A DNA stretch of 64,000 bases. It comes from Desulfobacteraceae bacterium (GTDB taxonomy: Bacteria > Desulfobacterota > Syntrophobacteria > Syntrophobacterales > Syntrophobacteraceae). The stretch spans positions 1 through 64,000 of the forward strand of contig JAJFVB010000001.1 in assembly GCA_021372055.1 (NCBI GenBank). The letters run 5' to 3'. Made by a program: the position numbers and the translations under genes. Shown here in pieces: positions 1-64,000 of this stretch; positions within the stretch are counted from its first letter, which is position 1, and every line of letters begins with the position of its first letter. The notes under the pieces are model-generated. The model was not told where the DNA came from. It searched no databases and worked only from the letters and a program-made list of their open reading frames with translations.

Positions 1-51
1 CGTAAGGCCCGCCGCAAGCGCCAAAATGAGCAGCGCAGCTGCGTGTGGGGT

Positions 52-71
52 GTGGGGAGCAAGCTCCCCAC
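52..71. other. Perfect inverted repeat at left edge
   Basis: Positions 52-60 and 63-71 are exact reverse complements (GTGGGGAGC / GCTCCCCAC), giving an 8 bp stem with a CAAG loop. No T run follows, so it is not a classical terminator. It lies between whatever precedes the window and the flavoprotein gene starting at 214. Bases 1-78 are open in frame 1 up to a TGA at 76-78, so they could be the tail of an upstream gene, but this cannot be decided from the window. Confidence 0.35.
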
Positions 72-213
72 GGTCTGAAAGCCCGGCATCATCTTGAACG
101 CTCATTGGTATGAGCGGAAATCCGGCGGAAAGATCTTCACAAATCCCTTATTGACCGGTATTTTGCAGAAATGGAACAATGCACCTTGGAAATCTACACC
201 AGGAGGGGAAACC

Positions 214-1131
214 GTGGAAATGGATTTTGACGTCGCCATTCTCGGGAGCGGTCCGGCCGGATTGCAGGCCGCCGTTCATGCCGTCCGGACAAAAGCGAAG
301 GTCGCGGTCCTCGGCAGGATGCAGAGTAGTTCGCTCTTCAAGGCGCACATCGAAAACTACTGCTGCATGAATTCGACGGTTTCAGGCGAACAGATCCTGA
401 ATGAAGGCAGAAACCAGGCCAAAAAGTTCGGAGCCGTCATACTCGACCAGGACGTCCTCGCAATGGAGCGCGATCCCGACGGCAGGTTCAGGATCAGGCT
501 CGAATCCGACGACACTCTCCTGTCCTGGTCGGTTATTCTCGCCATGGGCGTATCCAGGAACCGGCTCAACGTGCCCGGCGAAAAGGAACTCATCGGCAAG
601 GGGGTGAGCTACTGCGTGGATTGCGACGCCAACTTTTTCCGCAAGCAACCCGTGGCGGTGGTCGGCAACGGCAGCGCCGCCGCATCCGGCGCACTGACCC
701 TGCTTCTCACGGCTAGCGAAATCCACCTGATCTGCGATAATCTCGAGGTTTCCGAGAATCTGCGATACCAGCTCGAATGCAGCAGCGCCCATGTCCACAG
801 CGGACGCACGGTAAAGTCCATCCTGGGAGAGACCGGGGTCGAGGCCGTCATGCTCGACAACGGCGAAAAGATCGAGGTGAGCGGAATCTTCATAGAGCTC
901 GGCGCAAAGGGCGCCATCGAACTGGCTTCCATACTCGGAGTGGCCCTGGATCCGGAAACAATGCGTTATGTCGCCGTAAACAGGCTGCAGGAGACAAACG
1001 TCCCCGGCCTCTATGCGGCGGGCGACATTTGCGGTCCTCCCTGGCAGATGGCCAAAGCCGTCGGCGAAGGGTGCGTGGCCGGGCTGGAGGCCGCCTCATA
1101 CGCCCGCAGGGAGCGCTCGAAGGCCCGCTAG
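214..1131 (+). CDS. Thioredoxin reductase-like FAD oxidoreductase, atypical
   Basis: A 305-residue flavoprotein of the low-molecular-weight thioredoxin reductase family. The FAD dinucleotide motif GSGPAG is at residues 11-16, the redox pair CVDC at 134-137, and the C-terminal FAD motif (YAAGDICG) near the end. I start it at GTG 214, seven bases after AGGAGG (201-206), rather than at an upstream TTG. Odd point: the second nucleotide fold reads GNGSAAASG and is followed by ICDNLEVSENLRYQ, so the HRRxxxR motif that recognises NADPH in standard enzymes is not visible. The electron donor may therefore not be NADPH; related atypical reductases are known that use ferredoxin or other donors. The next gene (Memo/AMMECR1) follows after 56 bases in the same direction. 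Confidence 0.85.
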   Translation: MEMDFDVAILGSGPAGLQAAVHAVRTKAKVAVLGRMQSSSLFKAHIENYCCMNSTVSGEQILNEGRNQAKKFGAVILDQDVLAMERDPDGRFRIRLESDDTLLSWSVILAMGVSRNRLNVPGEKELIGKGVSYCVDCDANFFRKQPVAVVGNGSAAASGALTLLLTASEIHLICDNLEVSENLRYQLECSSAHVHSGRTVKSILGETGVEAVMLDNGEKIEVSGIFIELGAKGAIELASILGVALDPETMRYVAVNRLQETNVPGLYAAGDICGPPWQMAKAVGEGCVAGLEAASYARRERSKAR

Positions 1132-1187
1132 CCGCCCGACCACGGGGATTTTCTGTGGTGTGAACTCCCACTGTCGAAAGGGATCAT

Positions 1188-2606
1188 ATGACGGCCGAAA
1201 AGATAAGGGAATCTGTCATCGCCGGCACTTGGTATCCCGCTGACGCGGCATCGTTGAGAAGGGAAGTCTCCAAGTATCTTGACCGGGCCGTGCCCACCGC
1301 GATTGACGGTGAGCTTCTCGGGATCATCGTGCCTCACGCCGGTTACCTCTACTCGGGCGGCGTGGCCGCCTACGCCTATAAACTGCTTGTCCGGCACCCC
1401 TTCGACCGCGTGCTGATCCTCGCTCCGAGCCACCGCGCCAGCTTTTTCGGCTCGAGCATCTATAACCTTGGCGGATACCGGACCCCCCTGGGCATCGTTG
1501 CGCTGGACCGCGAAATCATCGACCAGCTCTACACGAACACGCCCCTGATCAAGTACGTGCCCCATGCGGACCTGACCGAACATTCCCTCGAAATTCAGCT
1601 TCCTTTTCTCCAGCGAGTGCTTCCCGAGTTCATGCTCACGCCCGTCATAATGGGAAACCAGGCTTTCGATTACTGCACCAGGCTGGCCGATGCGATCGTA
1701 TCCGCCTGCGGGGGGAAGCGCGTGCTTCTCGTTGCCAGTACGGATCTTTCGCACTATTATCCTTACGAGGAAGCAAAGCGACTCGACTCCATCCTTCTCG
1801 ACCGGCTTCAGGCTTTCGATACGGAAGGGCTCGCGCGGGAAATCCAGAGTGAACACTGCCAGGCTTGCGGGGCGGGTCCTGTCCTGACGCTCATGCTGGC
1901 CGCAAAAAAGCTCGGCGCGGACACCGTCAGCATTCTCAATTACGCCAATTCGGGAGATGTCACCGGGGAGAGAAGTTCAGGGGTGGTCGGGTACATGGCT
2001 GCCGCTATTTTCAACAGCAAAGAGGGTGGAGTGAAAAAGGACAAGGACAGGTCCGAGGCATCAATCGACCTCGGATACACATCCGAGGAGAAGGAGCAGC
2101 TTCGCGGATTGGCCCTCAAAGCCATCAGGAACCGCTGCCTCGGAGAACCCGCGCCGCAGGAAGAGTCTCCTTCGGAGCATCTGAGCGAGCCCCGTGGGGC
2201 TTTCGTTTGCCTCCACAAGGAAGGAGAGCTTCGCGGCTGCATCGGAAGGGTCGAATCGACCAGGCCGCTTTGGGAGACGATAAAGGAAATGGCCGTCGAA
2301 GCTGCGTTCAGAGATCCCCGCTTCTGCTCCCTCGAGGAGGAAGAACTCGACAAGATCGATCTCGAAATATCCGTCCTCACACCTCTGCGGCTGATCGAAA
2401 GCCCTTCGGAAATCGAGATCGGCAAGCATGGACTGCTTATCCGAAAGGCATTCCATTCCGGCCTTCTGCTCCCTCAAGTGGCAACCGAACATGGATGGGA
2501 CCCGACCGAATTCCTGCAATGGACCTGCGCCAAAGCGGGCCTTCCGAAAAAGGCCTGGCGCGATCCCGATACAAAGATATACATATTTTCGGCCGATATT
2601 TTTTAG
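1188..2606 (+). CDS. AmmeMemoRadiSam protein: fused Memo (B) and AMMECR1 (A)
   Basis: A 472-residue two-domain protein. Residues 1-270 are a Memo-like domain (IIVPHAGYLYSG, ASTDLSHYYPY), related in fold to extradiol dioxygenases. Residues 290-472 are an AMMECR1 domain (RGAFVCLHKEGELRGCIG, GLLLPQVATEHGWDP). In many anaerobes and archaea these two proteins occur with a radical SAM protein, and the three form the AmmeMemoRadiSam group, whose role is still poorly defined. No radical SAM partner sits beside it here. ATG 1188 follows an AAGGGA ribosome site. The fusion is direct support that A and B act together. Family assignment is firm; the reaction is unknown. Confidence 0.92.
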   Translation: MTAEKIRESVIAGTWYPADAASLRREVSKYLDRAVPTAIDGELLGIIVPHAGYLYSGGVAAYAYKLLVRHPFDRVLILAPSHRASFFGSSIYNLGGYRTPLGIVALDREIIDQLYTNTPLIKYVPHADLTEHSLEIQLPFLQRVLPEFMLTPVIMGNQAFDYCTRLADAIVSACGGKRVLLVASTDLSHYYPYEEAKRLDSILLDRLQAFDTEGLAREIQSEHCQACGAGPVLTLMLAAKKLGADTVSILNYANSGDVTGERSSGVVGYMAAAIFNSKEGGVKKDKDRSEASIDLGYTSEEKEQLRGLALKAIRNRCLGEPAPQEESPSEHLSEPRGAFVCLHKEGELRGCIGRVESTRPLWETIKEMAVEAAFRDPRFCSLEEEELDKIDLEISVLTPLRLIESPSEIEIGKHGLLIRKAFHSGLLLPQVATEHGWDPTEFLQWTCAKAGLPKKAWRDPDTKIYIFSADIF

Positions 2607-2669
2607 AGCGCCTCCGCCTCTTCGCCGCACTTCCGAAGAGGCAACGCGCCGGAATCGAAAGTCAAAATC

Positions 2670-3218
2670 ATGGCTAAGGTACTCGATCTCAACGAGGGCC
2701 GCAGGCGTCTGGCGGCAAAGAAGGGTTTCGAGCCCTGGTCGCGCCGCTTCGGAATCGGGTTCGACGACTCCACGTCCATTCGCCGCCTCGAACACCATGT
2801 CATCGGGTTTCTCATACCGGGCGGGGAGGAGTCGGCAATGGCCCTCTACGAGCTGATCATGGCGATAAAAGGGCTCGGTCCGGGGCCTCGCTTTCAATTT
2901 CTCGAAAACGAAAACAAGCTGGATGTTACCGACATAACCCTTTTGCTGCTCGACCTGCTGCGATTCGAAGCCATGTTTCGTCTCGAATGGCTCGAAGACT
3001 ATCCTCTCCTGAAGGTGCCCCTGCTCGACCTCGTGCAGCGTTTTGAGGATAACGCCATTACCGCCCGGCAAGTCTTGCCCCGGCTTTCAGCCGCTCATCC
3101 GCACTACCCCGAGTATCTCGCCGAATTCGAAGGCGATCGGAATATTTTCATCAGAAAGCTGATCCCCGAAGCCATCAAGGTCTACTGCGCCCGGCACGGG
3201 GATGCGGAAAAGCCCTGA
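2670..3218 (+). CDS. Conserved hypothetical protein, 182 aa
   Basis: An uncharacterised soluble protein of 182 residues with no signal peptide or clear membrane segment. It is rich in leucine and charged residues, consistent with an alpha-helical fold (DITLLLLDLLRFEAMFRLEWLEDY). I do not recognise a domain. It lies 63 bases after the Memo/AMMECR1 gene and upstream of the phospholipase C-like gene on the same strand, so it may belong to the same transcript. Codon use and GC content match its neighbours. The ribosome site before ATG 2670 is weak. Confidence 0.7.
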   Translation: MAKVLDLNEGRRRLAAKKGFEPWSRRFGIGFDDSTSIRRLEHHVIGFLIPGGEESAMALYELIMAIKGLGPGPRFQFLENENKLDVTDITLLLLDLLRFEAMFRLEWLEDYPLLKVPLLDLVQRFEDNAITARQVLPRLSAAHPHYPEYLAEFEGDRNIFIRKLIPEAIKVYCARHGDAEKP

Positions 3219-3311
3219 TCTCCGCTCCGGCACCCGAATGAGCCCGCCACCCAACTCGCCGGCGCAGCTACGATCGGGACCGGCGCTCGAAAGAACCGGA
3301 GCCGCCAGCGC

Positions 3312-4196
3312 ATGCCGAAAGAACGCTTCCACCTGTTTCTTGCAGATACATGTTTCAGGTCCCTGAGACAAACCCTGCCCGCCTCCGTGCGGATAAACGA
3401 ATTCTCATTTCTTATCGGCGCGCTTTCTCCCGACATCTTCTTCTACGACATTCCTTCGTTTTCCCTCTCGCCGATGGGCAACGCTCTGCACGATTTGATA
3501 GACAAAAAGGGGATAGCACCCATCGAGGTCTGGCTGGCCGACATGGCGGGAAAGCCGTGGATAAGACCTTCGTGGGTCAACGGCTTTCACGAGGAGACGG
3601 CGAACCCCGACACTCGCATGTCCTGGGGGATGGGATTTGCCTGTCATTTCCTGGCCGACGCCATCTGGCACCCGGTAATCGACCGTTTGAGCCGCACCCT
3701 CGATTTTTGCGAAAAGAAGCGGCTGCGTCCGATCGACTGCCACCGTTTGCTGGAGTGCGAACTGGAAGGGTATTGGCTGGACCGGTCGAAAAACCCGCAG
3801 TTCTATACGGGTCTTCTGCGCGTTTTCATGCGGGACCGGGAATGGCTGCTCAGGATAGCAGGCTGCTACCGCAGCTTTCTGGAGCACACCGGATTTGTCC
3901 CGGCCCCCTCGGAGGCGCGCATAGCGGGATGCTATCAGGACCAGAATTTCCTGCTCCGGCTTTTTTCCAACCGGACGCTCGGATACAACAGGGACCGGCT
4001 GCTCGCATCCGGCCCGACGCGCCGACTCGGAGCGCTCGTCGTACCGGTCCGGCCCCTGCTGCCGGAGATATTTTCCTCGCTCTTCTCCGATGAGGAGAAT
4101 CTATTCAGCGAAAAGTTCCTGTCCGGGGCGATTTTTTCTATCGAGTCCCGTCTTTGCGAGCTTTCAGAACGGCTTTCACCATTCCTTCCCAGTTGA
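3312..4196 (+). CDS. Zinc-dependent phospholipase C family protein
   Basis: A 294-residue protein resembling the bacterial zinc-dependent phospholipase C/S1-P1 nuclease fold group. Potential metal ligands are the histidine of FLADTC-preceding RFHLFLA, GALSPDIFFYD, NALHDLI and especially FACHFLADAIWHPVID, a His-rich helix typical of this family. There is no signal peptide, so it is probably cytoplasmic, and its substrate is unknown. ATG 3312 follows GGAG by nine bases. The last 59 bases overlap the 3' end of the convergent transketolase gene, so the two messages can pair at their ends. Confidence 0.75.
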   Translation: MPKERFHLFLADTCFRSLRQTLPASVRINEFSFLIGALSPDIFFYDIPSFSLSPMGNALHDLIDKKGIAPIEVWLADMAGKPWIRPSWVNGFHEETANPDTRMSWGMGFACHFLADAIWHPVIDRLSRTLDFCEKKRLRPIDCHRLLECELEGYWLDRSKNPQFYTGLLRVFMRDREWLLRIAGCYRSFLEHTGFVPAPSEARIAGCYQDQNFLLRLFSNRTLGYNRDRLLASGPTRRLGALVVPVRPLLPEIFSSLFSDEENLFSEKFLSGAIFSIESRLCELSERLSPFLPS

Positions 4197-6093
4197 TGCC
4201 TTCGCGCCGGTAGAGCTCCCCGGGCTTTCCGGATGTCCCGTAAGCCGAAACGCCAAGCCGCACGAGACGGCACGCAAGACCCCGGTCCGCGATCACCGCG
4301 GCCACGCGGGACCCGAGTCCAGTATCGACGTGATGGTCTTCGGAGGTAACGATCAGGCCGGTTTTTGCCGCCTCGACCACGGCTTCCCCGTCCAGTGGCT
4401 TGATGGATGCGAAGTTCAGCACCGCCGCTTCGATGCCGTGCTGCGAGGCAAGCTCCTCGCGCGCCCTGAGCGCATGATGCACCATGGGGCCGCACGCAAG
4501 CAGCGCCGCGTCGTTGCCCCCGCGAAGCAGGTCCGCCCTGCCCGGTTCAAAGCGGTAGTTCCCGGCGTACGCGGGAGCCCCGGACTCATCCAGCACCGGG
4601 GCCATCTTGGACCGCCCCATGCCGACGAAGAAATTCCCCGGCCGCTCGGCGATATACCGGATCATCCGGTCCGTCTGGTTCGGATCGGCTGGCAGAAATA
4701 CGGAGAAGCCGAAAAGGGTCTGCAGCAGCCCCATGTAGTCGATACACTGGTGCGTCTGGCCGTCCTCGCCGACATCCAGGCCGAGGTGGGTGCAGACCAG
4801 CTTGAGGTTGGTCTCGTTGATGTCGTTTAGCCGCATCTGGTTGAACACTTCGGTCACCCCAAAGGTCCCGAAGGTGCTGAAAAAGGTCGCGAACCCTTCG
4901 CGGCTCATCGCGCCGGAAGCCGTCGCGGAATGATGCTCCTGGATGCCGGATTCGAAAAACGCGTTTTCGCTGAGTTTGTGAAAAGCGTTCATCTTGACCG
5001 AGCCTTCCAGGTCGCAGCTGAAACCCACCACTTTCGGCACCTCCTCGGTGTTGTTCAGCCGCGCAAGGTCTTCCAAGGCTGCGCCGTAAGCGGACCGGTT
5101 GTCGGTGGAACTCCCGGCGGCATACGTCCGGGGCTCTCCGCCCTCTATCCGGGGATACCTCTGCGGCCGCCGGAAGTGCTGCTGAAAGGCACAGTTGGAA
5201 CTCCGCTTCGCCTTGAGTTCCGGGAAAGGGTTGTCCAGTCCCAGTTCCGCGAGCGCCTTCACGGCATCTTCCTCGCCCAGGGGGCTGCCGTGATACTTGG
5301 CCCTGTTTTCCATAAACGAGACGCCCTTGCCCATAATGGTCCGGGCTATGATCGCGGTCGGGAACCGGGGATCCCCGGCTTCGTAGTTGTAAACCTTGCG
5401 AAGAGCGCTGAAGACCTGATCGAAATCGTGCCCGTTTTCGACATAGACAACATTCCAGTGCGCCGCGGAATACTCTCCGCGAATCTCCTGCGGCATAACC
5501 GTGTTCGTGCTTCCGCAGATCTGGAGATAGTTGCGGTCGATGAGGCAAGCCATGTTGTTCAGGCCGTATTTGACGGCGAAACGCCGGGCTTCCGAAATCT
5601 GTCCCTTCTGCTGCTCGCCGTCGCCCATGAGGACGAAAACACGGTTCTTCTTCTTCCGAAGCTTGAGCGACAGCGCCATACCGGTCCCGGCGGAGAGTCC
5701 CTGACCGAGGACTCCCGTGTTCCATTCGACACCGGGAACACACGACTCCACATGCCCCGTGAAGGCCGAACCCGAACACCTGTACTCAAGGAAAAGGTTC
5801 TCTTCCCTAAGATAGCCGAACTCGCAGAGCACGCTGTAGACGCCGGGGCTGATATGACCCATGCTCACGAGAAGCCGGTCGCGCTCGTCCCAGCAAGGGT
5901 TTTCGGAGTCGTGAGCCATGGTGCTGTAGAGCATAAGGAGGAGATGCAGCGAGGACATGGAGCCGCCGGGGTGGCCGCTGCCCGCAAGCGTGGTGCATAC
6001 GATGATTCGACGCATGCAGCGAAGCCACATGGCTTGGAGGGTGTTTTTCTGCTCCTCCGTAAGCGAAGTCTGTTCCAGCGATACTCTGAACAT
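4138..6093 (-). CDS. tkt: Transketolase
   Basis: A full-length 651-residue thiamine diphosphate enzyme moving two-carbon ketol units in the non-oxidative pentose phosphate pathway. The N-terminal half carries SGHPGGS and the ThDP/Mg motif GDGEQQKG followed by LIDRN. The C-terminal half carries the pyrimidine-binding domain (ESGIQEHHSATASGAMSREG) and the transketolase C domain. The N-terminal region differs in detail from E. coli TktA, so a relaxed or related substrate range is possible. ATG 6093 is preceded by GAGGAAAA at good spacing. It lies 26 bases downstream of mrp on the same strand and probably shares its promoter. Its 3' end overlaps the convergent phospholipase-like gene. Confidence 0.93.
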   Translation of the reverse strand: MFRVSLEQTSLTEEQKNTLQAMWLRCMRRIIVCTTLAGSGHPGGSMSSLHLLLMLYSTMAHDSENPCWDERDRLLVSMGHISPGVYSVLCEFGYLREENLFLEYRCSGSAFTGHVESCVPGVEWNTGVLGQGLSAGTGMALSLKLRKKKNRVFVLMGDGEQQKGQISEARRFAVKYGLNNMACLIDRNYLQICGSTNTVMPQEIRGEYSAAHWNVVYVENGHDFDQVFSALRKVYNYEAGDPRFPTAIIARTIMGKGVSFMENRAKYHGSPLGEEDAVKALAELGLDNPFPELKAKRSSNCAFQQHFRRPQRYPRIEGGEPRTYAAGSSTDNRSAYGAALEDLARLNNTEEVPKVVGFSCDLEGSVKMNAFHKLSENAFFESGIQEHHSATASGAMSREGFATFFSTFGTFGVTEVFNQMRLNDINETNLKLVCTHLGLDVGEDGQTHQCIDYMGLLQTLFGFSVFLPADPNQTDRMIRYIAERPGNFFVGMGRSKMAPVLDESGAPAYAGNYRFEPGRADLLRGGNDAALLACGPMVHHALRAREELASQHGIEAAVLNFASIKPLDGEAVVEAAKTGLIVTSEDHHVDTGLGSRVAAVIADRGLACRLVRLGVSAYGTSGKPGELYRREGINWEGMVKAVLKARKDGTR

Positions 6094-6119
6094 TCCGTTT
6101 TCCTCATTTGCTGTTTGTT

Positions 6120-6983
6120 TTAAGCTTTCGCCGCCGCAGTGCCCAGGCGCGCAAGGACCGCCTCGGTAAATTCCCCGATCGACTTTGCAAAAGGCGTCTT
6201 TTCGCCATCGTTTAGAATCGGCTTTCCACGGTCGCCGCCCTCCACTACCTTCGGCTCGAAGGGAAGTTCCCCGAGAAAATCGATTTTCATGGCATCGGAG
6301 GTCCTGAGTCCGCCACCCGTGCGGAAAATTGGGATGAACTCGTTGCAGTGCGGGCAGAACATCCCGGACATGTTTTCAACAAGCCCGAGAATCTGCATGT
6401 TCACCTTCCTGCAGAATGTGATCGATTTCCTTACATCGGCCAGAGCCACCTCCTGAGGCGTTGTGACGATAATCGCCATGGCCTCGGGGATCAGCCGCGA
6501 AACGCTCAGGGGTTCATCGCCCGTTCCGGGAGGAGAGTCGATAACGAGAAAATCCAGGTCTCCCCAATCGCAGTCCGCAAGGAACTGCTGAATAACGCCG
6601 TGCTTTATCGGTCCTCTCCAGATGATGGGAGAGTCGGTGTCCTCGAGCATCGACTCGATGGAGACGATCTTCAGGTTGGGGCTGTAGGGATAGGGAACTA
6701 TCTCACGCTCGGAGGTGATGTTCAAAGGCCCGTTCAAGCCAAACATCTTCGGGATGCTGGGACCGTGCAGGTCCACATCCAGCAAGCCCACTTTGAATCC
6801 TCTTTCCGCAAGCGAAAGAGCAAGATAGCAGGCCACGCTGCTTTTCCCCACGCCGCCTTTTCCGCTCATAACCACCAGTTTATTCTTGATGCGCGAAAGC
6901 CTGCAGGCCATCACCTCTTCTTTGGCTTTCTTTTTTCCGCCGGCTTCCGTGCAACTCGCGCACGATTTTTGACCACATTCCAT
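6120..6983 (-). CDS. mrp: Mrp/NBP35-type ATP-binding Fe-S carrier protein
   Basis: A 287-residue P-loop protein of the Mrp/ApbC/NBP35 family, which binds and transfers 4Fe-4S clusters to apoproteins in the cytoplasm. The deviant Walker A motif SGKGGVGKSS lies near residue 40, with GLLDVDLHGPSIPKM after it and the family signature IDSPPGTGDEP. A short N-terminal tail holds several cysteines (CGQKSCASC), and a CPHC pair occurs late; these are typical cluster ligands. ATG 6983 is nine bases from AGGAG. A good sigma70-like promoter lies upstream on the minus strand. The gene precedes transketolase. Confidence 0.94.
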   Translation of the reverse strand: MECGQKSCASCTEAGGKKKAKEEVMACRLSRIKNKLVVMSGKGGVGKSSVACYLALSLAERGFKVGLLDVDLHGPSIPKMFGLNGPLNITSEREIVPYPYSPNLKIVSIESMLEDTDSPIIWRGPIKHGVIQQFLADCDWGDLDFLVIDSPPGTGDEPLSVSRLIPEAMAIIVTTPQEVALADVRKSITFCRKVNMQILGLVENMSGMFCPHCNEFIPIFRTGGGLRTSDAMKIDFLGELPFEPKVVEGGDRGKPILNDGEKTPFAKSIGEFTEAVLARLGTAAAKA

Positions 6984-7427
6984 GGATTTTCTCTCCTGTT
7001 TTCCGACTCGGGTAAATGAAATGCGTAACCTTAAAAGGTATCTTCCCCGATGTCAACTTAGAGGGAATATTATGCAAAGCATAAACGGGACAATCACGGC
7101 TCCCGGATTGTTTATCCCAACCTTCTGATTATATTCCCTTCCGGACACGCGGGAAGTTGCCCCCGCGGAAAAACCCGCTTTCTTTTCGTAAACATGCGTT
7201 TCCATGTGTCTTTCCGATGATCGGATCCAAAAAATCGTGTGATTCGCATGCGGGCATTTGCCCAAACATGCAGGGACATTTACTTTTTCCGAACAATCTG
7301 ATAAGCATCATGGGAGTAAGGCCCGTTCCGCGACCACGTGCGAGATCCCTCTTTTTCCCATCGATCCGGGCCTCCCAAGATTACCGCGGCTGTAGGGTTT
7401 TCGAGACTTTTCCTTCTCAGGGCATTT
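6984..7427. other. Divergent intergenic region mrp / gspE (444 bases)
   Basis: This AT-richer gap separates mrp (minus) from gspE (plus). It contains the mrp promoter and, on the plus strand, only a poor match to a promoter (TTGCCC 7258-7263, 17 bases, TACTTT 7281-7286) that could serve the secretion operon. Short open frames occur on both strands but show no recognisable protein features or ribosome sites, so I do not call a gene. A small GC-rich inverted repeat with a T-rich flank lies near 7172-7190. Confidence 0.5.
7028..7056 (-). promoter_or_regulatory. Sigma70-type promoter for mrp-tkt
   Basis: On the minus strand TTGACA (7056-7051) is followed after exactly 17 bases by TAAGGT (7033-7028), about 45 bases before the mrp start. 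The -35 box is a perfect consensus match and the spacing is ideal; the -10 box is weaker. Confidence 0.6.
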
Positions 7428-9122
7428 ATGGAAGAACAAATAACTCTGATTCAGGCGTTCAAGCAGGAATTCGATCTGCGCGAAGAGCAAGTCAAGCAGC
7501 TTCAGCTCTCCTGTTTCGTCGAAGGCATTCCCATCATGGATGCTTTCGAAAACATCGCGATAACCGACGAGAACCGAATCCTGCGCGTCCTGTCGAAGCA
7601 TTTGGGCATACCGATGCTCGAGAGGGAAGACTATCCGGAAAAACCCGTTCTTCTCGAGGGCGTTTCCATGTTCTTCCTCAGAAAGCACTCCGTCCTGCCG
7701 ATTCATGTCGAAAGCGGCCGGGTTCGCGTTGTCGTGAGCAATCCGATCGACCTGGGACTGCTCAATATCCTCGGCGGCTATTTTTCCGGAATGGATGTGG
7801 ACCTGGTCATCGGCCAGCGCGAGGAAATCCGCACCGCCATAGACAGGCTGTATGGAACGGCGGCCCGGGAGGCGGAAGCTCAATCAAGGGACGGACTCGC
7901 CATAAACCCGGACCGGTTCGAAGAAGACCTGGAGCATCTCAAGGGGCTGGCCCAGGAGGCTCCGATCGTCCGGCTCGTAAACGTCCTCATATCCCGCGCG
8001 CTCGATATGCGCGCATCGGACATACACTTCGAACCCTTCGAGCACGCGTTCCAGGTGCGTTGCAGGGTTGATGGCGTACTCTTCGATCTCGACCAGCCGC
8101 AAAAGGGCATGCAGTCGGCCATCGTGAGCCGGCTCAAGCTCATGGCGAATCTGAATATAGCGGAAAGGCGCCTCCCTCAGGACGGCAAGATCAAACTGCG
8201 ATTCGGAAACCGCGAAGTCGACATCCGAGTTTCGACCGTTCCGACCATCTACGGAGAGAGCGTCGTATTGAGGCTTCTTTCCCAGGAGGGCGTCGACTAC
8301 AACCTGGCCAACCTCGGCATGGACAAGGCGGACCTCGACTACATCGGAGGCCTCATCGAGCGGCCCTACGGTATGATCCTCGTCACAGGCCCGACCGGGT
8401 CCGGCAAGACCACGACTCTCTACGGCGTCTTGAAAAGACTCAACTCGGTAACCCGAAAGATCCTGACCGTCGAAGACCCGGTCGAGTACCAGATAAACGG
8501 CATAAACCAGATACAGATAAAACCGCAGATAGACCTGACCTTTGCCAACACGCTCCGATCCCTCGTCCGGCAGGACCCCGACGTCCTTCTGATCGGCGAA
8601 ATCCGCGACAAGGAAACGGCGGATATCGCCATCGAATCCGCCCTGACCGGTCACATGGTGCTCTCCACGCTCCACACCAACGACGCCCCCGGCGCAATCA
8701 CGCGCCTGCGCGATATCGGCATAGAATCCTTCCTCATGGCCGATTCCCTTCTGGCAGTCCTCGCCCAGCGTCTCATACGGCTTCTCTGTCCTTACTGCAA
8801 AGAGGAATACGATGCCCGGGACGTCGACCTGAACCGGCTCGGGGAAATTCTGCCCGACCTGCCGCCCAAGCTCAAGCTTTACAACAACAAGGGGTGCGAC
8901 AGGTGCGGCTACACCGGCTACAAGGGCCGACAGGCGATTTTCGAAGTTCTTCAGATAAGCGACGATGTCCGGTCTGCGATCGTTGCCGGCAAGGACGCCG
9001 GCACAATTTCCCAGACGGCCTCCCGGCTCGGCTATCGGCCCCTTGTTCACCACGGCTTCCGCAAGGTGGTGGACGGCGTGACAACACTTTCCGAAGTGCT
9101 GCGGGTGACGAGCCTGTCCTGA
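7428..9122 (+). CDS. gspE: Type II secretion ATPase GspE
   Basis: A 564-residue assembly ATPase of the GspE/PilB family that powers pseudopilus extension at the inner membrane. An N-terminal MshEN-like domain comes first; the catalytic core has Walker A GPTGSGKT at 321-328, the Asp box, the Walker B region (LLIGEIRDKETA) and His box (STLHTNDAPGA). A zinc tetracysteine module (CPYC ... CDRCGYTGYKGR) marks it as a GspE/PilB extension motor rather than a retraction ATPase. I choose ATG 7428; an in-frame start at 7338 would add 30 residues with no conserved content. It is the first gene of the secretion operon. Confidence 0.93.
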   Translation: MEEQITLIQAFKQEFDLREEQVKQLQLSCFVEGIPIMDAFENIAITDENRILRVLSKHLGIPMLEREDYPEKPVLLEGVSMFFLRKHSVLPIHVESGRVRVVVSNPIDLGLLNILGGYFSGMDVDLVIGQREEIRTAIDRLYGTAAREAEAQSRDGLAINPDRFEEDLEHLKGLAQEAPIVRLVNVLISRALDMRASDIHFEPFEHAFQVRCRVDGVLFDLDQPQKGMQSAIVSRLKLMANLNIAERRLPQDGKIKLRFGNREVDIRVSTVPTIYGESVVLRLLSQEGVDYNLANLGMDKADLDYIGGLIERPYGMILVTGPTGSGKTTTLYGVLKRLNSVTRKILTVEDPVEYQINGINQIQIKPQIDLTFANTLRSLVRQDPDVLLIGEIRDKETADIAIESALTGHMVLSTLHTNDAPGAITRLRDIGIESFLMADSLLAVLAQRLIRLLCPYCKEEYDARDVDLNRLGEILPDLPPKLKLYNNKGCDRCGYTGYKGRQAIFEVLQISDDVRSAIVAGKDAGTISQTASRLGYRPLVHHGFRKVVDGVTTLSEVLRVTSLS

Positions 9123-9144
9123 CCCGCGGGGATAGATCCGGATT

Positions 9145-10332
9145 ATGAGTTATTTCCAATACCAGGCACGCGACGCGAGCGGAGAGGTCCACAAGGGAGT
9201 GATGGAGGCGCTCTCCGAGCTTGACGCCGTCCGGAAGCTCAAGTCCGGCAGGCTCTATCCGATCCGGGTCAAGGCCGTAAAGAGCAGGAAGAGCCGGAGC
9301 GTTCCGGAGGAGCACATCATCAGGTTTTTCTTCGACCTCTCCGACCTGCTCCTGGCCGGGCTCCCGCTGGACCGCGCCCTGAGCCTCATCAGCAGCAACC
9401 AGACTCACAAGGGCTTCCAGCGCATAGTCAAGGGCCTGCTCGAAAGCGTGCAGGGCGGCAGCGACCTTTCGGGCGCTCTGGGGCAATACCGCGACGTTTT
9501 CGGCGTCCTTGCCGACCACATGGTCCGCGCCGGAGAAGCCAGCGCAACCCTCGGTCCGATCCTCAAGAGACTGGCTCAATACATGGAGCAGCGGCGCACA
9601 TTCAGGCAGGCGCTGATTTCCTCGATGATCTACCCGATCATCCTGCTCGGCACCAGCATGGTTTCGATGGTGATTTTGCTGGTTTACGTCATACCCAAGT
9701 TCGCCCAGATTTTCCACGACCTGAACCAGAAGGTCCCTTTCATTACCGAGGTCATGCTCCAGATCGGGACATGGCTGAAAGACTACGGATGGACGGTGCC
9801 CCTGCTCTTCGGGGCCTTTTTCTTCGGCGCCAGGTTCCTGCTCCGCAAGCCCGAAGTCAGGAGATCGCTCGACCGGCTCCTCTATGCCTTCCCCCTGTCC
9901 CGCTACATCATCCTGCACAGCGAACTGACGCGTTTTTGCCGCACGCTCGGGACCATGCTCGAAGCCGGCGTGCCGCTTCTGCGCGCGCTGAGCCTCGGAC
10001 AGGAGCTCATTATCAACGTGGTTCTGCGGGAGCGGATCGCGCCGGTCCACCAGGAAATCAAGGCCGGGCGTTCCATGAGCAATTATTTCCGCAACCACGA
10101 AACGTTCCCCTCGCGCCTTGGAACCATGCTGCGCATCGCCGAGGAACAGGGGAACCTCGGGGCCGGCCTTCTGGCTCTCTCCGAATATTTCGAAAAGGAA
10201 CTGCAGCGGACCCTGCAACGCATTATGACCCTCATGGAGCCCGTCGTCATCATGTGCACGGGCGCCATCATCGCACTCATGGTCATGAGCATGTTCACGG
10301 CGATATTTGGCATCAATGACATCAAATTTTAA
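9145..10332 (+). CDS. gspF: Type II secretion inner-membrane protein GspF
   Basis: A 395-residue polytopic platform protein of the GspF/PilC family. It has two repeats of the T2SSF domain (about residues 65-190 and 265-390), each ending in membrane segments; the segments near 166-190, 215-235 and 365-390 are clearly hydrophobic. It anchors the GspE motor and the pseudopilus base. It follows gspE by 22 bases and its end overlaps the start of the first pseudopilin gene by 17 bases, indicating translational coupling. Confidence 0.93.
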   Translation: MSYFQYQARDASGEVHKGVMEALSELDAVRKLKSGRLYPIRVKAVKSRKSRSVPEEHIIRFFFDLSDLLLAGLPLDRALSLISSNQTHKGFQRIVKGLLESVQGGSDLSGALGQYRDVFGVLADHMVRAGEASATLGPILKRLAQYMEQRRTFRQALISSMIYPIILLGTSMVSMVILLVYVIPKFAQIFHDLNQKVPFITEVMLQIGTWLKDYGWTVPLLFGAFFFGARFLLRKPEVRRSLDRLLYAFPLSRYIILHSELTRFCRTLGTMLEAGVPLLRALSLGQELIINVVLRERIAPVHQEIKAGRSMSNYFRNHETFPSRLGTMLRIAEEQGNLGAGLLALSEYFEKELQRTLQRIMTLMEPVVIMCTGAIIALMVMSMFTAIFGINDIKF

Positions 10333-10786
10333 AAAAAGACCCTGGAATTCCGGATTCACCCTGATCGAGATGGTGGTCGTTCTTCTGATCATCGCCATCA
10401 CGGTGGCGCTGGTCTTCCCACGCATCGGCTCAAGCTGGAGGAGGATCGAGGACAGCGATTTTCTCCAGGAATTCTCCGAAACGATCCGCCGCGCCCGGCT
10501 TGTCGCCATAAGCTCGGGACGGCCCGCGGTTTTCCGTCTGAACGGGTCCGAGCGTGTCTACGACATTGCAAATCCCCCGAGAAAGCCCATTCCGCTAAAT
10601 GTGGAGGTATTCTCGGACCATCTCGAAAAAGACCGGAGGACCGGCGATTTCCTCATGACCTTTTACCCCGACGGCAGTCTGGTCGGAGACGATATCGACG
10701 TCGTTTTCGATCATCAGCGTGTCTTTCGCGTGTTTATTCATCCCCTGTTCGGCTCCGTAAGGGTGGTGAGGCTGGAGAAAAGATGA
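10316..10786 (+). CDS. gspH: Type II secretion pseudopilin, GspH-like
   Basis: A 156-residue pseudopilin. After a short basic leader it has the prepilin peptidase site and helix SGFTLIEMVVVLL, with the conserved Glu at +5 of the mature protein, and a C-terminal beta-rich domain. The length and absence of the GspG calcium-site region favour a minor pseudopilin of the GspH class, but the exact letter is uncertain because minor pseudopilins diverge quickly. I start at ATG 10316; a TTG at 10307 is also in frame. It overlaps gspF and ends in an ATGA junction with the next gene. Confidence 0.8.
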   Translation: MTSNFKKRPWNSGFTLIEMVVVLLIIAITVALVFPRIGSSWRRIEDSDFLQEFSETIRRARLVAISSGRPAVFRLNGSERVYDIANPPRKPIPLNVEVFSDHLEKDRRTGDFLMTFYPDGSLVGDDIDVVFDHQRVFRVFIHPLFGSVRVVRLEKR

Positions 10787-11268
10787 ACCGGCATTTCCCG
10801 ACCCTATCCTCTTTCCGGGTTCGCCCTCCGAGATCACGGGCCGCACGGCGTCCCGTGGCCTTCCTCTCCAGAATCCCGCGCCGAAAGGGCTTTTCCCGGA
10901 GAGGATTCACGCTGATTGAAATGCTCGTGGGCCTCATAATCGCCACCCTGGTGGTCGGAGGCGTTCTCGGCCTTATTTCGTCATCCATGAGGCACAGGTT
11001 CCGTATCGAAGAAAAGCGCATGGTCCAGCCTGTCCTGGAAGCGGCCGCCCAGACGATCCTGGCGGCCCCTTTCCGCGCGACCGAGGGCAATATCCAGCTT
11101 GCGGAGATGAGCGGTTCCCCCGTCGTTTCGGTTCGAATCGCACCGGTTCCCCTTGACGAGGCCACCGTGGGGGGCAAGTCCGCCCAGCTCTGCCGCGTGA
11201 TTCTCGGGTATAAGACGGGAGAGCTTGAATTCAGTCTTCTTGTGCCGAACAAGGATACGACGGAATGA
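10783..11268 (+). CDS. gspI: Type II secretion pseudopilin, GspI-like, long leader
   Basis: A 161-residue minor pseudopilin. The cleavage region is RRGFTLIEMLVGLII with Glu at +5. The stretch before it is about 40 residues, very rich in Arg and Pro, much longer than the usual 6-20 residue leader; no better internal start with a ribosome site is apparent, so either the leader is truly long or a non-ATG start is used. The mature part is short, fitting a GspI-like tip subunit, and position between the H- and J-like genes supports this. Start and stop overlap the neighbours as ATGA on both sides. Confidence 0.7.
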   Translation: MNRHFPTLSSFRVRPPRSRAARRPVAFLSRIPRRKGFSRRGFTLIEMLVGLIIATLVVGGVLGLISSSMRHRFRIEEKRMVQPVLEAAAQTILAAPFRATEGNIQLAEMSGSPVVSVRIAPVPLDEATVGGKSAQLCRVILGYKTGELEFSLLVPNKDTTE

Positions 11269-11984
11269 AAGCAGCAACGGCCGCCATCTTGAGCAGAGCT
11301 ATCCGGGGGCATGGGCTTCGCTCCGGCGGGTTTACGCTGATCGAACTGATCCTTGCGACGACAATCTCCGCTCTGGTGATCGGAATCCTTTCGGTCTGCC
11401 TTTCTTTTGCGCTGCGCGCCTGGGAAAGCACTCAAAACCGCCAGGTCGACCAGACCACCCTGATGGTTGACTTGATAAAGCTCCAGCTCTCCGAACTCGA
11501 TCCGACCCCGATCCGGTCCGAGGGAAGCGTCCACCCGGTTTTCCGTGGAAATTCCAGCTCTCTTTACTTCGTCTCGGGACATTCCGTGAAAGCGATTTCC
11601 CACGGCGTGCCCGTTGTCGTGCGCTATGCCTATGACGCCAGGAAAAAGCTCCTATCCTATTCGGAGAGGCCCTTCGACCCCTACCACGCGAAGGCGATCG
11701 AAGATTTTTCCGGCGCGGGAAAAGGACGTGAAACCAAGGACCGCCCCCCCTCATACGAGATCGAAATGCCCGCGTTTTCCCTCTCCTATGCCGGCAGGGA
11801 CGCGACCCAGTTCTCCGACAGATGGGAAAAGTCCTCGGAGATACCTATTGAGGTTTTGCTGCGGTGGACCGGCGAGGATGCACGGGAGCATTCGCGCATG
11901 CTCATGGTCAACTGCCCGTTTGCGATCAGTGTGAAGAAGGAACAGGCGCCGGCGGCCAGGCAGGGAGGCAGCGCTTTCGAATGA
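11265..11984 (+). CDS. gspJ: Type II secretion pseudopilin GspJ-like
   Basis: A 239-residue minor pseudopilin with leader ending SGG and the N-helix FTLIELILATTISALVIG, Glu at +5. Size and gene order fit GspJ, which with GspI and GspK forms the tip complex that starts the pseudopilus. The C-terminal domain includes a predicted beta-rich region and ends in a basic/Gln-Ala-rich tail. Overlaps the gene before and the gene after by four bases (ATGA), so the pseudopilin genes are translationally coupled. Confidence 0.82.
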   Translation: MKAATAAILSRAIRGHGLRSGGFTLIELILATTISALVIGILSVCLSFALRAWESTQNRQVDQTTLMVDLIKLQLSELDPTPIRSEGSVHPVFRGNSSSLYFVSGHSVKAISHGVPVVVRYAYDARKKLLSYSERPFDPYHAKAIEDFSGAGKGRETKDRPPSYEIEMPAFSLSYAGRDATQFSDRWEKSSEIPIEVLLRWTGEDAREHSRMLMVNCPFAISVKKEQAPAARQGGSAFE

Positions 11985-12895
11985 TCGGGTATCTGCGCCG
12001 CCTAGGCATCTCTTCTTTCGCGCCCTCGCCTGCATCCGAGAAAGGGGTGATTCTCATCGCGGCCCTCTGGATCAGCACCCTTGTCATGTGGTTTGCGTTC
12101 CAGATCAGCGCGGAAACCCGATTCCAGAGCGAGGAGACCATACTTTCCATGCGCAAGTCCGAGGCGTATCATTTCGCAATTGGCGGCTGCTACGAGGCCA
12201 TTGCGCGCATGGGACAGCCGCCCCCCATGCGGACCGATATGCCGCTCGACTTCAACTGGCAACCGGACGGCAAACCGCGGGTTGTGGATTACAGAACCGG
12301 CGCGGCCCTTGTGATCGTCGACGTTGAGGAATCCAGGGTAAACGTCAACAAGGCCCCCCAACTGCAGCTCAGGCAGCTCATCGAAAAAGCCGGAGTCGAT
12401 GAGGCATTCTCGGAGACACTGGCCGACAGGATCCTTGATTTTATCGACCAGGACGACTCGCCGAGACTCCAGGGAATGGAAAAAGACGCATACAGGACGG
12501 CCGGGCTGAACTGGGTTCCCTTTGACGGGCCGTTTACGAGCCTTGACCAGTTGCTGCTGGTGCCCGGCATAACCCAGCAGTTATTTTACGGATATGAAGG
12601 CAGCGCGAATGACGGAACCGCTGACCTACCCGAAATGTTTCGGGATTGCCTCATTCCCGGCAGATATTCCCTTTTTAGTATGCTCACGATCTATGGTAAA
12701 AATACCAATCCTCTCGGGTTTCTGGAAAGGAATCCGGTCGAGATTCTCGTCTCATGGAAAACCGGAACCACCTACCGGATTCTTTCCTTCGGGAAGAGCT
12801 TCAATGGACCTCCAGCCGTGGGGGTCATGCTCATCGTGCGATTCAGTCCGGACGGGCGCAGCCCCTATCAGGTCCTGAGCAGGAGAGTCTTCTAG
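11981..12895 (+). CDS. gspK: Type II secretion tip pseudopilin GspK
   Basis: A 304-residue GspK-type minor pseudopilin. The N-terminal hydrophobic helix (EKGVILIAALWISTLVMWFAF) lacks the Phe-Thr-Leu-Ile-Glu signature and has no Glu at +5, exactly as known for GspK, which caps the tip. The large following domain includes the helical insertion (RVNVNKAPQLQLRQLIEKAG, LADRILDFIDQDDSPR) seen in GspK proteins. ATG 11981 overlaps the gspJ stop; a longer open frame begins at 11864 but lies inside gspJ and is rejected. Confidence 0.88.
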   Translation: MIGYLRRLGISSFAPSPASEKGVILIAALWISTLVMWFAFQISAETRFQSEETILSMRKSEAYHFAIGGCYEAIARMGQPPPMRTDMPLDFNWQPDGKPRVVDYRTGAALVIVDVEESRVNVNKAPQLQLRQLIEKAGVDEAFSETLADRILDFIDQDDSPRLQGMEKDAYRTAGLNWVPFDGPFTSLDQLLLVPGITQQLFYGYEGSANDGTADLPEMFRDCLIPGRYSLFSMLTIYGKNTNPLGFLERNPVEILVSWKTGTTYRILSFGKSFNGPPAVGVMLIVRFSPDGRSPYQVLSRRVF

Positions 12896-12911
12896 GACCG
12901 AGGATTCATTC

Positions 12912-14471
12912 ATGCTGAAAGGCATCATCAAATACAGGCCGACAACCCTGTACGCCGTCTATGTGGAGCCCCTCCGCATCGAAGTGCTGCGGGCCCATCG
13001 CAAGTGGCGGACCTGGGAGATAGGCCCGGTGGAACAGCATCATGTTGCGGAAGGCGATTCCGTTTTCGACGCCCTCCAGCACCTGAACCTGAAGGTGAAG
13101 GAGAAAGGCAGCGCTCTGCTCCTGCTCCTGTCGAGCACCTACTACACGATGCACCGCGAGCACTATCCGCTCTCGATTAAAGAACAGCTCGACGAGGCCA
13201 TCAATTTCGACTGGCAGGAAAATATCTTCCTGGAAGACGACAGGACCCTGCACTTCTCGGGCCCGCCTACTCCAATCGACCAGTATGTCTCCGTCCCGAT
13301 CTTCTCGATTCAGACGGAGATCTACGAAAAGTTCCGCCAGGCTTTGAACGGCTCCCTTTTTCACACCTTCACCGTCATGCCGAGCGCCCTGGCGTTCCGT
13401 TCGTTTCTGCCCTCGCTTGCCGGCCCAGGCGACGACTACCCGCTGCGGATCGTCGCACGCACCCTTGACGGCTCTCATCTCGAAGTCCACCGGTTTTATT
13501 TTGATTCCTATCTCGACACCATCCTCGTCGCCAAAGGCGTCCACAGCGCTCGTCTTCTCCGCGAGATCCTGCGCTGCGGCGGCAGTCCCGAGGACCCGGC
13601 GGACTCCCCGGCCCGTATCGACCTCCTTTGCTCCGAAGAAGAATGCGCGCGCGAGGCGGACCATCGCGGGGACTGGATCGAGGAGGGGCTTCCCGTGGAG
13701 GTCCGCGAACTGAACGGGAGCTTTACGCTCAACTGGGTGGAGCATCTGCTGAAAGAAGAAGCGATCTACACCTTCGACACCGAGCTTCTCCTCAAACCTT
13801 GGGAAATCCCCCGCGTCGCATGGCCTCTTCTCGCCCTCGTCGTGCTGTTTGCCTCCTACGCTCTCTACCAGGTGCACGCGGCGGACAGCCTCACATCCAC
13901 GAGCAAGAAGCTGCGTCTCGAAGCAAGCCAGCTCGAAACCCAGTGGAAGCCGATAGAAGCGATGCAGACGCGCATCACAAAATTCAGCGAGGACCAAAAG
14001 ACTTTGTCGGCGTTCAGTCTGGAAGGATACCCGCTCCTTGAGCTCCTGACCTTTTTTACGCAGGCGACACCCGAGGACACCTACCTGAATTATCTGTCCC
14101 TGCGCAAAGGGCAGCTCATAATTCGGGGAGAGAGCAAATCGGCCATCAAGTACCTCTCCGAACTGTCCAAGATCGAAGGGCTGAGCGACGTGAAATTCGC
14201 CTCTCCCGTCACCCGCAATCCTGCCTCCGATCAGGAACGGTTCAATGTTCAGCTTCAGCTCGATATCGAAAAGCTCCGCAAAAACTTCGAAAACCTGCCC
14301 ATTGAAGGAACCGAGGAAACGAGAATCCCGATGATGCCCGCCAATGGGAAGCAGGGACCGCAAGAGCAGATCTCCGGGGAGAACGCGGAGGAACCGCCCG
14401 AGGAGGCGGCCGAGGAGGAGGAGGCCGGTCCGGAGGAACCGGAGCCCGTTCCGGAGGAGGAAGAACAATGA
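12912..14471 (+). CDS. gspL: GspL/PilM-N-like secretion protein with acidic tail
   Basis: A 519-residue bitopic protein. The first ~290 residues are the actin-like cytoplasmic domain of GspL/PilM, followed by one membrane helix (VAWPLLALVVLFASYALY, near 300) and a PilN-like periplasmic ferredoxin-like domain. The last ~50 residues are extremely rich in Glu and Pro (PEEAAEEEEAGPEEPEP), a low-complexity acidic tail not usual in GspL. It would link the GspE motor to the periplasmic part of the machine. It overlaps the next gene by four bases. In sequence style it is between GspL and a PilM-PilN fusion. Confidence 0.82.
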   Translation: MLKGIIKYRPTTLYAVYVEPLRIEVLRAHRKWRTWEIGPVEQHHVAEGDSVFDALQHLNLKVKEKGSALLLLLSSTYYTMHREHYPLSIKEQLDEAINFDWQENIFLEDDRTLHFSGPPTPIDQYVSVPIFSIQTEIYEKFRQALNGSLFHTFTVMPSALAFRSFLPSLAGPGDDYPLRIVARTLDGSHLEVHRFYFDSYLDTILVAKGVHSARLLREILRCGGSPEDPADSPARIDLLCSEEECAREADHRGDWIEEGLPVEVRELNGSFTLNWVEHLLKEEAIYTFDTELLLKPWEIPRVAWPLLALVVLFASYALYQVHAADSLTSTSKKLRLEASQLETQWKPIEAMQTRITKFSEDQKTLSAFSLEGYPLLELLTFFTQATPEDTYLNYLSLRKGQLIIRGESKSAIKYLSELSKIEGLSDVKFASPVTRNPASDQERFNVQLQLDIEKLRKNFENLPIEGTEETRIPMMPANGKQGPQEQISGENAEEPPEEAAEEEEAGPEEPEPVPEEEEQ

Positions 14472-15049
14472 AAATTCAACGCCCCACCCTGGCGGACATA
14501 AAGAAACATCGGTTCTCCATAGCCGCGGTGATCATCACTTGTCTGGCGCTGTTTGTCGTGGACTTGCTCTGGATAGAAGACGTCGTCAGCCGGAAACAGT
14601 CCCTCGAGGAAAAAGTCAAACAGCAGGAAGAACTTATCCGGAAATACAAGCAGAAGCTTCAGCAGACTCAGAGCATCCGGGAGAATGTGGCCAAGCACGA
14701 GTCGGAGCTGAAGGAGATGCAAAAAAAGCTCTTCCGCGGCACGGACCCCTACCAGCTGGCGGCCTCTCTTAGCGACCTGCTCAAAGGCGGCAACGGGCAG
14801 AAGCTCGACATCAAGACCTATCAGGTGCTCGCCAGCAAAGAGTACGGCCTGTACCAGGAGGTGCATCTCCGGTTCAATCTCATGACGAACGTCGATGGGC
14901 TCTACTATTTTCTGTCACGGGTCAAAAACACGGAATTCGCCGTTCTGGTTCACGAAATCAATATTCAGAAGATCCAGCGGGCCAAAGGGCCGGACCTCGT
15001 CGTCAACGTTATTCTCGCCGCTCTTATGGAAAAAGGAGAAAAAACATAA
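14468..15049 (+). CDS. gspM: GspM/PilO-like secretion protein
   Basis: A 193-residue bitopic inner-membrane protein: short cytoplasmic N-terminus, one membrane helix (AAVIITCLALFVVDLLW, about 19-36), a strongly charged coiled coil (residues 40-85) and a small ferredoxin-like domain. This is the PilO/GspM layout, and it should dimerise with the product of the preceding gene. Overlap with gspL is ATGA. The gene that would come next in a pilus-type locus (PilP/GspC) is not found; instead there is a 366-base gap. Confidence 0.8.
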   Translation: MKIQRPTLADIKKHRFSIAAVIITCLALFVVDLLWIEDVVSRKQSLEEKVKQQEELIRKYKQKLQQTQSIRENVAKHESELKEMQKKLFRGTDPYQLAASLSDLLKGGNGQKLDIKTYQVLASKEYGLYQEVHLRFNLMTNVDGLYYFLSRVKNTEFAVLVHEINIQKIQRAKGPDLVVNVILAALMEKGEKT

Positions 15050-15415
15050 TTACCGGCTTCATTCTTATTGCAGGATGTCTTAGTATGCAAGGAGCAATAA
15101 GACGGGGACACCATAGTCAGTATCCCGATATAATTGCTTGTATCCGCCGACGCATTTGTTGTATTCCAACGGCGGTGCCTCAAATGAATTCTCGTCCGTT
15201 TACTCCGGCGGAAACCGCCTTCCCGTTTCCGCGCCTATTACTTGGGGAAATTCAAACCTCTTTAACAACGGGCATCTTGTGACGAAGCGCTTTGCACGAC
15301 TACGCGATTTTTATGATTTCGGCATTTTGGCCCGCCGTGGTATTTTGCAGGCCAGAATAAGCAATTCCTGCCCGTCCCGGCTCAGCAGAACTCTCAGCAA
15401 CAGGGGGTACTCAAT
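15050..15415. pseudogene. 366-base gap before gspD; possible eroded pilP/gspC-like lipoprotein gene
   Basis: No intact gene is visible. The stretch is less GC-rich than its surroundings. Three fragments read like protein but in three different frames: from 15046 a lipobox-like ITGFILIAGC preceded by AGGAG but without a normal start codon; around 15139-15290 YSNGGASNEFSSVYSGG; and from 15317 to the gspD start an unbroken segment with VPAQQNSQQQG. A PilP or GspC protein is expected at exactly this position between the PilO-like and secretin genes. A decayed or frameshifted gene is therefore possible, but the fragments do not assemble and may be chance. An imperfect inverted repeat lies at 15092-15138. 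Confidence 0.3.
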
Positions 15416-17818
15416 ATGAGAACACGCCAGTCTTTCGTTGCACTTGTGCTGGCTATCCTGCTTATATCATGTCAATCGCCGCCGCGTGTTCCGGTCAGGC
15501 CGCAACCACAATCGCCCATATTCGAAAGCCAGAGCACCCCGTCCGGATCCACCGCCGTTTCGACGGAAACGGCAGTCCAAGGCACCGCCACGACACCCGG
15601 GGCCACCGCTCAGAAAAAATCCGATGCCAAAACGAAGCCTCCCATTCCCCCCGTAATCGGCACCACACAGACCGGCCTTCTCGGCTCGACCACCCAGGAA
15701 ATCTCGATCGGCGCCCCTCCGGTGGGATCGAAAGAAAAACAGCGGATCGTCTTCAACTTTGACAAAGCCGACATCGGCGAGGTGACGAGCCAGATTTTCG
15801 GCGATCAGCTTAAGCTCAACTACGTTTTGGACCAGTCCCTGCAAGGCCGGATAAGCATGTACATCGAAGGTGACTTCGATTCCGCCGAACTCCTGCAGAT
15901 GGTCACGAGAGGATACGAGGCAAACGGAATCAGCGTCATTCCCCGGAAAGGGTTCTACTACATTCAGTCTTCGCAGAAGGCGGGCGGAAGCGGACTCCCC
16001 CTGGCCACGACCACGCTGCTGCGCAGCGACAAGGAGTCGCGCCCTCTTATCGTGATCTACCGCCTGCGCTTCATGGACCCGAAGCAGGCCTCCGGGCTCA
16101 TCACTCCATTCCTGTCCGCGGGCAAGAAGGTGGTGCCCGAGCCGGTCACGAACAGCCTGATCTTCATTGAGGACAGCGACAACGCCCGCTCGCTTATCAA
16201 CCTGCTCAAGACCATCGACATAAACATTCTTCAGGAAATCAGCATGGAAATCGTTCCGCTGAATTCCATCTCCCCCCAGGATGCCGTCCAGGGAATGGAA
16301 TCCCTCATGGGCAAACTCGGCGGATTCAAGGAAAGCTCCATCAAGTCGAGCCTTGCCTTTATCCCTCTGCAGAGTTTCGGGGGCGTTCTCGTCATGGCCC
16401 AGAATCCCGAACTCCTCAAATCGGCCAGGCAATGGCTTCAGGCACTCGATATAAAGGGCGTGGGAAGCACGGAGGAGATTTACGTTTATTTCGTGCAAAA
16501 CGGCCTTGCCCGCGATATTGCCGACATTCTGAACTCGGTCTACGGAATCAGCTCGGGCGGCGGCATATCGCGCAAAGACCAGCAGATCGTCCCGTCGGGA
16601 CGCACCGCGAGCAGAAGCGCCTTCGGCGGTTCCTCCTTCGGAAGCTCCTCGACCGGCAGCTCCAGTTCCGCTTTCGGCAGGAGCTCGTCATACGGCACGG
16701 GCGGCATATCCGGGAGCAGTTTCGGAAGCTCCGGTTCGAGTCGTACCGCCTCGCAGCAGACTTCGGGCGGGGCGGGTGCCACGGGCATGGCCGCAAGATC
16801 CGTCGGGGGGCTTTCCCAGACGGGCAAGCCGGTCAATCCCATCTTTTCCGGCGAAGTAATGATCATTGCCGACGAAGTGAACAACGCGGTTGTCATCCGC
16901 GCCAATGCGGTCGATTACGCCAAGGTCAAGAAAACCCTCGAGACTCTCGACATCCTCCCGAGGGCCGTGCTCATCGAGGTCACCATAGCCGAGGTACAGC
17001 TCAACAAGGAATTCGAGTACGGTCTCCAGTACTGGTTCCAGCAGCATAAGGACCTGTCGGGTTTCGGGCTCTCCTTCGGAGGGCTCACGAACAGCACCAC
17101 GGCCACAACGACTTCGGGGTCGAGCGCATCGACGTCCACGATCTCCTGGCCAAGTCTCGGCACCCTTGCCGGAAACGGCGTGGCCATGTCCTGGATCGCC
17201 GGAGCCCAGAACCTTGCGGTCTTCCTGAATGCGCTCTCTGCCAGAACGAGCGTCAAGGTGCTCTCCACCCCGACCCTGCTCGCCACGGACAACAAGGACG
17301 CCTCGATCACCGTCGGCGGAAGGGAACCCGTACCGACCGGATCGTACGCCACGAGTTCGACGACGGACACGAGCGGCATTTTCAGCACCATTTCCTATGA
17401 GGAAACCGGCGTCATCCTCAACGTGACGCCGCATATAAACGCGGGCGGCCTCGTCCGCCTTGAGGTTGAGCAAATCATCAGGCGTGTCGGCTCCACCGTG
17501 ACCGTAGGCGCGGGGAACTCCGCACCGAGGTTCACCGAAAGAAACGTCAAGACCACGCTGATGGCTCAGAGCGGCTCCACTGTTATTATCGGCGGCATCA
17601 TCGATTCTCAGCAGACCACCGGGAAGACGGGGATACCCGTTCTGCAGAATATTCCCCTGATCTCTCCGCTTTTCTCCAGTACGACGGATAATTTCGCCCG
17701 AACCGAGCTCATTGTGGCTATCACTCCCCATGTCATCGACCAGCGCGGAACGGACGCCCCGAAGGAACTTCTCGAAAAACTCAGAAGGTTGAAAATCCGA
17801 ACGGGCCAGATACAGTAA
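15416..17818 (+). CDS. gspD: Type II secretion secretin GspD
   Basis: An 800-residue outer-membrane secretin. It begins with a lipoprotein signal (lipobox LISC, Cys19), then a Pro/Thr-rich linker, an N0 domain (about 100-180), N1-N3 repeats, and the secretin domain (about 560-780) with the characteristic VPTG gate region and C-terminal beta barrel. An approximately 60-residue Ser/Gly run (about 395-455) is inserted in the last N domain, as often seen in GspD loops. Placement at the end of the operon, after the M gene, is unusual: in the classical order D follows C at the front. Lipidation could make it independent of a separate pilotin. The start ATG has AGGGGG upstream. Confidence 0.92.
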   Translation: MRTRQSFVALVLAILLISCQSPPRVPVRPQPQSPIFESQSTPSGSTAVSTETAVQGTATTPGATAQKKSDAKTKPPIPPVIGTTQTGLLGSTTQEISIGAPPVGSKEKQRIVFNFDKADIGEVTSQIFGDQLKLNYVLDQSLQGRISMYIEGDFDSAELLQMVTRGYEANGISVIPRKGFYYIQSSQKAGGSGLPLATTTLLRSDKESRPLIVIYRLRFMDPKQASGLITPFLSAGKKVVPEPVTNSLIFIEDSDNARSLINLLKTIDINILQEISMEIVPLNSISPQDAVQGMESLMGKLGGFKESSIKSSLAFIPLQSFGGVLVMAQNPELLKSARQWLQALDIKGVGSTEEIYVYFVQNGLARDIADILNSVYGISSGGGISRKDQQIVPSGRTASRSAFGGSSFGSSSTGSSSSAFGRSSSYGTGGISGSSFGSSGSSRTASQQTSGGAGATGMAARSVGGLSQTGKPVNPIFSGEVMIIADEVNNAVVIRANAVDYAKVKKTLETLDILPRAVLIEVTIAEVQLNKEFEYGLQYWFQQHKDLSGFGLSFGGLTNSTTATTTSGSSASTSTISWPSLGTLAGNGVAMSWIAGAQNLAVFLNALSARTSVKVLSTPTLLATDNKDASITVGGREPVPTGSYATSSTTDTSGIFSTISYEETGVILNVTPHINAGGLVRLEVEQIIRRVGSTVTVGAGNSAPRFTERNVKTTLMAQSGSTVIIGGIIDSQQTTGKTGIPVLQNIPLISPLFSSTTDNFARTELIVAITPHVIDQRGTDAPKELLEKLRRLKIRTGQIQ

Positions 17819-17825
17819 ACCGCAC

Positions 17826-17849
17826 GGAAGGGTTGGCTCCGACCCTTCC
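17826..17849 (+). terminator. Hairpin after gspD
   Basis: GGAAGGGT (17826-17833) pairs with ACCCTTCC (17842-17849) around an eight-base loop, eight bases after the secretin stop codon. There is no clear T run, so it may be a weak or factor-assisted terminator closing the secretion operon. Confidence 0.45.
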
Positions 17850-18032
17850 ACACCACACGGCCGGAGCGCCCGAAAAGGCAGCATTTGCGAAAAACGCCCT
17901 CCGCGGGACATTCCCTTCACGTTTGGAAACGCAGCTCCATGAAACTTGTGGACAGCCTGTCGGCCGTCCGGTTAGAATTCTCTCTTGAAATAGTGTCCCG
18001 ATCCGTTTTCACGCTCCCCAAAAGGATCACCC

Positions 18033-19151
18033 ATGGACTTTCTGCAACGCGACGACTGTCAGACATGCACGTTCTGGAGCGGCATTCTCGGTGCAATCAA
18101 ACAGGCAATCCTGATCGCCGACAACGAAGGACGGATTCTTTTCGGAAACCAGGCGGCCGCGGAAACACTCCGGTGTTCTCTTTCCGACCTGCTCGACAGG
18201 CTTTTCCAAAATTTCATCACCCCGGAGGACCTGGACATCTTTTTCCCCAACCTGCTCTACCTCGCTCGAAACTCCCGCTCTTTCGACGGGGAGATAATGC
18301 TCGTCCGGGCGGATTCATGCCGCTTCATCGCTTCGCTTACCATGATGCCCCACCGTGAGGCACAATCGCGGCAGAACTATCTTTTCCTCAGCTTTCAGGA
18401 CATCCACGATCGCAAACAGGTCGAGCAGACATTCGCCCGGGGCCATTACCCCGACCTCGTGAAAATTGCGGATGGAATTGCACACGAGATTCGAAACCCT
18501 CTGGTCGGCATCGGGGGGTTCGCGCAGAGGCTTTTCAAGGAGTGCAAAGAGTCGTCGGAAAACCGGGCCTATTTCGACCATATGATGAAAAATATCAAAA
18601 AAATCGAGAAGCTGATTCAAAAGGTCGAATTCTTCGCCCAACTCCCGAAGCCCTCGATGGGACATTCGAACCTGAAAGACGTTCTCCTGCGTGTGGCCGA
18701 GAGTTATTTGCCCCGAATGGAGCAGAGGAAGATCGATTTTTTGATCGATCTTGGAGATATAAGGCTGTGCATGGACCCGGATCTCGTCGCGAGGGCGACC
18801 GCAATCTTCCTGGAAAACGCCGTCGATGCCGTCCCGGAAGGCGGCAGGATCGCGATCAGGACACAAACCGAGGAAGGCTGGGCGGCAATAAGAATTCAGG
18901 ATAACGGCAAGGGAATCAGCCCGGAAGACCTCCCCTTTATCTTCAATCCCTTCTTCAGCACAAAACCCGAGGGCGCGGGCATCGATCTCGCCATCGTGAA
19001 GAGAATAGCCGAAAGCCATCAGGGCAAGGTTGAAGTGACCTCAACTCCGGGCCGCGAAACGATTTTTTCGCTGCTCATCCCCGTTGAAAAGCGCCGCTTT
19101 GTCAGGATGTACCGGCTGGAGGACAGCGAAAGAAGGGAAAACTCCCGCTAA
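18033..19151 (+). CDS. PAS-domain sensor histidine kinase, cytoplasmic
   Basis: A 372-residue soluble kinase with no membrane segment. A PAS domain covers about residues 15-130 (ILIADNEGRILFGNQAAAE), followed by a HisKA domain with phospho-acceptor His151 (GIAHEIRNPLVG) and an ATPase domain with N box at Asn262 (FLENAVDAVPEGG) and G1 box DNGKG at 290-294. The G2 box reads GAGIDLAIVKRI instead of the usual GTGLGLAIVK, a change that may affect ATP-lid movement. No response regulator is adjacent, so it is an orphan kinase here. ATG 18033 follows AAAGGAT. Function is unknown; the internal PAS domain implies a cytoplasmic signal. Confidence 0.9.
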   Translation: MDFLQRDDCQTCTFWSGILGAIKQAILIADNEGRILFGNQAAAETLRCSLSDLLDRLFQNFITPEDLDIFFPNLLYLARNSRSFDGEIMLVRADSCRFIASLTMMPHREAQSRQNYLFLSFQDIHDRKQVEQTFARGHYPDLVKIADGIAHEIRNPLVGIGGFAQRLFKECKESSENRAYFDHMMKNIKKIEKLIQKVEFFAQLPKPSMGHSNLKDVLLRVAESYLPRMEQRKIDFLIDLGDIRLCMDPDLVARATAIFLENAVDAVPEGGRIAIRTQTEEGWAAIRIQDNGKGISPEDLPFIFNPFFSTKPEGAGIDLAIVKRIAESHQGKVEVTSTPGRETIFSLLIPVEKRRFVRMYRLEDSERRENSR

Positions 19152-19192
19152 GATTTTCACGCACTCGCCCGTCCTCCCTGCCCGTGGATCAT

Positions 19193-20713
19193 TCATTCTT
19201 TTTTGCTCGCCCACGTGCGGGCTATTTCAAAAAGCGTGCGCACGCCAAAGCCCGTCGCTCCTCTCGGCAACGCACCCGTGTCCTTTTCCGCCCACGCCGT
19301 ACCGGCAATGTCCAGATGAGCCCACGGCACGCCATCGGGAACGAACTGTTTGAGAAATACCCCCGCGACAATCGCCCCGCCGGACCGGTCGCCCACGTTT
19401 TTCATGTCCGCCACGTCGCTTTTGAGACCCTCGAAATAGGAATCCCAGAGAGGCAGCGCCCAGAAGCGCTCTCCGACTTTGGCTCCAGCCGCGCAGGTGA
19501 ATCGCGCCAGGTCCTCGCTGTTTGCCAGAACCCCGGCGATTTCCTTGCCGAGCGCAACGATGCAAGCGCCCGTAAGCGTAGCGATATCGACCATCAGCGC
19601 GGGTTTGAACTTCCCGGCGGCATAGGCGAGAGCATCGCAGAGCAGCAGCCGGCCTTCGGCGTCCGTGCTGATGACCTCAATGGTCTGTCCCGAATACGAC
19701 CGCAGCACGTCACCCGGCTTGTAGGCCTTCCCTCCGGGCATGTTCTCCGTGCACGGGAGAATCCCTATCACGCGCTTTTGAAGGCCAAATCTTCCGATCG
19801 CCTCAAGCGTCCCAAGGACGGACGCCGCGCCCGCCATGTCGTGTTTCATCTCTTCGAGCTTGGCGCTTGGTTTGAGGGATATTCCCCCCGTATCGAAGGT
19901 GATGCCTTTCCCAATGAATACGATCGGATCATCGTTTTCCGTACCGGGCGGAGCGTGCTCGATAGTGACCATATAGGCCGGTTCGGCGCTTCCGGAGGCC
20001 ACCGCCGCAAAGGCCCCCATCCCGATGGATCGGGCGGCCTGGATGTCCATCGTCTCGATCCGAAACCCGAACTTCGATGCCAGCTCCGCGGCCCTTTCGG
20101 CAAGGAACTTCGGAGTAACCCGGTTTGCCGGGCCTATTGTCAGGTCGCGGGCAAGGATGATTCCCGCGGCATCAGCCCGAGCGAGAGCCACCGCCTCCGC
20201 GAGCAATTCTTCGGGCCGCGCGGGGGAAAGCAGAAGCAAGACATCGGGAGCCTTCGGAGGCTCGGAGTTCTTGGTCTTGAGCCCGGTGTAGCAATGAAGT
20301 CCCGTTACGGCCCCCGTAACGATCTCCCTCAGGCAATCGGGAGGTCCGCAAGGCAGATCTTCCAGCGCGGATAGGGGGATACCGGCCCGGGCTATCCCCA
20401 TGTCGCGACACTTCCGCAACGCGAATGCCGCGGCGCTTCTCAGCATATCCTTTTCAAATTTTTCGATCGGTCCCAGGCCAGCCACAACGACCCGCGGAAC
20501 CGCTCCATCGCCGGAGGGCGCATAAAACACGGCCACCTCGTTCCGTTTTCCTTTGAAATCGGACAGGGCCGGCGTGTTTGTAAGCCAGGACCCGGTTCCG
20601 TTGAGGAAACTCTTGAGGCCCGGCAGCGTCTCTTCACTTTTTTCGAAAACAAAAAAAAGAACGGCATCGAGGCGCCACTCTTTTTCGGATGCAATTTCCC
20701 ATGCAATTTCCAT
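19193..20713 (-). CDS. pepA: Leucyl aminopeptidase (M17)
   Basis: A 506-residue cytosolic dizinc aminopeptidase that removes N-terminal residues from peptides. The C-terminal catalytic half has GKGITFDTGGISLKP with the metal/catalytic Lys, the DMAGAA segment, ENMPGGKAYKPGDV and the family signature as STDAEGRL (usual form NTDAEGRL). The N-terminal half is the less conserved macro-like domain. ATG 20713 is six bases from GAGGAG. It lies downstream of the ThiF-like gene on the same strand (84 bases) and is convergent with the kinase gene. Confidence 0.95.
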   Translation of the reverse strand: MEIAWEIASEKEWRLDAVLFFVFEKSEETLPGLKSFLNGTGSWLTNTPALSDFKGKRNEVAVFYAPSGDGAVPRVVVAGLGPIEKFEKDMLRSAAAFALRKCRDMGIARAGIPLSALEDLPCGPPDCLREIVTGAVTGLHCYTGLKTKNSEPPKAPDVLLLLSPARPEELLAEAVALARADAAGIILARDLTIGPANRVTPKFLAERAAELASKFGFRIETMDIQAARSIGMGAFAAVASGSAEPAYMVTIEHAPPGTENDDPIVFIGKGITFDTGGISLKPSAKLEEMKHDMAGAASVLGTLEAIGRFGLQKRVIGILPCTENMPGGKAYKPGDVLRSYSGQTIEVISTDAEGRLLLCDALAYAAGKFKPALMVDIATLTGACIVALGKEIAGVLANSEDLARFTCAAGAKVGERFWALPLWDSYFEGLKSDVADMKNVGDRSGGAIVAGVFLKQFVPDGVPWAHLDIAGTAWAEKDTGALPRGATGFGVRTLFEIARTWASKKE

Positions 20714-20797
20714 CGCAACTCCTCAATGATTCATAAAGCGCCCCGCGCAACCCGCATGCCAGCGCCGTGCATTCATGCAAACCATGATAATTACCGC

Positions 20798-21634
20798 CTA
20801 TCGACGAAGCGGCGCAACGGAAAACGTTCCGCTCTCGCCGTCAAAATAGAGAAGCTTTTCGCTGTAGGCGGCTTCTTTTCCAGTCAATATGCGCATTGCT
20901 TCCAGAGCGGCAAGGCTTCCGAGGATGGAAGGAGTCGGTCCCGGAACCCCGGCCGCTTCCTCCTCTCTGCCTTTCGTCCTGATCGATCCGTAGATTGCCG
21001 TCATATTGAGCGCCGATCCCGGCAGAAAAGTGCTTATCTGCCCCCACCATCCGGCCACGGCCGTATGGATGAATGGAATCCCGAGCCTGCGGGCGGAAGC
21101 CTCGAGGACAAACCTGCCCTCGACGTTGTCTATGGCATCCATGACGAGGTCCACGCCGTTCATCGCCTCACCGGCATCCTCCTCGTCAATTTCGTATGGA
21201 AGCTCCTGAACACTGACGAAAGGATTCACGCCGCGCACGCGATCGGTTGCCGCTCGCGACTTCGATACGCCAAGTCTATCCGGGGTGCACAAGAGTTGCC
21301 GATTGAGATTCGATTCGGTAAAGACGTCGCCGTCAGCGAGGCGAAGGAGGCCGACACCGCATCGCGCAAGCAGTTCAATGATAATGCTCCCGAGCCCCCC
21401 GCAACCGCAGATCAGCACACTGGCGGCGCAGAGCCGGACCTGCTCCTCGAAACCAAACGACCAAAAGTTCTTCAGGTACCTGTGAGGAACAACCCCGTGC
21501 ATCAGGGCTTCGATCTGAGCTTCCCCGTTGGTGATCCCGTCTTCTTCCGCCAGATCAAGCAGGGCAACATCGTCTATGACAAGGACCTGTCCGCCGCCGT
21601 GGTCCACGGGACGAGCCCATTTCAGGATATCCAT
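20798..21634 (-). CDS. ThiF/MoeB/HesA family adenylyltransferase
   Basis: A 278-residue E1-like enzyme that would adenylate the C-terminus of a small ubiquitin-like sulfur carrier (ThiS, MoaD or similar) or act in a related activation. The nucleotide site GCGGLGS sits near residue 75, followed by DGDVFTESNLNRQ with the conserved Asp and Arg, and the MDAIDNVEGR motif. The usual zinc CxxC pairs are not apparent, and the C-terminal rhodanese domain of some relatives is absent. The N-terminal 60 residues extend beyond the core. No carrier protein gene is adjacent, so the partner is unknown. It is divergent from serC. Confidence 0.85.
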   Translation of the reverse strand: MDILKWARPVDHGGGQVLVIDDVALLDLAEEDGITNGEAQIEALMHGVVPHRYLKNFWSFGFEEQVRLCAASVLICGCGGLGSIIIELLARCGVGLLRLADGDVFTESNLNRQLLCTPDRLGVSKSRAATDRVRGVNPFVSVQELPYEIDEEDAGEAMNGVDLVMDAIDNVEGRFVLEASARRLGIPFIHTAVAGWWGQISTFLPGSALNMTAIYGSIRTKGREEEAAGVPGPTPSILGSLAALEAMRILTGKEAAYSEKLLYFDGESGTFSVAPLRR

Positions 21635-21788
21635 CCGTCCAGTTCCCCGAATCTACTGAGGATTCACGCGCTTCAAAGCAGAAGCGCCCCCTTGCGCCAA
21701 GCTGGGCCGAAGTATATATCACGCGCGCCTTCGGCGCAAATCCGCCTTTTGCCCGTCCGCCGGGTTGGCGTCCAGTCCTAAAAAAGCA

Positions 21789-21817
21789 TTGACAAAACCG
21801 GCTCCGCCCGTTAGCGT
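21789..21817 (+). promoter_or_regulatory. Promoter candidate for serC
   Basis: TTGACA (21789-21794), 17 bases, TAGCGT (21812-21817), about 50 bases before the serC start. The -35 box is perfect; the -10 box matches the consensus at three positions. Confidence 0.5.
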
Positions 21818-21866
21818 TTCGTCCCTGCCAATTCGCTCCGTATAAAACCAGAACAGGAGATTCATA

Positions 21867-22952
21867 ATGACCCAGCGGATTTACAACTTCAATGCGGGAC
21901 CAGCTGCCTTGCCGCTCCCGGTGCTCGAAGAAATCAAACAGGAGATGCTCGATTTCGCGGGAACCGGCATGTCCATACTCGAGATAAGCCATCGTTCCAA
22001 GCCGTTCGAAAACGTGCTGAACGACTCCATTGCCCGCGTCAAAAGACTTCTTGGCCTGAGCGAGGACTATCAGGTCCTTTTCATTCAGGGCGGGGCAAGC
22101 CTTCAATTCAGCATGATTCCGATGAATCTCGCAATAGCCGGGAAACCGCTGGATTACGTGGACACGGGCACATGGTCCACCAAGGCCATAAAAGAGGCTC
22201 GGCTGCTCGGCAAGGACGTTCGAGTGGTAGCGAGCTCGCAGGATAAGGAATTCACCTATATTCCCTCGGAGGTCCCGGTCGACGGGAAGGCGGCATATCT
22301 GCACATCACTTCCAACAACACGATCCGGGGCACGCAATGGCGAGCCTTCCCCGACGCCGCCGGTTTGCCTCTTATCAGCGATATGTCTTCGGATTTCCTC
22401 AGCCGCAGGTTCGATCCGAACCCGTTCGCGTTGATCTATGCCGGCGCTCAGAAAAACCTCGGCCCGGCCGGCGTATCAATCGTAATTCTCCGGAAGGACA
22501 TGCTCGCACGCGTCCCGAAAGAGCTTCCGTCGATGCTTCGCTATACCACCTATGCCGAGAACAACTCTTTGTACAATACGCCGCCCTGTTTTGCCATCTA
22601 CGTCTGCGACCTTGTGCTGAAGTGGCTCGAAGAGACCATCGGCGGTCTGGAGCAGATGGAAAAAATCAACGATCAAAAGGCCGAAACTCTCTACGGCTGC
22701 ATTGACAGCCTGGGTTTTTTCCGCGGAACCGCCCGCGCCGATTCCCGATCCAGGATGAACGTCACCTTCAGGCTGCCGACTCCCGAACTGGAATCGAAAT
22801 TCCTCGCCGAAGCCGGCGCGGCCGGACTCGGCGGGCTCAAGGGACACCGCTCCGTCGGAGGCTGCCGGGCATCCATCTATAATGCCACAACGATGGAAGC
22901 CGTCAGGGCGCTGGTGGAATTCATGAAAGACTTCGCTTCGAAAAACGGCTGA
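21867..22952 (+). CDS. serC: Phosphoserine aminotransferase
   Basis: A 361-residue class V aminotransferase making 3-phosphoserine from 3-phosphohydroxypyruvate and glutamate in serine biosynthesis; it can also serve pyridoxal phosphate synthesis. It starts with the family hallmark NFNAGPAALP, and the PLP-binding lysine is Lys196 in GAQKNLGPAG. The C-terminal GGLKGHRSVGGCRASIYNA block is typical. Length matches the family. ATG 21867 has AGGAG upstream at normal spacing. Probably transcribed alone from the promoter at 21789-21817. Confidence 0.96.
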   Translation: MTQRIYNFNAGPAALPLPVLEEIKQEMLDFAGTGMSILEISHRSKPFENVLNDSIARVKRLLGLSEDYQVLFIQGGASLQFSMIPMNLAIAGKPLDYVDTGTWSTKAIKEARLLGKDVRVVASSQDKEFTYIPSEVPVDGKAAYLHITSNNTIRGTQWRAFPDAAGLPLISDMSSDFLSRRFDPNPFALIYAGAQKNLGPAGVSIVILRKDMLARVPKELPSMLRYTTYAENNSLYNTPPCFAIYVCDLVLKWLEETIGGLEQMEKINDQKAETLYGCIDSLGFFRGTARADSRSRMNVTFRLPTPELESKFLAEAGAAGLGGLKGHRSVGGCRASIYNATTMEAVRALVEFMKDFASKNG

Positions 22953-23054
22953 TATCCCGCGTCTTTCAGCAGGACGAACAGCCATCCGCTTTCGCCGCCG
23001 GTTGTATTCCCATCGCAGTCGACGCGCGGAAGCGGGATCGCATTTTTCTTCTAT

Positions 23055-23093
23055 CCGGCTCCCCGACCGGGGGGCGGTTCCCGGTCGGGCCGG
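23055..23093 (+). terminator. Strong hairpin after serC
   Basis: CCCGACCGGG (23062-23071) pairs perfectly with CCCGGTCGGG (23080-23089), extended by CCGG pairs at 23055-23058 and 23090-23093 with a three-base bulge. It lies about 100 bases after serC and 90 before the transporter gene. There is no T tract, so termination is likely but not certain. Confidence 0.45.
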
Positions 23094-23182
23094 AGCAAAT
23101 TCTTTCCCGCACGCGACTCCACATCCGATGGTATTCACCGGCGAAGCCGTTGCAGGCCGGAGCGATCGGGGCACTGCCGTTC

Positions 23183-24082
23183 ATGAGCACGGATTCCAAA
23201 AGCGGAAGTCTTACCGCAATCTATCTGAAGCTGGTTCTCAGCGCCGTATTCTGGGGAGGGACCTTTGTTGCGGGAAGAATGGTGTCTCAGGAGGCCGGGC
23301 CCTTTTCGGCCGCTTTCCTGCGCTTCACGGTTGCTTCCTTCTTTCTGTTTCTTTTCGTCTTGCGCTCTCACGGCTCGATTCCTCTGCCGGAAAGGCGCGA
23401 ATTTTTCCGGCTTCTCCTGCTCGGCCTGACCGGTGTTTTTGCCTACAACTCTTTCTTTTTCTCCGGTTTGCAGACTGTCCCAGCGGGACGCGCCTCTCTC
23501 ATTATCGCGGCAAATCCGGTCTTCATAGCCCTCTTTGCGGCGCTCCTGTACAGAGAACGGCTTGGATTTTTAAAGATATTCGGTATCTGCCTCTCGATCG
23601 CCGGGGCGGCCACGGTCATCTCCCGGGGAGACCCGGCAGCGCTTCTGAAGGGACAGCTCGGCCTCGGGGAACTCTACATCCTCTGCTGCGTCGCAAGCTG
23701 GGTCGCCTATTCTCTGCTGGGCAAAGCCGCCCTGAAGGACCTCTCACCTCTCCTGGCCGTAACCTACGCCTGTGCGCTGGGCACCCTGCTGCTCTTTCCG
23801 GCGGCCTTGAATGAAGGGGTCGCGACCGCCGTTTCCGGTTACTCCGCTACGGTATGGGCATGCCTGTTTTTTCTGGGCTTCTTTGCCTCCGCCCTGGCAT
23901 TCATCTGGTACTATGAGGGGATCCGCGCCATCGGCGCATCTCGTGCCGGGGCGTTTCTCAACCTTGTACCGCTCAGCGCGGTCCTGCTTGCTTTTTTGAT
24001 ACTTCAGGAGGGACTGGATTCCTCGCTCGTTCTCGGAGCCGCGGGCACCATATCGGGGGTGTATCTGACAAACCGCGCTTAG
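23183..24082 (+). CDS. DMT superfamily transporter (EamA domains)
   Basis: A 299-residue membrane protein with about ten hydrophobic helices arranged as two EamA repeats (around 12-140 and 155-290). Motifs typical of the family include LSAVFWGGTFVAGR near the start and PLSAVLLAFLILQEGL near the end. Such proteins export amino acids, nucleobases or other metabolites; the substrate cannot be read from sequence. I start at ATG 23183; an in-frame TTG at 23150 would add 11 residues. It is followed by a bidirectional hairpin and a convergent gene. Confidence 0.88.
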   Translation: MSTDSKSGSLTAIYLKLVLSAVFWGGTFVAGRMVSQEAGPFSAAFLRFTVASFFLFLFVLRSHGSIPLPERREFFRLLLLGLTGVFAYNSFFFSGLQTVPAGRASLIIAANPVFIALFAALLYRERLGFLKIFGICLSIAGAATVISRGDPAALLKGQLGLGELYILCCVASWVAYSLLGKAALKDLSPLLAVTYACALGTLLLFPAALNEGVATAVSGYSATVWACLFFLGFFASALAFIWYYEGIRAIGASRAGAFLNLVPLSAVLLAFLILQEGLDSSLVLGAAGTISGVYLTNRA

Positions 24083-24125
24083 CGGGGGAAGCCATCGCGG
24101 ATCGTGGACAAGGGCACAAAAAGTT

Positions 24126-24157
24126 TGAGCTGGACCACAGGAGGACGGTCCAGCTCA
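24126..24157. terminator. Bidirectional terminator, 11 bp stem
   Basis: TGAGCTGGACC (24126-24136) pairs perfectly with GGTCCAGCTCA (24147-24157) around a ten-base loop. On the minus strand it is followed by AACTTTTTG, a fair T run, so it can end the minus-strand pair at 24325-25496; on the plus strand it lies 44 bases after the DMT gene. Confidence 0.7.
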
Positions 24158-24324
24158 CCTTTAGGGAATGAAATGATCACTGGCTGCTATTCTTCTATAG
24201 GACAAGCTTTTTTGCAATTAGGAGAATTCCTGATTCCAACAAGAAAATTTCCCTATTTTGCAGTGCAATCTACAAACAATCCCGCCCGAATCCCGTGGAT
24301 GTCCTATTTTTGCCGCAACCACGA

Positions 24325-24597
24325 TCACTTACCGGGCGCACGCTTACTTTCGATAACCTCAGGCACGTGTTTTTCCGGGTCGAAGGTCTCTTTTTCCTTG
24401 CTCTTCAGCCCCTCGTGGCCGGTATCGAAATCGAGAAATCCCTGGCTCTCACCCGTATCGCCAAATCCAAGCGCGACTTTCTCCTCTTCCCCGGATCGGG
24501 ACTCGGCGTTCGGCCTCAGCATCACGCCATAGATAATCAAACCGAACCCGGCCACGGAGATCAGCCCGAATATCAGGTTAAATAATAAGCGTGTCAT
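24325..24597 (-). CDS. Small membrane-anchored hypothetical protein
   Basis: A 90-residue protein with one N-terminal membrane helix (LLFNLIFGLISVAGFGLIIYG) and a hydrophilic, Glu/Lys-rich tail. I do not recognise a domain. I start at ATG 24597, which overlaps the stop of the upstream gene as ATGA, so the two are translationally coupled and probably work together. A further upstream ATG at 24624 lies inside that gene and is less likely. It could be a small partner of the Pro/Gln-rich anchored protein encoded before it. Confidence 0.65.
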   Translation of the reverse strand: MTRLLFNLIFGLISVAGFGLIIYGVMLRPNAESRSGEEEKVALGFGDTGESQGFLDFDTGHEGLKSKEKETFDPEKHVPEVIESKRAPGK

Positions 24598-25496
24598 TGA
24601 TAACTCCTCGGCTTGATATTCCACCTGTTTTCAGAATAAATCCTGATTTCGATTTCGTATCCGCCCCGCCCCCCGTAGGACGCGTCGGAATACGACACGT
24701 GCGTCGATCGCGTACCGAGCTTCAGGACGGCCCCGTCACGCGAACTGAGCCTCCGGGTAAGGCTGGTCCCGAAATCCCTTGCGGAGCTCAAGACAACCTC
24801 ATCCTTGTCCAGAACCGGAGTGAGAACAGCCTGCGGCGTGACGTAGCGCCTGTTCGGACCTACTCTCTCGGTAAGATCCGGAAGTCCGAAAGTCAAATAC
24901 ACCTGACGGTCCGCGCCACGTTCCCGCCGAACTTTGACAACAACCCTGTCGCCAAAATGCACCCTCGCCAGACGAATCTCATCGCGCTGCCGTTCCGGAT
25001 CGACCCTGAGCTTTATAACCAGGGGCCCGCCTCGCTCGGTTTCGCTCCGGTGGCGCCGCTCTTTTGTAACCCGGGGCGCGGCTTTTTGAGCCTGCCGGTT
25101 CGGGGCCGGACCTGGCGGAGGCTCGATAGCATTTTTACGCTCCGTGGTTCCCTTCTCAAACGGGGCAACCTGAGGCTTGGGGTAACTGCGATTTCCCGTG
25201 CCCACGTTCGGCAGCGGCACCGGGCCCTGATCTTTTTGCTGCGGAGCGGCGGCCGACGGCGGCTGTTGAGACTGTTCCCCCGGGGTCTGCGCCGAATCGG
25301 GGCCCGGCTGTGGTTGCTGAGGTTCAACCTGCTGCCCTGATTGCTGCGTCGCCTCCGGGGTGGGCAGAGGTAGCTGAAGGACATTTTTCGACGGTTCGGC
25401 CTGGAAAAGTGCGCCCGTCTGCACCAGGCCCAATCCTGCCAGACCGACGATCACCATCGCCGTTCCAACCCCTATGAATATGCCGCGCTTTTTCAC
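24594..25496 (-). CDS. Membrane-anchored protein with Pro/Gln-rich linker, function unknown
   Basis: A 300-residue protein. GTG 25496 is chosen because AGGAGG (25504-25509) sits seven bases before it; longer reading into upstream sequence has no such site. After KKRG comes one hydrophobic helix (IFIGVGTAMVIVGLAGLGLV), then about 100 residues very rich in Pro, Gln and Ala, a basic stretch and a C-terminal ~130-residue domain with alternating hydrophobic strands (VYLTFGLPDLTERVG, EVVLSSARDFG). This looks like a TonB- or FtsN-style periplasm-spanning layout, but no known domain is recognised. It is coupled to the small membrane protein downstream. Confidence 0.65.
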   Translation of the reverse strand: MKKRGIFIGVGTAMVIVGLAGLGLVQTGALFQAEPSKNVLQLPLPTPEATQQSGQQVEPQQPQPGPDSAQTPGEQSQQPPSAAAPQQKDQGPVPLPNVGTGNRSYPKPQVAPFEKGTTERKNAIEPPPGPAPNRQAQKAAPRVTKERRHRSETERGGPLVIKLRVDPERQRDEIRLARVHFGDRVVVKVRRERGADRQVYLTFGLPDLTERVGPNRRYVTPQAVLTPVLDKDEVVLSSARDFGTSLTRRLSSRDGAVLKLGTRSTHVSYSDASYGGRGGYEIEIRIYSENRWNIKPRSYQ

Positions 25497-25923
25497 AAGT
25501 GCGCCTCCTGTAATGCAAGCGGATCGGGGAAATGCGATCCCCTGAATTCGCCCGCCCATGCCGTATGGATACGGTCCCCGGGTGATTTGAGCCTCAACCG
25601 GTCGGACCGCGAATATCCCGTCGCTTTGACCTTTCATTCGTTCAAGACGACAAGGAACGATTTTTAGTCGACACAATTTCCATTAAGATTGATCGGAGCC
25701 ATTTGTAAATGCATTTAACAGAAATCTCACCGGCCGAAGAGCACATCCCCCCCGGCCTTGTCTCGCAAGCCCCTTCAAACCTTCAATCCGGCTCTCTCCC
25801 GCCGGCGCGGCAGAGAAACCCTTCACTTGAATTGCCCATTGCCGACCTTATCATTTGCTGGGTGGACCCTTACGGAAGTGATTGATTTGCAAAAAGAACA
25901 AAATTCCAAAAAGGAGGATCGTC
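25497..25923. other. Divergent intergenic region (427 bases)
   Basis: This region separates the minus-strand anchored protein from the selenoprotein gene. It holds the ribosome site of each and a promoter candidate for the selenoprotein. The middle part (25560-25800) shows no recognisable gene or RNA. Some coding-like composition persists just upstream of GTG 25496 on the minus strand but without a ribosome site. Confidence 0.5.
25827..25854 (+). promoter_or_regulatory. Promoter candidate for the selenoprotein gene
   Basis: TTGAAT (25827-25832), 16 bases, TATCAT (25849-25854), about 70 bases upstream of ATG 25924. Both boxes match consensus at four or more positions. The gene also has an excellent ribosome site, AGGAGG at 25912-25917, six bases before the ATG. 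Confidence 0.45.
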
Positions 25924-26499
25924 ATGGCTGGAAACATCAACTGGGTGCTCGACTACAACGAGGCCCTTTCACGCGCCAAAGCCGAAGACAAATTCGTCTT
26001 CCTCGATTTTTTCAATCCCCAGTGAATCGGCTGTCAGACAATGGATGCGGTTACGTATCCCAACCTCAAGGTAGCAGATTTCCTGAATGAAAAGGTCGTT
26101 GCGCTTCAACTCTCATCATTTGCCGAACCCTATGCGCGAGACTACCTGGTAAAGTGGACCCCCTGCCTGCTCATGCTCGACGCCGAGGGCAAAGAGCACC
26201 ACAGGACGGTCGGTTTTCTGCCCCCGCTGGAGTTTCTCCCCTCCCTGAAGCTGGGAATCGGGAAAGCTTACTTCGATAAGAACCGGTACAACGAGGCGAT
26301 CGCAGTCTTCGATTCGATCCTTTCCGATTACGTTTCCAGCGCTTCCGCCCCGGAGGCGGCATTCTTCCGCGGAGTCGCCCGGTACAAGAGCACGCACGAG
26401 GCAATCCATCTCAAGAAGATGTTCCAGTTTCTGCAGGAAAGATACAGAAACAGCGAATGGGCCGCGAGGGCCTATCCCTATTGGCTCCTGCCCATCTGA
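25924..26499 (+). CDS. Thioredoxin-fold/TPR selenoprotein with in-frame TGA (Sec34)
   Basis: Read through TGA at 26023-26025, this is a 191-residue protein. Residues 1-100 form a thioredoxin-like domain: LDFFNPQ-U-IGC-QTMDA places the TGA at the first position of a UxxC redox pair (Sec34, Cys37), and WTPCLLML supplies the cis-proline (Pro80). Residues ~100-191 look like TPR-type helices (KAYFDKNRYNEAIAVFDSIL). The start ATG has a perfect AGGAGG six bases upstream; the alternative start at 26041 has no ribosome site. Right after the TGA, 26043-26048 pairs with 26055-26060 (GGATGC/GTATCC) around a GGTTAC loop, matching the bacterial SECIS pattern. A nonsense-mutated pseudogene is the alternative but explains less. 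Confidence 0.85.
26043..26060 (+). promoter_or_regulatory. Bacterial SECIS-like hairpin
   Basis: Six-pair stem GGATGC (26043-26048) with GTATCC (26055-26060), one pair being G-U, and a six-base apical loop GGTTAC. The loop starts 24 bases after the TGA and its first two bases are G. Both features fit the known rules for bacterial SECIS elements, which bind SelB just downstream of the Sec codon. Confidence 0.65.
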
Positions 26500-26516
26500 T
26501 CCGGCCTTGATGTTTC

Positions 26517-26551
26517 GCCGTGCCGCCGCCGGTTGCCGGCGGCGGCACGGC
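26517..26551 (+). terminator. Perfect 16 bp hairpin after the selenoprotein gene
   Basis: Bases 26517-26532 pair with 26536-26551 without a mismatch around a three-base TTG loop; the stem is almost all G and C. It begins 18 bases after the stop codon and is followed by a moderately T-rich stretch. A strong transcription end is likely. Confidence 0.75.
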
Positions 26552-26712
26552 ATCCGGAATTTTCAATTTTGCCAAGAAAAATCGCAGCGCCAAGTTATAA
26601 TTTCATATGGAAAGCATTATCGTGTGATTTCCAAAATAAGCGGAGAATTGCAGGCACGGTCCCCCCGAATCAAAAATGCATCTGTTCCAGGGTCGAAGGA
26701 CAGGAGAGCGCA

Positions 26713-26946
26713 ATGGTTTCTTATGAGTACAGGGTTTCGGTGCACCCGGCTGATTCCTTTCGGGATATGGTCTACTTCTGCTCAAACGAGGGCAGTTGCA
26801 CCGCGGAACTCATTCCATCCGATCAGGTCAGGCGCATGGAGGTGCTTCTGAACGAAGGCGGCCAAAGGGGCTGGGAACTCGTTCAGGCTTCATTCGGCAA
26901 GGACGGCGTTCTCGTGTTCTGGAAAAGGCAGGTGAGTCCGGCCTGA
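26713..26946 (+). CDS. Small DUF4177-like protein
   Basis: A 77-residue protein whose C-terminal half (RMEVLLNEGGQRGWELVQ ... VLVFWKR) matches the layout of the DUF4177 family, small alpha/beta proteins of unknown function. I start at ATG 26713, six bases after AGGAG; longer reading to 26533 runs through the preceding terminator and is rejected. A TATAAT at 26596-26601 may be the -10 box of its promoter, though no well-placed -35 box is seen. It ends 23 bases from the convergent ABC permease gene. Two cysteines (Cys at FCSNEGSC) are an extra feature. Confidence 0.7.
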   Translation: MVSYEYRVSVHPADSFRDMVYFCSNEGSCTAELIPSDQVRRMEVLLNEGGQRGWELVQASFGKDGVLVFWKRQVSPA

Positions 26947-26952
26947 GGTAAC

Positions 26953-26981
26953 GCCCGGGGCGCACGCGCTCATTCCCGGGC
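26953..26981. terminator. Hairpin between convergent genes
   Basis: GCCCGGG (26953-26959) pairs with CCCGGGC (26975-26981); it lies in the 23-base gap after the DUF4177-like gene and reaches into the end of the convergent permease gene. It could act in both directions. No T run. Confidence 0.35.
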
Positions 26982-27704
26982 ACGGTTCACCCAGTGGAAA
27001 GCCAGAACGAACAGGACGGTCCCGAGAGCGGCGAGCAGCAGGTAGGACGCGAGGTCCACCCGTTCGCCGAACGCGGCCGAACGGATGGCTTTGGACGCAT
27101 GCGTCAGGGGGAGAAGGCTCAGCACCTGCTGTACCCATTCCGGCATGCGGTCGATCGGGAAAAAAGTGCCCCCCAGGAAGGCCATCGGCGTAATGAAAAA
27201 GTTGGTCAGCAGGGCCTGGTCCGAATGCGATTTGACGAGCATTGCCAGGCCGACCGCGAGGGAGGCGAAAACAAAGCTGTTCAGTATCACCGCCGCCCAG
27301 AAATAGATATTGTACGAAAGCGCCACCCCCGACAGGAGCCCGATCACGATGATTATCGCCACTGAGAAGAGCGAACGCGTAATGCCCGCAAGGATCTCCC
27401 CCGTCACATAGGCGATATTGCGAATGGGCGCCGCCTGGAACTCCTCGAATATGTGCCAGTAGAACCTGGCGATGTTTATCTCGCTCGCGATTGCGAAGGC
27501 CTGGATCATGCTGTTCATGGCGACGAGGCCGGGTATCAGGAATTCCAGATAGGACCGGTCGCCGACCCGCACCTCCCGCCCCATCCCGAAGCCGAATGCC
27601 ACAAGATAGAGCAGAGGGCCGACGGACATGGAGGCCAGTTGCCTGAAAAACCTCTTTCTGAGGATCAACATTTCCCGCTGATAGATTGCCAGAGCGCCTC
27701 TCAT
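26970..27704 (-). CDS. ABC-2 type exporter permease
   Basis: A 244-residue inner-membrane protein with six hydrophobic helices, of the ABC-2 (NodJ/DrrB-like) permease family. Motifs such as GPLLYLVAFGFGMG in the first helix and FITPMAFLGGTFFPIDRMPEW before the fifth are characteristic. It forms an exporter with the ATPase encoded just upstream, whose stop overlaps its ATG (ATGA at 27701-27704). Substrates of this class include polysaccharides, lipids and drugs; none can be assigned. Confidence 0.92.
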   Translation of the reverse strand: MRGALAIYQREMLILRKRFFRQLASMSVGPLLYLVAFGFGMGREVRVGDRSYLEFLIPGLVAMNSMIQAFAIASEINIARFYWHIFEEFQAAPIRNIAYVTGEILAGITRSLFSVAIIIVIGLLSGVALSYNIYFWAAVILNSFVFASLAVGLAMLVKSHSDQALLTNFFITPMAFLGGTFFPIDRMPEWVQQVLSLLPLTHASKAIRSAAFGERVDLASYLLLAALGTVLFVLAFHWVNRARE

Positions 27705-28540
27705 GGAAGGACCCTCTTTCCGGTGACGGAAATGAAAACGTCCTCCAGATTGACTCTTCTGAGCGAAAAGCCTCCCTCATGCCGCGATACCTGGCCTTTG
27801 GCTTCTTCCCTGCTCCGGAAATAGAGCGTTCGCATTTCACCGTCTGCGATCACGTCCATCGCCCAAGCTCCCAGTCCGGCCATGAGGCTTTGCGGCGAAT
27901 CGAGGGCCACGATCCTCCCCTCGTCGAGAAATGCGACCCTTTCCGCCAGGAATTCCGCCTCCTCGATGTAGTGAGTGGTGAGAAAAATGGTCGTGCCGCT
28001 CTGCTGTATTTTTTTGACCAGCGACCAGATGCGCCGCCTGATGGCGGGGTCGAGACCCGCGGTGGGTTCGTCGAGGAAAAGAATCCTGGGGGAATGCATG
28101 AGAGCGCGGGCAATCATAACCCGGCGGCGCATCCCCCCGGAAAGGGACTTCACCGGGCTGTCCCTGCGCTCGGAGAGTTCTATATAGTCGAGGAGTTCGG
28201 ATATCTTTGCACCGCGTTCCTTCTTCGGCATCTGAAAAAGCTTCCCGTGCAGGTGCAGGTTTTCGGCAACCGTGAGTTCGTTGTCCAGGTTGATATTCTG
28301 CGGGACAAGCCCGCACTGCCGCTTGGCCTGCAAGCCGTCTCGCTCGACATGGAAGCCGTGCAGCCATGCATCCCCGGAAGTGGGAACCGCAAGGCCGGTC
28401 AGGATCTTTATGGTCGTCGTCTTGCCCGAACCGTTCGGCCCGAGGTAGGCGAAAAGCTCGCCCTCCCCCACCCGGAGGGAAACCCCTTTCAGTGCCTCCA
28501 CACCTTTGAAGCGTTTTGCGAGCTTTTCGATACGGATCAT
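27701..28540 (-). CDS. ABC transporter ATP-binding protein
   Basis: A 279-residue ATPase of the CcmA/NodI/DrrA class. Walker A GPNGSGKTTT near residue 38, signature SLSGGMRRR, Walker B ILFLDEPTAGLDP, and the H loop TTHYIEEAE are all present. I start at ATG 28540, which has AGGTGA just upstream and begins with the usual MIRIEKLAKRFKG; the frame remains open for another 92 residues upstream but with no protein-like content. It pairs with the permease that follows. Confidence 0.93.
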   Translation of the reverse strand: MIRIEKLAKRFKGVEALKGVSLRVGEGELFAYLGPNGSGKTTTIKILTGLAVPTSGDAWLHGFHVERDGLQAKRQCGLVPQNINLDNELTVAENLHLHGKLFQMPKKERGAKISELLDYIELSERRDSPVKSLSGGMRRRVMIARALMHSPRILFLDEPTAGLDPAIRRRIWSLVKKIQQSGTTIFLTTHYIEEAEFLAERVAFLDEGRIVALDSPQSLMAGLGAWAMDVIADGEMRTLYFRSREEAKGQVSRHEGGFSLRRVNLEDVFISVTGKRVLP

Positions 28541-28925
28541 TTCACCTGCGCGCCACCGGCCGAAAACGCCGGGTATTCTGTCCGTGCACGGCATTAGACA
28601 ACCCGAAGCGGCCGCCGCTCCGGTTGGTTTGCTCATAGCAGGATTTGCCCCCGCAGGAAACACCTGTTTTCGCAGCCCCACGGGTGAGGCTGAAAAACCC
28701 GGCTTCCCACCTCCATCCGGGAGTTTGGAACGGACGGCCGTTCCATTGTATAATTCGCGCTTTGGGAATATAATGATTTTTTCCTGATTCCCGCTATTGC
28801 GTTGTACAATGAGCAATCATAAGCTTATGGGGCTGTTTCGCCCATGTTCAATCCGGGCAAATGAACGAAACGTCTTTCGGAAAACTGCAGGACTGCGATA
28901 GACCTGATAGGAACCGACCCGACTT
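28541..28925. other. Divergent intergenic region ABC exporter / proB (385 bases)
   Basis: This region holds the control signals of two divergent transcripts. Two TATAAT boxes facing proB lie at 28749-28754 and 28769-28774, and a GGAACGG/CCGTTCC inverted repeat (about 28727-28744) overlaps the first promoter and might be an operator. Downstream, about 150 bases form the proB leader. No gene is visible. Confidence 0.5.
28725..28774 (+). promoter_or_regulatory. Two overlapping promoters for the proB operon
   Basis: First: TTGGAA (28725-28730), 18 bases, TATAAT (28749-28754). Second: TTGTAT (28746-28751), 17 bases, TATAAT (28769-28774). Both -10 boxes are perfect. The transcript would have a leader of about 145 bases before proB. 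Confidence 0.6.
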
Positions 28926-30077
28926 ATGCAAGAGGTTCACGACAGATTGGAAGTGTTCGGTCGATGCCGGCGCTTGCTGATTAAGGTCGGCAGCGCCGTG
29001 TTGACGAGTCCCAAGGGACTGAACAGGGTGATGGTCCACCGGCTCAGCGACCAGATCGCCGAATTGCGCGAGAGGTTTTCCAAACTCGAAGTGATCATCG
29101 TTTCCTCGGGCGCCGTCGCGTCCGGGATGCGCCGGATGGGCTTGAATGAGCGCCCGCGCACGATTCCCCAGAAGCAGGCCGCAGCGGCCGTCGGCCAGGG
29201 CGTGCTCTTGGAGGCGTGGGAGGAGGCGTTCGACAAATATGACCTTCTCGTCGCACAGGTGCTGCTCACCAGCGAGGACCTTTCTCACCGCCACCGTTAT
29301 CTGAACGCCCGCAACACCCTTGAGACGCTCCTCGCCCTGGGCATCTTGCCGATCATCAATGAAAACGATACAGTGGTGGTCGAGGAGATCAAATTCGGGG
29401 ACAACGATAACCTCTCGGCCCTCATCGCCGGTCTTGTCGGTGCGGACCTCGTCGTCAATCTGACCGACACGGAGGGACTGTTTGACTGCGACCCGCGGTT
29501 GAACGCTTCGGCCAAGCTCATTCCCGTGGTAACACGGCTGGATTCCAAAATTATCGCGTGCGCGACACCCGCGGCCGGATCGGTCGGAACCGGGGGGATG
29601 CTGAGCAAGGTAAACGCGGCGAAAAAGTGCCTTGCGTCCGGAATCCCCATGGTGATCGCCCCCGGCAGGCAGAGGGATATCCTCCTTCGCCTCTTCGACG
29701 GCCAGCCCTTCGGAACGCTTTTCCTGCCAAAGGAACGGACATACCAGGGCAAGAAAGTGTGGCTCGCAAATCTGCCGAAACCCGCCGGCGATCTCACGCT
29801 GGACGAAGGCGCCGTCAAGGCCCTGCAGCAGCTCGGCAGGTCGCTTCTTCCGATCGGCATACGGGATGTGCGGGGCACGTTCGGCGTCGGGGCCGCCGTG
29901 AGGTGTGTCGACAAATCGGGGAACCTGATCGGCATCGGGCTCACGAATTACAAGTCCGTCGAGATCGATAAGATAAAGGGCCGCCACAGCGAGGAAATTG
30001 AAGAAATCATCGGCTACAAGCATTCCGATGAGGTCATAAACAGGGATAATTTTGTTTTGATTCGCGAACCCGGCTAG
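28926..30077 (+). CDS. proB: Glutamate 5-kinase with PUA domain
   Basis: A 383-residue enzyme phosphorylating glutamate to glutamyl 5-phosphate, the first step of proline synthesis. The amino acid kinase domain fills residues 15-265 ([50 protein letters not shown]), and a PUA domain follows at about 285-370. Length is normal for the two-domain form. In this family proline commonly inhibits the enzyme. It heads a five-gene cluster with proA, nadD, rsfS and an M48 protease gene. Confidence 0.96.
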
Positions 30078-30162
30078 CGTGCGGATCTCCAGGCGGCCTT
30101 TTTCGGCTGCGATTCGAAGTCGCCGTCATATCGTGACTGAAACGGATATCGGAGGAATCCAG

Positions 30163-31413
30163 ATGAGGGACCAGATAACGGAAATGGGCCGCAGGGCGCG
30201 CGAGGCCGCCCATCTTATGGCCAAAGCCGACCGCGACCGGAAGGTCCGGGCACTGGAGAATATGGCTTCCGCACTCGAGCGGGATAGTACGTCCATCGCG
30301 GAAGCAAACCGAAGGGACGTCGAGGACGCCCGGACGAAGGGTTTGAGCGCCGCAAAGATCGATCGGCTCATCATCGGCGAAAAGGTCCTCGGCGAGATGG
30401 TGGCCGGATTGAGGGAAGTCGGCGCACTGTCCGATCCCGTCGGGGAAGTCACGAAAATGTGGACACGTCCCAACGGCCTGCGCGTGGGCAGGATGCGCAT
30501 TCCTCTCGGGGTGATCGGCATCGTCTACGAATCGCGACCCAACGTTACGGTGGACGCCGCCGCCCTGTGCATCAAAGCGGGCAACGCGGTCATCCTGCGC
30601 GGCGGGTCCGAAGCATTCCATTCCAATACGCGGCTTGCCCGGATCCTGCGAGAGTCCCTCAAGGAGACCGGCCTTCCCGAGGACGGCGTTCAGCTCGTCC
30701 CGACCACGGACCGGCAGGCCGTGCTTGATTTGCTGGGGCTCGAAGAATACATTGACGTGATGATTCCCCGTGGAGGGGAAGATCTGATCCGGTTTGTGAC
30801 ACAGCATGCCCGCATGCCCGTCCTGAAGCACTACAAAGGCGTGTGCCATGTTTTCGTGGATGAAGACGCGGACCTGCAGATGGCAACGAATATCTGCCTC
30901 AACGCAAAGGTGCAGCGTCCGGGCGTGTGCAACGCGATGGAGACTCTGCTGGTCCACGAAAAGGCGGCTCCGCGTTTTTTGCCCGCCGTCGCCGAGGCGC
31001 TGAGAAAGGAAGGAGTGGAGCTGCGCGGGTGCGCCAAAACGCGCGCGTTTATCCCCAATTGCATTGAAGCCACGGAGGAAGACTGGTTCGCCGAGTATCT
31101 CGACCTGATTCTCGCGGTGCGCGTGGTCCCCGACATGGAGGAGGCGATCCACCACATCACCACGTACGGATCGCATCACACGGAGGCGATCGTAACGGAG
31201 AACTACGCCAGAGCGCACAGGTTCATCCAGGAGGTACAGTCCTCCCTGGTTCTCGTGAATGCTTCGACCCGATTCAATGACGGGTTCCAACTGGGCTTGG
31301 GAGCCGAAATAGGCATTTCCACCTCTCGGTTGCATGCTTTCGGACCGATGGGACTCGAAGAGCTTACGACGACCAAGTTCATCGCCTTTGGCACAGGTCA
31401 GCTGAGAAGCTGA
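30163..31413 (+). CDS. proA: Glutamate-5-semialdehyde dehydrogenase (gamma-glutamyl phosphate reductase)
   Basis: A 416-residue NADPH enzyme reducing glutamyl 5-phosphate to the semialdehyde, the second proline step. The catalytic Cys lies in [17 protein letters not shown], with [17 protein letters not shown] and the C-terminal [20 protein letters not shown] blocks typical of ProA. I choose ATG 30163, six bases from GGAGGA (30151-30156), rather than a start at 30079. It follows proB by 85 bases and precedes nadD by 23. Confidence 0.96.
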
Positions 31414-31436
31414 GACCCTGCGGGAGTACATTGCAG

Positions 31437-32096
31437 ATGCGGCTGGGAATTTTGGGGGGGACGTTCAATCCTGTCCACCTCGGGCACCTGAGGGCGGCTC
31501 AGGAGGCCCTCGAGCTTCTTAACCTCGACCGGATGCTCTTTATCCCCTCGGCCCTGCCGCCGCACAAGACGGATAAATCCATAGCCGCCTTTGAGCACCG
31601 GTGGCGGATGCTCACGCTGGCAACCGGGGATAATCCCGCCTTCCGCCCCTCCGATCTGGAGCGCCATATGGCGGGCAAATCCTTCACTGTGAATTCCCTG
31701 CGAAAACTGCACGAGGATTTCCCGGGGTCGGATCTTTTTTTCCTGGTCGGCCTCGATGCGTTTCTCGAAATGGCGACATGGTTCCGTTTCATCGACCTTT
31801 TCAGGCTAGCCAGCATCGTGGTGCTCAACAGGCTTGGTTATGGGACGGAAGACGTCCTTGCATTTCTTGTAAGGCATCTGGCCGAAAATTTCGTACAATC
31901 GGGGGAAGCGGTTTTCACGCATCCGGATTTTCGTCCGGTTTATTACCTCCCGAGCACGCGACTCGACATCTCATCGACTCACATACGCAAACTCGTCGCG
32001 GAAGGCCGGTCGGCACGCTATCTCGTCCCCGAACCGGTTTTGAGTTATATTCATGCCAATTGCCTGTACGGCGTAAACGGGATCAACGGAGAGTAG
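31437..32096 (+). CDS. nadD: Nicotinate-nucleotide adenylyltransferase
   Basis: A 219-residue nucleotidyltransferase converting nicotinate mononucleotide and ATP to deamido-NAD. It opens with GILGGTFNPVHLGHL, containing the (H/T)xGH ATP motif, then FIPSALPPHK, and ends with the ISSTHIR motif (SSTHIRKLVAEGRSARYLVP). ATG 31437 is ten bases from GGGAG; an in-frame TTG at 31431 is also possible. Gene order proA-nadD-rsfS is common in proteobacteria and Gram-positives. Confidence 0.95.
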   Translation: MRLGILGGTFNPVHLGHLRAAQEALELLNLDRMLFIPSALPPHKTDKSIAAFEHRWRMLTLATGDNPAFRPSDLERHMAGKSFTVNSLRKLHEDFPGSDLFFLVGLDAFLEMATWFRFIDLFRLASIVVLNRLGYGTEDVLAFLVRHLAENFVQSGEAVFTHPDFRPVYYLPSTRLDISSTHIRKLVAEGRSARYLVPEPVLSYIHANCLYGVNGINGE

Positions 32097-32105
32097 GAAA
32101 CACAA

Positions 32106-32528
32106 ATGTCAGATTTGGAAAAATCGGAAGGTGAACGACAGCAGCTCAAAGACAAAAGCAGCGGGGAAATCGTTCTCGTCTGCGCAAAGGAGGCCTCCCG
32201 GTTCAAGGCGCTCGACATGGTCTTGCTGGACGTCTCGGCCTTCTCCTCGTTTGCTGATTATTTTGTCATCTGCAGCGGAAAGTCCAGTCGCCAGGTTCAG
32301 TCCATCGCCGACAACGTGGAGGAAAGCCTCCGTGAAATGGGCCTCAAGCCTCTCGGGGTCGAGGGGAAACGCGAGGGCCACTGGGTGCTGATGGACTACG
32401 GCGACATCATTATTCACATCTTTTACGAACCCGTACGCGCTTTTTATGATCTTGAAAGTCTGTGGGCGGACGCCTCCCGCCTTCCGTGGAAGGACGATGC
32501 GGAAGAGGATGTCGCGCAGCAGCAGTAA
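32106..32528 (+). CDS. rsfS: Ribosome silencing factor RsfS
   Basis: A 140-residue Iojap-family protein that binds ribosomal protein L14 and blocks joining of the subunits when nutrients are short. The core motif is LLDVSAFSSFADYFVICSGKSSRQVQSIAD and the later GHWVLMDYGDIIIHIFYEPVRAFYDLESLWADA. A charged ~20-residue N-terminal extension and acidic C-terminal tail flank it. It follows nadD by nine bases, the usual arrangement. Confidence 0.95.
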   Translation: MSDLEKSEGERQQLKDKSSGEIVLVCAKEASRFKALDMVLLDVSAFSSFADYFVICSGKSSRQVQSIADNVEESLREMGLKPLGVEGKREGHWVLMDYGDIIIHIFYEPVRAFYDLESLWADASRLPWKDDAEEDVAQQQ

Positions 32529-32540
32529 AGGCAGGAACTG

Positions 32541-33980
32541 ATGCTTTCGTTTTTTTGCGGCATCAAATCGAAGCGGACGGTGCTGGCCGCGATGACCGCT
32601 TTTCTCTTCGCGCTCACGCTCCTGTGTCCCGCCGAAAAATCCCATGGGCTTACCCTGAGCGAGGAGAAGGAAACCGGCCGAAAAGTCCTTCAAATGGTTA
32701 GGCAGAAAATGAGCCTTGTCGAAGACGGGGAGGTGCTCAATTACGTCAGGAGCATCGGCAGCCGCATCGCCAAGCAGGTCGGAATAACACCCTACCAGTA
32801 CAAGTTTTTCGTCAGAGATCCTACGGTGCCGAATGCCTTTGCCGTTCCCGGAGGCTATATTTTCATCTTCCGCGGCATGATCGAAATGATGTCCAGCGAA
32901 GGGGAGCTGGCAAGCATTCTGGCTCACGAAATCTCCCATATCCAGGCTCGACACATCCAGAGGCAAATCGACGAAAACAAGATTTGGGGCACCGCATCCC
33001 TGGTGGGAATGGTTGCGGCCCTTTTGCTTGGAGGCGGAGGAGGCGCCGGGCCCGCACTGGCCGTCGGAAGCGTTGCCGCCGGACAGACGGCCGCCCTGCA
33101 GTTCAGCAGGACGCATGAGATGGAAGCCGACCAGATGGGCTTCCGCTTTTACAGCGATGCCGGTTACGATCCCTCCGAGATGTCCTCGATGATGCACAAG
33201 CTCGACCAGCTCAAATGGCTTCCCAGCGCAAGGATTCCGAGCTATCTCTCAACGCACCCAGCGCTCGGCGAGCGCGTGCAGTACCTGGACGAAATGGCGA
33301 ACAAGCAGAAGACGGCTTCGGGAAAGTCGAAGCTCAAACCGACCGTGGGCGATTTCCAGCTGATGCAGGCTACCCTGACCGCCAACTACTCGGATCCGGC
33401 CAAAGCTCTTGAACGCTTCCAGGTCGGCGAGAAGAAGGGCGAGAAGGCGGCAGTTTTCGGACTCGGCCGCCTCTACCTGAGGGAAGACAGGCCCGCCGAG
33501 GCCCTCAAGCAGCTTCAGGAAGCCGCCAGGTTGATGCCAACGAGCCCCTTTGTGCTCAGCGCCCTCGGTGCGGCATACCACCGGGCGGGCAAACTCAACG
33601 AGGCAAAGAGAGCTCTCGAAACGGCCCTGACGATCGATCCCTCGGCATCCATCGCCCATTATCGGCTGGCCATGGTGTACCAGGACGAGGGCAAGCGATC
33701 CGAGGCTCTCGAACTTCTGATGCGGATTGAAGAGCTTGCGCCCATGTACCCCGAGGTCGACTACCAACTCGGCATCGTAATGGGACAGGTGAACAAGCTC
33801 GGGCTTGCCCACTATTACCTCGGCAGGTACTATCTGCATAAGATGAATTGGCCTCTGGCGATGATGCATTTCAAAAAGGCAAAGTCGCTGATCACGGATT
33901 CGCCGGTGAAAATCGAGGAAGTAAACCTTGTGATCCGGGAGTTGGAAAAGCAGAAGGCCAAGTTCGGCAAAACCAAGTAG
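32541..33980 (+). CDS. M48 metalloprotease with TPR repeats, BepA-like
   Basis: A 479-residue exported protein: N-terminal signal (about residues 12-31), an M48 zinc protease domain with HEISH (His129, Glu130, His133) and a later HEMEAD holding the third ligand, a hydrophobic Gly-rich segment between them, and a C-terminal half of about four TPR repeats. This is the architecture of BepA, a periplasmic protease-chaperone for outer-membrane proteins such as LptD. It is 12 bases after rsfS and ends the cluster. Confidence 0.92.
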   Translation: MLSFFCGIKSKRTVLAAMTAFLFALTLLCPAEKSHGLTLSEEKETGRKVLQMVRQKMSLVEDGEVLNYVRSIGSRIAKQVGITPYQYKFFVRDPTVPNAFAVPGGYIFIFRGMIEMMSSEGELASILAHEISHIQARHIQRQIDENKIWGTASLVGMVAALLLGGGGGAGPALAVGSVAAGQTAALQFSRTHEMEADQMGFRFYSDAGYDPSEMSSMMHKLDQLKWLPSARIPSYLSTHPALGERVQYLDEMANKQKTASGKSKLKPTVGDFQLMQATLTANYSDPAKALERFQVGEKKGEKAAVFGLGRLYLREDRPAEALKQLQEAARLMPTSPFVLSALGAAYHRAGKLNEAKRALETALTIDPSASIAHYRLAMVYQDEGKRSEALELLMRIEELAPMYPEVDYQLGIVMGQVNKLGLAHYYLGRYYLHKMNWPLAMMHFKKAKSLITDSPVKIEEVNLVIRELEKQKAKFGKTK

Positions 33981-34139
33981 CAGCCGAAGGATCTATCCGC
34001 ATCGGGGCTTGGCGGATGGGATCGGATGAGCTCTGCGGCGGCTTCTGGATTGTGTTGATCGGTTGGGTTCCTTTGTCTATCTGGACGCAACGGTTCCTAT
34101 CACTTTGAATCATTCTCAGTCGGGAGAGGATGCCTTCCG

Positions 34140-35573
34140 GTGTCTATGTTTTACGGGAAAAATCTAGCCTTGCTGCTGCTCGGTCTGGCCGGTGTCGTCA
34201 TATCCACGCTGACCGGCGCCCGGGATTACATTCCGTTTCTCCAGTTCCTGTGCTCCGACGCATGCCGGGAGACTTCCGAAATACTCCTGTTTTACGTTCC
34301 GCTCTGGATGTGGGGAATTTCGTTTTACCTCGCCGTTGTCGCACTCGCTTTTTCCCGCGACGAATGGCTTCCCTGGTTCGTTGCGTGCGCGGCGGGAGTT
34401 GAAGGCGCTCTGATCTGGACCATGATCCGGATGCATGCGGCTTGTGTCTTCTGCGTCGCCAACGCGGTCGTCCTTGTGTTTCTCATCGCATTTTGCCTCC
34501 GCAGGAGGCTCATCTGGCAGCAGTCGACCCTTGCGCTCCTTTTCCTCATTCTGTTCGCTTTATGGATCCCCTACGAAAATCCCGCCGGCGTCCCGTCCCG
34601 GGTGCAAACCGATGAGAGCCGGGCGGGCATTCTTGCCAGGGTCGGCGGAGAACCGATCTACGAACAGAAAATCGAGGTCCTTCTGGGCAACAGGCTCCTG
34701 GATGCCAGCCGCGAGGTGTACCGGCTCCGCAAGGACAAGCTGGACCAGCTCATTGTCGATATGCTTCTTGAAAAGGAAGCAAGAGCCCGGGGGAAAGAAA
34801 CGGACAAATACATCGAGGAGATTGCCCCGCCAGGCGGTTTTACCGTGACGGATGCGGAAATCCAGGCTTACCTGGACCAGAATCGCGCAAAGTTGAAGGA
34901 CTGGCAGGGCAGCATGGCCGAACTCACGGAGCGCGTAAAGAATTACCTGCAGAGTCAGAAACGTCTGCAAGCGATAAACGAGCATGCCCGAACGCTTCAA
35001 ACCAAGTACCCGGTGGAGTTCTATCTTACAGCGCCGAGGCCGCCGGAGGTCAAGGTCGATACCGAGGGCGCTCCGTCCATGGGACCCCAGGATGCTCCCG
35101 TCGTCATAGTCGAGTTTTCCGATTACGAATGCCCGGCGTGCCGGGCGACCCATGAGGTTGTCCAGCGCGTCCGCGCCGCCTATGGAGACCGGATCCGATG
35201 GATCTACAAAGACTACCCGCTAAAGCGCCACAAACACGCTTTCAAGGCCGCCGAAGCCGCACACTGCGCCAGTGCGCAGGAAAAATTCTGGGAATACCAG
35301 GAACGACTCTACACCGCGGACAGGCTTGATGTCGACAACCTGCTCAAAATCGCCGGAGAAACGGGATTGGCGCGGGACCGCATCGAACAGTGCCTCAATG
35401 AGTCCAAGTTCAAAAAGTTGGTGGAGAAAAACCACCGGGACGGCGTTGATCTGGGCATTGACAGGACCCCCGCATTCATTATCAATGGCAGGGTCTTTAC
35501 CGGGGGGCCGGCCTTCGAGACTTTCAAGAACGTTATAGACGAGGAACTGAAAAAAAGCGGGAGGAAGGAATAG
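34140..35573 (+). CDS. VKOR / SurA-like / DsbA fusion protein
   Basis: A 477-residue fusion for disulfide formation outside the cytoplasm. Residues 1-145 form a four- to five-helix VKOR-type quinone reductase with the active-site pair CVFC (102-105) and a second pair CSDAC (38, 42). Residues ~160-290 resemble the helical N-domain of SurA/PrsA chaperones (VGGEPIYEQKIEVLL, KLDQLIVDMLLEKEA). Residues ~315-477 are a DsbA-like thioredoxin domain with CPAC at 331-334 and cis-proline in RTPAFIING. GTG 34140 or ATG 34146 could be the start. It would replace DsbB plus DsbA in one chain, with a chaperone-like spacer. Confidence 0.88.
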   Translation: MSMFYGKNLALLLLGLAGVVISTLTGARDYIPFLQFLCSDACRETSEILLFYVPLWMWGISFYLAVVALAFSRDEWLPWFVACAAGVEGALIWTMIRMHAACVFCVANAVVLVFLIAFCLRRRLIWQQSTLALLFLILFALWIPYENPAGVPSRVQTDESRAGILARVGGEPIYEQKIEVLLGNRLLDASREVYRLRKDKLDQLIVDMLLEKEARARGKETDKYIEEIAPPGGFTVTDAEIQAYLDQNRAKLKDWQGSMAELTERVKNYLQSQKRLQAINEHARTLQTKYPVEFYLTAPRPPEVKVDTEGAPSMGPQDAPVVIVEFSDYECPACRATHEVVQRVRAAYGDRIRWIYKDYPLKRHKHAFKAAEAAHCASAQEKFWEYQERLYTADRLDVDNLLKIAGETGLARDRIEQCLNESKFKKLVEKNHRDGVDLGIDRTPAFIINGRVFTGGPAFETFKNVIDEELKKSGRKE

Positions 35574-35628
35574 CGCGATTCCTCCCGTGCCTGTGTCCTT
35601 GAAAGAATGCTTCCCGGCTGAGCCGGTC

Positions 35629-35657
35629 GAGCGGGAAAGATGCTTCCCGCTCTTTTT
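35629..35657 (+). terminator. Rho-independent terminator
   Basis: GAGCGGGAA (35629-35637) pairs with TTCCCGCTC (35644-35652) around a six-base loop and is followed at once by TTTTT (35653-35657). It ends the VKOR-DsbA transcript and touches the 3' end of the convergent nucleoside phosphorylase gene. A second 9 bp hairpin spans the VKOR-DsbA stop codon (35558-35566 with 35579-35587). Confidence 0.85.
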
Positions 35658-36513
35658 ATTCAGGCCGTACGATCCTGTCCCGGCCGGGCTTTTCCAGCCT
35701 GCCTATTATTTTCGCGAACAGCACTCCAAGTTCTTTCCCGGCAGCGGTGGCCGTCGCGATGATATCCTCCAGCAGCGCGGGCTGGTAGCAGTCGGGGAGA
35801 TTCACGTTCGTTATCACGGATACTCCGAGCACCTTCATTCCGGTATGAACGGCCGTTATGACCTCCATTACCATGGACATTCCGACCGCATCCGCGCCGA
35901 TCATTTTCAGGAAACGGGTTTCGGCCGCGGTTTCCAGGCTGGGACCAAGCACTCCCGCATAGACTCCGCGATGGAGCCGGATGCGTTCGTCCATGGCGGT
36001 CTGCAGCGCCGTTTGCACCAGATCGCGGCTGTAGGGTTCGGTCATGTCCGGAAAGCGCGGCCCCCAGTCGTCCACGTTGGGGCCGACGAGCGGATTATGC
36101 CCGGTGAGATTGATGTGGTCGGTCACCACCATCAGTTCTCCGGCATGGAAGTTGGGATTCAGCCCACCGGCGGCGTTCGAGAGAATCAGCGTTTTCACCC
36201 CCAGGGACCGGAGAACGCGGATCGGGAAGGCGATTTGCGCCGGAGACCATCCCTCATAGAGGTGAAACCGGCCCTGCATGGCCACGACGCCCGTTTCGCC
36301 CAGCCTGCCGCAGACGAGCTGACCGCGATGGCTCTGGACCGTGCTCACCGGGCAGTGCGGAATCGCGGCGTAGGGAATCTCGATTGCCTGCCCGATCGTC
36401 TCAACGATATCGCCAAGGCCCGTGCCGCAGATCATGCCTATCTCGGGAACGCAGTCAAGTTGGGGCCTGATATAGGCCGCCGCTTCCTCAACCTTTCCGC
36501 TGTAGCTGCTCAT
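35656..36513 (-). CDS. punA: Purine nucleoside phosphorylase (PNP/MTAP family, trimeric type)
   Basis: A 285-residue enzyme splitting inosine and guanosine with phosphate to base and ribose 1-phosphate, in purine salvage. Motifs: ICGTGLGDI, the phosphate loop, SHRGQLVCG, GRFHLYEGWSP, SNAAGGLNPNF and GEMMV-type GELMVVTDHIN. The length and these blocks match the mammalian-type trimeric PNP (PunA/DeoD2) rather than the E. coli DeoD hexamer. I start at ATG 36513, preceded by GAGGAAA; a start 16 codons upstream is less likely. Confidence 0.93.
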   Translation of the reverse strand: MSSYSGKVEEAAAYIRPQLDCVPEIGMICGTGLGDIVETIGQAIEIPYAAIPHCPVSTVQSHRGQLVCGRLGETGVVAMQGRFHLYEGWSPAQIAFPIRVLRSLGVKTLILSNAAGGLNPNFHAGELMVVTDHINLTGHNPLVGPNVDDWGPRFPDMTEPYSRDLVQTALQTAMDERIRLHRGVYAGVLGPSLETAAETRFLKMIGADAVGMSMVMEVITAVHTGMKVLGVSVITNVNLPDCYQPALLEDIIATATAAGKELGVLFAKIIGRLEKPGRDRIVRPE

Positions 36514-36730
36514 GGTTCCGGTTTCCTCTGCTTTGCCGTGGAAATTGGCCGTAAACGCCAATATCGGGTATACTGAAAAGTCGGCGGCACCCCGAACCGT
36601 ATCCGGGCAGCACCCGCCGATTCGGGGACAATTGACACAAGCGTCGGGATTTGTAAAGATCGTTTCCCCGGCAGCGTGACTGTCATAATGATGAAAAACC
36701 TACAGCAAGGGATGATTTCCTGGACCCCAG

Positions 36731-39700
36731 ATGACACATTCTCACCCTAGAAAGAAACCGGGGATCGCCGATTCCGCTTTCATTCCCTCCTACCCTTCCG
36801 ATCTCCCCATCATCGAGTGGCGCGACAGGATCGTCCGCGCCGTGCAGGAGCATCAGGTGCTCGTGATTACGGGGGAAACCGGTTCGGGAAAGAGCACCCA
36901 GATCCCCAAGTTCTGCATTGAGGCCGGCAGGGGCGTCGCCGGAATGATCGGATGCACTCAGCCTCGAAGAATTGCGGCAATCACCCTCGCGGCCCGCGTG
37001 TCCGAAGAACTCGGCGCGGACGGCCCCGGACTGGTGGGGCACAAGATTCGTTTTCAGGACCGCACCGGGAAAAACACCCGCATCAAGTTCATGACGGACG
37101 GAATCCTGCTCGCCGAGGCTCAAAGGGACAGGAATTTCCGGGCCTACGACACGATCATCGTCGACGAAGCCCACGAACGAACGCTCAACATCGATTTTCT
37201 CCTCGGGATACTCAAACAGACGCTGCCCAAAAGGCCCGAGCTCAAGGTGATCATCACCTCCGCCACAATCGATCCGGAGAAGTTCTCGAAAGCGTTCGGA
37301 GACGCCCCGATCATCGAAGTCTCCGGGAGGACCTACCCCGTGGAGGTCTGGTACAGGCCCGTTCGGACCGAAGATGAGGAAGCCGGGGACCTTACCCACA
37401 TCGACCAGGCCGTCGAGGCCGTCGAATTGCTGAAGCGAAGCCCCGCCAAGAGGGGTGATATTCTCGTGTTCATGCCCACCGAGAGCGACATCCGGGAGAC
37501 GGTGCAGCGGCTCGAAGAAAAGCGATTTATGAACACAACCGTGCTGCCGCTTTTCGGCCGCATGGCGGCAAACGACCAGCAGCGGATCTTCCAGCCGCTT
37601 TCGGAAGACAAGATCGTCGTTGCGACCAACGTGGCAGAAACCTCGATCACGATTCCGCGCATCCGGTACGTCGTCGATACGGGACTCGCAAGGATCGCGC
37701 AGTACAATGCCCGTTCCAGGACGAACAGCCTGCCGGTGAGCGCGATATCGCAGGCGAGCGCGGACCAGAGGAAAGGCCGCTGCGGACGCGTCGAGGCCGG
37801 CATCTGCGTGCGGCTCTATTCGGAGAAGGACTACCTCGATCGCCTGCTCTACACGCAACCCGAAATCCAGCGCTCGAACCTTGCCGAAGTGATCCTGCGG
37901 ATGCTCTTCCTCAAGCTCGGCAAGGTGCAGGATTTTCCCTTCATCGACCCGCCCTCGCCCGCGGCCATCAAGGACGGCTTCGGGGTGCTGCGCGAACTGG
38001 GCGCGGTCGACGAGCACCAGCGCCTGACGCAGACCGGGAAGACAATGGCCCGGCTGCCGGTCGATCCCCGCATCTCGAGGATGCTCCTCGAGGCCCGGCT
38101 CGAAAACGCTTTGCGCGAGGTCGGCATCATTGCGGCGGCATTGAGCATCCAGGACCCGCGGGAGCGGCCCCTGGAGCAGGAAACGCAGGCGGACCAGGCA
38201 CAGGCCGTTTTTCGGGACACTCGTTCGGATTTCGTATCGCTGCTCAAGATCTGGCAGGCATGCTGGCAGGAACCCGTCGCGGGGAACCTTCTCAAAGCGA
38301 CCTCCGGTGCATCTCCGGATGCCGAGTTTTCCGAACCCGATGTTCCCGTGCGGGAACCGGCAAACGGTGCCCAGCCAGGACGCAGGAGCGCCGGCCAGTT
38401 GAAGAAGTTTTGCCGACGCCACTTCCTGTCGTTTCGTCGCATGCGGGAGTGGCGCGACATCTACGAAGAGATCCGGTCCATCCTCGGCGAACTCGGAGAC
38501 TTCATCGAAAATCCCGCGCCCGCAGGCTACGACGCGATTCACCGATCCATTCTCAGCGGTTATCTCAGCCAGGTCGCTCTGCGCAAGGAAAGAAACATCT
38601 TCACCGCCGCGCGCGGCAAGCAGGCCATGATTTTTCCCGGCTCGGGCCTGTTCGGCAAGGCCGGCCCCTGGATAGTCGCGTCCGAAATGGTGCAGACCTC
38701 GCGGTTCTACGCCCGCACCGCGGCCAATATCGATCCCGCGTGGCTCGAACAGGTCGGCCGCCATCTGTGCAAGTACAGCTGGTCGGAGCCTCACTGGGAA
38801 AAGCGGCGCGGACAGGTCGCGGCATTCGAGAAGGTGACTCTTTACGGCTTGACCGTGGCGGACAGGCGCAAGGTCGACTTCGGCCGCATAAATCCCAAAG
38901 AGGCCCGCCAAATTTTTATCCGCTCCGCGCTGGTTGAAGGCGAGCTTCCGGGCAAATACCCCTTCCTCGAGCACAACCGCGAGCTTGTGGCGCGCATCGA
39001 GGAGCTCGAAAACAAGACAAGGCGCAGAGACCTCCTCGTCGACGAAGAAGTGCTTTTCCGTTTCTACGAGGAACGCATACCCGAATTTGCGGATCTTCGG
39101 TCCTTCAACCGGATGATCAGGGAACACGGCGGCGACTCGTTTTTGCGGATGACAGAAGAGGATCTTCTGCGCTCCCAGCCCGACTTCGCGGCGCTGGAGC
39201 AGTTTCCCGACACGTTTCAGACGGGCTCGGCCGAACTGCCTCTGAAATACGACTTCCGTCCGGGAGAGGAGCGGGACGGAGTCTCTCTCACCGTCCCCGT
39301 GCACACGCTTCCAGCCCTTGCGCCGGATCGCTTCGAGTGGCTTGTTCCGGGACTGTTGCAGGAAAAGGTCCTTTTGCTTTTCAAAAGTCTTCCAAAAAGT
39401 CTCAGGAAAAATTTCGTCCCGGTAAACGAAACCGCCCGCCGGATTGCCCTGAGCCTCGATTACGGAGAGGGAAACCTCTACGTTCAGCTGAGCGCCAAGA
39501 CCTTCGCCCTCACCGGCGTACGCGTTTCTCCCGAGCAGTGGGACGGCTCCCAGCTTCCGGACCATCTCCGGATGCGCTTCGAGGTTACCGGGCCGAAGGG
39601 GGACGTTCTGAGCGCGGGGCGGCAAATCGAAGATCTCAGGCCGCTTGCCATGGAACGCCACGATGACCGTCTCTGGAAGGAGGCGCGCAGCACCTGGGAG

Positions 39701-40591
39701 CGGGACGGCATTACGGAGTGGGATTTCGGCCCCGTTCCGGCGAGCATCGAAATCGGCACGGACGCCCTCGGGCTTCCCCGCCATGCCTATCCGGGATTTT
39801 GCGACGAAGACGGCAGGGTCGCGCTCCGGCTCTTCACCGACCCCGATGCCGCCAGGGAATCCACCCGTTCCGGACTCATGCGGCTCTACAGGATCCGTTT
39901 TTCGGCCCAGCTCAAAGCGTTCCGAAAAGATTGGGGCTTTCCCGCGCAATATGCTTCGAAGGTCTTCTTCATGGGGTCGCCCGCGGAAGCATCCGGTCTG
40001 CTCTATGATTATATTCTACGCGAGATTTTCGACCTGCAGCACCCGCAGCCTCCCGATCTGGACCGTTTCAGGAAAAACATCGAACGAACAGGCGGCCGTC
40101 TGGGAGAGTTCGGAAACCGCCTGCTCGCCGAAGCGCTCGAAGTGGTCGGCGAGCGGCACGAAACCCGCTCCGCTCTCGATCGTTTCCGGAAAATGGCCGG
40201 AGGCAACGGAGCGGTAATCGAGCGCTTGTCCGTCATCTCGAGCGAGCTCGAAAGACTCGTCCCGCCCATGTTTCTTGCCGGACGGCCGGCGCTGGAGCTT
40301 CGATTTATGCCGCGAATTCTCAGGGCTTTCAGGCTTCGCGCCGAACGGGCATATGTGTCTCCCGAGAAAGATAAAACAAAAGAGCTGCAGGTTGTTCCAT
40401 TTGAGAGTAAACTGGGGAAAATTGAAAAGCTGATCCTGGCCGTGCCGACCGAAGAGGGGCTTGCCTACCTCGAACGGCTTCGCGCGATGATCGAAGAATT
40501 CAAAATCAGTCTCTTTGCTCCCGAGATCAAGACCCTTTTCCCCATTTCGGCTCAACGCATAGAAAAAGTGCTCCGGGAAAGACCGACGTGA
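36731..40591 (+). CDS. hrpA: ATP-dependent RNA helicase HrpA (DEAH box)
   Basis: A 1286-residue DEAH-box helicase. Walker A GETGSGKS at 48-55, DEAH at 145-148, SATI of motif III, the helicase C domain with ATNVAETSITIP and QRKGRCGR, then the winged-helix/ratchet region, an OB-fold and a ~550-residue C-terminal extension (DUF3418) typical of bacterial HrpA. In E. coli, HrpA helps resolve stalled ribosomes and process fimbrial mRNA. It overlaps the following Nudix gene by four bases (GTGA). The ribosome site before ATG 36731 is weak. Confidence 0.95.
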   Translation: MTHSHPRKKPGIADSAFIPSYPSDLPIIEWRDRIVRAVQEHQVLVITGETGSGKSTQIPKFCIEAGRGVAGMIGCTQPRRIAAITLAARVSEELGADGPGLVGHKIRFQDRTGKNTRIKFMTDGILLAEAQRDRNFRAYDTIIVDEAHERTLNIDFLLGILKQTLPKRPELKVIITSATIDPEKFSKAFGDAPIIEVSGRTYPVEVWYRPVRTEDEEAGDLTHIDQAVEAVELLKRSPAKRGDILVFMPTESDIRETVQRLEEKRFMNTTVLPLFGRMAANDQQRIFQPLSEDKIVVATNVAETSITIPRIRYVVDTGLARIAQYNARSRTNSLPVSAISQASADQRKGRCGRVEAGICVRLYSEKDYLDRLLYTQPEIQRSNLAEVILRMLFLKLGKVQDFPFIDPPSPAAIKDGFGVLRELGAVDEHQRLTQTGKTMARLPVDPRISRMLLEARLENALREVGIIAAALSIQDPRERPLEQETQADQAQAVFRDTRSDFVSLLKIWQACWQEPVAGNLLKATSGASPDAEFSEPDVPVREPANGAQPGRRSAGQLKKFCRRHFLSFRRMREWRDIYEEIRSILGELGDFIENPAPAGYDAIHRSILSGYLSQVALRKERNIFTAARGKQAMIFPGSGLFGKAGPWIVASEMVQTSRFYARTAANIDPAWLEQVGRHLCKYSWSEPHWEKRRGQVAAFEKVTLYGLTVADRRKVDFGRINPKEARQIFIRSALVEGELPGKYPFLEHNRELVARIEELENKTRRRDLLVDEEVLFRFYEERIPEFADLRSFNRMIREHGGDSFLRMTEEDLLRSQPDFAALEQFPDTFQTGSAELPLKYDFRPGEERDGVSLTVPVHTLPALAPDRFEWLVPGLLQEKVLLLFKSLPKSLRKNFVPVNETARRIALSLDYGEGNLYVQLSAKTFALTGVRVSPEQWDGSQLPDHLRMRFEVTGPKGDVLSAGRQIEDLRPLAMERHDDRLWKEARSTWERDGITEWDFGPVPASIEIGTDALGLPRHAYPGFCDEDGRVALRLFTDPDAARESTRSGLMRLYRIRFSAQLKAFRKDWGFPAQYASKVFFMGSPAEASGLLYDYILREIFDLQHPQPPDLDRFRKNIERTGGRLGEFGNRLLAEALEVVGERHETRSALDRFRKMAGGNGAVIERLSVISSELERLVPPMFLAGRPALELRFMPRILRAFRLRAERAYVSPEKDKTKELQVVPFESKLGKIEKLILAVPTEEGLAYLERLRAMIEEFKISLFAPEIKTLFPISAQRIEKVLRERPT

Positions 40592-41469
40592 ACAATCCTC
40601 CGGCTTGCCTGAATCTTATATACGACCCGTCCGCGCTGCAGCAACGCGCCATTGACCGCCTGGCGAACCGCTGCGGACTGGAGACCCTTTTTCGCGAGGA
40701 GGACTGCGGCGGCGACGTGCGCACATCGAGTGTGCTGCTGCTGCTCGGAGACCGCGTGTTCGAGCCGAACGGCATGGCCGAGGCCTGCATCATACTGAAC
40801 AAAAGGTCCAAGGAGGTGAAGCAGCCCGGGGACTTGTGCTGCCCGGGCGGAGCCATAGAGGCCGGGGTGGATCCGTACTTCGCAAAGCTGCTCTCCCTGC
40901 CCGGCTCGACTCTTTCACGCTGGCCGTGCTGGAGTCGCCTGAAGCACGAAAGTCCCGGCGATGCGGAATTTTTGTCGCTGCTGCTCGCTGCCGGACTGCG
41001 GGAAGGATGGGAGGAAATGCGCCTCTACCCTTTCGGCATCCGGTTTCTCGGGCCGCTTCCGGCTCAATGCCTCATTTTGTACCGCCGCGTCATTCACCCG
41101 ATGGTGGCCTGGGTCTCGAGGCAGAAGTCCTACACCCTGAGCTGGGAGGTGGAACGCATCGTCTACATCCCCGTCCGCGCTCTGCTGAATCCTTTCCATT
41201 ACGCGGTGTTCCGCCTCTTTGTTCCTCCCCGGCTCGCGTGGCGCTTTAACGGAACGACGGTGGATTTTCCCTGCTTTATCCATACCCATGGAGGACGAGC
41301 CGAACTCCTTTGGGGCGCAACATACAGGATCGTCACATTTTTTCTCGAGATCGTCTTCGGATTCAAGCCTCCTGGACCCGAAAGGCTTCCTCTCGTTCCG
41401 GCCGGCCTTGACGAGGGATACGTCAACGGCAATCACAGGAGCATGGGGTCCGGTTCCGGGAAACACTGA
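40588..41469 (+). CDS. Nudix-like protein with interrupted Nudix box
   Basis: A 293-residue protein resembling CoA diphosphatase-type Nudix hydrolases. ACIILNKRS and KQPGDLCCPGGAIE (about 66-91) correspond to the start of the domain and LREGWEEM (137-144) to the catalytic REUxEE part, but about 35 extra residues, including RWPCW, separate the two halves of the box. The metal-binding glutamates are present. It starts at GTG 40588 overlapping hrpA. Activity on CoA or another nucleotide substrate is unproven. The last third (FFLEIVFGFKPPGPERLP) is unusual for the family. Confidence 0.72.
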   Translation: MNNPPACLNLIYDPSALQQRAIDRLANRCGLETLFREEDCGGDVRTSSVLLLLGDRVFEPNGMAEACIILNKRSKEVKQPGDLCCPGGAIEAGVDPYFAKLLSLPGSTLSRWPCWSRLKHESPGDAEFLSLLLAAGLREGWEEMRLYPFGIRFLGPLPAQCLILYRRVIHPMVAWVSRQKSYTLSWEVERIVYIPVRALLNPFHYAVFRLFVPPRLAWRFNGTTVDFPCFIHTHGGRAELLWGATYRIVTFFLEIVFGFKPPGPERLPLVPAGLDEGYVNGNHRSMGSGSGKH

Positions 41470-41555
41470 TGCGTGATACCGCGTTTGCGTCGCGCGCCGC
41501 CCTGCGGTCGCGACGCCGTATTTGACATCCACTCGAAATACTCGAAAGGCCGACA

Positions 41556-41924
41556 ATGACTAAAGAAGGCGACGTCGTTCTCGTTTACATGGACGACAAT
41601 CCGGCGTTTTTCGCAAGGGTCGAGGGAATCACGATCGATATGAAGCCGGGATGGTTTCACCTGAGACTTCTGGTGCTTCAAATGCCGCTTCTCGTGGTGA
41701 CCTGGATCTTGCGGGAGTCCTATTTCAACGGCGAGGAATTTACGATGGGCGGGCACCCCATGAGGATTGAGAAGGTGATCGCGCCGTCGGAGGAAACGGG
41801 AGAGGGCGAGGACGAGCCCAGAGTGCTGACCCGTCAGCCGCCTCCAAAACCTGAGCCGGCAAAGCCCTCCAAAGCCCAGAAGGTAATTTCGATGGTCGAC
41901 CGGCGGAAAAAGAACGGCGATTGA
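41556..41924 (+). CDS. Conserved hypothetical protein, 122 aa
   Basis: A 122-residue soluble protein. The first 75 residues are hydrophobic and beta-rich (DVVLVYMDDNPAFFARVEGITIDMKPGWFHLRLLVLQMPLLVVTWIL), reading like a small beta-barrel, and the rest is a charged, Pro/Lys-rich tail. I recognise no named domain. It stands alone between the Nudix-like gene and the convergent HD-domain gene, with an AAAGG-like ribosome site. No function is proposed. Confidence 0.65.
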   Translation: MTKEGDVVLVYMDDNPAFFARVEGITIDMKPGWFHLRLLVLQMPLLVVTWILRESYFNGEEFTMGGHPMRIEKVIAPSEETGEGEDEPRVLTRQPPPKPEPAKPSKAQKVISMVDRRKKNGD

Positions 41925-42027
41925 CCCCAAAAACCGCCTCCCGCCCGGACGGATTCGGCACGACGATTCAAGCCGCTCAGCCGCCGGCCGAACACGCATG
42001 GACGGCAGGGCACTCCTTCAACCGCAA

Positions 42028-42609
42028 TCAGCCCTGCCGGTTTTTCTCCCACCATTCGTCGTGGCCCTTGAACCACCAGTCGGTGGAATCGGTCGTCAGG
42101 ACCTCCTCTGCGATCGCCTTGGCTATCGGAGTGACTAGGCGCTGGCGGGCAAAATGAATCCACTTGGCCGCGTAAACGTTTCCCAGGTCGTTTTGCTCCT
42201 TTAGTTCCAGAATGAGATCGAGCTGGTCGGCGTCGTGGGCCAGCCGGATCTCTTCCGTATCTTCCTCACGGTACTCCCTCAGGAGCGATTTCACCTCGTC
42301 TCCGAAGGGCAGCGTTTCGGCCAGGTCCGCTATGGCCCCTTTTTCATCCACCCTGACATAGCGCTTGTTCACGTAATTCTGATCGCCGGTGCGGGCTTCG
42401 GGTATGTCGTGGAAGAGGCAGAGGCAGACGGTTTTGAACGGATCGACGTTCCCGGCCAGGCGCGCCAGGGTGAAACCGATCATCGCCACGCGGTAGGAAT
42501 GGTCCGCAACGGATTCCCGGCCGGAGCCGAGGAACTGATAGCCGGATCGGGGTGTTTTCTTGAGCATTCCCAGTTCGAAGAAGAAATTTATTATCTTGCG
42601 ATAAGCCAA
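42028..42609 (-). CDS. HD-domain phosphohydrolase, YfbR-like
   Basis: A 193-residue HD-superfamily enzyme of the 5'-nucleotidase YfbR/ HDDC2 type. Metal ligands are visible as His in ESVADHSYR, the HD pair in LFHDIPEARTGD and Asp in AHDADQLDL. YfbR-type proteins dephosphorylate deoxynucleoside monophosphates in salvage. The start appears to be TTG 42609 with GGGGGA upstream; no ATG fits well. It is divergent from ilvN, with a strong hairpin in the gap. Confidence 0.88.
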   Translation of the reverse strand: MAYRKIINFFFELGMLKKTPRSGYQFLGSGRESVADHSYRVAMIGFTLARLAGNVDPFKTVCLCLFHDIPEARTGDQNYVNKRYVRVDEKGAIADLAETLPFGDEVKSLLREYREEDTEEIRLAHDADQLDLILELKEQNDLGNVYAAKWIHFARQRLVTPIAKAIAEEVLTTDSTDWWFKGHDEWWEKNRQG

Positions 42610-42640
42610 ATCGATCCCCCTGTTACTATTACGGAATTGA

Positions 42641-42676
42641 CCTTTTCCCGGCGGCCCTCGGGCCTCGCGGAAAAGG
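42641..42676. promoter_or_regulatory. Long hairpin upstream of ilvN
   Basis: CCTTTTCC (42641-42648) pairs with GGAAAAGG (42669-42676), and inside it GGCC/GGCC (42653-42656 with 42661-42664) forms a second stem with a CTCG loop. It lies between the divergent HD-domain gene and ilvN, 113 bases before the ilvN start. It could be a transcription boundary or part of an ilvN leader; no leader peptide rich in Leu, Val or Ile is seen. Confidence 0.4.
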
Positions 42677-42789
42677 CATGGAAATCATTAACACTTCAAA
42701 AGGTCCGCCAAAATTGATATACATAGCCGTAATCTTAGCAAATTTACTCTGCTCTCCCGACTCTACGGCTTTGGAGGTTTCACAAATAG

Positions 42790-43314
42790 ATGGAGAAGCA
42801 CACTCTTTCGGTACTGGTCGAAAACAGTCCCGGTGTTCTGACACGGGTGGCGGGCCTCTTTGCGCGACGCGGTTTCAACATAGACAGTCTCGCCGTGGGC
42901 CGCACGGACAGAAACGACGTCTCGCGCATGACAATCGTCGTCGAGGGAGACAGGTCACTGATCGAGCAAGTCACCAAGCAGCTTCACAAACTCATTGATG
43001 TTATCAAGATCAGCAATATTACGGAAGAGGAATATGTCGACCGCGAACTGGTTATGGTAAAGGTGGGAGCCGAGCCGAACCAGCGCGTGGAGACCATGCA
43101 CATAGCCGGAATATTCCGGGCGCGGGTCGTGGACCTGGGCAGAAAGACAATCACGTTCGAATGCACCGGCAATGCCGGCAAAATAAACGCTTTCGAAGAA
43201 TCCCTTCGGCCCTACGGCATAAAGGAACTCGTGCGCACGGGGAAGATCGCCATGCTGCGCGGGAACAAATTTGTGAGCGTGGGGGGGACGTCCCGGGACG
43301 ACGAAGAGGATTAG
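42790..43314 (+). CDS. ilvN: Acetolactate synthase small (regulatory) subunit
   Basis: A 174-residue regulatory subunit. An ACT domain covers about residues 5-80 (LSVLVENSPGVLTRVAGLFARRGFNIDSLAVG), followed by the ALS small-subunit C-terminal domain. It binds valine and tunes the catalytic subunit in branched-chain amino acid synthesis. It precedes the large-subunit gene by 53 bases, the reverse of the usual ilvB-ilvN order; ilvC and leuA are not in the window. Confidence 0.95.
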   Translation: MEKHTLSVLVENSPGVLTRVAGLFARRGFNIDSLAVGRTDRNDVSRMTIVVEGDRSLIEQVTKQLHKLIDVIKISNITEEEYVDRELVMVKVGAEPNQRVETMHIAGIFRARVVDLGRKTITFECTGNAGKINAFEESLRPYGIKELVRTGKIAMLRGNKFVSVGGTSRDDEED

Positions 43315-43367
43315 AATTCCTGAAAAGGTTCGAACGCGGGTAGCATGAAGATTTCCGGAGGTGTTAC

Positions 43368-45041
43368 GTGGAAATGACCGTTGCCGAGGCCTTGGTCCAG
43401 TGCCTCGAGAGGGAAAATGTCGATACGATTTTCGGGTATCCCGGCGGGGCCATCCTGCCGGTCTACGATGCCCTCTACCATTCCTCCAGGATCAAGCACG
43501 TGCTCGTCCGTCACGAACAGGGCGCCGTGCATGCGGCTGACGGATACGCACGGGTGAGCGGCAAGGTCGGCGTATGCATCGCGACTTCCGGACCGGGCGC
43601 GACCAACCTGGTAACGGGCATCGCGAACGCCTACATGGATTCGATCCCGATGGTCATAATCACGGGACAGGTCCCCACGAGCCAGATCGGAACGGATTCT
43701 TTCCAGGAAGTCGACATCACCGGGATAACCCTGCCGATCACCAAGCACAACTATCTTCTGAAGTACCCGGATCGGCTCCCGGCGGTCGTGAAAAGCGCCT
43801 TTCACATCGCGTCCACCGGACGGCCCGGTCCCGTGCTGATCGACATCCCCAAGGATATCGCGCAAACAAAGATTGCCTTCAAGTACCCGACAAGCGTTCG
43901 TCTGCGCGGGTACAAGCCCACCTACAAGGGGCATCCATCGAAAATCAAGGAAATCGCGGCCCTGATCGGAAAGGCCAAAAGGCCGGTCATCTACGCCGGA
44001 GGCGGCATCATCGCATCCAACGCATCTTCCGAGCTGCTTCAGTTCGCCGAAGCCATCTCGGCCCCGGTGACAAACACTTTCATGGGCCTTGCGGGCTTTC
44101 CGGGCGATCATCCCCTCTTCCTCGGCATGCTCGGGCTTCACGGCACCCGCTACGCAAATCTCGCCATTACGGAATCCGACCTTCTGATAGGGCTCGGCGC
44201 CCGTTTTGACGACCGTGTCGTGATGAACATCAACACCTTCGCGCCGAAGGCTACCGTCATACACGTCGACATCGACCCGGCCGAAATCGGCAAGGTCATA
44301 GGGACAAACGTGCCCCTCGTGGGGGACGTCAAGCTTGTGCTCAAGGCTCTGCTGCCGCTGCTCGAAAAGGTCGACCGCTCGGAGTGGCTCGAGCGCATCC
44401 GCTCGCTCAAGGCGGAATATCCCCTCACTTACTCCCGCGCATGCGGCGCGCTCAAACCCCAGTTCGTCATCGAACAGCTCTGGCAGTGCACCAAGGGCGA
44501 TGCGATCATCGCGACCGACGTGGGGCAGCACCAGATGTGGGTTGCCCAATTCTACAAGTTCCGGGAGCCCAGGACGCTTGTCTCTTCGGGCGGCCTCGGC
44601 TGCATGGGCTTCGGCCTTCCCGCCGCCGTCGGAGCCTGCATTGGCGCGCCCGGCCGAAAGGTCATCCTGGTGACCGGAGACGGCAGCCTGCAAATGACCA
44701 TGCAGGAACTGGGGACGATGATTGAACAGGGACTCGACGTCAAAATCGTCATTTTGAACAATTACGTGCTCGGGATGGTCCGGCAGCTCCAGGAGTTTTA
44801 CTGCGAAGGCCGGTACATGGCGGTCAACTTCCGCTTCCACCCGGATTTCGAACTTCTCGCCAAAGCTTACGGCATGCCCGGCTACACCTTCAAAACCGAA
44901 GAGGACGTGCTCAGGGGGCTCGCCGAGGCGATCGACAAACCCGGACCCGCGATCATCAACTGCATCGTGCCCGCCGAGGAAAACGTTTCCCCCATGGTTA
45001 TGGCGGGATCGGGCATCCATGAAGCAATCGATTGCGGGTAA
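43368..45041 (+). CDS. ilvB: Acetolactate synthase large (catalytic) subunit
   Basis: A 557-residue ThDP- and FAD-dependent enzyme condensing pyruvate with pyruvate or 2-oxobutyrate for valine, leucine and isoleucine. Catalytic Glu50 is in VRHEQGAVHAADGYAR, the FAD region in the middle domain is intact, and the ThDP/Mg motif GDGSLQMTMQEL is followed by NN. I start at GTG 43368, six bases from GGAGG (43357-43361). A strong terminator follows the gene. Confidence 0.96.
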   Translation: MEMTVAEALVQCLERENVDTIFGYPGGAILPVYDALYHSSRIKHVLVRHEQGAVHAADGYARVSGKVGVCIATSGPGATNLVTGIANAYMDSIPMVIITGQVPTSQIGTDSFQEVDITGITLPITKHNYLLKYPDRLPAVVKSAFHIASTGRPGPVLIDIPKDIAQTKIAFKYPTSVRLRGYKPTYKGHPSKIKEIAALIGKAKRPVIYAGGGIIASNASSELLQFAEAISAPVTNTFMGLAGFPGDHPLFLGMLGLHGTRYANLAITESDLLIGLGARFDDRVVMNINTFAPKATVIHVDIDPAEIGKVIGTNVPLVGDVKLVLKALLPLLEKVDRSEWLERIRSLKAEYPLTYSRACGALKPQFVIEQLWQCTKGDAIIATDVGQHQMWVAQFYKFREPRTLVSSGGLGCMGFGLPAAVGACIGAPGRKVILVTGDGSLQMTMQELGTMIEQGLDVKIVILNNYVLGMVRQLQEFYCEGRYMAVNFRFHPDFELLAKAYGMPGYTFKTEEDVLRGLAEAIDKPGPAIINCIVPAEENVSPMVMAGSGIHEAIDCG

Positions 45042-45073
45042 CAGGAAAACGGACGGCTGTTTATGCAATTTTC

Positions 45074-45107
45074 GATTGCCGGGAAGGGACTTCTCTTCCC
45101 GGCAGTC
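45074..45107 (+). terminator. Rho-independent terminator after ilvB
   Basis: A 13-pair stem (45074-45086 with 45095-45107, one G-U pair) around an eight-base loop, followed by GTTTG. It starts 32 bases after the ilvB stop codon and separates ilvNB from the hpn cluster. Confidence 0.75.
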
Positions 45108-45120
45108 GTTTGCCCCGACC

Positions 45121-45150
45121 TTGACTTTTGTCCCGCTCGCCCCGTATAGT
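45121..45150 (+). promoter_or_regulatory. Sigma70-type promoter of the hpnJ cluster
   Basis: TTGACT (45121-45126), 18 bases, TATAGT (45145-45150), ending 32 bases before the hpnJ ATG. Each box has a single mismatch to consensus. It sits directly after the ilvB terminator, so the hpn genes form a separate transcript. Confidence 0.7.
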
Positions 45151-45182
45151 ACGCGCTTCTGAAACCCCATGGAGAACACTCG

Positions 45183-46625
45183 ATGAAAACATTGCTTCTC
45201 AACCCGCCCTCTTTCGAAAAATTTGACGGGGGAGCGGGTGCCCGGTGGCCCGCCCGCCGGGAGATCGCTTCCTACTGGTACCCCGTCTGGCTGGCCTACC
45301 CCGCCGGACTTATCAAGGAAAGCAGGCTCCTCGACGCTCCGCCCCACGGGGTTTCATTCGAGGAAACGATCCGCATCGCGGCCGACTACGAATTTCTGGT
45401 TCTCTTCACGAGCAAGCCGGGGTTCAATACCGATGTCAAGTTGTCCGAAAGGATCAAGGCGGTAAATCCGTCGATCAAAATCTGCTTCGTCGGGCCTCCC
45501 GTATCGATTCAGCCGGAACAGGCCTTGAACGCTTCTTCCGCGATCGACTTCGTGGCCAGGAGGGAATTCGACTATACGGTAGCCGAGTTCGCCTGGGGCA
45601 AGGACCTCAAGGATATCGACGGAGTTAGCTACAGGGGCCCGAACGGTAAGATTGTCCACAACCCGGACAGGCCCCCCCTCGAGGACCTCGACTCGCTGCC
45701 CTGGATCGTCGACATTTACCGGCGGGACGTGGACCCGGCAAAATACAACATCCCATTTTTGAAACATCCCTATCTTTCGTTCTATACGTCCAGGGGATGC
45801 CCAGCCCGGTGCATCTACTGCCTCTGGCCCCAGACCTTCACGGGCCACCCGTGGCGGGTTCGAAGCAATGAAAGCGTTGTGGCCGAGGTCCGGCACGCGC
45901 TGGAGATATTTCCCGAGGTAAAGGAGATCTTCTTCGACGACGACACGTGGGCCTGGGGCAAAAGCCGCGTAATCGAGCTCTGCAAGCACCTCAAGCCGCT
46001 CAAGTTCACATGGTCCTGCAACAGTCGCGTGCACTCCGACTACGACATGCTGAAGGCGATGAAGGAAGCGGGCTGCCGGTTGCTGGTCGTCGGGTTCGAA
46101 TCGGGCGTCCAGGAAGTGCTGAACAACATGAAGAAGGGCATCACGGTCGAACAGTCCCTCACCTTCATGAAGAACTGCCGCGAACTGGGGATCACGGTCC
46201 ACGGAGATTTCATGATCGGCCTTCCGGGCGAGACCAAGGAGACCATCATGCGCACGATCGAGTTCGCCGAACGGCTCGATCCCGAGACGATCCAGGTCTC
46301 GCTTGCGCATCCCTATCCGGGCACGGAGTTCTACAAGTATCTCGAGGATAACGGGTATCTGACCGAAGACGACATGTCGGACGAACTTGGCCACCAACTC
46401 CCCAACTACGAGTATCCGTGGCTCAGCCGCCAGGAAATAGTCGACGCGGTGGAACACTTCTACGGCCGGTACTATTTTCGACCGAAGGTGATTTACCGGA
46501 TCGTGCGCCGGGCGCTTTTCGACAGGGACGACCGAAGGCGGCTCTACCAGGAAGCCAAGGATTACCTCTCGCTGCGGGCCCGCCGAAAGAAATTCACGGG
46601 CAACGTATTCGAGAAGAACTGCTGA
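45183..46625 (+). CDS. hpnJ: Hopanoid biosynthesis radical SAM protein HpnJ
   Basis: A 480-residue B12-binding-type radical SAM enzyme. The N-terminal domain (LLLNPPSFEKFDGG ... ARWPARREIASYWYPVWLAYPAGL) matches the HpnJ subgroup, and the radical SAM cluster motif CPARCIYC places Cys at 206, 210 and 213. HpnJ converts glucosaminyl bacteriohopanetetrol to the cyclitol ether by ring contraction, as known from Burkholderia and other bacteria. ATG 45183 follows the strong promoter above. hpnK and hpnI lie downstream in the same direction, consistent with this role. Confidence 0.9.
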   Translation: MKTLLLNPPSFEKFDGGAGARWPARREIASYWYPVWLAYPAGLIKESRLLDAPPHGVSFEETIRIAADYEFLVLFTSKPGFNTDVKLSERIKAVNPSIKICFVGPPVSIQPEQALNASSAIDFVARREFDYTVAEFAWGKDLKDIDGVSYRGPNGKIVHNPDRPPLEDLDSLPWIVDIYRRDVDPAKYNIPFLKHPYLSFYTSRGCPARCIYCLWPQTFTGHPWRVRSNESVVAEVRHALEIFPEVKEIFFDDDTWAWGKSRVIELCKHLKPLKFTWSCNSRVHSDYDMLKAMKEAGCRLLVVGFESGVQEVLNNMKKGITVEQSLTFMKNCRELGITVHGDFMIGLPGETKETIMRTIEFAERLDPETIQVSLAHPYPGTEFYKYLEDNGYLTEDDMSDELGHQLPNYEYPWLSRQEIVDAVEHFYGRYYFRPKVIYRIVRRALFDRDDRRRLYQEAKDYLSLRARRKKFTGNVFEKNC

Positions 46626-46750
46626 GAGGAACGGCTGAGGGCGCGGTCCGGGAGGGAGGAATCCACTTCGGGATCACCCGATGCCGGGCAAGGTTTTCTC
46701 TCCCGCATCCCTTGCGCTTCCACCGATGCGGCAGAGCGGATTGAGAGCGG

Positions 46751-47611
46751 GTGGGAAAGAAATACCTCATAGTCAACGCAGACGACTTCGGAACATCCAG
46801 GAGCGTAAACGAAGCCGTCATCCTCGCGCACCGATGCGGCATGCTGACGAGCACAAGTCTCATGCCGGGCGGAGGGGCATTTGCCGAAGCGGTGCGCCTC
46901 GCGCGGGAAAACCCTCGTCTGGGAGTGGGGATACATGTCACCTGCGTTCTCGGCAAATCGGTCTTGCCGCACGCGGAGATCCCCCACATCGTCGATCCGG
47001 ACGGCAACTTCCCCTCGGACCCCGCACTGGCCGGACTGAGATATTTTTTTTGCAAAACCGCCCGAAAGGAACTATTCAAAGAGGTCTCGGCCCAGTTTGA
47101 AAAATTCAGCGCATCCGGCTTGAGTTTTTCCCATGCCGACAGCCACTGCCACCTGCACGTCCACCCGGTCGTGCTTGATGCAATGGTGCGGATCTGCGGG
47201 GAGTACGGCGTAAAGAGTATGCGCGTACCCGCAGACGACTTTTTCGCGGCGCTGCCTTTCATTCGCGGTCCCTTCGGCAAAGCCGCCCATGCGGTAATTT
47301 TCAAATTGCTTACCGGGAGCATGAAGAAGGTCCTGCGGGCAAGCGGGATCGCGTTTCCGCTGACGACGTACGGGCATTTCGTCACGGGGGCCGCCGGCAG
47401 GGAATATGTGCTGTCGATACTCAACCGTGTCCGGGACGGAGCGAGCGAGATAAATTTCCACCCGGATGTTTTGCAGGCGGGCGCGCATGTCGAGCGCATC
47501 GGACTGCAGCGGTTCCGGGAGTTGCGCATCCTGCTGGATCCGGAGATCCGCGCACGCATGAAAGAACTCGGGATCATCCCGGCAACCTATTTTGACTTGG
47601 ACAGGATTTGA
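46751..47611 (+). CDS. hpnK: Hopanoid biosynthesis deacetylase HpnK (ChbG/YdjC family)
   Basis: A 286-residue carbohydrate deacetylase. Metal ligands fit the family: NADDFGTS at the start, and the HADSHCHLHVHP motif in the centre. HpnK removes the acetyl group from N-acetylglucosaminyl bacteriohopanetetrol, producing the free amino sugar before HpnJ acts. The start is GTG 46751 with a weak ribosome site. The stop overlaps the next gene as ATGA (47608-47611), so the small membrane protein is translated with it. Confidence 0.88.
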   Translation: MGKKYLIVNADDFGTSRSVNEAVILAHRCGMLTSTSLMPGGGAFAEAVRLARENPRLGVGIHVTCVLGKSVLPHAEIPHIVDPDGNFPSDPALAGLRYFFCKTARKELFKEVSAQFEKFSASGLSFSHADSHCHLHVHPVVLDAMVRICGEYGVKSMRVPADDFFAALPFIRGPFGKAAHAVIFKLLTGSMKKVLRASGIAFPLTTYGHFVTGAAGREYVLSILNRVRDGASEINFHPDVLQAGAHVERIGLQRFRELRILLDPEIRARMKELGIIPATYFDLDRI

Positions 47612-48057
47612 TGAAAACAGCTTTTGTGATTACCATTGCCGTCCTGGCGCAGGCCGTCGGGAACACCCTTCTCAGCAAAGGGATGAAGATCATTGCCGCG
47701 ATGCCGGCATTTCAGGACGGTTTTTCGCTCATGATGCTCGTCTGCGCCCTCCAAAGCCTCTATATCTGGGGCGGCATCATCCTGATGATCGTCTTCTTCG
47801 CGTGTTTTCTTTCGGCATTGTCCTGGGCGGACCTGAGCTTCGTGCTCCCGGCCACGGCTTCGGGATACATTCTGAACGTCTTTTTCGCGAGCCAGTTTCT
47901 CGACGAACCGGTTTCGCCTGCAAGGTGGCTCGGTTCCGTGTTCATCATGGGCGGGATCGCGCTGGTTGCATGGTCGGGAAGGACGCAAACCCAGACCACC
48001 CCGTTGCCCGAGCCCATTAAGGTCAAAGAGGCCAAAGGGAGGGAACTGGGATGCTGA
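47608..48057 (+). CDS. Small EamA/DMT membrane protein, ArnE/F-like, first of pair
   Basis: A 149-residue protein with four hydrophobic helices and a short charged C-terminal tail. It contains LSWADLSFVLPATASGYILNV, nearly repeated in the next gene's product. Four-helix single-EamA proteins occurring as adjacent pairs are typical of ArnE/ArnF, which flip aminoarabinose-lipid across the inner membrane, and of small multidrug-resistance pairs. It overlaps hpnK at the start and the next gene by seven bases at the end. Its place between hpnK and hpnI suggests a role in moving a glycosylated hopanoid; that is inference. Confidence 0.8.
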   Translation: MMKTAFVITIAVLAQAVGNTLLSKGMKIIAAMPAFQDGFSLMMLVCALQSLYIWGGIILMIVFFACFLSALSWADLSFVLPATASGYILNVFFASQFLDEPVSPARWLGSVFIMGGIALVAWSGRTQTQTTPLPEPIKVKEAKGRELGC

Positions 48058-48419
48058 CGGCTTTCATGGTGCTTCTTATCGTGCTCTCCAATGCCGCGGG
48101 CGACGTCTGCATAACCCGGGGCATGAAGGAAATAGGCGACATCTCCGTAGTCGGCCCGAAGCAGTTGTTCGCTGTGATCAAAAGGATTCTCCTGAACAGG
48201 AATTTCCTGTCCGGCGTCTTCTGCCTTGCGGTCAGTTTTTTTTCTTTCCTGGCCATCCTTTCCTGGGCCGACCTGAGCTTCGTCGTACCGGCCACCGCGA
48301 TCGTGTACGTGGTTACGGTTCTCGGAGCGAAATTCTTCCTCAAGGAACAGATCAACCGGATGCGCTGGGCGGGCACCCTGCTTGTCTGCCTGGGAGTCGC
48401 CCTGGTCTGCATCCCCTGA
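48051..48419 (+). CDS. Small EamA/DMT membrane protein, ArnE/F-like, second of pair
   Basis: A 122-residue protein with four hydrophobic helices, sharing the segment LSWADLSFVVPATA with its neighbour, so the two are tandem paralogues that likely form a heterodimer. The length is close to ArnF and SMR proteins. A conserved charged residue (Asp in SWADLSF) sits in a membrane segment in both, unusual enough to suggest function. It is followed after 13 bases by hpnI. Confidence 0.8.
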   Translation: MLTAFMVLLIVLSNAAGDVCITRGMKEIGDISVVGPKQLFAVIKRILLNRNFLSGVFCLAVSFFSFLAILSWADLSFVVPATAIVYVVTVLGAKFFLKEQINRMRWAGTLLVCLGVALVCIP

Positions 48420-48432
48420 GCGCGCGCTCCAC

Positions 48433-49590
48433 ATGATGCTCGTCGAACCGATCAGACTCGTTTTCGGAATTCTTACCGCCGCTTCCATCTGCTACTTTTT
48501 CGTGAGCATTCTTGCCGCAAGGAGGTTTTTTTCCTCACCTCCCGCACCCGCTCTCAAGGACTGCCCGCCGGTATCCATCCTCATTCCGCTTTGCGGAGCC
48601 GATTTCAGGGCCTATGAGAACTATGCCGCGCTTTGCCGGCAGGATTACCCGGAGTTCCAGATCATTTTCGGAGTCCGCGATCCGATGGACAGCTCGGTTG
48701 CGCTGATAGCGCAGCTAAAAAAGGACTTCCCCGAGGTCCGGATCGATCTTGTCGTCAGCCCGGGGGAAATCGGCCCGAATCCGAAAGTGAACAACCTCAA
48801 CAACATGTACCCGTTTGCGGTGCATGACGTCCTGGCGCTGCTCGACAGCGACATCCTCGTGGGACGGGATTTCCTTAGGTCCGTCGTTTCGGAACTCGAT
48901 CATCAGAAGGGCGGCGTCGTGACCTGCATCTACACAGCGGGGGCCGCACCGGGGCTTGCGACCAAACTCGAGGCCGTCGGGATTTCCTCCGAGTTTGCGC
49001 CCGGAGTGCTCATCGCTCAGATGTCCGGGTCCATCTCCTTTGCCTTCGGGGCGGCAATCGTAATGACCCGTAAGGCCTTCGACTCAATCGGAGCCTTCCC
49101 GGCAATTGCCGCCTACCTCGCCGATGATTACATGATTGGCAATCTCGCGAACAAAGCCGGATTTCCCGTCACGCTCTCGAGGTACGTGGTGCGCACGGTG
49201 CTCTCAAAACTCAGTCTGAAGGGCTTTTGGCGGCACCAGGTACGCTGGGCGAGAGGTATAAGGGCATGCAACAAGTGGGGGCATACCGGCTCATTGATAA
49301 CAAACGGCACGGCGCTGTCGTTTTTGTACCTTGCGGTTTGCGGGTTTTCGCCCTTCGGATGGCTTGTCTTTCTCGGCACTCTCGCGCTGAGGCTGGCAAC
49401 GGCAAGAGCGGTGGGGGTAAACCGCCTGGGGGATTCACTCCTTGCGCGAAACCTCTGGCTCGTTCCGATAAGGGATTTTTTCAGCCTCTTTATCTGGTGC
49501 GCCGCCATCGGGGGCAAGCGGGTCGAGTGGCGGGGACAGGTCTTCCGGCTTCAGTCGGAAGGCAAAATGGTGCCTGAGAGCCGGCCCTGA
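48433..49590 (+). CDS. hpnI: Hopanoid biosynthesis glycosyltransferase HpnI
   Basis: A 385-residue membrane glycosyltransferase of the ceramide glucosyltransferase (GT21-like) type: N-terminal membrane helix, a GT-A domain with VSILIPLCGAD, LLDSDILVG (DxD) and the QVRWARG motif (QxxRW), then two or three C-terminal helices. HpnI adds N-acetylglucosamine to bacteriohopanetetrol. I start at ATG 48433, just after the preceding stop codon; an in-frame TTG at 48382 lies inside the upstream gene. With HpnK and HpnJ it completes the cyclitol-ether pathway. Confidence 0.88.
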   Translation: MMLVEPIRLVFGILTAASICYFFVSILAARRFFSSPPAPALKDCPPVSILIPLCGADFRAYENYAALCRQDYPEFQIIFGVRDPMDSSVALIAQLKKDFPEVRIDLVVSPGEIGPNPKVNNLNNMYPFAVHDVLALLDSDILVGRDFLRSVVSELDHQKGGVVTCIYTAGAAPGLATKLEAVGISSEFAPGVLIAQMSGSISFAFGAAIVMTRKAFDSIGAFPAIAAYLADDYMIGNLANKAGFPVTLSRYVVRTVLSKLSLKGFWRHQVRWARGIRACNKWGHTGSLITNGTALSFLYLAVCGFSPFGWLVFLGTLALRLATARAVGVNRLGDSLLARNLWLVPIRDFFSLFIWCAAIGGKRVEWRGQVFRLQSEGKMVPESRP

Positions 49591-49609
49591 ACAAATACGA
49601 GGAGCCGCC

Positions 49610-50014
49610 ATGGAGTATTCCAGGATCGTTTTTCTGGCAATTGCGCTTCTGCTTCCTTTTTCCGTATTTCCGGCCTCAGCCGCGACGATGGGGCCCACCG
49701 TCCTTACCAGGGAAGATAACGGCAAGGAAATCACCCTCACGAAGGGAAGCGTGTTTGTCGTTGAACTCGGTTTTTCCGCTGGAACCGGTTTTTCATGGGA
49801 AATCGTGCACATAGACGATAAACGGCTGAACCTGCTTGATTCCGGGACAAAGCAGGCGGCGAAGGAATCGCTGCCCGGCGGGCCGATGCTGAAATCCTTC
49901 CACTTCAAGGCGGTCGGCACCGGTCGGACGGCCCTCAAGTTCTCTCTCTACAGGTCGTGGGAAGGTCCCGCAAAGGCGGCCGAGACATTTGCCGTGAAGA
50001 TAACGGTCAAATAG
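49610..50014 (+). CDS. Chagasin-like inhibitor (I42 family), secreted
   Basis: A 134-residue exported protein: signal peptide about 1-24 (LLLPFSVFPASA), then an immunoglobulin-like inhibitor domain. The loops match the chagasin/I42 pattern: GTGFSW (the NPTTGY-type loop), a central Gly-rich loop and the terminal RSWEG followed by FAVKITVK. Such proteins inhibit papain-type cysteine proteases; bacterial ones act on the organism's own or foreign proteases. It sits 19 bases after hpnI in the same direction, possibly the last gene of that operon. Confidence 0.82.
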   Translation: MEYSRIVFLAIALLLPFSVFPASAATMGPTVLTREDNGKEITLTKGSVFVVELGFSAGTGFSWEIVHIDDKRLNLLDSGTKQAAKESLPGGPMLKSFHFKAVGTGRTALKFSLYRSWEGPAKAAETFAVKITVK

Positions 50015-50098
50015 CCGGAAAGATCAACAGGCGCGACGCCTCGCGACGCCCGACCGAGTACCGCCGATCCACGAACTGTTCGGGCTGCGGGTCGTCCC

Positions 50099-51004
50099 CT
50101 ACTCCGTTTCACCCCCGGCGTCCGAACGCAGGTGTTCCAGGAAGGCCGCGCAAAGAGGCGAGAGCTCGCGATTCTTTCGTTGCGCCACGTAAAAGGGCCG
50201 ATGAATCCGCACGTCATCCAGCTGAACCCCTATCAGAGCGCCCGATGCGAGGTCTTCCTCGACGGCGTATCGCGATATCAGGGTTATTCCGATTTTTGCC
50301 TTTACAGATTGCCGGACGGCTTCCGTGCTCCCCATTTCGGCAACGATATTCAACCGCGAAGCCTGAAGACCCGCTGCTTCGAGCGCGCGGGACATGACGA
50401 TGCGCGTACCCGATGTCCTTTCACGCAGCACGAACGGGATTTCCGCGAGTTCCTCCAGCGAAACGCTCTCACGCCCTTCCCACGGGTGCCCGGGGTAGAC
50501 GATGAGGACCAGCTCATCCGAGTAGGCTTCTTCCAGAATGATGCGCTTCTCGTCCCACTTGGCCCCGATCATTCCGAACTCGACCCCGCCGTCGAGGATT
50601 TTCTGCACCACTTCTCCGCTGCTCGCAATCCTCAGCGTTATCTGGATCGAGGGATACCTCGCCTTGAAGGATCCGATCAGCCTCGGCAGGATGTACGTTC
50701 CGGGAATGGTGCTCGCGCCGATGTGGAGCGTGCCCGAGAGATTTCCCTTGAATCGTTCCAAAGCCTGTACGGCCTTGTCCCTCAGCCCGATTATCTCCCG
50801 CGCGTACTGGTAGAGGACTTTCCCGGCAGGGGTGGGCAGGATTTCGCGCCCGAGCCGGTCAATGAGCTTTTCGCCCAGCGACTCCTCCAGAGCGCGAATG
50901 TGCTCGCTTACGGTCGGCTGCGTCAGAAGAACCGCTTCGGCCGCCTTGGTAAAACTCTGAAGCTCTATTACCTTGCAGAAAACCACGAGACGGTGAATAT
51001 CCAT
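50099..51004 (-). CDS. LysR-family transcriptional regulator
   Basis: A 301-residue LysR regulator: winged helix at 1-60 (SFTKAAEAVLLTQPTVSEHIRALEE), a linker helix and a two-lobed effector domain. It resembles the CysB/CysL branch and a subgroup that I recall being named for an association with selenium metabolism, but this is uncertain without a profile search. ATG 51004 is chosen, with GGGGAGG upstream; the frame is open for 36 more residues that are not regulator-like. It stands between convergent and codirectional genes, so its target is not obvious. Confidence 0.88.
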   Translation of the reverse strand: MDIHRLVVFCKVIELQSFTKAAEAVLLTQPTVSEHIRALEESLGEKLIDRLGREILPTPAGKVLYQYAREIIGLRDKAVQALERFKGNLSGTLHIGASTIPGTYILPRLIGSFKARYPSIQITLRIASSGEVVQKILDGGVEFGMIGAKWDEKRIILEEAYSDELVLIVYPGHPWEGRESVSLEELAEIPFVLRERTSGTRIVMSRALEAAGLQASRLNIVAEMGSTEAVRQSVKAKIGITLISRYAVEEDLASGALIGVQLDDVRIHRPFYVAQRKNRELSPLCAAFLEHLRSDAGGETE

Positions 51005-51030
51005 TGAGCAAAGCCTCCCCGCCGCAAGCG

Positions 51031-53019
51031 CTAGACCGCCATGTCCTGTTTTTCCTTCTCTTTGCGGAAATTCTCCTCGATTTCTTCGAGCTTGAGGACG
51101 TTTTCCTCCCATTTTTCCGTTAGCTCCCGGATGCCTTCCTGAACTTCCCTGTACTTCGACTGAACTTCAAGGGCAACCTTTCCCTGCTTGTACGTCTCCG
51201 GATCGGCCAACCGCTCTTTCAGTTCATCCAGTTCGGCATGGAGCGTTTCAAGCTGTGCTTCAATTTGATCGACCAGTTCCTGCACCGGCTTTTTCGCCCG
51301 GAAAAGCTCGTTGCGAAGCTCCGCCTCGGCCCTTTTCTGATCCCCCCGAGCCTTCGTGCCCCCGGAGGTCTCCACAGGTCTGCTTTTTGGCGCCGGTTCG
51401 GTCTCGGGTTCGATGCGCTCCTTCCAGATGCGCCGGTAATCGTCGTAATTTCCTGGGAAAAGGTGTATTTCGCCGGCCTTGACCACGAGCACCTTGTTTG
51501 CGACGGCATTGATGAACCGGCGGTCATGGCTGATGAAGCAAATGGTGCCCGTAAACTCGCTCAAAGCCCTTTCCAGGACCTCGCGCGAGGCAATGTCCAG
51601 GTGGTTTGTCGGCTCGTCCAGGAGCAGGAAATTCGGGCGCTGAAGGAGCAGCTTGCACAGGACGAGGCGCGCCTTTTCCCCGCCGCTCAGGACCGACGTT
51701 TTCTTCAAAACGTCGCCGCCCTGAAACAGGAACGCTCCCAGCAGCCCCCGCAGCTGCGTCTGCAGCACGTCGCCGGACACAGCCAGAGCCTCATCGAAAA
51801 CGGTATTCTCGGGACTCAACTGCTCCCATTGGTGCTGCGCATAGTACCCTTCGACCGTATGGAAGCCCGCGACGCGCTCACCCCGGTCGGCCTGGACGAC
51901 ACCCGCCAGGATTTTCAGAAGCGTGCTCTTCCCCGCCCCGTTCGGACCAAGAAACGCGATCTTGTCCCCGCGCTCGATCACCAGGTCTACGCCGCTGTAG
52001 ACGGTGTTCTCCGCGTAGGATTTGGACACGCCGATCAGTTCTATCACACGTTTGCCCGAGCGCGCAGGCTGAGGGAAAGAAAAATGAATGATCTCGGATT
52101 CGCCCGCCGGCGCCTCCACCTTCTCCATGTGGTCGAGCATCTTGATGCGGCTCTGGGCACGCGACGCCGTCCTCTTGCCGTAGCGGTTCTTGTCTATGAA
52201 CCGCTCGATCTGCCGAATCCGGTCCTGCTGGTTCTTGTAGGTCGCCAGCCGGACTTCCCGGCGCATCGACTTTTCCTGCAGGTAGAAGTCGTAGTTGCCG
52301 GAGTATTCCTGAAGCTCGCCCCCCTCGATTTCTATTATCCTCTGCACGACTCGGTTGAGGAATGTCCGGTCGTGGGAAACGAGGATGAAAGCCGAGGAGG
52401 AATTCAGCAGGTAGTCCTCCAGCCAGAGCAGGGATTCGAGGTCGAGATGGTTTGTCGGCTCGTCCAGCAGGAGAAGATCGGGCTCGGAGAGGAGCAACCG
52501 CGCGAGCTCCAGCCGCATCACCCAGCCGCCGCTCAGCTCCAATACCGGGGTCTGAAACCGGCCCGTTCGAAAGCCAAGCCCTTCGAGTATCTTTGCAGCG
52601 CGAGCCTCGAAATCGTAGCCCACCAGGTGCTCGAGCCGCTCGAGCACCTTCGCGTGTTTCGTCGCGAGGTCGGTCAGCCTCGATGTATCCCTTTCCGAGT
52701 CCAGTTCCCGCTGGAGGGAGTCCAATTCCGTCCGGAGCCCCTCCGCCTCGTCATGGACATCGGTCGCCCGAGCGAGCACCGTCTTTTCGCGCGCCGGGAC
52801 CGATTCCTGGGGAAGATAGCCGATGCGCAGTCCTCTCGTCCTGCTGACAGCGCCGGAGTCCGGCTCCACCTCTCCGATCACGATATGAAAAAGCGTAGAC
52901 TTGCCGGCGCCGTTCGGACCGATGAGACCAAGCCTCTCCCCCGGGTTTATCTGGAAGGAAACGTTTTTGAGAAGTTCCTTCTTTCCAAGAAATTTGGATG
53001 CGTTATTGACCGTGAGCAA
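51031..53019 (-). CDS. ABC-F family ATPase
   Basis: A 662-residue soluble tandem ABC protein without membrane segments. Walker A motifs GPNGAGKST appear in each half, with signatures ELSGGWVMRLEL and VLSGGEKARLVL and Walker B LLLLDEPTNHLD twice. The C-terminal ~90 residues are a charged coiled coil like Uup/YheS. ABC-F proteins bind the ribosome at the E site and relieve stalls or protect against drugs. The start is taken as TTG 53019 (MLTVNNASKF), nine bases from AGGAG; no ATG fits. Confidence 0.9.
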   Translation of the reverse strand: MLTVNNASKFLGKKELLKNVSFQINPGERLGLIGPNGAGKSTLFHIVIGEVEPDSGAVSRTRGLRIGYLPQESVPAREKTVLARATDVHDEAEGLRTELDSLQRELDSERDTSRLTDLATKHAKVLERLEHLVGYDFEARAAKILEGLGFRTGRFQTPVLELSGGWVMRLELARLLLSEPDLLLLDEPTNHLDLESLLWLEDYLLNSSSAFILVSHDRTFLNRVVQRIIEIEGGELQEYSGNYDFYLQEKSMRREVRLATYKNQQDRIRQIERFIDKNRYGKRTASRAQSRIKMLDHMEKVEAPAGESEIIHFSFPQPARSGKRVIELIGVSKSYAENTVYSGVDLVIERGDKIAFLGPNGAGKSTLLKILAGVVQADRGERVAGFHTVEGYYAQHQWEQLSPENTVFDEALAVSGDVLQTQLRGLLGAFLFQGGDVLKKTSVLSGGEKARLVLCKLLLQRPNFLLLDEPTNHLDIASREVLERALSEFTGTICFISHDRRFINAVANKVLVVKAGEIHLFPGNYDDYRRIWKERIEPETEPAPKSRPVETSGGTKARGDQKRAEAELRNELFRAKKPVQELVDQIEAQLETLHAELDELKERLADPETYKQGKVALEVQSKYREVQEGIRELTEKWEENVLKLEEIEENFRKEKEKQDMAV

Positions 53020-53247
53020 AAACCGTTTCTCCTGACCGAGTTGAATTTGACACCATATTGTAACGGCGGCGCGCTGAAATTTCATTTCCCTTGCCGCCGG
53101 GGAGCGTCCTTTTTTCCCTCTTCTACTATTCATACAGGATGCACTGGGAGTTTGAAATTGAAAAGAATTTCCAGGGAGTCCAAAAAATGCTAAACAGGGC
53201 TTCAAATTCCATGCATAGCATTACCGGAGATTTTAGTATTGGAAACA

Positions 53248-53943
53248 ATGCCGCGAAAAACGCTCAGGGCAGTAGTATTCGATTGCGACGGAATCCTCGT
53301 CGACACCGAACCGCTTCACTACGAGGCTTTCCAGAGAGTGCTCGTCCCGCTCGGGCTGGGGCACGACTTCAAACACTACATGGAGGCCTTCATCGGCTTT
53401 GACGACCGGGATGCTTTCCTGCACGCTTTCAAGGAAGCTGGAAGGGAACTCGATCCCCTCACCCTTCACAGCCTTGTCGAAGCAAAAGGGTTTGCTTTGC
53501 AGAATCTGATAGAAAAGGGCGTACCCACCTTTCCCGGCGTGGTCGAACTGGTCCGGGAACTGGCCGCCGAAGGCGTCCCGCTCGCGGTCGCATCAGGCGC
53601 GATGCGTCACGAGATCGTCGCGTTCGTGAAGTCGCTTGGACTGGAAGGCCTTTTTAGCGTCATTGTAGCCGCAGACGAGGTCCGCAGGAGCAAGCCCGAC
53701 CCGGAAACCTATGTCTGCGCAGTCGAACGCCTCAAGTCCGTCCATGGATGGAGTTCCCACGATGCGCGTTCCTGCATAGCCGTCGAGGACACCCCGGCGG
53801 GCATCTATTCGGCAAAATCCGCCGGCCTTTTTGTCATCGGCGTTACAAATTCTTTCAGCGCGAACCAATTGCGGGAAGCCGATCACGTGGTCCCATCCCT
53901 TTCCGGGCTGAGTCCTTCGGCAATGGCCATGCTGCTAAAATAG
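53248..53943 (+). CDS. HAD hydrolase, beta-phosphoglucomutase/phosphatase type
   Basis: A 231-residue HAD-superfamily protein of subfamily I. The nucleophile motif is VVFDCDGILVDTEPLH, motif II the small residue in AVASGAM, motif III Lys in RRSKPDPETY and motif IV EDTPAGIYSAKSAG. The helical cap follows motif I. The substrate, probably a sugar phosphate, cannot be told. I start at ATG 53248; an in-frame TTG at 53239 is better placed after GGAG and could be used. Confidence 0.9.
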   Translation: MPRKTLRAVVFDCDGILVDTEPLHYEAFQRVLVPLGLGHDFKHYMEAFIGFDDRDAFLHAFKEAGRELDPLTLHSLVEAKGFALQNLIEKGVPTFPGVVELVRELAAEGVPLAVASGAMRHEIVAFVKSLGLEGLFSVIVAADEVRRSKPDPETYVCAVERLKSVHGWSSHDARSCIAVEDTPAGIYSAKSAGLFVIGVTNSFSANQLREADHVVPSLSGLSPSAMAMLLK

Positions 53944-53962
53944 AAAACCAGGGGGGTTCCTG

Positions 53963-55291
53963 ATGTCGGCAACAGCACGGCCCGTCATCATCTTCTGCCT
54001 TTTGTCCGTTCTCATCGCCACTCCCGTTCCAGCTCAGCAAAACGACGCTCCGCCCCGGTCCCTCACGATCGATGCGGCTGTCGCATACGCGCTCTCCCAT
54101 AACAGGGCCTACAAGGCGGCAACCGAAGACGTCGCGGTTGCAGGCCAGAAGCTCAGGCAGGCACAGGCGGATTTTTTTCCCAAGATTGACTCGGGATACA
54201 CTTTCCGGCAGCTTTCCGATCAGCCCGTGGCCATTATCGGCGCAACCGTCTTCCCCTTCAACCTGAAGACGAGCAACCGGTGGGAGGTCAGCCTGATCCA
54301 GCCCCTGTTCACCGGCTTCGGCCTGGAATCCCAATACCGGGCAAGCAAGGTGGGCAAGCAGATTTCCCAATACCAGAAAGACGAGACACGTCTCAATCTC
54401 GTACGCGACGTCCGGGCTTCCTACCTGCAGACGCTCCTCGCGCAGAAGCTTGTCGAGGTCGCACGCGACAACGTCGAAAGCCTGCAGGTCCAGAAGCGCA
54501 ACGCGGAAGCCCTCCGCAGGCAGGGGCTCGCCGCCGTAAATGACGTCATGAAGGCCGAGGTCGCGCTGTCCGAGGCCGTCCAGCGCGAGAGGTCCACGCG
54601 GAAACAGCTCACGATTCTGCGCTCCACCCTCAATCAACTCCTCGATATCGACCTTCAGGCCAGGGTTGAGCTTTCCGAAATCGAAGAAAGGGCTTACACT
54701 GTTCCCGAGATCGGGGAACTCTTCGCCATAGCCGATGCTCAGCGGCCCGAATATTTGGCCGCCATCGCCGCCGTAAAGCAATCCGAATACGGAAAAACGG
54801 CCGCCCGCAGCAACTATTATCCGCGCCTTTCCGCGTTTGCCCAGTACTACCGCGAAGGCGAGGACTTCGCGGCGGACAACAACCCCTACAGCAACAGCGA
54901 CAACGCCGCCGTTGGCGTCAAAATCGACTGGAATCTTTTCGAAGGAGGCAAGACCCGGGCGGCCGAACTCGAGTGGGAGCATCGCCGAAGAGCCCAGGAG
55001 CAAAGGCGGGACGAGCTCCGGCAGAGAATCCGCCTGCAGGTTGAAGACGCTTTCGAGCAGCTCAAGGTGGCCGGGCAAAACATCGAGACCACGCGCACCG
55101 CCTTGAGCCAGGCCGAGGAAAACGAACGCATCACCAGCATCCAGTACAAAGAGCAGACCGTAATCTTCCTTGAGGTTCTAAACGCCCAGGTTTTCCTTGC
55201 GCAGTCGAGGGCCGATTATTATCAATCCCTATACGGCTATGAAATAGCCAAAGCGGAACTCGAACGGGCAATAGCGACTCCCGTCCCCTGA
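53963..55291 (+). CDS. TolC-family outer-membrane channel protein
   Basis: A 442-residue outer-membrane efflux protein: signal peptide (cleaved near PVPAQQ, about residue 25), then two OEP repeats of long alternating helices and short beta segments (ALSHNRAYKAATEDV, RLNLVRDVRASYLQTLLAQK). It would form the trimeric exit duct for the EmrAB pair encoded next. It follows the HAD gene by 20 bases and precedes the HlyD-type gene by 34. Confidence 0.92.
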   Translation: MSATARPVIIFCLLSVLIATPVPAQQNDAPPRSLTIDAAVAYALSHNRAYKAATEDVAVAGQKLRQAQADFFPKIDSGYTFRQLSDQPVAIIGATVFPFNLKTSNRWEVSLIQPLFTGFGLESQYRASKVGKQISQYQKDETRLNLVRDVRASYLQTLLAQKLVEVARDNVESLQVQKRNAEALRRQGLAAVNDVMKAEVALSEAVQRERSTRKQLTILRSTLNQLLDIDLQARVELSEIEERAYTVPEIGELFAIADAQRPEYLAAIAAVKQSEYGKTAARSNYYPRLSAFAQYYREGEDFAADNNPYSNSDNAAVGVKIDWNLFEGGKTRAAELEWEHRRRAQEQRRDELRQRIRLQVEDAFEQLKVAGQNIETTRTALSQAEENERITSIQYKEQTVIFLEVLNAQVFLAQSRADYYQSLYGYEIAKAELERAIATPVP

Positions 55292-55324
55292 ACACGCAAG
55301 CACGCGATTTTTCCGGGACCCATC

Positions 55325-56599
55325 ATGGCAAGCGAAGAGAAACAGACACAGCCTACATCTGTATCCGCGGCCAGGTCCGCGCGCGCAAAGGTAATCCTGC
55401 CCGGCCTGCTCGTCATCGCAGCCGCGGGTGTGCTCTATTGGTGGCTTTTCCTGCGCAATCACGTCAATACGGACGATGCCTACGCCAGGGCCGACAACGC
55501 ACAGGTGGGCAGCCGCATACCGGGCACGATCGTCAGGATCGCCGTGGATAACGATTACGCCGTTCGCACGGGCGAGACCCTGGTCGAATTCGACCCGGCG
55601 GACTACAAGATCGCGCTCGATCGCGCGCGGGCAATCCTCGAGCAGGATGAGGCCGAACTGCGAAGCGGTGAGATCATGATTCCCCCGGTCACCATACAGA
55701 CATCTTCGGGGGTGAGCGCTTCCGAGGCTTCTCTCAAGGCCGCAAGGGACACCGAGCAACAGGCCCGCCACAGCCTCGAACAGTTGAGAAACAGCCGCGG
55801 CGCTCTGGCCGCCGACTTCAATCAGGCGGAGCGGGACCTGAGGCGGTATGAAAACCTCTACCGGTCGGGCGCGGGCACCGAGCGGCAATACGAGCAGGCA
55901 AGGACCACCCACGACCGGGCAAGGGCCCAGCTGAACGCAATCGATGCGCAGATCGCGGGAACCCAGTCCGCGCTCTCAGCCGCAATGCAGCAGGTCACCC
56001 GGGCCGATGCCCAACTGCAGTCCTCCCGCAGCGAAACGTCCAATGTCGAGGTGCAGCACCAGAGGGTCGAATCGCTCCGGGCCAAGCGCGACAAGTCCAG
56101 GGCCGATCTTGAGGCCGCGAAGCTCAATCTTTCCTACTGCACCATATCCGCTCCTATCGACGGCTACATCGCTCAGAAACGCATCCAGGTCGGCGACCGC
56201 GTCCAGGCCGGACAGCCGCTCATGGCCGTCGTTCCCCTTCACAGGATCTACATCGAGGCCAATTTCAAGGAGACCCAACTCACCGATGTCCGGCTCGGAC
56301 AGCCGGCTTCCATCAAGGCGGACATTTATCCCGGATACGAATACAAGGGAAAGGTGGTCGGCATCCGCGCGGGCACCGGAGCGGCCTTTTCGCTCATCCC
56401 GCCCGAAAACGCCACAGGGAACTGGATAAAGATCGTTCAACGCATTCCGGTGAGAATCGAACTGGAACATCCCCCGCCCCCGGAACATCCGCTCCGCGTC
56501 GGAGCCTCCCTTGACGTGACCATCGATGTCACCGACCGCAGCGGGCCTCAACTCCTTTCGACCGGTCCGCAGCCCGAACCCGTAGCGCACACGCCATGA
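55325..56599 (+). CDS. emrA: EmrA/HlyD-type membrane fusion protein
   Basis: A 424-residue periplasmic adaptor: cytoplasmic N-terminus, one membrane helix (VILPGLLVIAAAGVLYWWLF, about 22-42), a biotinyl-lipoyl domain split by a ~150-residue coiled-coil hairpin rich in Gln, Arg and Ala, and the final beta-barrel domain. It connects the EmrB pump to the TolC duct. Overlap with the next gene is ATGA (56596-56599), so pump and adaptor are co-translated. Confidence 0.92.
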   Translation: MASEEKQTQPTSVSAARSARAKVILPGLLVIAAAGVLYWWLFLRNHVNTDDAYARADNAQVGSRIPGTIVRIAVDNDYAVRTGETLVEFDPADYKIALDRARAILEQDEAELRSGEIMIPPVTIQTSSGVSASEASLKAARDTEQQARHSLEQLRNSRGALAADFNQAERDLRRYENLYRSGAGTERQYEQARTTHDRARAQLNAIDAQIAGTQSALSAAMQQVTRADAQLQSSRSETSNVEVQHQRVESLRAKRDKSRADLEAAKLNLSYCTISAPIDGYIAQKRIQVGDRVQAGQPLMAVVPLHRIYIEANFKETQLTDVRLGQPASIKADIYPGYEYKGKVVGIRAGTGAAFSLIPPENATGNWIKIVQRIPVRIELEHPPPPEHPLRVGASLDVTIDVTDRSGPQLLSTGPQPEPVAHTP

Positions 56600-58161
56600 C
56601 ATCCGAACAGGACCCCGCCCCCGGCGTCAGCAAATGGACCGTGGCCCTTACGATCATGCTCCCGACCTTTATCGAGGTCATGGACACGAGCGTCGTCAAC
56701 GTCTCCCTGCCGCATATCCAGGGAAGCCTGAACGCCGGAGTGGATGAATCCACCTGGGTTTTGACCTCCTATCTCGTCTCCAATGCCATCGTGATTCCCA
56801 TTACCGGATGGCTCTCGGGAATTTTCGGCAGAAAACGCTACCTCATTTTTTCCCTCCTGATATTCACGGTAAGCTCGATCCTGTGCGGAGCCGCGCCGTC
56901 GCTGCCCGTTCTCATCGTTGCCCGGATCGTACAGGGGCTGGGAGGAGGAGGCCTGCAGCCGCTTTCCCAGGCTATCCTGCTTGAGACCTTTCCCCGGAAG
57001 GAGCACGGGATAGCCATGGCCATTTTCGGCATGGGCGTTGTCCTCGCGCCTATCATCGGTCCCGTGATCGGGGGCTGGATCACGGACAACTGGACATGGC
57101 GCTGGGTATTCTATATCAACCTCCCAATAGGCATTCTGGCCGTTTTCCTTGCGATGCTCTTCGTGCACGACCCTCCTTATATCAAGCGCGCCGGGGTTAG
57201 AATCGACACGTGGGGACTTTTTTTCCTGAGCGTCGGTCTCGGATCGCTCCAGATAGTCCTGGACAAAGGCGAGCGCGAGGACTGGTTCGCCTCCCAGTTC
57301 ATTGTCGTGCTGAGCATCGCGGCCGTCGCGGCTCTGGCGCTTTTCGTCTACGTGGAAATGCGGACGAGCAACCCGGTTGTCGATCTCGGGGTCTTCAGAG
57401 ACAAGAGTTTCGCGGCGGGATGCACCATCATGTTTCTCGGCTTTTTCTGTCTTTTCGGCAGTATTGTCCTGCTGCCTCTCTACCTGCAGCAACTTATGGG
57501 GTACACGGCCCTGTGGGCGGGCCTGGTGCTCGGCCCGGGAGGCATGTCGAGCTTTTTCGTCATGCCCGCAGCAGGCATTCTGCTGGCCAGAGGGTTCAAA
57601 CCGAGGCATCTTCTGATCCTGGGGCTGGCGATAACGGCCTATTCCGAACTTCGGATGTCCGAGTTCAATCTGGAGGCGGATTTCTTTTCCGTATCCGTCC
57701 CGCGATTTCTCCAGGGACTGGGGCTCGGACTCTTTTTCGTCCCGCTCTCCGCGGCCACCTATGCCAATATCTCACGGGAGAAGACCGGCAACGCTTCCGG
57801 TATTTTCAATCTGCTGAGAAACCTCGGCGGAAGCTTCGGCGTCGCATTCAGCACGACCGTTCTTTCGCAACGGGCCCAATTCCATCAGACCTTTCTCTCA
57901 GAGAATATCTCCCCCTACAACCCGGCCTTCCAGGAGGCTTTCCGGCAGACTCAGAACGCCCTGCAGATGAGCGGCGCTCCGGCCCAGACCACGGAGACGC
58001 TTGCCTACCTTTACCGGGAAGTATTGCGGCAGGCGAGCATGCTCTCCTTTAACGACACCTTTTACCTCCTCTCAATCGCAACGGCGATTCTGATCCCGGT
58101 GACGCTGCTGCTTCGCCGGGGCAGGCGGGGCGCTCCACCGCCCGAGACCCCCATGCACTAG
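56596..58161 (+). CDS. emrB: EmrB-type multidrug MFS transporter (DHA2 family)
   Basis: A 521-residue transporter with about 14 membrane helices of the DHA2 drug:H+ antiporter family. Motif D1 and the family signature appear in FIEVMDTSVVNVSLPHIQGSL and motif C in GPVIGGWITDNWTWRWVFYINLPIG. With the upstream EmrA and TolC-family genes it forms a complete tripartite efflux operon spanning both membranes. The drug or metabolite exported is unknown. No regulator gene is adjacent. Confidence 0.93.
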   Translation: MTSEQDPAPGVSKWTVALTIMLPTFIEVMDTSVVNVSLPHIQGSLNAGVDESTWVLTSYLVSNAIVIPITGWLSGIFGRKRYLIFSLLIFTVSSILCGAAPSLPVLIVARIVQGLGGGGLQPLSQAILLETFPRKEHGIAMAIFGMGVVLAPIIGPVIGGWITDNWTWRWVFYINLPIGILAVFLAMLFVHDPPYIKRAGVRIDTWGLFFLSVGLGSLQIVLDKGEREDWFASQFIVVLSIAAVAALALFVYVEMRTSNPVVDLGVFRDKSFAAGCTIMFLGFFCLFGSIVLLPLYLQQLMGYTALWAGLVLGPGGMSSFFVMPAAGILLARGFKPRHLLILGLAITAYSELRMSEFNLEADFFSVSVPRFLQGLGLGLFFVPLSAATYANISREKTGNASGIFNLLRNLGGSFGVAFSTTVLSQRAQFHQTFLSENISPYNPAFQEAFRQTQNALQMSGAPAQTTETLAYLYREVLRQASMLSFNDTFYLLSIATAILIPVTLLLRRGRRGAPPPETPMH

Positions 58162-58177
58162 CAACGGAGACATACCC

Positions 58178-59371
58178 TTGGAAAGAGTACCCTCAATCGA
58201 AATAGCCGATCGCATCGTCGCCCTCCAGGCGCTTCTCGCAGAACGCGAGATCGATGCGGCAATCATACGGCAGAATGCCGACCTCTTCTATTTCACCGGC
58301 ACGGTTCAGGATTCCCACCTGATCGTCCCGGTTTCGGGCGGCCCCGTTCTGCTCGTGCGCCGGGACATCTCCCGCGCCGAAGCCGAATCCCCCATCCGGC
58401 CCATAATCCCGATGACCACGCTGACCGACCTTCGGAATGCGACCTTCGATGCCTGTTCCGGCACTCCCCCCGTAACCATCGGCTTCGAACTCGACGTACT
58501 CCCGGCCAATCTCTTCTTCGTCTACGACGAAAAGATTTTCCCGAAACAGCGGATTGTCGACATCAGCGACCTCGTGCGTCAGGTTCGCTCGGTAAAGTCC
58601 GCCTGGGAAGTCGAGATGATGAGGCGGGCAGCCGCGATTTCGCGCCTCGTGGCGGAATCCGTTCCGAAACTCTTGAAACCCGGCGTCACGGAACTCGAAC
58701 TCGCCGCCGATCTCGAAGCCATAGCACGGAAGGCGGGCAATACCGGAATGCTCCGGATGCGGTCCTTCAACCTTGAGATGGGTTTCGGCCATATCCTCTC
58801 CGGCCCCAACGGGGCGGTCCCTTCCTACACCGATTCGCCCACGGGAGGCCCCGGCCTGTCACCCGCGTTCGGCCAGGGCGCGGGCGACAGGCAGATTCGG
58901 GCGAGAGAAATCGTGAGCGTCGACATCATGACCTGCTTCGGCGGCTACATAAACGATCAGACCAGGAACTTCTGCATCGGTCCTCCACCGGCCCGCCTTG
59001 CCGAGGCGTATTCTTTCGTAAAGTCGGCACACGAGCGTCTGCACCGGATCGCGCGTCCGGGCGCGACCGCCGGGAAGATCTACGAGACCGTCGTTCAATG
59101 GGCGGAAGACGCGGGCTGGGGGGCATGGTTCATGGGACACGCCCGGCCCGGAATCACGTTCGTCGGGCACGGAATAGGCCTGGAGGTGGACGAATTCCCC
59201 TTCATCGCGCAGGGACACTCTCTGCCGCTTCAGGAGGGCATGACCTTTGCCTTCGAACCGAAGGTGATCATTCCGGACGAGGGGATAGCCGGTCTTGAGA
59301 ACACCTATCTCGTTGTCGGCGACGGGATCGAATCTTTGAATACCGCAAGCGAGGAGCTTCTGGTAATCTAG
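58178..59371 (+). CDS. M24-family Xaa-Pro aminopeptidase
   Basis: A 397-residue metallopeptidase: creatinase-type N domain (1-130) and pita-bread catalytic domain (140-397). Dimetal ligands are seen as VSVDIMTCFGGYINDQTRNF (two Asp), HGIGLEVDEFP (His), and the two Glu in TFAFEPKVI and late GIAGLENT. It would cleave N-terminal residues before proline, or be a prolidase. The start is TTG 58178 with GGAGA seven bases upstream. It follows the efflux operon by 16 bases and may be cotranscribed. Confidence 0.92.
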   Translation: MERVPSIEIADRIVALQALLAEREIDAAIIRQNADLFYFTGTVQDSHLIVPVSGGPVLLVRRDISRAEAESPIRPIIPMTTLTDLRNATFDACSGTPPVTIGFELDVLPANLFFVYDEKIFPKQRIVDISDLVRQVRSVKSAWEVEMMRRAAAISRLVAESVPKLLKPGVTELELAADLEAIARKAGNTGMLRMRSFNLEMGFGHILSGPNGAVPSYTDSPTGGPGLSPAFGQGAGDRQIRAREIVSVDIMTCFGGYINDQTRNFCIGPPPARLAEAYSFVKSAHERLHRIARPGATAGKIYETVVQWAEDAGWGAWFMGHARPGITFVGHGIGLEVDEFPFIAQGHSLPLQEGMTFAFEPKVIIPDEGIAGLENTYLVVGDGIESLNTASEELLVI

Positions 59372-59456
59372 GGATCGAACGCGGGAAATGCGAACCGGAC
59401 GGAGAGGTCTTCCGGTCGCCGCCTTATTCCCGCTATTCCGTCAGGGGAGAAGATCC

Positions 59457-59867
59457 ATGAGTGATGAATTGCAGCAGAACCTGGATAGATGGAAACATGA
59501 ACTTGAGAAGGCCTGGCTACACATCCCCAAGCCGTTCCGCAGCGAAAGAGCGGTCCACAGGACCCTTCAGTGTCACCTTTTTCGGATTATCCAGGAACTC
59601 GGACTGAGGACGGTCGCCGATTACATGCCGCCCAGGATTGTGGACAGGCCCATCGACATAATCGCCGTTGGAGGTGAGAACGAGATCCTCTACGCGCTGT
59701 GCCTGGACACCCTCGTAACGCTGCCCGCGGTAAAAAGCCTGAATAGTTTCGCGGCGGCGAACAAGGTCATATTCACGACGGGGATGCTCGAAAAGAAGGT
59801 GAACGAGAGCAGGTTCTTCCTGAACGAGGAGATCAGGCACGTCCACCTGAAGCCGTTTGAAAAATAA
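59457..59867 (+). CDS. Conserved hypothetical protein, 136 aa
   Basis: A 136-residue protein with a charged helical N-terminus (LDRWKHELEKAWLH) and a central alpha/beta segment (IDIIAVGGENEILYALCLDTLV). The alternation vaguely recalls a nuclease-like core but key catalytic residues are missing, so I do not assign one. I start at ATG 59457; a frame from 59388 has no ribosome site. It follows the M24 peptidase gene by 85 bases and is closed by a strong hairpin. Confidence 0.65.
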   Translation: MSDELQQNLDRWKHELEKAWLHIPKPFRSERAVHRTLQCHLFRIIQELGLRTVADYMPPRIVDRPIDIIAVGGENEILYALCLDTLVTLPAVKSLNSFAAANKVIFTTGMLEKKVNESRFFLNEEIRHVHLKPFEK

Positions 59868-59888
59868 CCGGCACGAAACCGCGGCTCG

Positions 59889-59924
59889 CACGGCCACAGA
59901 CGGGGGACCTTCCCCCGTGCCGTG
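59889..59924. terminator. Bidirectional hairpin between convergent genes
   Basis: An inner 8 bp stem (59900-59907 with 59911-59918, ACGGGGGA/TTCCCCCGT pattern) sits inside an outer 5 bp stem CACGG (59889-59893) / CCGTG (59920-59924). It lies in the gap between the hypothetical gene and the convergent glycosyltransferase, so it can end transcripts from both sides. Confidence 0.65.
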
Positions 59925-59960
59925 CAAGTCAACCCAGCAGTTTCTTTTCGAAAATCTTCC

Positions 59961-60989
59961 CTACTGTCTTCCGCCCTGCTCCAGCCTGCAAACCTTCCTC
60001 ACCGAGTAGATCTGCTTGCCCTGGGATTCGAAGTAGATCCGCATCATGATCTCGCTCAGCAGCCCGATCGCAAGGAACTGCACGCCCATCAGCATCACAA
60101 CGCATCCGAGCGCCGCAAGAGGTGCGTGGTCGCGGAAAATATCGACGCCGACGAGAAATTTGCGATACGACAGAAAGATCGCGATAAGCCCGGCAATGCC
60201 CGAAAAACCGACGAAAAGCTTTCCGAAAAAGTGCAGAGGCCGCGTCATGTAGCGTCTCATGAAACCGACCGTCAGCAGATCGAAGGCTACTCGAAAGGTC
60301 CTCCCGAGTCCGTAGTGCGATTTCCCCTGGTTGCGTCCCATGTCCTTGATGGGGATTTCGACGATGCGCGCCCCGTTCTGCGCCATGATCGCCGGGACGA
60401 AACGGTGAAGGTCGCCGTAGAGGTGCAGGTCGGCCAGGATCTCTTTGCGGTATGCCTTGAAGGTCGTACCGAAATCGTGCACGCTTACCCCGGAAACCTT
60501 GGCTATGAGCCAGTTGGCGATGCGCGAGGGAACTGTTCTCGTGAGGAAGGCATCCGTCCGGGCGGTCCTCCAGCCGGAGACCATGTCATAGCCCTCTTCG
60601 ATCTTGTCCACAAATTTGGGGATCTCTTCCGGGGCATGCTGCAGGTCGCCGTCGAGCGAGACTATCAACTCTCCGCGGGCATGGTGGAAGCCCGCCATGA
60701 GCGCAGGAGTCTGACCGTAGTTTCTCCGCAGGTGGACAACGGTGACCCGCCGGTCCGTCTTGTAGAGCGCGTCCAGGAGCCGGGGCGTCTCATCGGTGCT
60801 CCCGTCGTTTACCAGGACAAGTTCCCACGACTGCCCGAACTCCTCCATGACGGTGCGGACCCGTTCGTACAGTTCCTTGAGCGTCGTCGCTTCGTTATGA
60901 AGCGGTATAACCACAGAAATCCTCGGATCGGTTCCTCCGGTCGTTTCCGCGATGCAGTCAAATCCGGCCATCAAAGCCTTATCACTCAC
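59961..60989 (-). CDS. ArnC/GtrB-like polyprenyl-phosphate glycosyltransferase
   Basis: A 342-residue GT2 enzyme with two C-terminal membrane helices, the layout of dolichol/undecaprenyl-phosphate sugar transferases (DPM1, GtrB, ArnC). Motifs: ISVVIPLHNEATTL, LVNDGSTDETP, the DxD in SLDGDLQHAPEEI, and SHYGLGRTFRVAFDLL. It would load a sugar onto a lipid carrier at the cytoplasmic face. GTG 60989 shares one base with the stop of the deacetylase gene upstream, so the two are coupled; ArnC and ArnD are paired in the same way in the aminoarabinose pathway. Confidence 0.88.
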   Translation of the reverse strand: MSDKALMAGFDCIAETTGGTDPRISVVIPLHNEATTLKELYERVRTVMEEFGQSWELVLVNDGSTDETPRLLDALYKTDRRVTVVHLRRNYGQTPALMAGFHHARGELIVSLDGDLQHAPEEIPKFVDKIEEGYDMVSGWRTARTDAFLTRTVPSRIANWLIAKVSGVSVHDFGTTFKAYRKEILADLHLYGDLHRFVPAIMAQNGARIVEIPIKDMGRNQGKSHYGLGRTFRVAFDLLTVGFMRRYMTRPLHFFGKLFVGFSGIAGLIAIFLSYRKFLVGVDIFRDHAPLAALGCVVMLMGVQFLAIGLLSEIMMRIYFESQGKQIYSVRKVCRLEQGGRQ

Positions 60990-61867
60990 TAGTCTACCTC
61001 TCTGAAATTTCGAAAAATAACATTCCTATTCGCAAAAATCTCCCTGACCCTCCGGGAGACGAGAAGACCTTTTTCAATCTCTCGAGACTGCAGGAGGCGC
61101 GTCCCGCAGTTTTCCAGATCCGAATCGAGACGACCCGGATGCGTCATGAGTTCGGTCACCCCCGGTCTCAGCATTGCGCCGATACCACTTATCACATTCT
61201 CATTCAAAAACCCTGTCGTCGAGATTCCGTAAAAGCGGTCCGGAGTCCTGAGCCCGGCATTCCTGATCCTGGAATGGAATGTCCGCCGGGCGCAACGGCT
61301 CACGAGTCCCCGCGCATACTGCTTGAGGAAGGTCGACCTGTTGCCTTTTTCCACATCCTTCAGCAGCCACAGGGAATCGGCGGCTTCGAAGGGGCTCCGT
61401 ATCCACTTTACCGAAAACCGCCGGGCGAGTTCGATCATAACGTCCAGCACGGCGGGAACAAGGTGCACGTGTTTGTGGCAATCGAAATGCGTCGGACGGA
61501 GCCCGGAATCAAATACCCGTTCGGCCTGGGCGAATAACTCCTGCCGAATTTCATCGCGGAATGCCCTGCCCGCAAGACTCATTTTCAGAAGCCGCCCGGG
61601 CCCGGAGGGAAGCAGGCCGTCCTCTCCCAGGAGTCCCGGGAGTTTCTCCGGCGCGCTCACGGGCTTCAGACCCGTAAGAACAAAGTGAATCCCGACGCCG
61701 AGATCGGGCAGGAGTCCGGCCGTCGCCACCGCATCGTCAAATGCCGATCCGTTGGCCATGATGGTCGCGCTCCGCAGCACTCCGGCCTGCGAGCATTCGG
61801 CGATGGCGCCGTTCACGCCGCGGGTCAACCCGAAATCATCAGCATTAACGACAAGTTTGATATTCAT
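60989..61867 (-). CDS. ChbG/YdjC-family carbohydrate deacetylase
   Basis: A 292-residue protein paralogous to the HpnK of this window: NADDFGLTRG at the start and the metal-binding HFDCHKHVHLVP in the middle, with THPGRLD late. The family removes acetyl groups from amino sugars. Coupling to the ArnC-like transferase suggests that it trims a sugar on a lipid carrier, comparable to ArnD deformylation or to hopanoid processing. ATG 61867 lies in a 287-base divergent gap facing a TolC-family gene. Confidence 0.85.
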   Translation of the reverse strand: MNIKLVVNADDFGLTRGVNGAIAECSQAGVLRSATIMANGSAFDDAVATAGLLPDLGVGIHFVLTGLKPVSAPEKLPGLLGEDGLLPSGPGRLLKMSLAGRAFRDEIRQELFAQAERVFDSGLRPTHFDCHKHVHLVPAVLDVMIELARRFSVKWIRSPFEAADSLWLLKDVEKGNRSTFLKQYARGLVSRCARRTFHSRIRNAGLRTPDRFYGISTTGFLNENVISGIGAMLRPGVTELMTHPGRLDSDLENCGTRLLQSREIEKGLLVSRRVREIFANRNVIFRNFREVD

Positions 61868-62154
61868 CGTGGAGAATTTTTCCGATCGTGAACAGGATCA
61901 ACCGGCACATTCCGGAAGGTCGGTCGGTATCAGAGATGGGCGCCAATGTCAAGAAGCGAGGAAACTTTCCCCCTACGGATTGAATGCCCGAAACTTGTGA
62001 TTATATGACCCAAAGGAACTCCGAATTCAAGTTCGAAGCGGTCTGGACCGATAAACTAAACGCCTGTTTAACTTTTACCACTTCCAATCTGGGCGTTAGT
62101 GCTATATAAAACCTGCCCAAGACACAACCTTAACACTTTCAGGAAAGATGCACG

Positions 62155-63561
62155 ATGGTTATGACGCTCCGCTTTCGGGACTATCTCCTCATGTTCACTA
62201 TCCTGAGTGTATTCCTTGGCTTGGCGTGCTCGCCCGCGGCTGCCGAACGGAAGGTATACACCCTGGAGCAGCTTATCCAGATGGCCCTGGAAACCAGCCC
62301 GGAGCTGAAAATGGCAGAACAGGACGTCATTTCGGCCAAAAGCGATTATAATCAAGCCAAAGCGGGGCAGCTTCCGCAGCTTGAGATCACCGCCATCGCG
62401 GGGCCGGTCAATGACGCCCGGGTGCCCACCGTGAACACCAACGGCCACCTCGTCTCCCATGACGACTCGGAGGTCGGCTTGTTCGGACGGTTCGATTTCG
62501 CTTTCGTGCAGCCGCTCTATACTTTTGGAAAAATCGCCAACCGCAAGGACGCCGCCGCGCTGGGCGTTGAGGCTCAAAGGGCTGGGAAAGAACAAAAACG
62601 CAATGAGATCGTCCTGACGGTGAAGGAACTCTATTTCGGCTACCTCGTGGCGGCTCAGGGCAAGAGCGCGGCAAGGGAAGCCGATGATTTTATTTCCGAT
62701 GCCGGAAAGCGCATCAAGAGGTTGATCGAACTGAAGGCCCAAAACGCCGACCCGAGCGATTTGTACCGGCTCGATGCCTTTTCCGCCGAAGTAAAGAGCT
62801 TTGCGGCGAAAGCCGACTCCGGAGCGCGCCTTGCCTCGGCCGCGCTCAAGAAGGCGGCGGGCCTTCCCGAAAACGCCGAGTTGAATCTCGATGCGCGTGA
62901 ATTGCCCAAGACCACCGTGGAACTCGCGTCCGAAGCGGAATACGTCCAACTCGCGCTTGCGCAACGGCCCGAACTCACGCAGGTCAAGAAAGGCGTCGCG
63001 GCCAAGAAAAAACTTGCCGATGCCGCCAAGTCGGACTTCTACCCTTCGCTTTTCGCAGCCGCCATCGGCTCCGTTGCCGGTGCGCCCGACCGTGAGTCGT
63101 TTGACAACTCCTACTTCACCGACGACTTCAACCATTCCTACGCCGGGATTGTAGCGGGGGCGCAATGGCATTTCGATTTCGGAATCACCAAGGGGAAACT
63201 GGACAAGGCAAGGGCCGAACACAAAAAGATGCAACACACTCAGGAATACGCCGAGAAGAATATTCCGCTCGAAGTCCTGAAATACTACCAGGAGGCCGTG
63301 GAAGCCAGGCAGACCTATACAGCCTACCAGCAGGCGGTGACCGGCTCCCGCAGGTGGGTTGTTTCAGCCTTTTCGAATTTCGATATCGGGGTGGGAACGG
63401 CGCGGGACATTTTCGATGCGATCGATCGCTATGGAAAAAATCAGGGCGAGTATCTCCGCTCGCTTTATAGTTACCATGTTGCACTGGCGCGGCTCAACTA
63501 CGCCGTCGGCAAAGGCCATGAAGCCCAATTAGCCGCAGCCGTTGAAACCGCTGGGGAATAG
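62155..63561 (+). CDS. TolC-family outer-membrane protein
   Basis: A 468-residue outer-membrane efflux protein with a signal peptide (about residues 1-31, ending PAAA) and two OEP repeats. Sequence differs strongly from the other TolC-family protein in the window, so it is not a recent duplicate. It precedes the HpnN-like RND gene by 16 bases and may form its outer-membrane partner. ATG 62155 is eight bases from AGGAAA; a nearby ATG at 62148 is out of frame. Confidence 0.9.
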   Translation: MVMTLRFRDYLLMFTILSVFLGLACSPAAAERKVYTLEQLIQMALETSPELKMAEQDVISAKSDYNQAKAGQLPQLEITAIAGPVNDARVPTVNTNGHLVSHDDSEVGLFGRFDFAFVQPLYTFGKIANRKDAAALGVEAQRAGKEQKRNEIVLTVKELYFGYLVAAQGKSAAREADDFISDAGKRIKRLIELKAQNADPSDLYRLDAFSAEVKSFAAKADSGARLASAALKKAAGLPENAELNLDARELPKTTVELASEAEYVQLALAQRPELTQVKKGVAAKKKLADAAKSDFYPSLFAAAIGSVAGAPDRESFDNSYFTDDFNHSYAGIVAGAQWHFDFGITKGKLDKARAEHKKMQHTQEYAEKNIPLEVLKYYQEAVEARQTYTAYQQAVTGSRRWVVSAFSNFDIGVGTARDIFDAIDRYGKNQGEYLRSLYSYHVALARLNYAVGKGHEAQLAAAVETAGE

Positions 63562-63577
63562 GACAGATTGCTACGGT

Positions 63578-64000
63578 ATGAGTATTCTCTCCGGGTTGAT
63601 GCAAAAATTGATGGCCTGGGTTTTACCTAGGCCTCGTTTCATTCTGGGGGCAACTTTCGCCTCCGTCGTTGCATGCATCTTTGCCACGATCACGTTGCTG
63701 GACGTGCAAACGAACCAGCTCGAACTGATTTCTCAGCGACATCCGCTGATAGCCCTTTCCGACAAGCTGGACGAGTTCAACTTTCACGGGAAAGCCACTT
63801 TTGCGGTCGTCGTTCGATCCAACAACAATCCCAATCGGGCAATAGAGTTCGTAAATGCGCTCGTTGAAAAGATCCGCCAGGATCCTCAGCACTTCCAGGA
63901 TGTATTTTACCGAATAGACCCCGAACAATTCAAGAAATGGGTGCTCTATTACCTGGATGAGGACGAACTCGTTCAGATCAGGGAGCGCATCGAGCAGAAT
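63578..64000 (+). CDS. hpnN: RND/MMPL transporter, HpnN-like (partial)
   Basis: Starts at ATG 63578 and is open to the window edge (141 residues visible). It begins with a basic segment and a membrane helix (FILGATFASVVACIFATITLL), followed by the start of a periplasmic loop with EFNFHGKATFAVVV and FQDVFYRIDPEQFKKW, which match the HpnN subgroup of RND transporters. HpnN moves hopanoids to the outer membrane. The 3' part lies outside the window, so full assignment needs the continuation. Confidence 0.8.
   Translation, partial: MSILSGLMQKLMAWVLPRPRFILGATFASVVACIFATITLLDVQTNQLELISQRHPLIALSDKLDEFNFHGKATFAVVVRSNNNPNRAIEFVNALVEKIRQDPQHFQDVFYRIDPEQFKKWVLYYLDEDELVQIRERIEQN

Follow-up and report, generated by a model that had tools for sequence, protein, structure and literature searches.

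CnoX (YbbN), of which structures from E. coli (3qou) and Salmonella (3qdn) are available, consists of an N-terminal thioredoxin fold (PF00085) and a C-terminal TPR region of the TPR_20 family (PF14561); it is about 285 amino acids long and a Cys/Ser protein. CnoX acts as a holdase and passes its clients on to GroEL/DnaK. In Caulobacter, CnoX is redox-active and governs the redox state of numerous proteins (PMC6282202). A second set of thioredoxin-fold proteins, comprising the gamma domain of DsbD, DsbH, and the Thioredoxin_2 and Thioredoxin_7 proteins, carries a CxxC motif and no TPR tail, and DsbD is periplasmic. Among catalogued selenoproteins, a 'thiol:disulfide interchange protein' (WP_011366075.1) has a PF13098 domain and a UxxC motif and occurs in deltaproteobacteria (PMC1794560, PMC13188914), with Syntrophus and Geobacter among the genera listed (PMC1794560); its entry notes no TPR. 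TsoB (NF045694), VPGUxxT type 2 (NF041383) and Trx7/PDZ (NF041199) contain a related thioredoxin domain, in combination with other domains and other Sec motifs.

Here, we describe a predicted selenoprotein gene that shares features with each of these systems. It lies in a 64,000-nucleotide stretch of DNA, which we refer to as the window, and has the following features.

25912..25917, + strand: Shine-Dalgarno sequence AGGAGG, 6 nt before the ATG at 25924, read directly from the sequence
25924..26499, + strand: predicted selenoprotein gene, 191 amino acids (U34), with a thioredoxin-like domain (residues ~5-108) and two TPR-like helical hairpins (~101-188)
26023..26025, + strand: UGA, predicted selenocysteine codon U34 of a UIGC active site, with TGA there in 68 distinct sequences
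26032..26034, + strand: codon (TGT) of the resolving Cys37 of UxxC; Sec forms with the UxGC motif have TGC or TGT here
26043..26060, + strand: bSECIS-like hairpin GGATGC-GGTTAC-GTATCC, supported by conservation, compensatory changes and synonymous constraint; stem 26043-26048 (GGATGC) with 26055-26060 (GTATCC), loop 26049-26054 (GGTTAC)
26517..26551, no strand assigned: perfect 16-bp G+C-rich inverted repeat with a TTG loop, starting 18 nt past the stop, read directly from the sequence

Fold and relation to described families

The N-terminal domain scored above the Pfam gathering thresholds for the DsbH-type, Thioredoxin_2 and Thioredoxin_7 families (PF03190, PF13098 and PF13899), while TPR matches at residues 107-182 remained below threshold. 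The AlphaFold2 model (mean pLDDT 97.5, pTM 0.92) places a thioredoxin domain before helices at 101-118, 122-135, 141-157 and 161-173. As modelled, the fold would thus be a DsbD-gamma-like thioredoxin domain followed by two TPR-like hairpins. A preliminary description of this DNA had proposed a thioredoxin domain with a C-terminal TPR half, and Pfam, AlphaFold2 and the fold search agree on that layout.

In a whole-chain Foldseek search, CnoX was the top PDB match, with the Salmonella protein first and the E. coli protein fourth; the other matches were DsbD-gamma, DsbH and thioredoxins. The TM score to CnoX is low (0.42, rmsd 11), a consequence of the different arrangement of the domains. In addition, the thioredoxin domain is nearer to DsbD-gamma and Thioredoxin_7 than to the PF00085 domain of CnoX, and CnoX is a Cys/Ser protein whereas selenocysteine is predicted here. 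We rejected membership in CnoX on length and TPR type: the product is 191 rather than about 285 amino acids long, and its two TPR-like hairpins give no PF14561 match at E<=1. The DsbD-gamma, DsbH, Thioredoxin_2 and Thioredoxin_7 proteins belong to the same thioredoxin subfamily as the present domain (sequence or structure matches 2kuc, 1uc7 and 2fwg), but the protein described here combines a predicted UxxC with a TPR part.

Trp7, Phe29, Thr79-Pro80, Gly97, Leu163 and Trp179 are invariant across 76 sequences, and the Sec forms keep Asp28, UxxC and Thr79-Pro80. The first alignment, of 18 members, likewise showed an invariant Asp six positions ahead of the nucleophile. Inspection of the N-terminus by eye revealed no signal peptide, and the protein appears to be cytosolic.

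The preliminary description had called the selenoprotein undescribed. No NCBIfam 20.0 model scored above its cut-off, the selenoprotein families (TsoB, VPGUxxT, Trx7/PDZ, SaoT, HUIPC and others) included, with TsoB, VPGUxxT type 2 and Trx7/PDZ reaching about 35 of 805, 30 of 275 and 25 of 300 bits, respectively. The 2026 catalogue of 119 families has no thioredoxin+TPR entry (PMC13188914), our literature searches found no thioredoxin/TPR selenoprotein, and neither thioredoxin nor TPR is mentioned in the main text of deep-Sep (PMC12013277) or of a 2016 survey (PMC5029168). A 2026 review mentions unvalidated selenoprotein candidates from groundwater MAGs. On the other side, the loosely defined PF13098 UxxC family may overlap with the present one, as the product scores 33.4 bits against the PF13098 cut-off of 27 and has the motif UIGC. 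These results support the view that the thioredoxin-TPR selenoprotein family is uncatalogued; overlap with the PF13098 UxxC entry is possible.

Proposed activity and role of the TPR half

The fold and the conserved residues point to a DsbD-gamma/thioredoxin-like reductase as the N-terminal domain, in which Asp28 would be buried, Sec34 the nucleophile, Cys37 the resolving residue and Pro80 the cis-proline. The target of Sec34 would be a disulfide, or an oxidised thiol of another kind, in a client protein; Cys37 would resolve the mixed selenenylsulfide, and the oxidised UxxC pair would then be re-reduced by the thioredoxin-type reductant of the cell. The short C-terminal TPR-like module would bind the client or a partner protein, such that the whole might act like redox-active CnoX (a chaperedoxin) or as a docked protein-disulfide reductase. 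Of these predictions, disulfide-reductase chemistry, from fold and conserved residues, is quite probable; docking of a client or partner by the TPR half is evenly balanced; and a putative holdase activity is doubtful. Taken as one, a Sec disulfide reductase whose TPR tail docks clients, resembling CnoX without being a member, is a reading for which we see about as much reason to accept as to hesitate.

More tentatively, the protein could be a Sec chaperedoxin of anaerobes: a thioredoxin armed with Sec and equipped with its own TPR client-binding module, which would repair or hold oxidised cytosolic proteins in bacteria that lack CnoX, and which would be widespread in Desulfobacterota-type lineages. 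On this reading, the family has so far escaped annotation, as gene callers truncate it at the active site. A search of the window's genome for TPR_20, the C-terminal family of CnoX, gave no match, with positive controls from E. coli and Caulobacter; this is suggestive only, and the role of CnoX may be vacant there.

The TPR half could instead serve to dock a single dedicated partner, for instance an enzyme that handles sulfur or metals; the protein would then be a specific reductase and not a general folding or repair factor. The conservation of E144, A145, L163, L170, S177 and W179 in the C-terminal part is consistent with this, as is the weak similarity of the TPR half, some 80 residues, to the TPRs of CpoB/YbgF and BamD. 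A conserved neighbour might then be expected, but clustering of the neighbourhoods of 65 loci revealed no conserved partner gene, and we regard a single dedicated partner as possible, on the unlikely side. At the locus itself, the flanking ORFs at 26713-26946 (77 aa, downstream, + strand) and 24594-25676 (at most 360 aa, upstream, - strand) gave no Pfam match, and an Rfam scan of the window had no hits. The inverted repeat at 26517..26551 is absent from the list of a simple terminator scan; it is probably the transcription terminator of a single-gene unit. Since the flanking genes are unrelated and this repeat follows on the 3' side, the selenoprotein gene is probably transcribed alone.

We also considered whether the main activity of the protein is that of a thiol peroxidase or a peroxide reductase, with a TPR half that serves only in oligomerisation. 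Sec is common in peroxidases, and the N-P-x-U context of the present protein is unlike the WCGPC of reducing thioredoxins. However, UxxC with its resolving Cys, the Asp that precedes the nucleophile by six residues and the TP cis-proline together make up the disulfide-reductase set, and the closest proteins, in sequence as in fold, are DsbD-gamma, DsbH and thioredoxin rather than peroxiredoxin. We therefore consider a peroxidase unlikely.

Decoding of the internal UGA

The frame runs from the ATG at 25924 through the in-frame TGA at 26023-26025 to a terminal TGA at 26497-26499. With the internal TGA read as U, the product has 191 residues, starting MAGNINWVLDYNEALSRAKAEDKFVFLDFFNPQUIGCQTMDAVTYP. 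As the preliminary description had stated, the TGA occupies the first position of a thioredoxin-type UxxC, which both the sequence itself and the homologue alignment confirm, and the frame stays open beyond it for 157 sense codons and a stop. Also in line with that description, AGGAGG precedes the ATG at 25924, while the 5' sequence of the ATG at 26041, GTCAGACA, contains no Shine-Dalgarno sequence. Conventional ORF calling was expected to return a 152-residue protein from 26041 without the active site; this is indeed the sole product in this frame in the table-11 ORF list, and it starts past the active site.

A SECIS-like hairpin had been proposed after the TGA. We found one that starts 17 nt past the UGA and is conserved, with compensatory changes, in TGA forms, whose consensus is a 6-bp stem (GGAUGC/GUAUCC) and a 6-nt loop (GGUNAC). 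A G (GU) in the apical loop is a mark of bacterial SECIS elements; here, G occupies the second loop position in 68/68 sequences and U the next one in 60/68. Stem cells are paired in 93%, compared with 22-66% when one arm is slid. Double-change cells number 19, compared with a mean of 4.2 and a maximum of 10 over 2000 shuffles that ignore relatedness; 8 of the 2000 shuffles attained the observed number of pairs with a double change and 67 attained that of pair types, again with relatedness ignored. Codon 42 and the codon of Tyr46 covary (GAT+TAT in 37, GGT+TAC in 10). The Thr at U+10, whose third base lies in the 3' arm, is encoded by ACG in 49/51 cases versus 131/554 for the other Thr codons of the same genes (Fisher p 6.5e-26, relatedness ignored); in contrast, the Pro codon that follows it is free. 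Neither Cys forms nor decayed forms fold this hairpin. Where codon 42 is GAC, the hairpin is a variant that contains a mismatch or a bulge, and the standard stem is missing from the three divergent sequences L128, L134 and L135. Single-sequence folding of the 53-nt region of the window was not better than chance (z = -0.62), so the case for a SECIS rested on covariation and codon usage; no useful consensus came from RNAalifold over the full 66-nt slice. By conservation and covariation over the 68 TGA sequences, the predicted hairpin is far above chance.

The genome of the window (4.66 Mb in 318 contigs, 93.8% complete) contains the complete set of selA, selB, selC and selD. SelA scores 632 bits and SelB 363 bits, a tRNA-Sec with a TCA anticodon scores 74 bits with Rfam and is also called by ARAGORN, and two SelD genes lie above cut-off. 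Each SelD gene itself has one in-frame TGA, such that the loci G000:C261:3072-3992 (L052) and G000:C133:9550-10473 (L053) encode two predicted Sec-containing selenophosphate synthetases. SelB was above cut-off in 61/63 of the tested genomes with Sec forms, the two negative ones being drafts (92% and 67% complete), and in 5/9 genomes with Cys or decayed forms.

These sequence data lead us to predict, with near certainty, that the UGA at 26023-26025 is decoded as selenocysteine. It would be read by means of the bacterial-type SECIS hairpin just downstream, and insertion would use the genome's own SelA, SelB, tRNA-Sec and SelD. That the TGA is an ordinary stop, leaving a 33-residue remnant and a separate 152-aa protein from the ATG at 26041, or marks a pseudogene or sequencing error, is exactly what standard ORF calling would return and fits the unexceptional single-sequence folding, but is wholly improbable given 68 distinct sequences that share the TGA with residues conserved on both sides, the Sec machinery in the genome, a shorter product with an incomplete fold and no catalytic residue, and a start codon without a Shine-Dalgarno sequence. 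Pseudogene, frameshift and sequencing error were rejected, the last in view of the recurrence of this TGA among the 68 distinct sequences, which come from many assemblies. The preliminary description had named three findings that would refute its reading, namely absence of selABCD, homologues without Cys at this position and a sequencing error; we checked each, and none of them applies. Reassignment of TGA in the genetic code was likewise rejected because the gene itself terminates in TGA and the genome has a tRNA-Sec.

Distribution, loss of selenocysteine and significance

A search with the read-through protein in 98 genomes (the window's own and relatives) identified 14 full-length genes with an internal TGA, the window's own included (identity 39-99%), and one full-length gene without a stop. 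When 395 genomes of the phylum were searched with a profile, full-length TGA forms were seen in at least 32 family-level groups; a Nitrospirota MAG also has the gene (L020). In the 68 distinct sequences obtained by codon extraction, TGA stands at exactly the same codon. Among homologues, TGA is far commoner at this position than Cys, which the alignment places there in three (L035, L117 and L118, with TGC and an intact CxGC). Within the window's genus, the gene is present in 2/10 other sampled genomes and SelB in 9/10, and 7 of the 8 genomes that lack the gene still have SelB. Such patchy presence suggests that the thioredoxin-TPR gene is dispensable, with a history of loss or transfer.

Several related genes were observed in these searches. 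Shorter Sec paralogues with the motif GUGAC and a truncated TPR part occur on G356:C2 (L139/L150) and G426:C102 (L151); genome G356 has three copies of the thioredoxin-TPR family. Two single-domain thioredoxin-like selenoprotein candidates with the motif GUPHC, L144 (G378:C28) and L145 (G395:C16), may represent another uncatalogued family, and their genomes carry the thioredoxin-TPR selenoprotein as well. L146 (G191:C48), an exported-looking thioredoxin-like protein with an in-frame TGA and the motif DWUTYC, is possibly the catalogued PF13098 thiol:disulfide interchange selenoprotein.

On the tree, the non-Sec forms require three changes. L117 is nested in a Sec clade (fork 100/99) and has TGC and no hairpin, and its genome, G333, has no SelB above cut-off; given this position and the SelB result, the best reading of L117 is a reversal from Sec to Cys that was accompanied by hairpin loss. 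In family f63, all sequences except L118 either carry a second-position Ser or lack Cys altogether; Asp28 and Cys37 are lost, and in some Cys34 too, which suggests joint decay of the redox-site residues. The f63 sequences (L118-L123 and L136-L138) retain the TPR half, with two copies in some genomes, and are apparently redox-dead descendants of the thioredoxin-TPR family, as far as their sequences indicate.

As a whole, the explanation proposed here, which joins Sec decoding, a reductase and TPR docking, is one in which we place considerable confidence. The family provides a natural series for the evolution of selenocysteine: Sec with a SECIS; Sec-to-Cys with loss of the SECIS, in one case where SelB is missing; and a decayed active site with a persisting TPR half. 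Because standard annotation would truncate the protein at its active site, the predicted reductase would be missed in many anaerobes. The thioredoxin+TPR layout would be an addition to selenoprotein catalogues, and the family is broad, with full-length TGA forms from no fewer than 32 family-level groups within a single phylum.

Follow-up and report, generated by a model that had tools for sequence, protein, structure and literature searches.

A four-helix DMT/SMR-type protein family accompanying amino-sugar hopanoid genes as a candidate hopanoid flippase

Hopanoids are bacterial sterol-like lipids, and the locus described here raises the question of how those carrying an amino sugar might cross the inner membrane. 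HpnI adds N-acetylglucosamine to bacteriohopanetetrol (BHT), HpnK deacetylates the product, and formation of the cyclitol ether is due to HpnJ (PMC12583986, citing Schmerk 2015). Whereas the order HpnI, HpnK, HpnJ comes from known biochemistry, we infer action on the cytoplasmic side for all three: given the radical SAM nature of HpnJ and the GT21-type glycosyltransferase nature of HpnI, the amino-sugar hopanoid would be finished on that side and would then have to cross. HpnN covers only later hopanoid transport, and a 2025 study of Alphaproteobacteria that sought further genes near hpn clusters saw none (PMC12583986). In one report on Leptospirillum, an EamA-like transporter is named among the genes of a hopanoid cluster, with no role given (PMC12654047), and the papers searched give no function for the subfamily described below.

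The window, i.e., the whole stretch analyzed, comprises positions 1-64,000 (64,000 nucleotides) of the forward strand of contig JAJFVB010000001.1 from a Desulfobacteraceae bacterium (GTDB Syntrophobacteraceae; GCA_021372055.1). On its plus strand, hpnJ (45183-46625), encoding the radical SAM/B12-binding enzyme involved in forming BHT cyclitol ether, is followed by hpnK (46751-47611), encoding a YdjC-type deacetylase, by two genes termed here A (47611-48057) and B (48051-48419), and by hpnI (48433-49590), encoding the GT21-type glycosyltransferase for the N-acetylglucosamine of BHT. All three hpn genes score above their curated cut-offs (hpnJ, TIGR03471, 745.5 bits against 577.6; hpnK, TIGR03473, 263 against 232.6; hpnI, TIGR03472, 366 against 310). 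The overlap is 1 nt between hpnK and A (TGATG) and 7 nt between A and B, and a gap of 13 nt separates B from hpnI. A sequence-only reading of this DNA had described two overlapping four-helix EamA genes, coupled to hpnK, in the hpnK-hpnI interval; this layout holds, except that it began A at 47608, an upstream in-frame TTG, and the start is most likely the ATG at 47611, because A orthologs begin with M-K/R-T. Both A and B, members of the DMT/EamA group, contain four transmembrane (TM) stretches, and A, which scores 81 bits with the B profile, is clearly homologous to B. The EamA model (PF00892, cut-off 28.2 bits) recognizes B (37.2) and the fused form described below (46.6), with A alone just below it at 25.2. 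The motif LSWADLSFV-PATA, earlier noticed as common to the two proteins, is present in both, and its residues W72, S76 and P80 are invariant across all A and B orthologs.

Other genes of the window deserve mention. Positions 49610-50014, after hpnI, encode a small secreted protein whose GTGFSWE motif resembles chagasin-type peptidase inhibitors. HpnN-like, TolC-like and HpnM-like genes lie 14-18 kb downstream of the hpn/A/B genes, in a row with a second HpnK-like gene (175 bits, below the cut-off); the row as a whole spans 60989-64000 and continues on the contig to 66985. The HpnN-like RND transporter, the proposed next carrier towards the outer membrane, starts in the window (63542-64000, plus strand, to 66361 on the contig) and scores 516 bits with TIGR03480, below the cut-off of 752. 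This row is possibly a hopanoid export module.

The order hpnJ-K-A-B-I is kept in the Syntrophobacteraceae. At the 21 loci of this bacterial family that were examined, B orthologs show 57-80% identity to the B of the window, A and hpnI adjoin B in all, and hpnK lies upstream of A save where the contig starts inside A; being thus conserved as protein, the pair is not a chance overlap of reading frames. Two members of the bacterial family, G012 and G018 (identifiers of genomes, G, and loci, L, are ours), have hpnJ-K-I with nothing between hpnK and hpnI; an hpn-type gene (140 bits) lies elsewhere in the genome of G012, unlinked to hpn genes, and none was found in G018. Directly upstream of hpnJ, both pair-less loci encode a conserved, probably secreted protein of ~220-260 residues (L031:3238-3891; L032:5341-6135). 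Additionally, a contig filed under Planctomycetota but probably misbinned (L053) shows the order J-K-A-B-I, with a B 71% identical to that of the window, and in the otherwise pair-less G088 a short A-like fragment, a possible remnant, is located between HpnI and HpnJ (L116:6848-7078; 63% identity, E 1e-5).

The family also occurs in other arrangements. The pair is found as K-A-B-I in the Syntrophobacteraceae and in one Blastocatellia MAG (Acidobacteria), as I-K-epimerase-J-A-B in Nitrospirota, and as I-A-B and J-A-B in two cyanobacteria; in cyanobacterium G599, a second, divergent DMT gene pair follows J-A-B directly on the opposite strand (L152:7792-8678). Most Nitrospirota carriers and the other Desulfobacterota families have one gene (E), in the order J-K-E in the latter and J-K-E, I-E or K-E in the former. 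Cyanobacteria mostly carry an A-B fusion, seen in 15 proteins of ~270-310 residues with the orders K-[AB]-I, K-[AB] or [AB]-I, and one K-[AB]-I locus has exactly the order of the window. These single and fused forms contradict the notion that a pair is required. In a tree of 88 rows and 128 columns, whose inner forks are uncertain because so few columns are available, the N-half of the fusions groups with A and the C-half with B. A split with 97% SH-aLRT support separates all hpn-type rows from the ArnE-like proteins.

Presence of these genes follows that of the hpn genes across phyla. Among 395 sampled Desulfobacterota genomes, 18 carry a strong B relative (98 bits or more), and HpnJ is found in 18 of these 18 versus 46 of the 395 overall (Fisher 5e-19, kinship ignored). 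For 17 of the carriers the gene is on the HpnJ contig, a few kb away, and in the remaining one it is adjoined by HpnK and HpnI. Weak profile matches (55-97 bits) in other HpnJ-positive Desulfobacterota were rejected as ArnE-like genes with another motif, the copy in G012 being the sole true exception. The 244 cyanobacterial genomes yielded 17 strong matches, about half of them unlinked to hpn genes, with HpnJ in 13 of the 17 versus 26 of the 244 (Fisher 2e-11, kinship ignored). HpnI was present in all 24 carriers tested (just below the cut-off in two), including four cyanobacteria that lack HpnJ. At 15 of the 18 Nitrospirota loci examined the gene lies beside HpnI, HpnK or HpnJ, and at one more near HpnA; the other two loci, in genomes that we take to be Leptospirillum-like, hold a more distant, lower-scoring hpn-type-like EamA gene beside nuo genes, with no hpn gene in view (L197:6218-6820; L202:5705-6151). 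The viral contigs searched contained no relatives, and plasmids contained four weak ones, three of which were inspected and found not to be beside hpn genes. An apparent fused copy on a plasmid of Gloeothece verrucosa PCC 7822 (L242:5512-6354) is annotated only as a DMT family transporter (WP_013334686.1).

The E-values and Fisher statistics are not corrected for shared ancestry, but the repeated rearrangements and fusions speak against hitch-hiking as the source of this co-occurrence. The family is almost certainly part of the amino-sugar hopanoid pathway. The dedicated link to the HpnI/K/J branch that had been proposed from the window extends across phyla, and the pattern named as telling against it, frequent occurrence of the pair away from hpn genes, did not emerge, as every carrier tested has HpnI. 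A requirement for HpnJ does not hold, given the four carriers with HpnI and no HpnJ. Many HpnJ genomes are without the gene, namely 27 of the 46 HpnJ-positive Desulfobacterota and 13 of the 26 HpnJ-positive cyanobacteria. The pathway can therefore run without an A/B-type gene, and the family is not universal; in such genomes, the task may fall to another protein, HpnL for example, or flipping may not be a strict need.

Paired SMRs were reported to show opposite Arg/Lys biases, and single SMRs no bias (PMC9574504). The adjacent genes A and B follow this rule, with a mean charge bias of +1.9 for A (a few A rows are at 0 or -1), -7.9 for B and 0.1 for the hpn-type singles. Correspondingly, A is predicted to be N-in/C-in and B N-out/C-out. 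For the fusions, prediction places the basic linker in the cytoplasm, while the C-half keeps the inside-positive loops of B. An additional membrane crossing would then be needed ahead of the C-half, and a 13-residue hydrophobic stretch is indeed found there, in a part of the model with low confidence. The opposite charge bias and the A-B fusions both speak for the heterodimer suggested earlier, and it is very likely that A and B form one in antiparallel orientation. An AlphaFold2 model of the fused form shows 4+4 helices (pLDDT 78, pTM 0.73). Each half superposes on Gdx-Clo/EmrE, the C-half with Z 14.1 on Gdx-Clo (1.7 Å over 100 residues) and the N-half with Z 12.1, the whole model superposes on YddG (5i20) with Z 9.9 (3.1 Å over 171 residues), and a model of B from the window, taken by itself, matches EmrE with Z 11.2, all values to be read knowing that Z scores of helical bundles can be unspecific up to ~13. 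With this reservation, the models (Z 11-14 on EmrE/Gdx) point to the EmrE/Gdx (SMR) fold, the four predicted TM helices being superposable.

As relatives accompany the same hpn genes in four phyla, whether single, paired or fused, the family is the best candidate for a hopanoid flippase. A and B would form a 4+4-TM heterodimer of SMR/DMT fold that transfers BHT-glucosamine, made by HpnI and HpnK, and BHT cyclitol ether, made by HpnJ, from the cytoplasmic to the periplasmic leaflet of the inner membrane, after which HpnN could carry the flipped lipid to the outer membrane. As in ArnE/ArnF, the headgroup would occupy the dimer cavity, with a lateral portal allowing the hydrophobic tail to stay in the bilayer; proton coupling through a Glu, as in EmrE, is probably absent. 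Judged by what was computed here, i.e., gene linkage, co-occurrence, the three forms, charge signatures, predicted fold and homology to ArnE, A/B probably represent a flippase of this kind, with flipping, direction and substrate all inferred. The wider proposal is that these proteins are flippases dedicated to amino-sugar hopanoids, providing the missing inner-membrane step between HpnI/K/J and HpnN in at least four phyla and in three architectures (dual-topology single, fixed heterodimer and fused), and thereby a further functional subtype of SMR/DMT proteins; we consider this slightly favored. Several observations speak against a flippase: position 79, where ArnE-like proteins keep the SMR Tyr switch, is Leu/Val, hpnJ-K-I exists in two close relatives with nothing between hpnK and hpnI, and the HpnJ genomes without the gene show that the pathway can do without it.

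Alternatively, A/B could be an assembly factor without transport, serving HpnK/HpnI in the membrane as an anchor or by presenting the substrate. This would suit the tight translational coupling to hpnK with hpnI close by, as well as the soluble appearance of HpnK, whose lipid substrate is membrane-bound. However, an assembly factor would not be expected to show a predicted transporter fold, conserved polar TM1 residues and an opposite-topology dimer, nor a single-gene form with the dual-topology charge balance of transporters, and in cyanobacteria and G012 the gene is retained even where hpn genes are not nearby, all of which makes such a role unlikely. It is also improbable that A/B flip another lipid of the pathway, either bacteriohopanetetrol prior to glycosylation or an undecaprenyl-phosphate sugar as in arn. 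Homology to ArnE-like proteins is in agreement with this, and one of these proteins, from the same class of bacteria, is encoded in an arn-type operon, read by eye, that has a single ArnE-like gene and no ArnE/ArnF pair (G041, L034:3037-9546). Nevertheless, presence of the family tracks HpnI, hpn-type and ArnE-type proteins form separate clades with different motifs (Trp72 and Leu/Val79 versus Arg72 and Tyr79), and a non-systematic look at the mapped hpn loci noticed no periplasmic GT-C transferase of the kind that would use an Und-P-sugar once flipped.

Unlike a lipid flippase, Gdx/Qac SMRs export small soluble solutes, and A/B might do the same for detoxification (e.g., of free glucosamine, guanidinium or a drug), a function compatible with the Gdx/EmrE fold and with the amidinotransferase genes that adjoin some members. 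Such genes were observed beside the hpn-type EamA gene in G012, near one in G563 and beside HpnI in Rhizonema (L035:6587-7723; L162:6436-7536; L068:497-2790), the one at L035 being closest to SxtG/AGAT structures. They may encode guanidinylating enzymes, given that Methylobacterium is known to have a BHT cyclitol ether with a guanidine substituent (PMC5358736). Solute export by A/B is quite improbable, as HpnI/K/J release acetate and no obvious toxic solute, and the residues of proton-coupled Gdx/Qac proteins are missing. The central Glu in TM1 of the drug/Gdx subtype (E14 in EmrE and E13 in Gdx-Clo) is absent from A and B: position 14, equated with Gdx-Clo Glu13 through the structural-alignment register on the assumption of a gap-free TM1, is Gln in 20 of 20 A and Asn in 21 of 21 B, which also have an invariant Asp18; in the fused C-halves of cyanobacteria and in B of Nitrospirota it is Asp. 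The TM3 Tyr switch is equally absent, position 79 being Leu/Val/Ile in A and B and Tyr in 16 of 16 ArnE-like controls. Lipid SMRs often have Asn in place of the central Glu (PMC9574504). Finally, a chance neighbor or ordinary EamA transporter without any hopanoid tie, conceivable because EamA genes are numerous (the source genome has 13 domain matches), is already contradicted and has a negligible probability, since four phyla keep the linkage despite several different gene orders, and co-occurrence holds even where the genes are unlinked. For a genome of this kind, the chance of any EamA gene lying 5 kb or less from hpnJ is ~2-3%.

The proposed flippase role has wider implications. A conserved candidate makes the inner-membrane crossing of hopanoids directly testable, the family provides a new marker gene for genome surveys of hopanoid biomarkers, and it offers a natural series of single, paired and fused transporters within one pathway.

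Among the closest known systems is ArnE/ArnF, the undecaprenyl-phosphate-aminoarabinose flippase and a lipid subtype of SMR. Likenesses include 4-TM DMT/SMR subunits, paired genes, Asn at the central position of B, and the combination of a glycosyltransferase, an N-deacylase and a 4-TM dimer in both arn and hpn systems; in addition, the A profile picks up E. coli ArnE at 27 bits. The homology to ArnE claimed earlier is therefore real, but A/B are not ArnE/ArnF proper: A (17.6 bits) and B (15.2) score far below the cut-off of the ArnE model NF011625 (92 bits), belong to a separate clade with another motif, and sit in, or co-occur with, hpn loci rather than an arn operon. The family is a sister of the ArnE-like proteins, not a member. 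The structural matches included no solved ArnE/ArnF structure. EmrE and Gdx share the predicted fold and the logic of an antiparallel dimer with A/B, which differ in having Gln/Asn/Asp for the central Glu, no Tyr switch and a biosynthetic operon setting. YddG and SLC35-type 10-TM DMT proteins align with both halves of the fused form, which is built as 4+4 TM with a short hydrophobic linker and not as 5+5. HpnL and HpnN, like A/B, are membrane proteins of the hopanoid pathway, but of other protein families: HpnN moves hopanoids to the outer membrane, A and B gave no match to HpnL (TIGR03476) in an NCBIfam scan, and HpnL is represented in the genomes of the window's bacterial family by sub-cut-off relatives only, with none above the cut-off, as would be expected if the pair replaced canonical HpnL there, an idea that was considered. 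The hpn-type proteins are a subfamily of a known kind of transporter.
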